DNA of 27,944 nucleotides from a virus: positions 1 to 27,944 of the IMG/VR virus record IMGVR_UViG_3300035698_008245. The stretch is one strand, 5' to 3'. A model generated the notes under the pieces. The model ran no database searches, had not been told where the DNA came from, and saw only the letters and a program-made list of their open reading frames with translations. The stretch's first letter is position 1, and the number at the start of each line of letters is the position of its first letter. The position numbers and the translations under genes were made by a program. Positions 1 to 27,944 of the stretch are shown in pieces.

Positions 1-226
1 CCAGTTCTTCATCAGATGCCCCGGATTTCTTGGCCCGCATCAACCGGGCCATTTTTGCCGCCTGATGATCCAAAAATGTATTGGTCATCAAACTATCTTG
101 GAATTTAATGAAAACCCGGTATCCAATCCCGGAATCAAAGCGGTGCCCCCATTCAATGGGTTTATGCGATATTAAAAACAGTGACCATTTGCCGGATTTC
201 TGTTTCACAAAGGGCGTGCGCGTCAT
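1..226 (-). CDS. Hypothetical leftward phage protein, partial (runs off left edge)
   Basis: An open frame of 75 codons reads leftward from ATG at 226-224 to the edge of the window without a stop. It begins MTRTPFVKQKSGKWSLF and is basic towards the visible end (AAKMARLMRAKKSG). Its ATG overlaps the TGA of the upstream leftward gene (ATGA, 223-226), which indicates translational coupling; no separate Shine-Dalgarno site is obvious. I do not recognise the family. It is probably the second gene of the leftward early operon. The rightward frames over this stretch are shorter and lack ribosome sites, so the leftward reading is preferred. Confidence 0.6.
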   Translation of the reverse strand, partial: MTRTPFVKQKSGKWSLFLISHKPIEWGHRFDSGIGYRVFIKFQDSLMTNTFLDHQAAKMARLMRAKKSGASDEEL

Positions 227-396
227 ATCGCACCGCAGATCAAGCAGGCGGAGAACACGCAAGATATAACGAAAAGTGTCGTAATGGCCTGCTTACCTCT
301 TTTGATGCGCTGGTTGATCAAGTATTTCTCTGCCTCTTCACAGCCGATTACGTGTTGCCTTAGTGACGTTGGATCAGGGTATTCATTGTTTGGCAT
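223..396 (-). CDS. Small protein with C-terminal hydrophobic segment
   Basis: A 57-aa protein starting MPNNEYPDPTSLRQHV with an AAAGGA ribosome site about 8 nt upstream of the ATG. Residues 1-36 are polar and charged. Residues 38-57 (ITTLFVISCVFSACLICGAI) form one hydrophobic, cysteine-containing helix at the extreme C-terminus, as expected for a tail-anchored membrane peptide. It is the first gene of the leftward transcript, lying directly downstream of the candidate promoter at 427-454, and it overlaps the next leftward gene by 4 nt. No family is recognised. A role in superinfection exclusion or control of lysogeny would be only a guess from position. Confidence 0.55.
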   Translation of the reverse strand: MPNNEYPDPTSLRQHVIGCEEAEKYLINQRIKRGKQAITTLFVISCVFSACLICGAI

Positions 397-426
397 TTTT
401 TCATTCCTTTTAAGTTCATTAATGAG

Positions 427-454
427 ACATTAGCACAAAAAAAGCACAGGTCAA
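427..454 (-). promoter_or_regulatory. Leftward early promoter candidate
   Basis: On the minus strand TTGACC (454-449) is followed after 16 nt by TAATGT (432-427), a close match to sigma-70 -35 and -10 hexamers. It sits about 30 nt upstream of the leftward gene starting at 396. The spacer carries two GCACA pentamers in direct orientation 10 nt apart (433-447), which could be an operator for the regulator encoded at 541. The promoter call rests on consensus match and position only. Confidence 0.5.
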
Positions 455-476
455 CAACTTTAAAATTATTTTTCTC

Positions 477-505
477 TTGAAGGGAAATTTTATATACACT
501 ATAAG
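477..505 (+). promoter_or_regulatory. Rightward early promoter candidate
   Basis: TTGAAG (477-482), a 17-nt spacer, then TATAAG (500-505), in AT-rich sequence 36 nt upstream of the HTH regulator. Back to back with the leftward promoter at 427-454, it gives the divergent arrangement typical of phage control regions. A GAGAGG ribosome site at 527-532 follows. Confidence 0.5.
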
Positions 506-540
506 TGGACGTAGTTTACAAGCCTTGAGAGGAAAAACAT

Positions 541-729
541 ATGAATGCACGTGAAACAATAGAGTCATGGCGCTGGCGGATAGTTAAAGCCGGTTATACC
601 GCGAGGAGCTTTTCCGAAAAGGTCGGTGTGTCACAGTCGCTCATGTCTGAATATTTAAGCGGCAATAAAAACCCGTCAATAAATCGCTACGACATGATAG
701 AGAATAAACTGCGCGATCTGGGGGTTTAA
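541..729 (+). CDS. Small helix-turn-helix (Cro/XRE-like) transcriptional regulator
   Basis: A 62-aa single-domain protein. Residues about 19-46 fit an XRE-type helix-turn-helix: FSEKVGVSQSLMSEYLSGNK has the pattern of a scaffold helix, a turn at the conserved G29, then a recognition helix (SQSLMSEYLSG) followed by the usual N-x-x-P loop. There is no ligand-binding or self-cleavage domain, so it resembles a Cro-type repressor more than a CI-type one. GAGAGG lies 8 nt before the ATG. It is the first rightward gene next to two divergent promoters and probably binds there. The HNH gene follows with no gap. Confidence 0.75.
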   Translation: MNARETIESWRWRIVKAGYTARSFSEKVGVSQSLMSEYLSGNKNPSINRYDMIENKLRDLGV

Positions 730-1008
730 ATGCCTAAGAAAAGAAAGGGCATAGGAAACTCGAAGCGCTTTGAGATATTTAAGCGCGATCAGTTTGTCTG
801 CCAATATTGCGGGATCCACCCACCAAAGATTGTTTTGGATATTGACCACATCGTCCCCGTTTCAAAAGGCGGTGACAATCAAACGCACAACCTTATAACA
901 TCATGTTTCGAGTGCAACAGGGGCAAGGCAGCAAGAGACTTAAGTGTTGTCCCGTCACAAAAGACGGTAGACATCATTGAAAAAGCCTTTCTAGCCGAAA
1001 GCGCATAA
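730..1008 (+). CDS. HNH endonuclease
   Basis: A 92-aa HNH nuclease. A zinc knuckle pair is visible at C24-x2-C27 and C59-x2-C62, framing the catalytic core: D39-H40 in LDIDHIVPVSKGGDN, then N50, N54 and the terminal NRGKAARDL helix. This is the compact McrA/HNH_5-like arrangement common in phages, where such proteins act as free-standing homing nucleases or help packaging or DNA processing. The start ATG directly abuts the TAA of the HTH gene, so the two are probably co-translated. It is far from the terminase genes, which argues mildly against a packaging role; which DNA it cuts cannot be told. Confidence 0.85.
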   Translation: MPKKRKGIGNSKRFEIFKRDQFVCQYCGIHPPKIVLDIDHIVPVSKGGDNQTHNLITSCFECNRGKAARDLSVVPSQKTVDIIEKAFLAESA

Positions 1009-1024
1009 TTTCATAAAATACCCA

Positions 1025-1053
1025 TTGACTATACCCCATATATACCCCATGAT
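1025..1053 (+). promoter_or_regulatory. Candidate promoter/operator upstream of the replication genes
   Basis: TTGACT (1025-1030) is followed after 17 nt by CATGAT (1048-1053), a moderate sigma-70 match. Overlapping it are two direct copies of TATACCCCAT (1030-1039 and 1041-1050), 11 nt apart, which is about one helical turn, as for a dimeric repressor site. The phage HTH protein at 541-729 or the RHH-like protein at 1116-1292 are possible ligands. This is inference from pattern. Confidence 0.35.
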
Positions 1054-1061
1054 TCGATAAC

Positions 1062-1131
1062 ATTGAATAATGAGGATTATATGAAAAAACAATACAATTG
1101 AATAATGAGGATTATATGAAAAAACAATACA
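1062..1131 (+). repeat. Perfect 35-bp tandem duplication of a ribosome site and start codon
   Basis: Two exact, adjacent 35-nt copies (1062-1096 and 1097-1131) each contain GAGG, the ATG and the first codons of the next gene. Because 35 is not a multiple of three, the first ATG (1081) opens only MKKQYN before a TGA at 1099-1101, while the second ATG (1116) opens the real gene. The result is a six-codon upstream reading frame in front of the functional start. Confidence 0.95.
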
Positions 1132-1292
1132 AGCGCAAAGATGGCGCAACTCAATACACGTTTACTCCAGATCCCCCAAATAGAGCTTGGCTTGATTTTA
1201 TATCAAGAAAGAACCACAGGCCCATTTCCGTTGAATTGAATTTGTTAATCGAGGCGGCAAAAGATAAGGATAAAAGCTATGTTGAGAGTTAA
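1116..1292 (+). CDS. Small protein, possible ribbon-helix-helix DNA-binding protein
   Basis: A 58-aa protein starting MKKQYKRKDGATQYTF. I chose ATG 1116 over the upstream TTG at 1098 because a GAGG ribosome site (1107-1110) precedes it at usual spacing. The N-terminus is basic, a short strand-like QYTFTP is followed by helix PNRAWLDFISRKN, a turn HRPIS, and helix VELNLLIEAAKD. This order resembles an Arc/CopG ribbon-helix-helix, but the match is by eye. The gene follows the 35-bp duplication and overlaps the start of the replication gene by 14 nt. It could be a regulator of the replication operon. Confidence 0.55.
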   Translation: MKKQYKRKDGATQYTFTPDPPNRAWLDFISRKNHRPISVELNLLIEAAKDKDKSYVES

Positions 1293-1983
1293 GGGTTGGG
1301 ACGAGTTTCAGCACTATAAAGACCGAAGACCTCCGTGGTTAAAGCTTCATGTTGAACTGCTCAGTAATTTTAAATGGCATAAGCTGACCAGTGATAGCAA
1401 GGCGCTAGCAATATGCATCTGGATTGTTGCATGTGAGCACAAAGACCCCAAAAGCGGTTTACTGACAGATGATGTAGAGGAGCTTGCCTTTCGGGCGCAT
1501 ATGGATGAAAAAATTGTCATTCAATGTGTTAGGGAGTTGATAAAGCACGGTTTTATTGAGCATATGGATGAAGGCGCTAGCGACCTGCTAGCACCCTGCT
1601 ATCAAGATGCTACCACAGAGACAGAGACAGAGACAGAGACAAAGACAGAGATAGTAAAAGAAGATACTAACGTATCTTCCAAAAAAAACCGCTTCGATGA
1701 TTTTTGGAAACAATTCCCAACACAAAGAAAAGGCGGAATGGCAAACACCCGAACGGCATACAATTCCGCCCTGAAAAGAGCTACCGAGGATCAGATACAC
1801 GCAGGGCTTTGTGATTACCTCGCTTCGGAAGAGGTTAAATCAGGATTTGCCAAGGGTGCAGCAGCTTGGCTCAACGACGATAGATGGACTACAGACTATT
1901 CAACGAAAGGAAATAATCATGGACAATCAAAAGGAAACGCAGACCAAGAGCTCTCAGAATTTTTGGCCAGACCACGGCATTGA
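1279..1983 (+). CDS. Phage replication protein (replisome organizer-like, two domains)
   Basis: A 234-aa protein. Residues about 15-95 look like a winged-helix domain of phage replication-initiation proteins: WLKLHVELLSNFKWHKL, a core helix with LAICIWIVACEH, then two helices ending in IQCVRELIKHGFIE. Residues 113-124 are a Thr-Glu repeat linker encoded by a hexanucleotide microsatellite. Residues 138-204 form the C-terminal module often found in such proteins: FDDFWKQFP, a helix with AYNSALKRAT, and KGAAAWLNDDRW. Known relatives bind an origin or recruit host helicase. An AAGGAT ribosome site precedes the ATG. The start overlaps the upstream gene by 14 nt and the 3' end overlaps the downstream gene by 65 nt, as in a compact replication operon. 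The exact origin-binding role is inferred. Confidence 0.65.
   Translation: MLRVKGWDEFQHYKDRRPPWLKLHVELLSNFKWHKLTSDSKALAICIWIVACEHKDPKSGLLTDDVEELAFRAHMDEKIVIQCVRELIKHGFIEHMDEGASDLLAPCYQDATTETETETETKTEIVKEDTNVSSKKNRFDDFWKQFPTQRKGGMANTRTAYNSALKRATEDQIHAGLCDYLASEEVKSGFAKGAAAWLNDDRWTTDYSTKGNNHGQSKGNADQELSEFLARPRH
1615..1650 (+). repeat. ACAGAG hexanucleotide microsatellite inside the replication gene
   Basis: Six in-frame hexamers, five ACAGAG and one ACAAAG (the fifth), encode the Thr-Glu linker between the winged-helix and C-terminal domains. A change of one whole unit would alter linker length by two residues without shifting frame. Confidence 0.95.
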
Positions 1984-2398
1984 CCAACTTTCTACAGCCC
2001 TCACTTTCGCGTACAAAACACAAGCTACGTACAAAGAACCGCTCGATCTTGCATGCAGGATGCAGGGGTGGCGGTTTGTCCTAGAAGAAGATTTCACAAT
2101 CGAACAAATACTGTATGGCTTGAAACAATTCATGAAAACAGAAACAGACATGCCAAGGCCAGCAAATATTTACAAAATTCTAAGCCCGAAATCTCCAAAG
2201 ACCACGCAAACGGAATACATCGCAGCGAAGGAATGGCAGAAGGTAAACAACCGATTCGATGCTTACACCGACGCATACGACGTTATTCAAGCGTTCGATA
2301 AGCAGGAATCCCAAGGACGAGAAGATTTCGAAATTCAAAACGAAGAAATTAAACAAATTAAACAAATTGCACAAAACAGCATTAGGAAAATATCATGA
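1919..2398 (+). CDS. Hypothetical replication-operon protein, possibly helicase-loader-like
   Basis: A 159-aa protein starting MDNQKETQTKSSQNFW. ATG 1919 is chosen over longer in-frame starts because AAAGGA lies just upstream. It overlaps the end of the replication gene by 65 nt in another frame. The middle (DLACRMQGWRF, then FTIEQILYGLKQF, then DMPRPANIYKIL) recalls the layout of lambda P-like and related replication proteins, in which a helix selecting a number of conserved cases is followed by a short Pro-containing 'P-x-P/A-N-x-Y' turn. That similarity is weak and by eye. The C-terminus is highly charged, with EEIKQIKQIAQ. Position directly after the organizer-like gene supports a replication role. 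Confidence 0.5.
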   Translation: MDNQKETQTKSSQNFWPDHGIDQLSTALTFAYKTQATYKEPLDLACRMQGWRFVLEEDFTIEQILYGLKQFMKTETDMPRPANIYKILSPKSPKTTQTEYIAAKEWQKVNNRFDAYTDAYDVIQAFDKQESQGREDFEIQNEEIKQIKQIAQNSIRKIS

Positions 2399-2685
2399 CA
2401 AACGATTACCACAACCTTCCGAAGAGACTGGAAATCCATCACCCTGCACCAAAGCCGAAGAAAATCGAGGAGGAACCAATCGAAGTTCTCACCGATCATC
2501 AGCGCGAAGAGCTAAAAGAATTTATGACCAGAATGAAGGCAAACCTCACGCCTGAAACTGAAAAAGAGGCAAAAAAGCGGACACCACAAGATTATTCTCA
2601 CTGGAACCGGCAAACCCCGGAACAGCAGCGGGATTTAAAAATAGCCTTCGTGAGATCACACAAAAAGCTTATCGGCGCAGAGTAA
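2395..2685 (+). CDS. Hypothetical charged protein
   Basis: A 96-aa protein whose ATG overlaps the preceding stop (ATGA, 2395-2398). It is strongly charged, with a Pro/Lys/Glu-rich N-terminal third (HHPAPKPKKIEEEP) and helices such as TDHQREELKEFMTRMKANL. No enzyme motif is visible and no family is recognised. Coupling to the replication genes suggests an accessory role in the same operon. Confidence 0.55.
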   Translation: MTNDYHNLPKRLEIHHPAPKPKKIEEEPIEVLTDHQREELKEFMTRMKANLTPETEKEAKKRTPQDYSHWNRQTPEQQRDLKIAFVRSHKKLIGAE

Positions 2686-2716
2686 ATTTTTATTAACCAA
2701 CCACAGGATATCCACC

Positions 2717-2962
2717 ATGAACGACGAAAAAATAGAGACAGAAACTAAACTCGAAGCAATAAGGATCGCGGAAAAAGTATTACGTTTTTTGAAGAGAGAG
2801 GCTGTGAACGAGGGCATTTGTGTCCTTGGCCTAATCCTGCTCGCCGCGAGCATAACCAAATCAAGTGATAGCCTGTCCAAAGAGCTTTTTCTTGATACCT
2901 GCTCCGGTATATGGGACGCAGGTGTATCTGAGCTATGTTCGGCAGAAGCAACCAAGCATTGA
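2717..2962 (+). CDS. Hypothetical small protein with a hydrophobic segment
   Basis: An 81-aa protein with an N-terminal charged amphipathic helix (KIETETKLEAIRIAEKVL) and a central hydrophobic stretch (ICVLGLILLAASI, residues about 34-46) that could cross a membrane once. Two cysteines lie in the C-terminal part (DTCSGIWDAGVSELC). The ribosome site is weak (CAGGAT about 9 nt upstream). It lies in the same direction as its neighbours after a 31-nt gap. I do not recognise it; a lysis-related role is conceivable from the membrane segment but unsupported. Confidence 0.45.
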   Translation: MNDEKIETETKLEAIRIAEKVLRFLKREAVNEGICVLGLILLAASITKSSDSLSKELFLDTCSGIWDAGVSELCSAEATKH

Positions 2963-2972
2963 AACTTCCAAC

Positions 2973-3001
2973 TTGCGCCGCATAATTTTTTGGGGTATCG
3001 T
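2973..3001 (+). promoter_or_regulatory. Weak promoter candidate before the exported-protein gene
   Basis: TTGCGC (2973-2978), 17-nt spacer, TATCGT (2996-3001). Matches are partial. With the terminator at 3671-3698 it would make the exported-protein gene an independent transcription unit. Confidence 0.25.
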
Positions 3002-3038
3002 AGTTTTTCTAATTTAGTAATCAACCGTGGGGACCACA

Positions 3039-3644
3039 ATGAAAAAACTTTTCTTACTGGCGTTAACAGCCATTTTCCTCGCTGGATCTTTCTCGGCAGT
3101 GGTGCTCGCTGGGTACGATCACAACATTCTCAATCCAAACGAATCAACGCCGCTCGTTCTGGGCACAGACACAAACGGCATAACATGCCGCGTTCTCGTC
3201 GATGATGTCACAAACGGAACAGCGCGATACGTGGACTGCGCGAACTTCTCAGCAAATCTTTTCGAAGACACAACCGAAGCAAATACACTGCTTACGGCTG
3301 AATGTGGAAAAACCCTGATGTTGAACAGCGCTACAGAATTTGCAACCGCACTCCCTGCGCCAACCGCAGGATGCAGTTTTAAATTCGTAGTCAAGGCAGC
3401 GCCTTCCGGTGCAAATTATACCGTAGTCACCAACGGCGGAGCCGATATCATCGTTATTTTAGTAAGCGAGCTCGAAGTTGATACCAGTAGCGACGGACCG
3501 TATGACATCAACGCAGATGTCGTCACGTTCATCGGCGGAACCTCAGTCGAAGGCGATTACATTGATTGTACAAGCGATGGTACGAAATGGTACTGTAACG
3601 GACAAACCAACGCAGATGGCGGAATTACTACCGGCACAACCTAA
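3039..3644 (+). CDS. Exported protein with signal peptide, unknown function
   Basis: A 201-aa protein beginning MKKLFLLALTAIFLAGSFSA. A positively charged start, about 17 hydrophobic residues and a V-L-A-G cleavage-like site at about residue 24 form a classical Sec signal peptide. I chose ATG 3039 rather than the in-frame GTG at 3027 because it places the Lys pair correctly and follows a GGGG ribosome-like run. The mature part is Thr/Ala/Gly-rich and beta-like with four cysteines (ITCRV, VDC, TAECGK, AGCSF) plus two near the end (DCTSDGTKWYC), suggesting disulfides outside the cytoplasm. An intrinsic terminator follows within 30 nt. This fits a moron-type gene altering the host envelope or surface; it could also be a structural protein gone astray. 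Function is not assigned. Confidence 0.7.
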   Translation: MKKLFLLALTAIFLAGSFSAVVLAGYDHNILNPNESTPLVLGTDTNGITCRVLVDDVTNGTARYVDCANFSANLFEDTTEANTLLTAECGKTLMLNSATEFATALPAPTAGCSFKFVVKAAPSGANYTVVTNGGADIIVILVSELEVDTSSDGPYDINADVVTFIGGTSVEGDYIDCTSDGTKWYCNGQTNADGGITTGTT

Positions 3645-3670
3645 AAACCAATAAAATTATGAATTCAAAA

Positions 3671-3698
3671 AGGCCGGGAAAATTCCTGGTCTTTTTTT
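3671..3698 (+). terminator. Intrinsic terminator after the exported-protein gene
   Basis: AGGCCGGG and CCTGGTCT form an 8-bp stem with two G-U pairs around an AAAATT loop (3671-3692), immediately followed by a run of seven to eight T. It is in the right place to end the early/accessory transcript before the terminase genes. Confidence 0.75.
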
Positions 3699-3715
3699 AT
3701 GCCCTAATCACTGAC

Positions 3716-3745
3716 TTGCAATTCCGTAGAGCATCAGGTTAATAT
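3716..3745 (+). promoter_or_regulatory. Weak late promoter candidate before the terminase genes
   Basis: TTGCAA (3716-3721), 18-nt spacer, TAATAT (3740-3745) lie between the terminator and the small-terminase ATG at 3752. Transcription would begin at or next to the start codon, so the message would be leaderless. No good Shine-Dalgarno site is seen before 3752, which is compatible with that. Confidence 0.3.
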
Positions 3746-3751
3746 TGCAAC

Positions 3752-4168
3752 ATGACCGATGAAACAAAAAATCCAGTGGGAAGGCCAACCGATTACCGGG
3801 AGGCTCACTGCGAAACCGTCCTAGAGCTCGGGAAGCTCGGGAAATCAGTAACGCAAATGGCTGTAGGACTGGGTGTTGTGAAGCAAACCCTGTACGATTG
3901 GGAAAAGAAATACCCTATTTTTCTGGACTCCATGACACGCGCAAGGCAGCTATCGCAGGATTGGTGGGAAACAAAAGGGCAGGACTCATTGGATGCTATG
4001 ACCTTTCAAGCGGCAGTCTACAACAAGCAAATGATGAATAGATTTCCAGAAGACCATAGGGATGTTTCGACTGTTCGAAGCCAGCAACTCGACAAAGACG
4101 GCAAGGAAGCTGATCCGTTTTTCAAAACTATACTCGACGAGGTGAAAAAACTAGAGCAGGAAAATTAA
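3752..4168 (+). CDS. terS: Terminase small subunit (DNA-recognition) protein
   Basis: A 138-aa protein. The N-terminal GRPTDYREAHCETVLELGK followed by a helix-turn-helix (KSVTQMAVGLGVVKQTLYDW, residues about 31-50) is the usual opening of this class of small terminase subunits, which bind pac or cos sites and load the large subunit. A helical middle (FLDSMTRARQLSQDWWE) probably mediates oligomerisation. The C-terminus (FFKTILDEVKKLEQE) would contact the large subunit. It lies one base upstream of the large terminase gene. Family assignment is from the HTH, size and context. Confidence 0.8.
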   Translation: MTDETKNPVGRPTDYREAHCETVLELGKLGKSVTQMAVGLGVVKQTLYDWEKKYPIFLDSMTRARQLSQDWWETKGQDSLDAMTFQAAVYNKQMMNRFPEDHRDVSTVRSQQLDKDGKEADPFFKTILDEVKKLEQEN

Positions 4169-4169
4169 T

Positions 4170-6773
4170 ATGAGCGTCCCGCCTTGGTTTGATCTCAGCT
4201 ATAAATCCACGATAATTTATTACATCAAGATATTGGGGGCCGCTGAAGAGAAGGGCGAAGAGGAAGTTCTGGATGCCAAGAGGCATTTAGCCGAAAACGA
4301 TCTATTCTTTCTGCTGGTGAACGTCCTCAACCGCAAAGACATCCTGCATCCTTGGCTTTTCGAGCGTTGCCGCGAGGTTCAGCGTGACCCTAACGACCAC
4401 TTGGATCTATGGGCGAGAGAGCACTATAAAGATTTTAATGTTGAAGAACCCGTGGCAACGCCAACAGGATGGAAAAAGCACGGCGATCTGGTTGTCGGTG
4501 ATTGGGTTTATGGATCTAGTGGCGGTCCTGTGAAGGTTGTGGCCCTGAGTGAGCGATTCACAGACGCGCAATGTTACAGGATCACGTTCGATGATGGCTA
4601 TGAGGCAGTGTGCGGCTCTGGTCACTTGTGGGAGGTCGAGAAGCACACGAGAAAACGCAAAGGAAAAGGCCGTGTCTATAGGGAAAAGGTGGTCCTTCCG
4701 ACGCACGAAATTGCTGGTATGGATCACAAGGCCGATAAACGCCTGTCAATTCCAGTGGCTCCGCCTCTTCTGAATGTTGAGCATATTCTTCCCATAGAGC
4801 CTTATGTTTTGGGATTGTGGCTTGGTGATGGAATCTCAGCAGATGGAAGGATAACAAGCGCTTATGATGAAATATGGGATTATATCTCAGATTTAGGGTG
4901 CGAGCTATCGGACAATGCAAGGAAAGACGACACACAGACCAGAACTGTCTACGGTATCGGGCCACTCTTGCGAGATATCGGCGCTTTAAACAATAAGCAC
5001 ATACCCAGAGGCTATGCTTGGGCTAACGAGAGGCAGCGCAGAGAGCTTTTGCAAGGACTGATGGATAGCGGCGGGCATTGCAGCACACGAGGAACTGCTA
5101 CATTCTGCAATCAGAGCGAGCAATTAGCCAACGATGTGTTTGATCTGTGCCAAAGCCTTGGGTTAAAGCCAAGTACATACCGCTATGAGGGCGACAAAAA
5201 GCCGTATTGGCAGGTGGCGTTTCAAGCTTATGAGGCTGACAATCCGTTTAGAATTAAAAGAAAGCTATTACGCTGCAAAAAAGGCGCAAGAAAATCACCG
5301 AGGAGATACATTGTTTCCGTCGAACAGGTGGAAACGGTTGAGACATCTTGCATACAGGTCGATGCAGAAGATGGCGTATATCTTGTTGGGAGGAATCTTG
5401 TGCCAACGCACAACTCAACAGTAATCACATTTGGCCTGACAATCTTTGATCTGATCAACGACCCAGAGCTGACCATTGCCATCTTCAGCCATACCAAGCC
5501 CATTGCGAAGAAGTTTCTAGGCCAGATCAAATCAGAATTTGAAATGAATGAGGATCTGCCGCGCCTATGGCCCGATATTTTCTATGAGAACCCCAAGTCG
5601 GATGCCCCGAAATGGTCTGAAGACACCGGAATCATCATCAAACGCAAGAGCAATCCCAAGGAAGCTACGATTGAGGCGCATGGTTTGGTTGATGGACAGC
5701 CCACATCTCGCCACTTCAAGGGCCGTGTGTACGATGATGTTGTGACAATGGAGAGCGTAAACACGCCTGATCAGATCTCCAAGACCACCAAGGCACGCCA
5801 AATGAGTGATAACCTCGGCGCTTCCGGTGGATGGGTGCGCTATCTCGGTACGAGATACCACCTGTTCGATGATTACCGCGTCATGATCGACGACAAGGTG
5901 GCCACTCCGCGCATTCATCCGGCAACCATAGACGGCACGGAAAACGGCGAGCCCGTGCTTATGACCCGCGAGGACTTGGCCAAGAAGCGCAGAAACCAAG
6001 GCCCGTATGTGTTCTCCTCGCAGATGTTACTTGATCCAACTGCCGATAAGGCTATGGGATTCGACAAGAGGTGGCTGGCCCATGGCGATGTGGATTTTTC
6101 GGGGGCCATGAGATCACTCTGGCGGTTCATTATTGTTGACCCAGCGGGCTCAAAGCAGCGCAAAGGCAACGATTACACTACAATGTGGGTTATCGGGCAC
6201 GGCGAGGATAAGAAATACCGCGTTCTCGATATCGTGCGTGATCGCCTTAGTCTCTCAGGCCGGTGCTCTACGCTTATGGAGCTACACAGGCATTGGGAAC
6301 CGCACCTTGTCGCGTATGAGGAATACGGGATGCAGGCCGATATCGAACATATCAAGTATGTTCAGGAGCAAGAGCTTTATGATTTTAATATCGTGCCGCT
6401 TGGTGGTTCAATGCCCAAAACGCACCGTATTCTGCGTCTTGTGCCCATGTTTGAAAACGGATTTGTGCCAGTTGACGAGGGCGGCGATGGTGTTTCAAAG
6501 AGCAGGATTATCCTACCGACATCGTGCTATAAGCCAGACTATCAGGGCCATAGCCGCGATCTCGTCAAGGATTTCATTGAGCAGGAATACACGGCCTTCC
6601 CTGTTTTGTCACATGATGATATGCTAGATGATCTGGCGCGTATCGTGGACCTTGAGGAAATGGGCCTGATTGAGATACCGAAGAAGCTTCCGGCCAAGGC
6701 GCACGGCTATGGATTGAATGCTGGTCTTAGAAACTTAGGAAAATCAAGGAAAGATTCATGGCTTACGGTTTAA
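4170..6773 (+). CDS. terL: Terminase large subunit interrupted by an intein
   Basis: An 867-aa precursor; removing the intein leaves 539 aa, normal for a large terminase. The ATPase P-loop is split: WAREHYK ends the N-extein (K87) and S416-T417 starts the C-extein, so the rejoined motif is REHYKST. Walker B is RVYDDVV (D522, D523). The C-terminal RNase H-like headful nuclease has motif I FIIVDPAG (D657), motif II VAYEEYG (E717/E718) and motif III SHDDMLDD (H815-D820). The protein pumps DNA into procapsids through the portal and cuts the concatemer. AGGA lies 10 nt upstream of the ATG, one base after the small terminase; the 3' end overlaps the portal gene by 16 nt. Without splicing the ATPase site is destroyed, so packaging must depend on intein removal. 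Confidence 0.95.
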   Translation: MSVPPWFDLSYKSTIIYYIKILGAAEEKGEEEVLDAKRHLAENDLFFLLVNVLNRKDILHPWLFERCREVQRDPNDHLDLWAREHYKDFNVEEPVATPTGWKKHGDLVVGDWVYGSSGGPVKVVALSERFTDAQCYRITFDDGYEAVCGSGHLWEVEKHTRKRKGKGRVYREKVVLPTHEIAGMDHKADKRLSIPVAPPLLNVEHILPIEPYVLGLWLGDGISADGRITSAYDEIWDYISDLGCELSDNARKDDTQTRTVYGIGPLLRDIGALNNKHIPRGYAWANERQRRELLQGLMDSGGHCSTRGTATFCNQSEQLANDVFDLCQSLGLKPSTYRYEGDKKPYWQVAFQAYEADNPFRIKRKLLRCKKGARKSPRRYIVSVEQVETVETSCIQVDAEDGVYLVGRNLVPTHNSTVITFGLTIFDLINDPELTIAIFSHTKPIAKKFLGQIKSEFEMNEDLPRLWPDIFYENPKSDAPKWSEDTGIIIKRKSNPKEATIEAHGLVDGQPTSRHFKGRVYDDVVTMESVNTPDQISKTTKARQMSDNLGASGGWVRYLGTRYHLFDDYRVMIDDKVATPRIHPATIDGTENGEPVLMTREDLAKKRRNQGPYVFSSQMLLDPTADKAMGFDKRWLAHGDVDFSGAMRSLWRFIIVDPAGSKQRKGNDYTTMWVIGHGEDKKYRVLDIVRDRLSLSGRCSTLMELHRHWEPHLVAYEEYGMQADIEHIKYVQEQELYDFNIVPLGGSMPKTHRILRLVPMFENGFVPVDEGGDGVSKSRIILPTSCYKPDYQGHSRDLVKDFIEQEYTAFPVLSHDDMLDDLARIVDLEEMGLIEIPKKLPAKAHGYGLNAGLRNLGKSRKDSWLTV
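4431..5414 (+). other. Intein with class 3 hallmarks and LAGLIDADG endonuclease domain, inside terL
   Basis: A 328-residue insertion (precursor residues 88-415). The N-terminal Hint block reads EEPVATPTGWKKHGDLVVGD but position 1 is Asp88, not Cys, Ser or Ala. The C-terminal block ends VPTHN (N415) followed by Ser416. Three residues match the class 3 signature: W154 in block B (SGHLWEV), C394 in block F (TSCIQVDAEDG) and T413 just before His-Asn. In class 3 inteins the block F cysteine replaces the missing first-residue nucleophile. Between them is a two-motif DOD homing endonuclease: YVLGLWLGDG (D220) and LLQGLMDSGG (299-302 region), the second lacking its usual acidic residue. The junctions are placed by restoring REHYKST and could shift by one residue. 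Confidence 0.88.
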
Positions 6774-8707
6774 CAAAGCAATTACCAGATGATAACCAAG
6801 AGCTAGTGCGCAGGCTGGCAATGCGTTGGATCAGAGCGGCAGGACCGCACAACGTATGGGCAGAGAGGGCAAAGCAGTGCACCGAATTTCTTGAGGGAGA
6901 TCAGTGGACCGAAGAGCAAAAGGCCGCAATGCGCGAGATACAGCGCAACGCCCTTACCATCAACAAGATTGCGCCATTGTTCCGGTTGGTTATGGGCTAT
7001 CAATCCTCGAATCGGCTCGATGTTAATTATCAGCCAACCAATGACGCGCAATCAACACAAGACATGGGAGAACTTCTTTCCGCCGTTTACAAGTCCGAAG
7101 CGGGTAGGATGGATTTGAAGTACATTGATTCCGAGGTTTTCGCAGATGGAATTACCACCGGGCGAGGCTTCTGGGATAAGCGTCTTGATTTTGAGAATAA
7201 TGATTTAGGTGAGATGAGGGTAGTAAACAGCGACCCATTCTCAACGTATATCGACCCGGACGCCAGCACATATGACCTTGAGAACTCAGCGGCCTATATC
7301 CAGGATAGTGTGTGGACTGACATTGACTCCATCGCCTCGCTTTACGGACCTGAGGCCGGGCGCGCAGTTGAGGATATGAATTCAGGCGGATATCAATCAT
7401 CACTCTTACATTTCCTTGGCGAGCAAGACGTGTCCCCAGAGCGGTTCTTCGGGAAGTACGCGGATGATAAGGCTATGGGCAATTGGGCCGATGTTTATCA
7501 TACCGATTTCGTGGATCGTCAGGCTAAGCGTGTAAGGCTGCTCGATTCCCAGTACAAAGTCACAAGCGTAAAGCCATGCTTCATTGATTTGGAAACCGGG
7601 GATAAGGAGCCAATACCGGACGAGTGGCTTAAACCTGAAAACCACCATAAGATTGATAAATCCCTCGAATATGCGGAGAAGGTCGGCAACCCCCTCAAAA
7701 TAGTGAACCGCCCAGTCAAGCGCGTGCGTTGGAGCGTGTCAGCCGGAGATATCCTCATTTACGATGGCTGGTCCCCATATGATTCCTACACCAAAGTCGG
7801 TTTCTTCCCTTATTTCAGACGCGGTAAGACGCGCGGTATGATCGACGATCTGATTGATCCGCAAATGGAAATCAACAAAAAGCGCTCTGTGATCTCCGAC
7901 ATCCTCAACAGAAACGCAAACTCAGGTTGGATCTACGAGGAATCTGCTCTTGACCCCGATCAAGAAGAGAACCTGCGCAGTTACGGGTCTGCGCCTGGCA
8001 TCAATGTTAAATGGAAGCGTAATGCTCAGAACTCAGAAGCACCAAAACGCATTGAGCCCGGCGGATATCCACAAGGGCTTGATCGTCTTGAGCAGAAGTC
8101 CACAGACGATCTGAACCAGATTAGCGGCATCAATGAGAGCGCGATGGGACAGATTGACCGTGTGCAGAGCGGCAGAGCTATCGAGGCAAGGCAGCGCCAA
8201 GCTGTTCTATCCATCCAGCTTTATCAGGATAACTTCCAGCGCTCTAAGAAGCTTTTAGGCAAAAAAGGCCTTGAGATAATGCAGAAGCATTACACAGAGT
8301 CTCGCGTTTACCGGATCGTTGGCGAGGACAGTAATCTCGTTACGCATGAGATCAACAAGAAACAGCAGACCGGAACGAACTCATTTGAGCGCCTGAACGA
8401 CATCACCGTGGGCAACTACTCGGTTGTGATCGACGAGACACCGATCAGCGCGACATTCAAACAAGCACAGTTCGAAGAAATGATGATGTTGCTTGAGAAG
8501 CTTGGACCAGTGGGTGAGGCGCTTGTCCAGACATCGCCTGAGCTTATTATTGACCAGACATCCATGCCGCGCAAGGAAGACTGGAAGAAGGGATTAATGC
8601 GGGCCTCGGCAATGACACCACCGGGAACTGAGGGCGCATCAGCAGGGGGAGCGGGATCAATGCCTGTCGGACCAGCAGCGGGCACGCCGGAGAAATTCGT
8701 ATCATGA
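6758..8707 (+). CDS. Portal protein, P22 gp1-like
   Basis: A 649-aa protein of the P22-type portal family, slightly shorter than P22 gp1. Diagnostic stretches are the N-terminal GDQWTEEQKAAM, LTINKIAPLFRLVMGYQ, the acidic pair SDPFSTYIDPDAS, a central GMIDDLIDPQMEINKKRS and the long helix region QSGRAIEARQRQAVLSIQLY. The portal forms the dodecameric ring through which DNA enters and leaves the head and on which the tail is built. AAGGAA precedes the ATG, which lies within the last codons of the terminase gene (16-nt overlap). The Gly/Ala/Pro-rich tail (ASAGGAGSMPVGPAAG) is probably disordered. Confidence 0.93.
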   Translation: MAYGLTKQLPDDNQELVRRLAMRWIRAAGPHNVWAERAKQCTEFLEGDQWTEEQKAAMREIQRNALTINKIAPLFRLVMGYQSSNRLDVNYQPTNDAQSTQDMGELLSAVYKSEAGRMDLKYIDSEVFADGITTGRGFWDKRLDFENNDLGEMRVVNSDPFSTYIDPDASTYDLENSAAYIQDSVWTDIDSIASLYGPEAGRAVEDMNSGGYQSSLLHFLGEQDVSPERFFGKYADDKAMGNWADVYHTDFVDRQAKRVRLLDSQYKVTSVKPCFIDLETGDKEPIPDEWLKPENHHKIDKSLEYAEKVGNPLKIVNRPVKRVRWSVSAGDILIYDGWSPYDSYTKVGFFPYFRRGKTRGMIDDLIDPQMEINKKRSVISDILNRNANSGWIYEESALDPDQEENLRSYGSAPGINVKWKRNAQNSEAPKRIEPGGYPQGLDRLEQKSTDDLNQISGINESAMGQIDRVQSGRAIEARQRQAVLSIQLYQDNFQRSKKLLGKKGLEIMQKHYTESRVYRIVGEDSNLVTHEINKKQQTGTNSFERLNDITVGNYSVVIDETPISATFKQAQFEEMMMLLEKLGPVGEALVQTSPELIIDQTSMPRKEDWKKGLMRASAMTPPGTEGASAGGAGSMPVGPAAGTPEKFVS

Positions 8708-8766
8708 GCAAGATAGTTGTAGTCGAGCAGCTTATTGGTGAAATAGTCTTGAACGGCCTTAAATGA
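8704..8766 (+). CDS. 20-codon mini-gene bridging portal and next gene
   Basis: The ATG at 8704 overlaps the portal stop (ATGA) and its own TGA overlaps the next ATG (8763-8766, again ATGA). The product MSKIVVVEQLIGEIVLNGLK would be a single amphipathic helix. No independent ribosome site is seen. The double overlap implies that ribosomes terminating on the portal gene could re-initiate here and then on the 185-aa gene, so it may serve coupling more than encode a functional peptide. Confidence 0.4.
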   Translation: MSKIVVVEQLIGEIVLNGLK

Positions 8767-9320
8767 CACTTCCAAATAACATCTGGGAAAGCCCCGTAAT
8801 CCGCAAGAGCCTGTTCACCGAGGCCGGGTTTGAGAGCAGCAATGGATTCCCCTCTAAAATTCAATATTGGTTTGTCGCACCAGAAGCCGAAACTATGCTC
8901 GGTAATGTCGTCCTGGCTAACTTTATCGAGAGCCCTTTCGACATACCGCCCCATGGAGTGCAGCAGGAATTCGCTAGGAAGCTCCGTGAGAGCCTTCAGA
9001 GGCATGAGGGGCATGATGGCGTATGGTTAGTAGGTTGGACGCACCCACCGGCCACTGGAAACGTAATACGCACCGATGGAGATAATTGCTGGGGCCGCAT
9101 GGTGATGATATGGCTTGATGAAGACGCAGATCCACATATTGTCTACGACACAGACGAGCCAGCTATTAAAATCTTCGCAAACGGCCATGAATACTACACC
9201 AATCGTTGCGCTCAGGCGTATAGCACGTGGAACGAAGAGTACGGCAAGAAGTCGATTAAGAGCGATATGTTTTTGAAAGACGGTCAGACGAAGAAGGCGG
9301 CGCTTGAGGCGCTGGGTTAA
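8763..9320 (+). CDS. Hypothetical phage protein downstream of portal
   Basis: A 185-aa soluble, mixed alpha/beta protein starting MTLPNNIWESPVIRKSLF. Recognisable segments are PFDIPPHGVQQEFARKL, GVWLVGWTHPPATGNV and an acidic DEDADPHIVYDTDEPAIK; none matches an enzyme motif I can name. The C-terminus is basic (KDGQTKKAALEALG). It is coupled to the portal by the 20-codon bridge. Its stop overlaps by 4 nt the stop of the convergent truncated phosphatase gene, so the leftward cassette abuts it exactly. Function unknown. Confidence 0.65.
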   Translation: MTLPNNIWESPVIRKSLFTEAGFESSNGFPSKIQYWFVAPEAETMLGNVVLANFIESPFDIPPHGVQQEFARKLRESLQRHEGHDGVWLVGWTHPPATGNVIRTDGDNCWGRMVMIWLDEDADPHIVYDTDEPAIKIFANGHEYYTNRCAQAYSTWNEEYGKKSIKSDMFLKDGQTKKAALEALG

Positions 9321-9436
9321 TCACGATATAAAGGAAAATGCGCGTCCCATTTCGGTTTTGGGCGCTGTACAAGGTGCTGCCTATGTTCATTCAGAGATAT
9401 TGTTCCGTCTATGTCGAAAATATATATCGGCTTCAC
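9317..9436 (-). pseudogene. Truncated HAD-superfamily phosphatase (polynucleotide kinase 3'-phosphatase-like) fragment
   Basis: A 39-aa leftward frame from GTG 9436 with a very strong GGAGG ribosome site. It reads KPIYIFDIDGTISLNEHRQH and then LVQRPKPKWDAHFPLYRD. FDIDGT is HAD motif I (nucleophile and acid Asp), and LNEHRQH followed by K-x-x-W-D-A-x-F is the characteristic opening of phage PNK-type 3'-phosphatase domains, which normally run to about 150 residues. Motifs II to IV are missing, so the enzyme cannot be active alone. The stop coincides with the end of the convergent 8763 gene, which suggests a recombination boundary. The GTG overlaps the upstream stop (GTGA). Confidence 0.7.
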
Positions 9437-9606
9437 TTTTTGCCCTCCTCAAATATTGTATAACTATCCATCATGCTTGTTATTTCGCTCGGTGTGATCA
9501 TTGCCACAGGGCCCCGCACGTAATCCCAATAGCATTTTGTTAGAAAGCCCGCTTGGAACGCCGATACGGCTATTAAAACACATATTAAAACTGCTTGCTT
9601 ACTCAT
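9433..9606 (-). CDS. Small membrane-anchored protein
   Basis: A 57-aa leftward protein starting MSKQAVLICVLIAVSAFQAG. I chose ATG 9606 because it overlaps the stop of the RHH gene (ATGA) and GGAAAG lies just upstream; a longer start would lie inside the RHH gene in another frame. Residues about 5-22 form one transmembrane helix with a short N-terminus, either an uncleaved anchor or a signal peptide. The remaining C-terminal part (DYVRGPVAMITPSEITSMMD) is polar. The family is not recognised. It belongs to the leftward cassette. Confidence 0.55.
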   Translation of the reverse strand: MSKQAVLICVLIAVSAFQAGFLTKCYWDYVRGPVAMITPSEITSMMDSYTIFEEGKK

Positions 9607-9779
9607 TCTTTCCAATCCTTCATTTCGATGCCCCACTCCACAAGTATTCTCACCTGCTCGTTGAAGGTCACACGGTTAATTTCTGCCAACTCAGTGATCT
9701 CGTCGAATACATCAGGATCAAACCCGATGGATATTTTGAGTTTAAGTCTGCCTGGAGCTTTAAATCCCTTGGCCATCAT
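9603..9779 (-). CDS. Ribbon-helix-helix (Arc/CopG-like) DNA-binding protein
   Basis: A 58-aa leftward protein. After a basic arm (MAKGFKAPGR) comes the strand LKLKISIGFD, helix A PDVFDEITELAEINR, the turn VTFNEQ and helix B VRILVEWGIEM, which fits the RHH fold with alternating residues on the strand contacting DNA. AAGGAG lies about 7 nt before the first of two tandem ATGs, within the end of the upstream 105-aa gene. It overlaps the membrane-peptide gene by 4 nt. It probably autoregulates the leftward cassette or controls phage late genes; the target is unknown. Confidence 0.7.
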   Translation of the reverse strand: MMAKGFKAPGRLKLKISIGFDPDVFDEITELAEINRVTFNEQVRILVEWGIEMKDWKE

Positions 9780-9781
9780 CC

Positions 9782-10099
9782 CTATTCTCCTTCTGTTTCG
9801 TGGTTGTTCGCTTTGCTTGTGGTTTCATCCGTAGCTACCGGGGCGGGCTTTAGGGCTTTGTCGAGGGTTTGCAACGCATCGTTAAAATCAAGAAAGTCCG
9901 CGCCTGACGTTTTCTTCATCAGATCGGCCAATTTTAATTTAGCCATAATCACATCATCATCCCCCACCGGCCCAATCTCGGACAGGGCGGCTTTGATTGT
10001 ATCCCAATGGTTTGTGTACCATTCGTGTATGTAATCTGCCGAGCCTTTACCCTTTGGCGGCATTTCATCAAGCGCCGCAGTCTTCTGTTCTTTACTCAT
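9782..10099 (-). CDS. Hypothetical acidic/helical protein of the leftward cassette
   Basis: A 105-aa leftward protein. It starts MSKEQKTAALDEMPPKGKGS and continues with helical segments (ADYIHEWYTNHWDTIKAALS, VIMAKLKLADLMKKT, FNDALQTLDKAL) and a disordered acidic tail. The ATG overlaps the stop of the 61-aa gene (ATGA), and its 3' end carries the ribosome site of the RHH gene. No recognised family. Gene position suggests co-translation with both neighbours. Confidence 0.6.
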   Translation of the reverse strand: MSKEQKTAALDEMPPKGKGSADYIHEWYTNHWDTIKAALSEIGPVGDDDVIMAKLKLADLMKKTSGADFLDFNDALQTLDKALKPAPVATDETTSKANNHETEGE

Positions 10100-10281
10100 C
10101 TTTGTTTTACCTCAAATTTATTCGTGTCAACAATCACATAACCTCCACCAATGTCAGACCATCCATGCTGTCTCTCGCAGGCTTCCTTGGCTAGCTGGAT
10201 CATTTCCTTATTTCGTGCGCGTCTACGCACTATGTCCTTGTGATGTGGCTTCCATTTCAATCGTTCTGTTGCGTCGCCCAT
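10096..10281 (-). CDS. Small basic protein of the leftward cassette
   Basis: A 61-aa leftward protein rich in Arg and Lys (KWKPHHKDIVRRRARNKEMI) with a short beta-like end (GGGYVIVDTNKFEVKQR). Basic composition suggests nucleic-acid contact, but no named fold is visible. A weak GAAGAG site lies upstream. It overlaps the 105-aa gene by 4 nt and follows the 23-codon ORF by 33 nt. Confidence 0.55.
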   Translation of the reverse strand: MGDATERLKWKPHHKDIVRRRARNKEMIQLAKEACERQHGWSDIGGGYVIVDTNKFEVKQR

Positions 10282-10314
10282 TATCTTTACTCTTCTGTTT
10301 TGTTCTTATCTTTT

Positions 10315-10386
10315 CTAAAGCTGCTGCTTATCAATCGGAACGATACACATCCCTAATGTTGATATCCCGTGGTGGTCGGCTACCAT
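10315..10386 (-). CDS. 23-codon ORF, first in the leftward cassette
   Basis: ATG 10386 is preceded by AAAGGAAACGGGT, a strong ribosome site, and encodes MVADHHGISTLGMCIVPIDK plus QQL. It lies about 33 nt downstream of the leftward promoter candidate. It is too short to classify; it could be a leader peptide or a small regulator. Confidence 0.4.
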   Translation of the reverse strand: MVADHHGISTLGMCIVPIDKQQL

Positions 10387-10418
10387 ACCCGTTTCCTTTT
10401 AGGGTTTATAATGAACCC

Positions 10419-10447
10419 ACATTACAGAACGAATATCCAAATGTAAA
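10419..10447 (-). promoter_or_regulatory. Promoter of the leftward cassette
   Basis: On the minus strand TTTACA (10447-10442), a 17-nt spacer and TAATGT (10424-10419) give a strong sigma-70-like promoter in AT-rich DNA, positioned to drive all six leftward genes. The -10 is identical to that of the leftward promoter at 427-432. Confidence 0.6.
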
Positions 10448-10489
10448 ACTATTAATAAGACCTAATATTTTTTTAATTTCAGTTATTAT

Positions 10490-10495
10490 TATACT
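10490..10495 (+). promoter_or_regulatory. Possible -10 element for the DUF2292-like gene
   Basis: TATACT at 10490-10495 (and TACACT at 10501-10506) precede the ATG at 10513 by less than 20 nt. No convincing -35 is seen. If used, the message would have almost no leader, consistent with the absence of a Shine-Dalgarno site. Confidence 0.25.
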
Positions 10496-10512
10496 TTTGG
10501 TACACTCGACGC

Positions 10513-10659
10513 ATGGACATAAAGCTTCAGTGGGCGATCACGAAAATCATGGAACGGATAAATCCGAAGTTCTACGGATCTATAACGCTCGTGTTCCAGG
10601 CAGGACAGCTTCACTGCATCAAGACAGAACAGACAGAGAAACCAGAACAGTTGACTTAA
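10513..10659 (+). CDS. DUF2292 (YezD)-like small protein
   Basis: A 48-aa protein starting MDIKLQWAITKIMERINPKF and continuing YGSITLVFQAGQLHCIKTEQ. The pattern helix, then Y/F-G-S-I-T-L-V-F-Q-x-G-x-L, then I-K-T-E-x-T matches the DUF2292/YezD family of short proteins seen in bacteria and phages; its function is unknown. There is no ribosome site upstream and candidate -10 hexamers are very close, so translation may be leaderless. It is divergent from the leftward cassette and ends just before the terminator at 10703. A longer rightward frame across the same region (start 10215) is rejected as non-coding. Confidence 0.65.
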   Translation: MDIKLQWAITKIMERINPKFYGSITLVFQAGQLHCIKTEQTEKPEQLT

Positions 10660-10861
10660 ATATCCCTCTGTGACATCATTATCTTAAGGTATTGGAATGA
10701 CCAAGCCGCTTTCGCAGAAATGCGAGGCGGCTTTTTGCATTTTTAATACCCCTCCCGCCGCCGGGGATAATAGGGCGTTATCAGCCTACATACAGGCGTC
10801 AATGTATGTGCCGTCGTCGGGTTTCGGACGCTTACCGCTAGTCTGCGAAAAGGACAAAACT
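10660..10861 (+). other. Intergenic region with terminator and structured leader of the scaffold gene
   Basis: About 200 nt without a convincing gene. It contains the terminator at 10703-10736 and then two further inverted repeats: GATAA/TTATC (10766-10782) and ACATACA/TGTATGT (10788-10809, 8-nt loop). These could be hairpins in the 5' leader of the scaffold message or an operator. I see no good sigma-70 promoter between the terminator and the ATG at 10862. Confidence 0.5.
10703..10736 (+). terminator. Strong intrinsic terminator between portal and scaffold
   Basis: AAGCCGC pairs with GCGGCTT, and an inner TCGCA/TGCGA stem is capped by a GAAA (GNRA) tetraloop; five T follow the outer stem and a second T run lies shortly after. 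It ends rightward transcription after the DUF2292-like gene and separates portal from capsid transcription. Confidence 0.85.
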
Positions 10862-11986
10862 ATGACTGATAATGTTGAAGGTACTACCGAAGACCAAGCT
10901 GAAGACACCACTATTATTGCCGAAGGGAACGAACCCGAAGCTGAAGCAATTGATGATGATCCTATGATCGCGGAGATGAAAGCAGCAGAGGCGGAGATTG
11001 CCGCAGCAGAAGCAGACACAGACGAAGGTAACAAGGCAGGAGAAGTCAAGGAGCCAGAAAAAGAGCCGGAGCCGACAGACGTAAAAGCAGACGCCGCAGA
11101 TAAAACAACTCCAATGATCCCCAAAGCGCGGCTTGATCAAGTATTATCGGAGCGTGACCGTTTTAAAGAAGCTCTGAATTATACGCAAGGAATTGTGGAT
11201 ACTCAGACTGAAATGCTCAATGGCGGGACTTCCGCTGTCGAGGACGGTAAGACGCAAGCTGAACCTAATGCGCCTACCCACGAAGAACTAATTGCTAAAG
11301 CTGAATCCGATAAAATGGAAGCGGCACAGAAATACGAGGATGGAGATATTACTCTCGTAGATTTTGAAAAGCAAAGGATTGAACTGGACAGGAGCATTCG
11401 CCAGCAAGACGATCTCAGGCGCGAGCAGAGTCAAGCTCAGCTTAATGAGAGGATCGAGAAGGCGGAAAAAGCGACTAGCGATACCCTATCTGAAAACAAT
11501 AATCAGCTTAGGGTTGAGCAGGAAGCCGTTAAAATTCAGGAAAAGCACCCGTATGTTGCAGAGATTGATAATCTTCCAGCCGGTATCAGAGATGGTGTTT
11601 GGCAGGAAATTAACAACGAAGCGATGGCGTCACTGGCAGAAAAGGGGATCAACCCCAATGATGGCACAGTTGATTCCCGCTTAGCGCTCGTACAAGAAAG
11701 AGCGTCTTTAACCGACAAATACGGACCGAAATACACAGGTAAGACTTTTGAGAGCGCCAGTCAGAAGAGTGAGCCGGGTAAGCTTTCCGAAACCGCGCAA
11801 AACCGCGCAGATAAGCTTGATCTGGCAGAAAAACAGCCACCGGGACTGCCGGGCAGTGTTTCTGATAAGACAGCAGATTTGACCGAGGCCGACATTGAAG
11901 CGATGGACCAAGATCAAATAGCAGACTTAATGTTATCAGCGCCACAGATTGTCCAGAAAGCCGTCGGTGGTTTAGGAAACCGATAG
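10862..11986 (+). CDS. Scaffolding protein (putative)
   Basis: A 374-aa acidic, helical protein. ATG 10862 is chosen because AAAAGGAC precedes it and the longer in-frame frame (from 10697) runs through a terminator. Residues 1-80 are Glu/Asp/Ala-rich (EAEAIDDDPMIAEMKAAEAE). A coiled-coil region follows (VDFEKQRIELDRSIRQQDDL, ERIEKAEKATSD), then HPYVAEIDNLPAGIRDGVWQ and a C-terminal helix ADIEAMDQDQIADLML. Composition, length and position immediately before the coat gene match P22-like and DUF4043-associated scaffolds, which guide procapsid assembly and leave the head. No sequence motif proves it. Confidence 0.75.
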   Translation: MTDNVEGTTEDQAEDTTIIAEGNEPEAEAIDDDPMIAEMKAAEAEIAAAEADTDEGNKAGEVKEPEKEPEPTDVKADAADKTTPMIPKARLDQVLSERDRFKEALNYTQGIVDTQTEMLNGGTSAVEDGKTQAEPNAPTHEELIAKAESDKMEAAQKYEDGDITLVDFEKQRIELDRSIRQQDDLRREQSQAQLNERIEKAEKATSDTLSENNNQLRVEQEAVKIQEKHPYVAEIDNLPAGIRDGVWQEINNEAMASLAEKGINPNDGTVDSRLALVQERASLTDKYGPKYTGKTFESASQKSEPGKLSETAQNRADKLDLAEKQPPGLPGSVSDKTADLTEADIEAMDQDQIADLMLSAPQIVQKAVGGLGNR

Positions 11987-11992
11987 AGGGTT

Positions 11993-12018
11993 CTGACAAA
12001 CCAATGGTGGTTTTTCAG
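11993..12018 (+). other. mRNA hairpin before the capsid gene
   Basis: CTGA-C-AAACCA pairs with TGGTTT-T-TCAG around an ATGG loop, with a T-run inside the 3' arm. It could be a weak terminator or a stabilising hairpin at the 5' side of the capsid message. Confidence 0.45.
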
Positions 12019-12047
12019 TTGCTCTCTAGAAAATAGGAGAACTGATC

Positions 12048-13151
12048 ATGAGTGCTACAGACTTTGGCGCATTAACCGCCGCACAAAAGAAAGTTTGGGC
12101 TGGTAAGCTTTGGCTACAATTCCGGGATGATTCATTCTGGATGAGCAATGGCTTTATTGGCACAAACCTCAATACACCAATCCACCGGGTTACAGACCTG
12201 ACAAAAACCACACGCGGCCTTGAGTGCGTGATGCAGCTTGTTAACGATCTTGAGGGTGATGGTATTGTAGGTGACAATGAACTGACGGGTAACGAAGAAG
12301 CAATGGTAAACGACGCCCAGACACTCACAATTGATTGCCTGGCCAATGCCGTTAAATCTAAGGGCCAAATGTCAGAACAATCTACAGTCATTCGCTTCCG
12401 CGAGCAGGGAAAGGATAAACTTGCATTCTGGCTCCCGGACAAGATTGATGAGCTTATGTTCCTGACTGCCGCAGGTCGCGCATACACACTAAAAACTGAT
12501 CTTTCCACTCGTACAGCCAGCCAGCTTCCACAGCTTGCTTTCGCTGCTGACGTTACACCATCAAGCACGAACCGGATCAAGTATGCAGGTTCAGCCACGT
12601 CAGAAGCGACGCTAACCGCTTCTGATAAAATGTCTTGGACAACATGTGTCGCCGCAAAGACTTTTGCTCGTCGCCAAGGTATCCGCCCCATCCGTCAAGG
12701 TGGCAAGGAATACTACGCGATGGTCATGAGCCCTGAGCAGCGTCGTGACTTGGTTCTGGACTCCACATACCAGACAATCGTAAGTCGTGCTGGCGAGACT
12801 GGGTCTAAAAATCCTCTATTTAATAACGCGCTGGCCGTGGTTGATGGTCTGATCCTTTACGAGCACAGAAAGGTCATTAATACAACTGGCCTTGGATCTA
12901 GCTCTAAATGGGGTTCCGGCGGAACTGTTGAGGGAGCTCAGTCTACCTTGATGGGCGCAGGGGCTATGGGCTTCACGACTCTCGGCGGCGGTGAATGGAC
13001 CGAAGCTGATCAAAACGATTACGGACGCAAGCCCGGTATCGGTTATCAGCAAATGTGCGGTATCTTAAAGCCTCAGTACAAGCCTTTGGCTAGCTCAACC
13101 TCATCTGAGGATTATGGCGTTGTAGCTGTGAAGACAGCAGCGGCACAGTAA
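12048..13151 (+). CDS. Major capsid protein, N4-gp56 / DUF4043 family
   Basis: A 367-aa HK97-fold-type coat protein of the N4 gp56 (DUF4043) family. Family-like segments include the opening AAQKKVWAGKLWLQFRDDSF, IHRVTDLTKTTRGLECVMQL with GDGIVGDNELTGNEE, FWLPDKIDELMFLTAAGRAY, YYAMVMSPEQRRDLVLD, and late FNNALAVVDGLILYEHRKV and GMGFTTLGGG-like loop before YGRKPGIGYQQMCGILKPQY. It forms the icosahedral head. A strong AGGAG site lies 9 nt before the ATG. Hairpins flank the gene on both sides. It is coded with rather uniform, abundant codons, as expected for the most expressed protein. Confidence 0.93.
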   Translation: MSATDFGALTAAQKKVWAGKLWLQFRDDSFWMSNGFIGTNLNTPIHRVTDLTKTTRGLECVMQLVNDLEGDGIVGDNELTGNEEAMVNDAQTLTIDCLANAVKSKGQMSEQSTVIRFREQGKDKLAFWLPDKIDELMFLTAAGRAYTLKTDLSTRTASQLPQLAFAADVTPSSTNRIKYAGSATSEATLTASDKMSWTTCVAAKTFARRQGIRPIRQGGKEYYAMVMSPEQRRDLVLDSTYQTIVSRAGETGSKNPLFNNALAVVDGLILYEHRKVINTTGLGSSSKWGSGGTVEGAQSTLMGAGAMGFTTLGGGEWTEADQNDYGRKPGIGYQQMCGILKPQYKPLASSTSSEDYGVVAVKTAAAQ

Positions 13152-13158
13152 ATAATCA

Positions 13159-13186
13159 GGGGTAGCCGTGATAATGCGGCTCCCCC
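13159..13186 (+). other. mRNA hairpin after the capsid gene
   Basis: GGGG-T-AGCCG pairs with CGGCT-C-CCC(C) across an 8-nt loop, with one mismatch, followed by only three T. It may stabilise the 3' end of the capsid message or act as a leaky terminator. Confidence 0.5.
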
Positions 13187-13218
13187 TTTACTGAAACAAT
13201 TTTTAAGGAGAATAGACG

Positions 13219-13881
13219 ATGAGACATTATTACATTCAACTTGCTGATGCGGTAACACGCAAAAGCATCATTAATACAGGCGGCGTTGTATACGTCGCTA
13301 CAGCAGGCTCCTCAGCAAAAGCGGCTCTTCTCGACGCTGCCGGTGCTTCAGCATCAAACCCTTCTGCTTTGGTTAGCGGATCTCTTGATTTCTATGTTGC
13401 CGACTCAGTTGCAAGTGTTGATCTATACATTCAGTCTGGTTCCGGACATTTTGTTGTTGTTAAGGGTATCGCTGCATCAGGGCCGAATACTATTTATGTT
13501 GATACGGGTAGAGCAGATACGATGATGGTTATCCCGTTTGATATCGCTGATACATCCGCCGCCGCTGAGACTGATACAGGCTTTGACCTTCCTGTAAATT
13601 CAATTGTTCTTCCTGAAGCTACAGCCGTTGATGTAACAACGCTTGATGCAACAGAAACGATTGATGTTGGCACTCTGACCAGCGAAAGTGGTGATCCCAA
13701 TGGTATTATTGCTGGGTTAAGTTTGGCAAATGCCGTGACTGTCTCCGCGACAACCGTAGCCGCTGGTGGTCTTGTTACTGCCGCAGGTGTTGTATCTGTT
13801 TGCTACACTCTAACGGCTGGCACAGACACGGCAACAGGGTTTTTAAAGATTCCTGTTCAATTGCCAATCGCCAGCTTGTAA
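13219..13881 (+). CDS. Putative capsid-associated (decoration or fiber-like) protein
   Basis: A 220-aa protein, mostly beta, Ala/Thr/Val/Ser-rich. AAGGAG lies upstream of ATG 13219. Residues about 1-95 (MRHYYIQLADAVTRKSIINT, GGVVYVATAGSSAKAALLDA, SGSLDFYVADSVASVDLYIQ) resemble a head-fiber or tail-module beta domain. Residues 103-220 form a second part with PFDIADTSAAAETDTGFDLP followed by alternating strands, seen also in phage decoration-type proteins. The position directly after the coat protein supports a capsid role. No family is certain. Confidence 0.6.
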   Translation: MRHYYIQLADAVTRKSIINTGGVVYVATAGSSAKAALLDAAGASASNPSALVSGSLDFYVADSVASVDLYIQSGSGHFVVVKGIAASGPNTIYVDTGRADTMMVIPFDIADTSAAAETDTGFDLPVNSIVLPEATAVDVTTLDATETIDVGTLTSESGDPNGIIAGLSLANAVTVSATTVAAGGLVTAAGVVSVCYTLTAGTDTATGFLKIPVQLPIASL

Positions 13882-13896
13882 GCTAAGTGATATTAA

Positions 13897-13920
13897 GCCG
13901 GGGCGGATGTCCGTCCCGGC
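13897..13920 (+). other. GC-rich hairpin downstream of the capsid-associated gene
   Basis: GCCGGGGCGG and CCGTCCCGGC form a 10-bp stem with one G-U pair and an ATGT loop. No T-run follows, so it is more likely an mRNA stability or processing element than a terminator. Confidence 0.6.
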
Positions 13921-13952
13921 GCATATCGAGAATTAGACTGGAAGGAAAAAAA

Positions 13953-14582
13953 ATGACTAAAGCTGAACAATTGGTGCGTGTTGTTGACTCAAGCGTTACC
14001 GCAGAATCCCCGGAACGAGCCCATGATGTGGTCGTAGACGGTGAGATAAAAAGGATTATTTTCAAACTTGGCGAAGAAACCGTACTGCCATATAGCGTAG
14101 GTATAAAATTCAATCAGCCAGGATTTCGATTATTCGAGCCCGGAACCTCCACAGAAATTGTCGCCCCCCCGAAAACAGATGAAACCATTCGTATCAGGAT
14201 TGCCGCAGATGAGATTGTTGCCAAATATGACGAGCTCACGGACACTGCTTTAAAAATACGAGCGGCTGGCCTTGTCGGTGGTGAGCGGTTCTTGACTTCT
14301 GACGCTGAAAAAGATGTCGTAATCGAATTTCTGAAAAACAACGCGATTCCTGATCTCAATGAAGACCTTGAGCCTGAAGAAGCGGAAGAGTTTGATGTCG
14401 AGCCTGAGCCAGAGGAGGCCACTGAAGAGCTGGAAGCTGCGCCGGAAGAGGTTAAAGAAGAGCCTGAGCCCGCGCTTGAGGAAAATCCTGAGACACCTGC
14501 CGAGGAAACGCCCGAAGATCCTGCGGCGGAGCCTGAGGAAGTTAATCCAGAGGAAATAAGCGTTGACGATGCGGAGGTGTAA
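13953..14582 (+). CDS. Hypothetical capsid-region protein with long acidic tail
   Basis: A 209-aa protein. GGAAGGA lies just before ATG 13953; longer in-frame starts lie in the hairpin. Residues 1-130 are ordered-looking, with strands such as RIIFKLGEETVLPYSVGIKF and a helix DAEKDVVIEFLKNN. Residues 136-209 are a low-complexity tail dominated by Glu, Pro and Asp (PEPEEATEELEAAPEEVKEE). Similar domain order is seen in phage proteins of the connector region, but I cannot name the family. The tail could bind a basic partner or mimic DNA. The adaptor gene follows with no gap. Confidence 0.6.
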   Translation: MTKAEQLVRVVDSSVTAESPERAHDVVVDGEIKRIIFKLGEETVLPYSVGIKFNQPGFRLFEPGTSTEIVAPPKTDETIRIRIAADEIVAKYDELTDTALKIRAAGLVGGERFLTSDAEKDVVIEFLKNNAIPDLNEDLEPEEAEEFDVEPEPEEATEELEAAPEEVKEEPEPALEENPETPAEETPEDPAAEPEEVNPEEISVDDAEV

Positions 14583-15377
14583 TTGCCTACGTATCAAACG
14601 GCAAAAAAAGTAGCAGAGAACGCCCTGAGAACCATCGGGGCGTTTCCTGCATCTCAATCGCAGGCCGATGACGGGGAGCTTAGAGTAACCCTTCAATGGC
14701 TTGAGATGATCCTTAATTCTCAGTCCGGCGTAAGGCCATTGGCCGGGTTTTGGCGGCTTGTCGATATCCCCGTAGAGGCCGGTGTTGGTAATTACCTACT
14801 TTCTGATTATGATGATGCGGCTGGAACTCAGCATGTATTCGGGGTTTCTTTGGTTGATTCGGGCGGCGATCCTGAGCCCCTGGATATGATGTACGAAAAC
14901 GATGAGTTGAAGGAAGATCTGACAGACACCGGCGATCCACGACGCGTTATAGTTACGAGAGACGCCAAGCCGGTTTTGAAGGTGTTTCCAATGCCTGTTC
15001 AGTCCAATCAGGACGCAGGGCAGATACTAAGAATAAGAATACAAACATACCACGAAGCGATTGACGAAACTGGCAATGCAGATACCGATCTTGCGCTGCG
15101 CCCGTCATGGTATTTATGGATTACGAAGCGCACGGCCTATGAGATTGGATCTGGCCCGGTCAGAAAGATAGCGAGCGGGGAACTAGATAGGCTGGAAAAA
15201 GCCGCTGAGAAGCTTGAAACACTGCTATTGGCTCGTGACGGAAAAAACAATTCAGGCCAGCCCCCAGTGACGGATGCTTATGGCCATGGGTCAATTACGT
15301 ACCACGACAAGGAAGAAGTTGCCGCCGGATGGTATTCAAATGGTAGGGGCTATAACAGCAGATATAGGAACAGATAA
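14583..15377 (+). CDS. Head-completion / tail-adaptor protein, P22 gp4-like (putative)
   Basis: A 264-aa protein. The N-terminal helical part TAKKVAENALRTIGAFPASQ followed by ELRVTLQWLEMILNSQSG resembles the start of P22 gp4-type adaptor proteins (a helix, L-R-x-I/L-G, then a D-x-x-x-x-L-x-x-M helix). The rest contains segments such as YLLSDYDDAAGTQHVFGVSL, ending in a Tyr/Gly/Arg-rich tail. gp4-like rings extend the portal and receive the tail hub. The start is a TTG directly after the previous TAA, with GGAGGT 5 nt upstream; the next in-frame ATG would delete the conserved helices. Its stop overlaps the next ATG (TAATG). Confidence 0.65.
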   Translation: MPTYQTAKKVAENALRTIGAFPASQSQADDGELRVTLQWLEMILNSQSGVRPLAGFWRLVDIPVEAGVGNYLLSDYDDAAGTQHVFGVSLVDSGGDPEPLDMMYENDELKEDLTDTGDPRRVIVTRDAKPVLKVFPMPVQSNQDAGQILRIRIQTYHEAIDETGNADTDLALRPSWYLWITKRTAYEIGSGPVRKIASGELDRLEKAAEKLETLLLARDGKNNSGQPPVTDAYGHGSITYHDKEEVAAGWYSNGRGYNSRYRNR

Positions 15378-16891
15378 TGGCTAGAGCAGCGGTTGCGGAA
15401 TTTGGGGTTATTCAAAAAACATTTGCGAACGCAAGTGTCGCTGTATATGAGGCTGACGAAAACGGGGCCTCAACCGGCACGCTTGCGACGCTGTATCAGG
15501 CGGAGACAGGATCGGACGCTAGATCAAACCCGCAAACCCTTGATGCGGACGGCAAGCTTAGGAACACTGTTTATGTGGACACCGATGTTGTAGCCGAGAT
15601 TTCAAATATTACCCTCACGGCTGAGAGGGCGGTCCGTAAGATTACGCCGAATCCTTTGGCGTACCCTCTGCCGTACACCTCTTCTCAGGTAAATGTTTCT
15701 GCCGTATCCGCCTCAGCAACCGCCGCCGCTGCATCTGCGACAGCATCCGCAGCATCCGCCGTAACATCTTCAGAAGTGCAGGCGGGCGGGGTAAGATTTA
15801 ATTTCGACACCGCCACCTCAATGGCAGATCCGGGCACCGGAGATATGAGATTTAATAACGCAACCGTAGCCAGCATAACGTCTGTAGCGTTTAGTAATTC
15901 GACGATAGACACTGGAAATCCTGATATATCAGATTTTATTAAGACGTGGGACGATAGCGGATCAACAGTTAAGGGCCAGCTTATTTTCAGAGTTGAGGGA
16001 CAGACTGAGATTTTCTCAACCTTCAATATCACCGGGAGCGTCACGGATAATACATCATGGCTGCAATTAACCATCGCGCACCTCGATAGCTCAGGAACAT
16101 TCTCCGCCGATGATAATATCATTGTCCATTTCACGCGCACAGGCGACGTGGGGGCGTCAGGGGCAGGATCAGGCGATATGTTGGCGTCAAACAACCTGAG
16201 TGACGTGGATAACGTCACAACGGCCACACAGAACCTCAGCGTAGAGGTTGGTGTGGATGTGCAGGCCTATGACGCCGATACGGCGAAAACAGATGTTGCT
16301 CAGGGTTATACGAAGGCCCAGCGCGGTGTACCTGTTGAGCTCACGGACGGAGCGACGATCACGCCTGATTTCTCACTGGCCAATAATTACTATATCCAAC
16401 TCGCTGGCAATAGAACCCTTGCCGTTCCAACGAATTTGGTGGCCGGTCAGTCAGGCTCTATTGATATTTATCAGGATGCGACAGGCTCGCGCACGCTGGC
16501 CTACGCATGGGGATGGCAGTTCGCCGGAGGAACGGTTCCGACATTGACAACAGCAGGGGCCTCAAAGGACGCACTTTATTACGATGTTCAGGTTTATTCA
16601 TCCGATACTGTCACAATCACCATAGCAACCCCAGGCGTCGTGTCGCTTACTGCTCATGGGTATAAGGTTGGTCAGAAGGTCCGGTTAACTACCACTGGCG
16701 CACTTCCAACAGGATTAGTGGCGTCAACAACGTATTTTGTGACAGAGATTAATGCGAACTCATTCTCTCTTGCGACCAGCCTTGTGAATGCGGCGGCGGG
16801 GACACGTATAACCACATCAGGATCACAGAGCGGAACTCATACGATGGTTGCGGCCTCTATCACGGCAGCGCTTATAAATGGGGTGGTGTAA
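15377..16891 (+). CDS. Tail fiber/appendage protein with shared N-terminal module
   Basis: A 504-aa beta-rich tail protein. Residues about 20-75 carry the module also found at 17721 and 18163 (GTLATLY, NPQTLDADGKLRNTVYVD). A Ser/Ala low-complexity linker follows at about 107-130. Further beta domains follow, including NNLSDVDNVTTATQNL (typical fiber repeat) and, at about 415-490, the module SLTAHGYKVGQKVRLTTTGA with TTSGSQSGTHT common in phage fibers and spikes. Start overlaps the adaptor gene by 1 nt and its stop overlaps the propeller gene by 1 nt. It is a receptor-binding or fiber component of the short tail; the exact position in the virion is not known. Confidence 0.75.
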   Translation: MARAAVAEFGVIQKTFANASVAVYEADENGASTGTLATLYQAETGSDARSNPQTLDADGKLRNTVYVDTDVVAEISNITLTAERAVRKITPNPLAYPLPYTSSQVNVSAVSASATAAAASATASAASAVTSSEVQAGGVRFNFDTATSMADPGTGDMRFNNATVASITSVAFSNSTIDTGNPDISDFIKTWDDSGSTVKGQLIFRVEGQTEIFSTFNITGSVTDNTSWLQLTIAHLDSSGTFSADDNIIVHFTRTGDVGASGAGSGDMLASNNLSDVDNVTTATQNLSVEVGVDVQAYDADTAKTDVAQGYTKAQRGVPVELTDGATITPDFSLANNYYIQLAGNRTLAVPTNLVAGQSGSIDIYQDATGSRTLAYAWGWQFAGGTVPTLTTAGASKDALYYDVQVYSSDTVTITIATPGVVSLTAHGYKVGQKVRLTTTGALPTGLVASTTYFVTEINANSFSLATSLVNAAAGTRITTSGSQSGTHTMVAASITAALINGVV

Positions 16892-17718
16892 TGCTTTTCG
16901 GATCTTCACATTTAGGGATGGCGGCGAGTGACCCTCTCTGGTCTATAAAAGACTTTACCTATGCCAGCAAATCCATATCTTTGTCGTCTGGCAAGGGCGG
17001 CCCAAAGGGGTTAGCGTTTAAATCTGACGGAACAACAATGTATGTTTTGAGCATACACTCACCAACATCCATAGATCAGTACACTCTTTCAACCTCCTGG
17101 GATGTTTCGACTGCCGTTTATGCGTCCAAATCATTGACAGTAAGCAGTCAGTCATCGACACCTGAAGACATATATCTGAAAAAAGACGGCACAAAGATAT
17201 TCGTGGTGGACAATAACACGCAGGATGTCTTTCAATACACTATGTCGACTCCTTGGGATTTATCGACAGCCTCTTACGACAGCAAATCTTTTTCTACTAG
17301 CGCTCAGATCGTCGGAAACCCCGGCTTATTTTTTAGTGACGATGGGACGAAGGGTTATGTTTCTGACCACGGACCTGACACTATTTTTCAATATACGCTT
17401 TCGAACCCATGGGACGCCTCCACAGCGACGTATGCCAGTAAATCCTTTTCAGTTACATCGCAGGAGAGTGTTTTAGAGGCTTTTGCCTTGAGTTCATCTG
17501 GAAATAAATTGTTCGTATTGGGGATTTTCAGCAATACCGTTTTTCAATACACACTAAGCACGCCATGGGACATATCAACGGCATCATATGATTCAGTTTC
17601 GGTTTCAGTAGGAGCACAAGCAGAAGTCACCTATTCTTTAGCGTTTAGCGCTGACGGAAGTATTTTGTATGTAAGTGATAGTGACATCAGCGCTATTTAT
17701 CAATATTCACAGGAGTAA
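16891..17718 (+). CDS. Five-repeat beta-propeller protein of the tail region
   Basis: A 275-aa protein made of about five 50-residue repeats. Each repeat holds a [SF]-D-G-T-x-x-Y/F-V strand pair and ends with an F/D-Q-Y-T-L-S-T-x-W-D-[ILV]-S-T-A signature (near residues 66-78, 116-128, 166-178, 216-228; last copy reads IYQYSQE). The first strand at the N-terminus (SIKDFTYASKSISLSS) would close the ring with the last blade. Propellers of this kind bind glycans or proteins, so it probably recognises the host surface. Overlaps both the upstream gene (TAATG) and lies 2 nt before the next. No signal peptide. It is not an enzyme by any motif I can see. Confidence 0.75.
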   Translation: MLFGSSHLGMAASDPLWSIKDFTYASKSISLSSGKGGPKGLAFKSDGTTMYVLSIHSPTSIDQYTLSTSWDVSTAVYASKSLTVSSQSSTPEDIYLKKDGTKIFVVDNNTQDVFQYTMSTPWDLSTASYDSKSFSTSAQIVGNPGLFFSDDGTKGYVSDHGPDTIFQYTLSNPWDASTATYASKSFSVTSQESVLEAFALSSSGNKLFVLGIFSNTVFQYTLSTPWDISTASYDSVSVSVGAQAEVTYSLAFSADGSILYVSDSDISAIYQYSQE

Positions 17719-17720
17719 TT

Positions 17721-18146
17721 ATGTCACATTCAAGAACAGCAATTCAAGATTTCTCAACATCGAATAACCTTTATGTGAACGCGGTTGTATCATTCTATAC
17801 TGTATCGGAAGGAGCTAAGACGACCACATTGGCAACGCTTTACACCACCCTGACCGCCTCAGATGAAGCCGCAAACCCTCAAACGCTGGACTCTTCAGGA
17901 AAATTTACTGCGCCGGTCTATAATGAGGAAGACGTTATCGCGGTGGTTACAGGGCTTGGGAACACGCCTGACCACGATACTGGGGTAATCAGTGCGCCTG
18001 CCGTTCTAAAAGGCACAGGGACGCCAGAGGGCAGCGTAATAGGCAGCATCGGTGATTTATATTCTAGGACAGATGGCGGGGCCGGAACTACACTCTACGT
18101 GAAAGAATCTGGCGTTTCGACTAATACAGGCTGGGCAGCAAAGTAA
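17721..18146 (+). CDS. Short tail protein with shared N-terminal module
   Basis: A 141-aa protein with an AGGAG site just before the ATG. Residues 20-75 match the shared module (TTTLATLY, NPQTLDSSGKFTAPVYNEED). The C-terminal end PEGSVIGSIGDLYSRTDGG and LYVKESGVSTNTGWAAK is a motif frequent at the ends of phage tail fibers and spikes. It lacks a receptor-binding body between the two, so it looks like a minimal adaptor, or a fiber that lost its middle. Confidence 0.75.
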   Translation: MSHSRTAIQDFSTSNNLYVNAVVSFYTVSEGAKTTTLATLYTTLTASDEAANPQTLDSSGKFTAPVYNEEDVIAVVTGLGNTPDHDTGVISAPAVLKGTGTPEGSVIGSIGDLYSRTDGGAGTTLYVKESGVSTNTGWAAK

Positions 18147-18162
18147 TTGAAAGGGAATAATA

Positions 18163-20058
18163 ATGGCACAACGTATTGCAGAATTTGATTTATGGCGGCC
18201 TGGTTACGGAGGGGCCGAGGTCAGTGTTTATATTGCGGGCACTTCCACTCTTGCGTCTCTATACACCGACGAGGCCCTGACTGTAGCGGCTTCCAACCCT
18301 CAGACACTTTCTGCGAAGGTGGCGGCGGACGGGACGAGCTACGGAAAGTTTGCTGCGCCTCTCTACACAGCCTCGTCATATTACACCTCAATTGACGGTA
18401 TAGAGAGCTCAGGCATCGTGAGAGCGCCACTGGCCGATTTCTCCGGTGAGGATATCAGCGCCGCAACCATCAAGCCAACAAGGTCGAGTTATGACCTGAC
18501 GCTTGCTAAATATTCAAATTTATCCGTAGAAGTCGCCACATATGGGGTGTTCGTTGCGGGCGCTGGCGGTGTTGCCGCCGATAACAACGCAACGATGGTC
18601 TTAGCCATTGCCGCGCTTTCAAGCGGTGGTCAAGTAATTGTTCCAGCCGGGACATACAAGGTAAATAGTTTCTCGTTGCCGGAAGGCGTTATAATTCGAG
18701 GACAGGGCCGTGAGTCCACAGTTCTTGAGAGCATCCTTGGTGACACCAGCTTTACAATCACCGGGGATCGCGCAGGCTTCAGCGACCTTACCCTTGACGG
18801 AAACAGCCTGACAGCATCTTCAGTCGGCGTGAAATCGGTTGGGAAGGATGAGATAATTTTCGATTCCGTGATTATCCGCAGGTTTAATGTCGGTGTTCAC
18901 TTCCTTGGCGGTAAGGGCCATATCTGGAATGATTTTTCAATTGAGAATACCGCTATAGGCGCAAAGCTCCACGGCGACACAGACGCAGGGGATAGCGGCG
19001 GCGGAGATTTGTTTGAGGACATGATATGGACAGGCGGGCTCGTGAGCGTCGCTTCAACCATCGGCGTTTCTATTTCCTATGAGGACGCTATTTGCCACAA
19101 CATCACCTTCCACGGCGTAGGATTTGAGAGCAATACGGGAACCGCTCTGGATATCAACGGCGCTCAATCTATCCACACCGAAGGCGTTTGGTTTAAAGGC
19201 AACACAAAGAACGTGAATATTCAGGATGATAGCGACCCGCTGACTCCCGCAACTGAGGATAATAACAAGGTAATAAACGTCCTGTTCCATGGCGGCAGAA
19301 TGAATGGCGGCGAGTTCGAGGTAACAGGTCGATGCAATAATGTAATATTGGAAAACATGAAGATTGAGGGCGTTGATTTCACACTTACGACAACGCTAGA
19401 TAATTTCTTGATTGTGCGCAATTGCTTTGAGGACTCATCGGTTACGATTTCAGGAGAAACCACAAAACTGCTGCGTGAAAGCACTACTCAGAATGGTGCG
19501 TCATTTGGCATTACGACGGACGCGACAGTCACAACAGCGTGGACAATGACCATGCATCCTGGCCAGCTTGCGTATCTTGTCGCAAAAGTAACAGCCAAGG
19601 GACGAAATGTCGTTCAAAATGCTATGTATCATGTCGGATGTGGTGCTGTCCGTCCCGGATCATCCCTAAATTATGATGGTCAGACAGCAAACTTTACGGC
19701 TGGTGCCCTTTTAACCGGAAGCACAAGTGGCGCAACGGCCAGAATACAGGCTGATTCTGATAGCGGGGCCACTGGTACTTTGACGCTCACAGACATCTCC
19801 GGTGCATTCGAGAACAACGAAACTATCGTTGATGATAACGGATCTCCCGGAAGCGCAACCTCCAACGGCACGCTGACTGCGGTTAATGTTGCGCTCGATA
19901 GTGTTGGTAATGTTTCCCTGAGAACAGACTACGAAACGAATTCTGCATGGGCGGCGCTCTTTGTTATATCCGGCGGAAGCGATATTGAATTCCGCGTTAC
20001 AGGAGCGGCCTCACAAACGGTTGAATGGTCAGTGCATATAGATGTGGTGGCGACATAA
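18163..20058 (+). CDS. Tailspike protein with beta-helix (pectate-lyase-like) domain
   Basis: A 631-aa protein with AAAGGG before the ATG. Residues about 10-80 contain the shared module (STLASLYTDEALTVAASNPQ, GKFAAPLYTASSYYTSIDG). From about 125 a right-handed beta-helix begins with the pectate-lyase-3 opening: YGVFVAGAGGVAADNNATMV, then GGQVIVPAGTYKVNSFSLPE and GVIIRGQGRESTVLE. Parallel rungs continue (ITGDRAGFSDLTLDGNSL). Residues from about 500 form a C-terminal beta domain with GATARIQADSDSGATGTLTL. Tailspikes of this class bind or cut capsule or O-antigen. Catalytic acids cannot be assigned by eye. The stop overlaps the hub gene by 1 nt. Confidence 0.85.
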   Translation: MAQRIAEFDLWRPGYGGAEVSVYIAGTSTLASLYTDEALTVAASNPQTLSAKVAADGTSYGKFAAPLYTASSYYTSIDGIESSGIVRAPLADFSGEDISAATIKPTRSSYDLTLAKYSNLSVEVATYGVFVAGAGGVAADNNATMVLAIAALSSGGQVIVPAGTYKVNSFSLPEGVIIRGQGRESTVLESILGDTSFTITGDRAGFSDLTLDGNSLTASSVGVKSVGKDEIIFDSVIIRRFNVGVHFLGGKGHIWNDFSIENTAIGAKLHGDTDAGDSGGGDLFEDMIWTGGLVSVASTIGVSISYEDAICHNITFHGVGFESNTGTALDINGAQSIHTEGVWFKGNTKNVNIQDDSDPLTPATEDNNKVINVLFHGGRMNGGEFEVTGRCNNVILENMKIEGVDFTLTTTLDNFLIVRNCFEDSSVTISGETTKLLRESTTQNGASFGITTDATVTTAWTMTMHPGQLAYLVAKVTAKGRNVVQNAMYHVGCGAVRPGSSLNYDGQTANFTAGALLTGSTSGATARIQADSDSGATGTLTLTDISGAFENNETIVDDNGSPGSATSNGTLTAVNVALDSVGNVSLRTDYETNSAWAALFVISGGSDIEFRVTGAASQTVEWSVHIDVVAT

Positions 20059-21476
20059 TGGGGCAGCTTGTTGATATAAAGCTGGACAAGAAACTCTTCA
20101 AGAATGTAGATGAGGATGCGCTAACGGCCACTTTCACGGCACTTGAAAATTGTTTTGTTACGGAATCCAGCGGACTTTCAAAGTTTCCAGGACTGAAGCA
20201 ATTTGTCGATTTCGACAGTGACGGCGATATGTATATAAATCGCAACGGTAACGACATGATGGCTGTTGGGTCTGATGGCAGAACATTCCGCATTAATACT
20301 GCGGGCGATAAGACGGAGGTCGAGGGCCCGTCGGTTCTTGGCGGGGATAGAGTGTCTTTCGCAAGGTCGCGTGACGGGCTAATGATGGCGGCAGGCCGTC
20401 AAATAATAAATTATGACGGTGAGAAAAACTCAGTTCTAAGCCCGGACGCGCCACTGTCGTCATTCGTTGGATTTGTTGACGGTTACGCGCTTGCCGTCGA
20501 GAAGGGCAGCGGTAGATTTCAACACTCAGACCTGAATAATTTTCAGTCATGGCCGGGAATAAACACATTCGGCGTCGACTCAAACCCAGATAATATCAAC
20601 GCTATGCTCGTCACACCCTACAATGAAACTCTTTTCAGCGGTGAGGAGAGCATTGAGCAGTACGAACGCTATATAGGCGGCCAAGTACCTTTCTTCAGGC
20701 GGTGGTCGATTAGTGACGGTATATCTGAGCCGGGGACGCTTTGTTACGCTGACAACAGTGTGTGGGGTCTTAACGAGAGGCTTGAGTTTGTCAGGCTTAC
20801 AGGGCAGACCACAAGAAGCGTTTCAGATGATATAGGCAAAGAGATTGAGGAGAGATATTCTTTTGCGAATCTGAGTAGCCTGAACAACGCATGGGCATAT
20901 CAGCTATTCGCTAAGGGTCAGAAGTTTATCATATTTCAATCACCTGATGCTGAAAATTCTTACGGAACAAAGGGCTTTACTGCCGTTCTGGATATACGAC
21001 GCAATCAGTGGTTTGAGATATTTGGCTGGAATGACGCGCTCGGCGTTCCCGATCTATGGCCGGGTAGATCAATATTCCACATGTGGAATAAAACCTTTGT
21101 CGGAGGTAAGGGTAAGATTTACGAGCTATCAAACGACACATATCAAAATGATGGCGAGGTGCAGCGTGCGTACATGAAGACATCGCATTTCGATAGCCTT
21201 GGCACAATCAGGATAAACAAGGTCAGAATAACCATCAAGCGCGGAGTGGGGTCGTATACGTTTAACCCTAAAATTATGTTTAGAACGAACCCTGATCAAA
21301 AAGGCTTCGGAACAATGCAATACCGGAATCTGGGTAAAACTGGGGATAATAATATGATTATTGAATTTGGCGCACAGGGAATAGCCGATACCTTTCAGTT
21401 CGAAATGTCCGTAACGGATGATTGCCCTTTTGAAATCAGGCGTCTTCAATTGGATGTTGATAAGGTGAAACGATAA
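20058..21476 (+). CDS. Tail hub / packaged-DNA stabilization protein, P22 gp10-like
   Basis: A 472-aa protein, matching the length of P22 gp10. ATG 20058 is chosen because it overlaps the tailspike stop (TAATG); upstream in-frame codons lie inside that gene. It is a beta-propeller-like tail protein: strands with FPGLKQFVDFDSDGDMYINR, DGYALAVEKGSGRFQHSDLN, ETLFSGEESIEQYERYIGG, WSISDGISEPGTLCYADNSV and GIADTFQFEMSVTDDCPFEI. gp10-like proteins sit below gp4 and close the DNA channel, and bind the spike and needle. The downstream gene overlaps by 1 nt. Order differs from P22 because four receptor proteins lie between adaptor and hub. Confidence 0.85.
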   Translation: MGQLVDIKLDKKLFKNVDEDALTATFTALENCFVTESSGLSKFPGLKQFVDFDSDGDMYINRNGNDMMAVGSDGRTFRINTAGDKTEVEGPSVLGGDRVSFARSRDGLMMAAGRQIINYDGEKNSVLSPDAPLSSFVGFVDGYALAVEKGSGRFQHSDLNNFQSWPGINTFGVDSNPDNINAMLVTPYNETLFSGEESIEQYERYIGGQVPFFRRWSISDGISEPGTLCYADNSVWGLNERLEFVRLTGQTTRSVSDDIGKEIEERYSFANLSSLNNAWAYQLFAKGQKFIIFQSPDAENSYGTKGFTAVLDIRRNQWFEIFGWNDALGVPDLWPGRSIFHMWNKTFVGGKGKIYELSNDTYQNDGEVQRAYMKTSHFDSLGTIRINKVRITIKRGVGSYTFNPKIMFRTNPDQKGFGTMQYRNLGKTGDNNMIIEFGAQGIADTFQFEMSVTDDCPFEIRRLQLDVDKVKR

Positions 21477-21937
21477 TGACAGTCCCCGACGCTCCAAGAG
21501 TTCTTGAGGAGCCCCCCAGATCCACCGGCGATCTTAATCAGGATTTCCCCGTGCTTCTTGATTGGTTTTATAGCACGTATCAGGTCATTGTATCGCTGAT
21601 AGCGTACACAACAGCCATTAAGGATGAGCTAGTCGATGCGAATACGTCCGGCGTTGCCGCGTTGCAGGAAGTGTCCACCACAATGGTTTCCGGGACGGCC
21701 ACGGTAAGCAACACAGATACGGGATCGACGGTGACTTTTGATGTTGAGCAAAAGGATACGGACTATGTTATAATGATTCAAGCAAAGTCAATAACAGGAT
21801 CTCCGCTGACGGCCTCTCTGGTTGTATCGTCAAAGACATACGGGACAGAGACGTTTTCGTTTACTGTTGCGGACGCCCCAGGCGCGGGAACATCGGTAAC
21901 ATTTGACTGGCAGCTTATAAGGGTATTGGATACATAA
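21476..21937 (+). CDS. Hypothetical tail/virion protein
   Basis: A 153-aa protein coupled to the hub by a 1-nt overlap. N-terminal VLEEPPRSTGDLNQDFPVLL and a helix-like DWFYSTYQVIVSLIAYTTAI are followed by a beta-sandwich-like C-terminal half (SGTATVSNTDTGSTVTFDVE, TFSFTVADAPGAGTSVTFDW). The helix-plus-beta-end plan recalls small tail-tip or needle-like proteins, and P22 encodes its needle gene next to gp10, but no sequence match lets me call it a needle. Virion location is inferred from context. Confidence 0.55.
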   Translation: MTVPDAPRVLEEPPRSTGDLNQDFPVLLDWFYSTYQVIVSLIAYTTAIKDELVDANTSGVAALQEVSTTMVSGTATVSNTDTGSTVTFDVEQKDTDYVIMIQAKSITGSPLTASLVVSSKTYGTETFSFTVADAPGAGTSVTFDWQLIRVLDT

Positions 21938-21982
21938 ATGAATAACAACACACCTTTCAGAAGAGTGGGGACTAAAAAATGA
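21938..21982 (+). CDS. 14-codon mini-ORF bridging two genes
   Basis: ATG 21938 directly follows the preceding TAA and its TGA overlaps the next ATG (21979-21982). The product MNNNTPFRRVGTKK is basic and short. It may only keep ribosomes on the message between the two flanking genes; its ribosome site is poor. Confidence 0.3.
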   Translation: MNNNTPFRRVGTKK

Positions 21983-23202
21983 GCAGTTATGTTGCTTCAG
22001 TCAAAGACGGTCAGCTAGTCACGAACGTAGGTAATATTAACCTTGATCAAAATTATTATAACGCGCTGGTAAATTCAGACCGTGCGAATAAGCAGAAACT
22101 TAATCTACAGCAGGGCACTACAGAATACGACTCTGCTAAAAAACAGTGGCAATACTGGTCATCGAAAAAGAACTATCTGGATGCTGTAGCTAAGTTTAAT
22201 AGGGGCGATAAGAATGTGCCTCAAGGAGTTTTGGATGTAATAAAACAGAGTTGGGAGCAATACTCTGCACCATTTACCAACCAATATGAAAGCTCAGAAG
22301 GTCTTAGAGGCCTAACTGTAGCCGCACCAACTGGAGAGGACGCTCGTGGGTATGGATTTGCAGCTTATGAGCATGGAGGCGGCGACCCTGGTGATTTAAG
22401 CAACAAAATTGGCGCAAAGGCGCAGGCGGATGCTAAAGCAAATCAGCCATTCTATGGAAAAGCAATAAAGTTGGCCGTACCAATAGCTATTGGAACGATA
22501 GGGGCGGCATTAGGGGCTGCGGCACTTGCTCCTGGTGCCTTTGGTGCGGCCGTGGGCGCAGGCGTTCCAACATCTGAAGCGTTGCTTGCCGCGCCTGCGT
22601 TTTCTTCGGCGGGATTTTCGGCGACACAACTCACCGCAGGTGCGGCGGCAGGAGCAGGTGCAGGCGCAGCAGGCGCAGCAGGCGCAGCAGGATATATCGG
22701 GCCTATCTCAGAGGCTTTGCTCGCGGCTCCGACAACATCGCCAGCAGGATTTTCCGCCGCAATTACCTCGCCCGGAATAAGCTTTGCTCCGTCCTCTGCT
22801 TTGAAGGGCGCTGTTAAGGGAGGATTACAGGGATATTTAAGGGAAGGTGATGCAAGCGGCGCTCTGAAGGGAGCGGCGGTAGGCGGGGTTACTGGTGGTT
22901 ATGGCGAGTCAATTGCCGGAAACATTGGAATAGACGCTGGGAAACCAACGTCGGCTTTCACATCAGGACTTTCAGGTGTTTCTCAGGCCCTCGTCGGAAA
23001 AATAGGACAAGGCCAAGACGAGGAAAAACCTGCGCAAGAATCCGCAGCACCGGCCATAACGCCATCAGCGGACGCGACGACACCCGCAGCGCCCCCAGAA
23101 GCGCCCCCCGAAGATAACCCAGCGGCCAATCAGAGCCAGAGAAGAGATCGTTATGTTCTGAGCGGAAACGCATACAGCGGGTCAAGGTACGCCAACTTTT
23201 AA
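21979..23202 (+). CDS. Putative internal virion/DNA-ejection protein
   Basis: A 407-aa protein. Residues 1-160 are charged and helical (MSSYVASVKDGQLVTNVGNI, KKQWQYWSSKKNYLDAVAKF). Residues 161-340 are Ala/Gly-rich and hydrophobic (KLAVPIAIGTIGAALGAAAL, GAVKGGLQGYLREGDASGAL), as in proteins that insert into membranes during ejection. An internal duplication of 18 residues (SEALLAAP with SAGFSA, residues 198-215 and 243-260) is present. The C-terminal region is Pro/Ala/Gln-rich and ends in an aromatic RYANF. Only a weak GTGGGG site precedes the ATG. Position after the tail genes supports the call; no named family is recognised. Confidence 0.65.
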   Translation: MSSYVASVKDGQLVTNVGNINLDQNYYNALVNSDRANKQKLNLQQGTTEYDSAKKQWQYWSSKKNYLDAVAKFNRGDKNVPQGVLDVIKQSWEQYSAPFTNQYESSEGLRGLTVAAPTGEDARGYGFAAYEHGGGDPGDLSNKIGAKAQADAKANQPFYGKAIKLAVPIAIGTIGAALGAAALAPGAFGAAVGAGVPTSEALLAAPAFSSAGFSATQLTAGAAAGAGAGAAGAAGAAGYIGPISEALLAAPTTSPAGFSAAITSPGISFAPSSALKGAVKGGLQGYLREGDASGALKGAAVGGVTGGYGESIAGNIGIDAGKPTSAFTSGLSGVSQALVGKIGQGQDEEKPAQESAAPAITPSADATTPAAPPEAPPEDNPAANQSQRRDRYVLSGNAYSGSRYANF

Positions 23203-23261
23203 TAGACGGATGGCTTAATGAAGCGATAATTGCTAGAATAGCTTACAAGGAGAACAAAGCA

Positions 23262-23609
23262 ATGGATTATGCTAATAACCAACAAATGCCACAGAGCGGT
23301 GTTCAATCGCCTGCTCAGCCAGCGACGGGGCAGCAACAGCCGCAGCAAGGTGAGTTTAATCAGGGTGTTCTAGATATTTTATGGCCGCGCATTCAATCTC
23401 TGAGTAAGGAAGAAATTCAGACGTTTGAATCAATCGTTACGCCGCAGACATTACCTCTTTTGTCAAAACTTTTGCCTGAGCTTCAAATGTTATTTGAGCA
23501 ATCCGGGTCAGTGCAGCAGGGCGGGCAAGAAGGGCCAATAAACTCTGCGGCTCCACAACAGGGTGGCAATCCGTTAGTGGCTGACGTTTCATCTGGATTG
23601 GTAGGATAA
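23262..23609 (+). CDS. Small Gln/Pro-rich virion-cluster protein
   Basis: A 115-aa protein with a strong AAGGAG site 9 nt before the ATG. N- and C-terminal parts are Gln/Pro/Gly-rich and disordered (QQMPQSGVQSPAQPATGQQQ, QSGSVQQGGQEGPINSAAPQ). The middle (VLDILWPRIQSLSKEEIQTF with ESIVTPQTLPLLSKLLPEL) is a helical pair. It is between two ejection-type genes and is probably a small internal component or assembly partner. Function unknown. Confidence 0.6.
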   Translation: MDYANNQQMPQSGVQSPAQPATGQQQPQQGEFNQGVLDILWPRIQSLSKEEIQTFESIVTPQTLPLLSKLLPELQMLFEQSGSVQQGGQEGPINSAAPQQGGNPLVADVSSGLVG

Positions 23610-23614
23610 GTGCT

Positions 23615-24328
23615 ATGGGATTTTGGGATTTTGCTTTAGACTTGGCACCTGCGGTTATTGCCGCAGGCGCAACGATATGGGGGGCGGACAAGGCATCTGA
23701 CGCCCAGGATGAAGCCGCCAACATCGCATTACAATCACAGCAGCGCGCCGACGCAACGCGCCGTGAGGCGACTGCGGCTGAAATGGCTGCAATTGAGACG
23801 GCTAGGCGAAATTACGAGGTTCAGCAGCAGCAGGCCTCGCCGGGGCTGACCCATATACAAGAGGTTATTGGCCGAGGTGAGGCATTAACGCCGGAGCAAG
23901 AGCGCGGCCTCGTCGATGCGCGGAGGCAAACAATCGACGCGCTTCAAGGGGGGAGCCTGAGAGGATCAGCAAGGGCAACGTCGGAAACAATCGCTGACGT
24001 CGAGGGCAGGCTTCGTGATAGTTATCTCTCACAAAACCGTAATCGTTCTGATCTAGCCGCATCGAATCTTTCAGGGCAATATTTTAATGCTGGGGATAAT
24101 GTCGCTAGATCAAACCTTGATAGTGGGGCGTCGGCCTCACGAGGCCTTATCAGTCAAGCGACAGGCCAGTTGAATACAGGGCAAAATGCTATCAATGCCG
24201 CCACGAATAAGGGCGCAATTAAGGGGCAGGCCATCGGCGATATCGGCGCGGTTATCGCCGATCAAATCAAGGGCAGTTTCGGCAAAGATCGTGATGAAAC
24301 ATACAACAAAATTGAAGGGGTTGCATAA
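23615..24328 (+). CDS. Putative internal virion/DNA-ejection protein
   Basis: A 237-aa protein. The N-terminus MGFWDFALDLAPAVIAAGAT is hydrophobic, then a long coiled-coil-like helix (SQQRADATRREATAAEMAAI, ETARRNYEVQQQQASPG). The middle ALTPEQERGLVDARRQTIDA with GSLRGSARATSETIADVEGR, followed by Gln/Asn/Ala-rich segments, resembles internal proteins of podoviruses with P22-like tails. It starts 5 nt after the preceding gene and its stop overlaps the next ATG by 1 nt. Confidence 0.65.
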   Translation: MGFWDFALDLAPAVIAAGATIWGADKASDAQDEAANIALQSQQRADATRREATAAEMAAIETARRNYEVQQQQASPGLTHIQEVIGRGEALTPEQERGLVDARRQTIDALQGGSLRGSARATSETIADVEGRLRDSYLSQNRNRSDLAASNLSGQYFNAGDNVARSNLDSGASASRGLISQATGQLNTGQNAINAATNKGAIKGQAIGDIGAVIADQIKGSFGKDRDETYNKIEGVA

Positions 24329-25194
24329 TGCCATCCATACAGCTTTTAGACGGAGCGAAATCAATTAACCCTACGAGAGACGCATATCGGCAAAAGTCCG
24401 ATGAGCTTAAAGGTGCCCGTGACGCTGATAATAAAAAGATGCGCGATGACTCGGATCGCAAAGATAACCAGATGTTGCAGGCAATCGAAATGGCTGGCGG
24501 CGGTTTTCTCGATGAGGCCAAGTTTTTCTCACAAAAAAATGGCATTCAGTTCCCAGACGGTATGCTGGAAAACAGAGGGTATATGTCCACGCTTTCCGAG
24601 GCTGGAAATCGACACCCCAGCGATCCAAAGTCTGCTGAATTGTGGACAAAGACATTTGCGTCCGCTCCTGGAACAAGCCAGGAAAAAAGAATGGCGGCGA
24701 ATGCGAAGGTTCCTGTTTTAAGTCAGGACCAGCGCTCGTATGACGCATGGGTGAAAAGACAGCAATATACGGCTGCGCACGGCGCGGCAAAAGATCAAAG
24801 TTTTACTCTTGCCCCAGGCCAAACGCGCTATGACCGATCAGGATACCCAATTGCCGCCGCTGCACCTAAGCAGGATTTCCCGACTGAGGGTAAATTCATT
24901 GAAGGTTATGTCTCCGATGCTCAAAGGGCTTCAATGGGTAACTTTGATGCTACTGGCGCTATAACGTCAGGTAAGCAGGCGTATCAGGATATTTATGGTG
25001 CAGCAGGTGGCCAACCTGCTCCAGCCGCCCCGCCGCCGCCTACTCCGCAAGGGGCTCAACAGAATGGCGTGTATGCCGTGCAGCAATTAATGCTTCAGGG
25101 ATTCCAACCGGATCAAATTATTAGCGAACTTCAGAAAAGAGGAGCGAGCCCAGAACAGGCGTTACAACTTATTAACGCAGCAGGAGTTCAGTAA
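24328..25194 (+). CDS. Putative internal virion/DNA-ejection protein
   Basis: A 288-aa protein joined to both neighbours by single-base overlaps (TAATG). It is charged at the N-terminus (RQKSDELKGARDADNKKMRD), has a middle of short helices (GFLDEAKFFSQKNGIQFPDG), and a Pro-rich linker APAAPPPPTPQGAQ near residue 235. The last 45 residues (AVQQLMLQGFQPDQIISELQ, ASPEQALQLINAAG) resemble a small helical UBA-like hairpin pair. No catalytic motif is visible. Co-translation with the polyvalent gene suggests co-packaging. Confidence 0.6.
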   Translation: MPSIQLLDGAKSINPTRDAYRQKSDELKGARDADNKKMRDDSDRKDNQMLQAIEMAGGGFLDEAKFFSQKNGIQFPDGMLENRGYMSTLSEAGNRHPSDPKSAELWTKTFASAPGTSQEKRMAANAKVPVLSQDQRSYDAWVKRQQYTAAHGAAKDQSFTLAPGQTRYDRSGYPIAAAAPKQDFPTEGKFIEGYVSDAQRASMGNFDATGAITSGKQAYQDIYGAAGGQPAPAAPPPPTPQGAQQNGVYAVQQLMLQGFQPDQIISELQKRGASPEQALQLINAAGVQ

Positions 25195-27944
25195 TGCTAG
25201 AAAACAATGAGGCTTCTGCCCTGTTCGACACAGCCTTTCAAAGTCTTCAGCTAACGCATCCAAACCCTAAAAACAACGATCTCTTCGACGCAGCGCTTGA
25301 GGGTGCCGGAGCATTTGAGCCTTCAAAGGGATTGATGAGTCGGGCTACTGACGTTGTTGTGGATAAAGCTAAGCGTGCAGGCCTGGCCGCGTCCACAGGC
25401 CTTACGTTTGACGCGACAGGCGGCGCTTATGGTGTTTTGGAAGAGGCAGCGGCTCTTGGCTCAAAATACATTGGGAAACCTGCCGATGCGCTGCTTTACA
25501 ATCTTGGAGGCCAGGGCAGTATTGATCCGTTCAAGCCAGTTCAGGAAATGGCGAATAGGGCTAGAACAAGCATTAACGCTGTATCGAACGATGTCACTGA
25601 AAATATAAATGAGGGTGCCGGGCGTCTTGAAAGAGGAATTTACTCTGGTATGCGCTCCGTTGGAATGAACGCGCCGGGCTTGGCAGCTTCGGTTATAACG
25701 GGGAATCCTGGCATAGCTCTTTCTCAAATGGGCATCATAACAGCAGGAACATCGGCTGGTGAAGCGCTTGATAAAGGCCTAGATCCAACGACAGCGCTTA
25801 AACTTGGTGTGGCTACCGGAGGCACGGAAGTCCTTACAGAAATGATACCAATTGCGCGGTTTCTTGGTGATTTGAAGGTAGGGTCAGGCCTGTTAAAAAC
25901 AATCGGTAATCAGCTTGTGGCGGAGGTTCCTGGCGAGCAGGTCGCAACTATCGTGCAGAGTTTTTTTGAATGGGGATACCTCAACCCTGATAAGACATTT
26001 AAGGAATATCTCGCAGAGCTTCCGAGCGACATGGCAGACACGCTTATCTCAACATTCACTTCAGTCGGAGTACAGACCGGAGCGGCTCACACGGCAAACA
26101 AGCTCCTCGGCGGTCAGGAAGAAGAGCCTCCAGAGGACGGGGCAGGCCTTGATCAACCTCCTGAGCCTCAAGCGCCGACAGGGCCGTTACGCGACGATCT
26201 GGCTACAGCATTAGAGACGAAAGAGGCAACGCTTCCTGAGCAGGTGGCGCAACCTGAGCCTGAGCCCGCACCAGAGCCAGCACAAGAAGTCAATGCTGGT
26301 GATTTTGTTGAGCATGTAAATCAGGACGGCGAGATTGTTACAGGCACAGTGGAAAGTGTCAGGGATATTTCTGGTGAGCGAGTTATCCACATATTTGATG
26401 AAAACAACAGCCCTCAGACAATTTTTGAGAGTGATGGGCAGGTTGGCGTTGTGCAGAAAGCTGTGCCACAAGACACGGTACCATTTCCGCAAGCCCCTGT
26501 GGAAGCCATTCCTGAGAAGCCGCCAACGTTCAAAGAAACCCTGCCGACCATGAGCGATACAGAGCTTATGGAGCATTATAACGGGAAGCATGTCGAAAGA
26601 GCCAAGCACGCAAAAGCTGAACTTGAATACAGGTATCCGGATAAAGAAGTTGCGAAAACGATTGATGTTGAGCAAGCGGCTCTCGATGTGGAAACGGACC
26701 CAACTGACGGCCAGAAGGAAGCGGGAAACTTTAAAAAAGGAGCAGTATCTATCAACGGCCTGCCAATCAGCATTGAAAACCCCCAAGGCTCTATCAGAAG
26801 CGGCAAGGATTCCGACGGCGAAACGTGGCAAGTCACAATGCCTGCGCACTATGGATATTTTAAAGCCACGGAAGGCGCTGATGGAGATCATGTTGATGTG
26901 TTTATCGGCGGAGATCACGCGGCGCAGGAGGTCTATGTCGTTGATCAGATAGACCTCACTACCGGCAAATTGGATGAGCACAAAGTCCTGATGTCGTACC
27001 CCGATATCCAGACAGCCATGGATTCCTATGATCAATCTTTCAGCGATGGCCTCGGTGAGCGTAGGGTCGGCGGCGTAACGATAATGACCGTTCCAGAGCT
27101 TAAAGACTGGTTGAAGAACAAGAACACGAAGAAGGCGCTTCAATACAAGCAGGAGCAGGTAGAGGCGCAGCCTGAAGAGGTTAAGGCCCCACAAGCGCCA
27201 TTACCTGCCGAGGCCCCGCCAGAGGTAGCGACGGAGGACACCGCAATTGCGGAACCGCCCACCGCAATTGCGGAACCGCCCACCGCAATTGCGGTTCCAC
27301 AAACGGACGAAGAGTATCTGCAAGAGCGTAAAGCCATGGTAGAGAAAAGGGTGGACCAAGACATAGAAGAAAAAGCTCATAAATTGCGCGATATTCTTGG
27401 CAATACCGACAACACAATCTCAAGGAAGCGCTTTACAGAGGTAACTGGTATTAAGCTTCCGCGCACCAAAAAAGGAACATTGGAATCAGTTGATAAATTT
27501 TTGGGCATTGATGAAGCCAAGCGCACAGAACTGGACGAAGAAAGTGATGCTGCTCACATTGAGGAAGTCAGGATTCGTGATATTAATTTCTACGGAAAGC
27601 AGCTTGAGAAAGCGCAGATTAAGAAAGATGATCAAACTATATCCGTGAGGGAGTGGATAGATCAGCGCATAAGTGAAGGATATAATCAAATAACTAAGCG
27701 CGGGAATCAGTTTGTCTTGTCAAAGCCTGACGGATCAGGATTTTCATTATCACGCTTCAAAGGCATCACTGTTGAAAGCAGAAAGTATGCACAAGCTATC
27801 ATTAGTGGCTTTACAGAGCAAGAAAATCCGCGCGCCGAAGAAACGGCAGAAACAAAGGCTGTTGAGCCTGAAAAAGAGCCTGAAAAGCCCGAAACCCGCG
27901 CGCCGAAAAAAACACGCACCGTCGCCGGACAGGAGCGCCCTGAG
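25194..27944 (+). CDS. Large polyvalent protein with inorganic-pyrophosphatase domain, partial (right edge)
   Basis: Open for 917 codons and not finished at the edge; ATG 25194 overlaps the previous stop. N-terminal residues 1-310 are helical and Gly/Ala-rich (AASVITGNPGIALSQMGIIT, GTEVLTEMIPIARFLGDLKV). Residues about 366-412 form a small SH3-like strand domain (AGDFVEHVNQDGEIVTGTVE). Residues about 505-642 match the pyrophosphatase-like domain of phage polyvalent proteins: AGNFKKGAVSINGLPISIEN, WQVTMPAHYGYFKATEGADG, then D563-x-D565-x2-D568 (DGDHVDVFIG, the Mg-binding signature of PPases) and LDEHKVLMSYPD. Three TAIAEPP-type repeats follow at 683-703, then charged helices and a domain with NQFVLSKPDGSGFSLSRFKG. 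Such proteins enter the host with the DNA and counter defences or host metabolism. More domains probably lie beyond the edge. Confidence 0.88.
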   Translation, partial: MLENNEASALFDTAFQSLQLTHPNPKNNDLFDAALEGAGAFEPSKGLMSRATDVVVDKAKRAGLAASTGLTFDATGGAYGVLEEAAALGSKYIGKPADALLYNLGGQGSIDPFKPVQEMANRARTSINAVSNDVTENINEGAGRLERGIYSGMRSVGMNAPGLAASVITGNPGIALSQMGIITAGTSAGEALDKGLDPTTALKLGVATGGTEVLTEMIPIARFLGDLKVGSGLLKTIGNQLVAEVPGEQVATIVQSFFEWGYLNPDKTFKEYLAELPSDMADTLISTFTSVGVQTGAAHTANKLLGGQEEEPPEDGAGLDQPPEPQAPTGPLRDDLATALETKEATLPEQVAQPEPEPAPEPAQEVNAGDFVEHVNQDGEIVTGTVESVRDISGERVIHIFDENNSPQTIFESDGQVGVVQKAVPQDTVPFPQAPVEAIPEKPPTFKETLPTMSDTELMEHYNGKHVERAKHAKAELEYRYPDKEVAKTIDVEQAALDVETDPTDGQKEAGNFKKGAVSINGLPISIENPQGSIRSGKDSDGETWQVTMPAHYGYFKATEGADGDHVDVFIGGDHAAQEVYVVDQIDLTTGKLDEHKVLMSYPDIQTAMDSYDQSFSDGLGERRVGGVTIMTVPELKDWLKNKNTKKALQYKQEQVEAQPEEVKAPQAPLPAEAPPEVATEDTAIAEPPTAIAEPPTAIAVPQTDEEYLQERKAMVEKRVDQDIEEKAHKLRDILGNTDNTISRKRFTEVTGIKLPRTKKGTLESVDKFLGIDEAKRTELDEESDAAHIEEVRIRDINFYGKQLEKAQIKKDDQTISVREWIDQRISEGYNQITKRGNQFVLSKPDGSGFSLSRFKGITVESRKYAQAIISGFTEQENPRAEETAETKAVEPEKEPEKPETRAPKKTRTVAGQERPE
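27241..27294 (+). repeat. Three 21-bp repeats, each with a perfect 12-bp palindrome
   Basis: CCGCAATTGCGG occurs at 27241-27252, 27262-27273 and 27283-27294, exactly 21 nt apart and in frame, encoding TAIAEPP, TAIAEPP and TAIAVPQ. The third copy extends to a 14-bp palindrome. GGAACCGC and GCGGTTCC also form a larger inverted repeat (27272-27279 with 27291-27298). Confidence 0.95.

What the first reader, a model, noticed from the sequence alone, without database searches (positions are those of the whole stretch)
4431..5414. Intein with class 3 (W-C-T) signature in the P-loop of the large terminase
Seen: the insertion lies between K87 and S416, splitting REHYKST, and begins with Asp rather than Cys/Ser/Ala. 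W154 (HLW), C394 (block F) and T413 (before His-Asn) occupy the three positions that define class 3 inteins, which start splicing from a block F cysteine. Known: class 3 inteins are rare and have a proposed phage origin. Inference: packaging ATPase activity would need splicing, which could act as a checkpoint for late assembly.
Basis: partly seen in the sequence, partly recalled or inferred. Interest (0 to 1): 0.75.

Follow-up and report, generated by a model that had tools for sequence, protein, structure and literature searches.

The report
Class 3 intein in phage packaging ATPase
A self-removing protein segment of an already known type sits exactly in the ATP-binding loop of an uncultured phage's DNA-packaging motor; it should splice itself out, its DNA-cutting part has probably lost activity, and related copies have spread among related phages at the same spot.

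Summary
Residues 88-415 (nt 4431-5414) of the terminase large subunit (ORF 4170-6773) are an intein inserted between the Walker A lysine K87 and S416. The class 3 positions are all present: H65, W67, C307, T326, H327 and N328 in intein numbering. In an alignment of 103 class 3-type inteins, H, C, T and N are invariant, W is in 102, and none starts with Cys, Ser or Thr (5 start with Asp). The AlphaFold model matches the solved class 3 DnaB inteins (Z 21.7, rmsd 1.5 A). About 140 intein-free relatives read an uninterrupted RxHYKS(T/S). Thirteen other distinct inteins occupy the same site; with the window's they group together (support 89), while their terminases are scattered among intein-free ones (p-AU 2.5e-7). 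This fits one lineage that spread by homing. The window's copy has lost the second catalytic Asp of its LAGLIDADG endonuclease (LMDSGG), so it probably splices but no longer homes. P-loop class 3 inteins in phage terminases are already described and tested (mycobacteriophages, PMC5050341). The 'checkpoint' idea is untested, and relatives splice readily. Class 3 inteins are not rare in viral contigs. New member of a known kind; modest interest.

The parts
4170..6773 (+). Terminase large subunit precursor (867 aa), T7/PhiV-1-like TerL (phrog_38)
4170..4430 (+). N-extein, ends at Walker A lysine K87 (codon 4428-4430) in REHYK
4431..5414 (+). Class 3 intein, 328 aa, D88 to N415
4431..4433 (+). First intein residue Asp (intein position 1), not a nucleophile
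4572..4574 (+). Cys48 of the intein, aligned without gaps with Cys48 of M. smegmatis DnaBi1 (partner of its redox disulfide)
4623..4631 (+). Block B His65 (4623-4625) and Trp67 (4629-4631): H-x-W of class 3
4782..5285 (+). LAGLIDADG homing endonuclease domain (intein residues about 118-285)
4827..4829 (+). Block C catalytic Asp133 (aligns with PI-SceI D218), kept
5070..5072 (+). Block E Gly214 in place of the second catalytic Asp (aligns with PI-SceI D326)
5349..5351 (+). Block F Cys307 (TerL C394), predicted initiating nucleophile
5406..5414 (+). Block G Thr326, His327, Asn328 (THN), C-terminal splice junction
5415..6773 (+). C-extein, begins with +1 Ser416 (S-T of the P-loop)
3752..4168 (+). 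Small terminase subunit
6758..8707 (+). Portal protein

Best explanation
The insert is a class 3 intein that removes itself from the terminase large subunit after translation. By the pathway known for class 3 inteins, Cys307 (TerL C394), helped by His65 and Thr326, attacks the K87-D88 bond and takes up the N-extein. Ser416 then receives it, Asn328 cyclises, and the joined exteins read REHYKST, restoring the ATP-binding loop. Asp at position 1 takes no part. The intein belongs to a lineage tied to this exact site in this terminase family, and that lineage has moved between phages by endonuclease-driven homing. The window's copy keeps a complete splicing site but carries Gly for the second catalytic Asp of its LAGLIDADG nuclease, so it most likely splices but is inherited passively, the expected late stage of the homing cycle. 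Shown here: anatomy, signature, fold match, empty site, same-site lineage, tree conflict, Asp-to-Gly difference. Inferred: that it splices, the order of steps, loss of DNA cleavage, and the need for splicing before packaging.
For: Catalytic residues H65, C307, T326 and N328 are invariant in 103 aligned inteins; W67 and H327 are each in 102. None has Cys, Ser or Thr first; same-site copies start with D, L, A, G, E or M, so position 1 drifts freely. Solved class 3 DnaB inteins match by sequence and by structure: Z 21.7, rmsd 1.5 A over 127 residues, model pLDDT 89.1. In an intein-free relative the model has strand 79-83, loop 84-88, helix 89-104, with the junction K89/S90 at the start of the helix, as in a Walker A loop; K89 and S90 are invariant in 50 intein-free relatives and align with PRDHGKS of other terminases. 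Fold matches of that model are terminases, first the PhiV-1 terminase 8dgc. Terminases with the intein need 7 changes of state among 139 intein-free ones; holding window, L005, L006 and L178 together on the extein tree is rejected (p-AU 2.5e-7), although their inteins group at 100/99. All 14 same-site inteins are one group among 100 (support 89). The Asp at block E is present in 101 of the 102 inteins that have the column; the window is the exception.
Against: Splicing and cleavage were not measured. No near-identical second genome was found, so the Asp-to-Gly change rests on one metagenome assembly and could be a base error. The 103 inteins were gathered by similarity to this one, so their conservation is not an unbiased census. 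The group of 14 has support 89, not higher, and L032 is a long branch whose place is unsure (AU does not reject window + L032 on the intein tree, p 0.32).
Confidence: 0.9

Rival explanations
1. It is a class 3 intein whose endonuclease is still active: Gly214 is either an assembly error or is compensated, and the element still homes.
For: The rest of the nuclease looks intact: 23 of 25 conserved positions are kept, and the model is confident through the domain. One base separates GGC from an Asp codon. Same-site relatives keep both Asp residues.
Against: The position is Asp in 101 of 102 inteins with that column and aligns with the catalytic D326 of PI-SceI. The PhoVMA intein, which lacks the active-site aspartates, cut DNA only after active-site residues were grafted in (PMC8966425).
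Confidence: 0.25
2. The intein is kept because it gates packaging: splicing is held back until late infection or until the cell is reducing, for example through a Cys48-Cys307 disulfide as in mycobacterial DnaBi1.
For: The insert must leave before ATP binding. Cys48 aligns without gaps with DnaBi1 Cys48 and is present in 13 of 14 same-site inteins and 75 of 103 in all. DnaBi1 is locked by a Cys48-Cys118 disulfide under oxidation (PMC6195587).
Against: Cys48 is needed for DnaBi1 splicing itself, so its conservation may be catalytic. Five tested terminase inteins spliced readily in E. coli (PMC5050341). About 140 relatives do without an intein, and the spread pattern is that of a selfish element.
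Confidence: 0.08
3. It is a class 1 or class 2 intein that merely happens to carry W, C and T, with another residue starting the reaction.
For: Hint fold matches include class 1 inteins, at lower Z for the splicing domain.
Against: Position 1 is Asp and is not a nucleophile in any of 103 inteins; the best splicing-domain matches by sequence and structure are class 3.
Confidence: 0.03
4. The element is dead and no longer splices, leaving an inactive terminase.
For: The endonuclease has lost a catalytic residue.
Against: All 14 highly conserved positions of the splicing part are kept, the frame is open, and the terminase lies in an apparently intact packaging module. A dead intein here should block packaging.
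Confidence: 0.03

Closest known systems
Mycobacteriophage TerL1-a and TerL1-b class 3 inteins (PMC5050341; cluster E phages, Thibault, BAKA)
   Same: Class 3 signature, full LAGLIDADG domain, in the P-loop of a terminase; TerL1-a sits between the invariant Lys and the following Thr, the same kind of junction as here; 37% intein identity over the full length for Thibault and for Sotrice96.
   Different: Host terminase is of another family (Terminase_1), not the REHYK type of this window; the block E Asp is present in Thibault and Sotrice96; the BAKA and Bethlehem nucleases were shown to cut.
Mycobacterial DnaB class 3 mini-inteins (6bs8 M. smegmatis DnaBi1; 6rix, 6riy M. chimaera)
   Same: Splicing-domain fold and all catalytic positions, with the same N-terminal numbering (C48, H65, W67); insertion before the Ser of a P-loop.
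   Different: No endonuclease domain, and a helicase host protein.
Same-site inteins in REHYK-type terminases (L001, L005, L006, L032, L152/L207, L178, L189-L195)
   Same: Identical insertion point, WCT signature, one group in the intein tree.
   Different: All keep the block E Asp; first residues differ (A, D, G, L, E, M); L152 ends in TFN.
PI-SceI and the PhoVMA intein
   Same: Two-motif LAGLIDADG nuclease inside an intein; PhoVMA is an intein with a decayed nuclease.
   Different: Inteins of V-type ATPase with Cys at position 1; PhoVMA lost active-site residues in both motifs, the window only in the second.

Membership tests
Class 3 intein | No Cys, Ser or Thr needed at intein position 1 | tested here: met
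   Asp, aligned with Ala, Gly, Leu and others at position 1
Class 3 intein | Trp at B:12 | tested here: met
   W67, aligned with the Trp of 6bs8 and 6rix
Class 3 intein | Cys at F:4 | tested here: met
   C307, invariant in 103
Class 3 intein | Thr at G:5 | tested here: met
   T326, invariant in 103
Class 3 intein | His at B:10, His-Asn at the end, Ser or Thr at +1 | tested here: met
   H65, H327, N328, S416
Class 3 intein | Hint fold like solved class 3 inteins | tested here: met
   Z 21.7 to 6bs8, rmsd 1.5 A over 127 residues
Class 3 intein | Splicing started by the F:4 Cys through a branched intermediate | not testable with these tools
   needs expression and mutants
Class 1 intein | Cys, Ser or Thr at position 1 | tested here: not met
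   Asp
Active two-motif LAGLIDADG homing endonuclease | Catalytic Asp in block C | tested here: met
   D133 aligns with PI-SceI D218
Active two-motif LAGLIDADG homing endonuclease | Catalytic Asp in block E | tested here: not met
   G214 at the position of PI-SceI D326
Phage terminase large subunit (T7/PhiV-1-like) | TerL fold: ATPase with P-loop plus RNase H-like nuclease | tested here: met
   phrog_38 match, Terminase_6C RNase H-like domain, fold matches 8dgc, 5oea, 3cpe, strand-loop-helix at the junction
Terminase P-loop insertion (TerL1-a kind of site) | Insertion between the Walker A Lys and the next Ser/Thr | tested here: met
   K87/S416; empty site RxHYKS in about 140 relatives

The most novel reading that the evidence does not exclude
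Cys48 and the catalytic Cys307 form a conserved redox lock in phage terminase inteins, so that oxidative or other stress in the infected cell holds the packaging ATPase unspliced and delays packaging, making the intein a regulator and not only a parasite.
Probability: 0.07. Interest if true: 0.65.

Novelty: new member of a known kind. Interest (0 to 1): 0.3.

Why it matters
It adds a terminase family that is poorly represented among named phages (best matches 22-28% identity) to the known hosts of P-loop class 3 inteins, and gives 14 distinct same-site inteins plus about 140 empty alleles in which homing, fixation and nuclease decay can be followed. The natural variety at position 1 (D, L, A, G, E, M at one site) is itself evidence that this position is free in class 3 splicing. 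The wide presence of Cys48 (75 of 103), which the DnaBi1 study called non-conserved, makes it testable whether that residue serves catalysis or redox control.

Tried and rejected
Boundary shifted by two residues (N90 as first residue, judged by eye): rejected, because same-site copies such as K-ALDLDTPVPTPTGW align without a gap to K-DFNVEEPVATPTGW. Search of named phages for near relatives of the window's DNA: no match. Sequence profile of the spliced terminase against solved structures: no usable match, so the P-loop was tested by fold model and by alignment with the CVT22, T5S1 and ANMV-1 terminases. General decay of the nuclease: not seen, only 2 of 25 conserved positions deviate. Repeats flanking the insert: none. 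The accession tried for phage Bethlehem is not in the collection; other mycobacteriophage terminases were used in its place. Literature for a PI-SceI D326 mutant in the held library: none found; that D218 and D326 are its catalytic residues is from my own knowledge.

Full report
What is there. The ORF at 4170-6773 encodes an 867-residue terminase large subunit, between a small terminase subunit (3752-4168) and a portal protein (6758-8707). Residues 88-415 are an in-frame insert of 328 aa at exactly nt 4431-5414. The window is the whole of a 27,944-base virus record.

The insert is an intein. Intein-free relatives carry the uninterrupted motif: L002, 62% identical to the spliced window protein, reads DLWAREHYKSTIITL, and about 140 other viral or prophage terminases read RxHYKS(T/S) or a near variant. 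Both residues at the junction are invariant in 50 aligned intein-free relatives. The two ends of the insert match the solved class 3 DnaB inteins (E 1e-16 to 2e-15 with the single sequence, about 1e-29 with a profile of same-site inteins).

Class 3 signature. In intein numbering the residues are H65, W67, C307, T326, H327 and N328, followed by Ser. I aligned 103 distinct inteins: the window, relatives from viral and bacterial contigs, and named phages. H65, C307, T326 and N328 are invariant; W67 and H327 are each missing once. Position 1 is A in 67, G in 12, D, L and P in 5 each, then R, M, Q and E, never Cys, Ser or Thr. This sample was drawn by similarity to the window's intein, so it shows what the family keeps, not an unbiased count. 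PMC5222942 defines class 3 by Trp B:12, Cys F:4 and Thr G:5, with Ser or Thr at +1 in nearly all; all are met. An AlphaFold model from 11 sequences has mean pLDDT 89.1. Its splicing domain matches 6bs8 at Z 21.7 (1.5 A over 127 residues), and the whole chain matches PI-SceI at Z 28.

The site is a Walker A loop. No solved structure is close in sequence. The model of the L002 terminase (pLDDT 86.5) has strand 79-83, loop 84-88 and helix 89-104, so the junction K89/S90 lies at the start of the helix, and the fold matches terminases: PhiV-1 (8dgc), D6E, T4 gp17, Sf6, P74-26. Pairwise alignments put K89 on the lysine of PRDHGKS and PRAHLKS in named phage terminases.

A lineage tied to the site. 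Thirteen other distinct inteins sit at the same point: L001, L005, L006, L032, L152 (identical intein in L207), L178 and L189-L195. Together with the window they form one group among 100 inteins (support 89). Their terminases do not group: seven changes of state are needed for seven intein-bearing proteins among 139 intein-free ones, and holding window, L005, L006 and L178 together on the extein tree is rejected with p-AU 2.5e-7, while their inteins group at 100/99. This is the pattern expected of homing at a fixed site. The loci were the best-scoring ones in each scan, so the share of alleles with an intein cannot be estimated.

The endonuclease. A LAGLIDADG domain occupies about residues 118-285. 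A profile alignment to PI-SceI places window D133 on D218 and window G214 on D326. Block E reads LMDSGG in the window, and Asp is present in 101 of the 102 inteins that have the column; the pattern that fetched most of them allowed Gly there, so the sample is not biased against it. Otherwise the domain is well kept (23 of 25 conserved positions) and the splicing part is complete (14 of 14). Loss of DNA cleavage with splicing retained is therefore likely but unproven, and a single base error at 5070-5072 cannot be ruled out.

Function. The insert splits the ATP-binding loop, so packaging should need splicing; PMC5050341 draws the same conclusion for mycobacteriophage terminase inteins and reports that five representatives spliced readily in E. 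coli. A checkpoint role is thus possible but unsupported. The most concrete version would be redox control: M. smegmatis DnaBi1 is locked by a Cys48-Cys118 disulfide (PMC6195587), and the window has Cys48 at the gap-free aligned position, as do 13 of the 14 same-site inteins (the window counted) and 75 of 103 in all. Since every Cys48 mutant of DnaBi1 failed to splice, conservation may only reflect catalysis.

Verdict. Class 3 inteins in the P-loop of phage terminases are known; this is a new member in another terminase family, with a probably disabled nuclease.

Noticed in passing
L184:3679-4420 (Actinomycetes MAG; approximate): A relative of the same terminase has an empty P-loop (REHGKSS) but a different, class 1-like insert (starts CLSPDTEI after GTRYHF, ends SKN before Ser) with a LAGLYDADG motif: a second insertion site in this family.
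   Followed up: partly
L152:3151-4116 and L207: Same-site class 3 intein ending in TFN instead of THN (penultimate His replaced by Phe); the identical intein is in a bacterial MAG and in a viral contig.
   Followed up: partly
L009:582-1589 and L015:2985-3380: Two near relatives at the same terminase site (KNGK/STLLSG), one with a full endonuclease (336 aa), one a 132-aa mini-intein: a natural pair for endonuclease loss.
   Followed up: partly
L028:2237-3250 (Vibrio phage 12VC501 TerL): Class 3-type intein with Asn at B:12 instead of Trp while Cys F:4 and Thr G:5 are kept; a natural test of whether Trp is needed.
   Followed up: no
L273 (Escherichia phage FL15), L025 (Gordonia phage Zipp): Intein-bearing terminases annotated as 'replicative DNA helicase DnaB' or 'exonuclease', perhaps because of the intein sequence.
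   Followed up: partly
   Followed up: partly
intein position 48: Cys48, called non-conserved in the DnaBi1 study, is Cys in 75 of 103 class 3-type inteins of this sample.
   Followed up: partly
window 730-1008: Free-standing HNH endonuclease (92 aa) upstream of the packaging genes; not part of the intein.
   Followed up: no
window 25194-27944: Large open-ended ORF with a domain shared by very large phage proteins, some annotated as DarB-like antirestriction or virion proteins (phrog_37402, phrog_10089).
   Followed up: no
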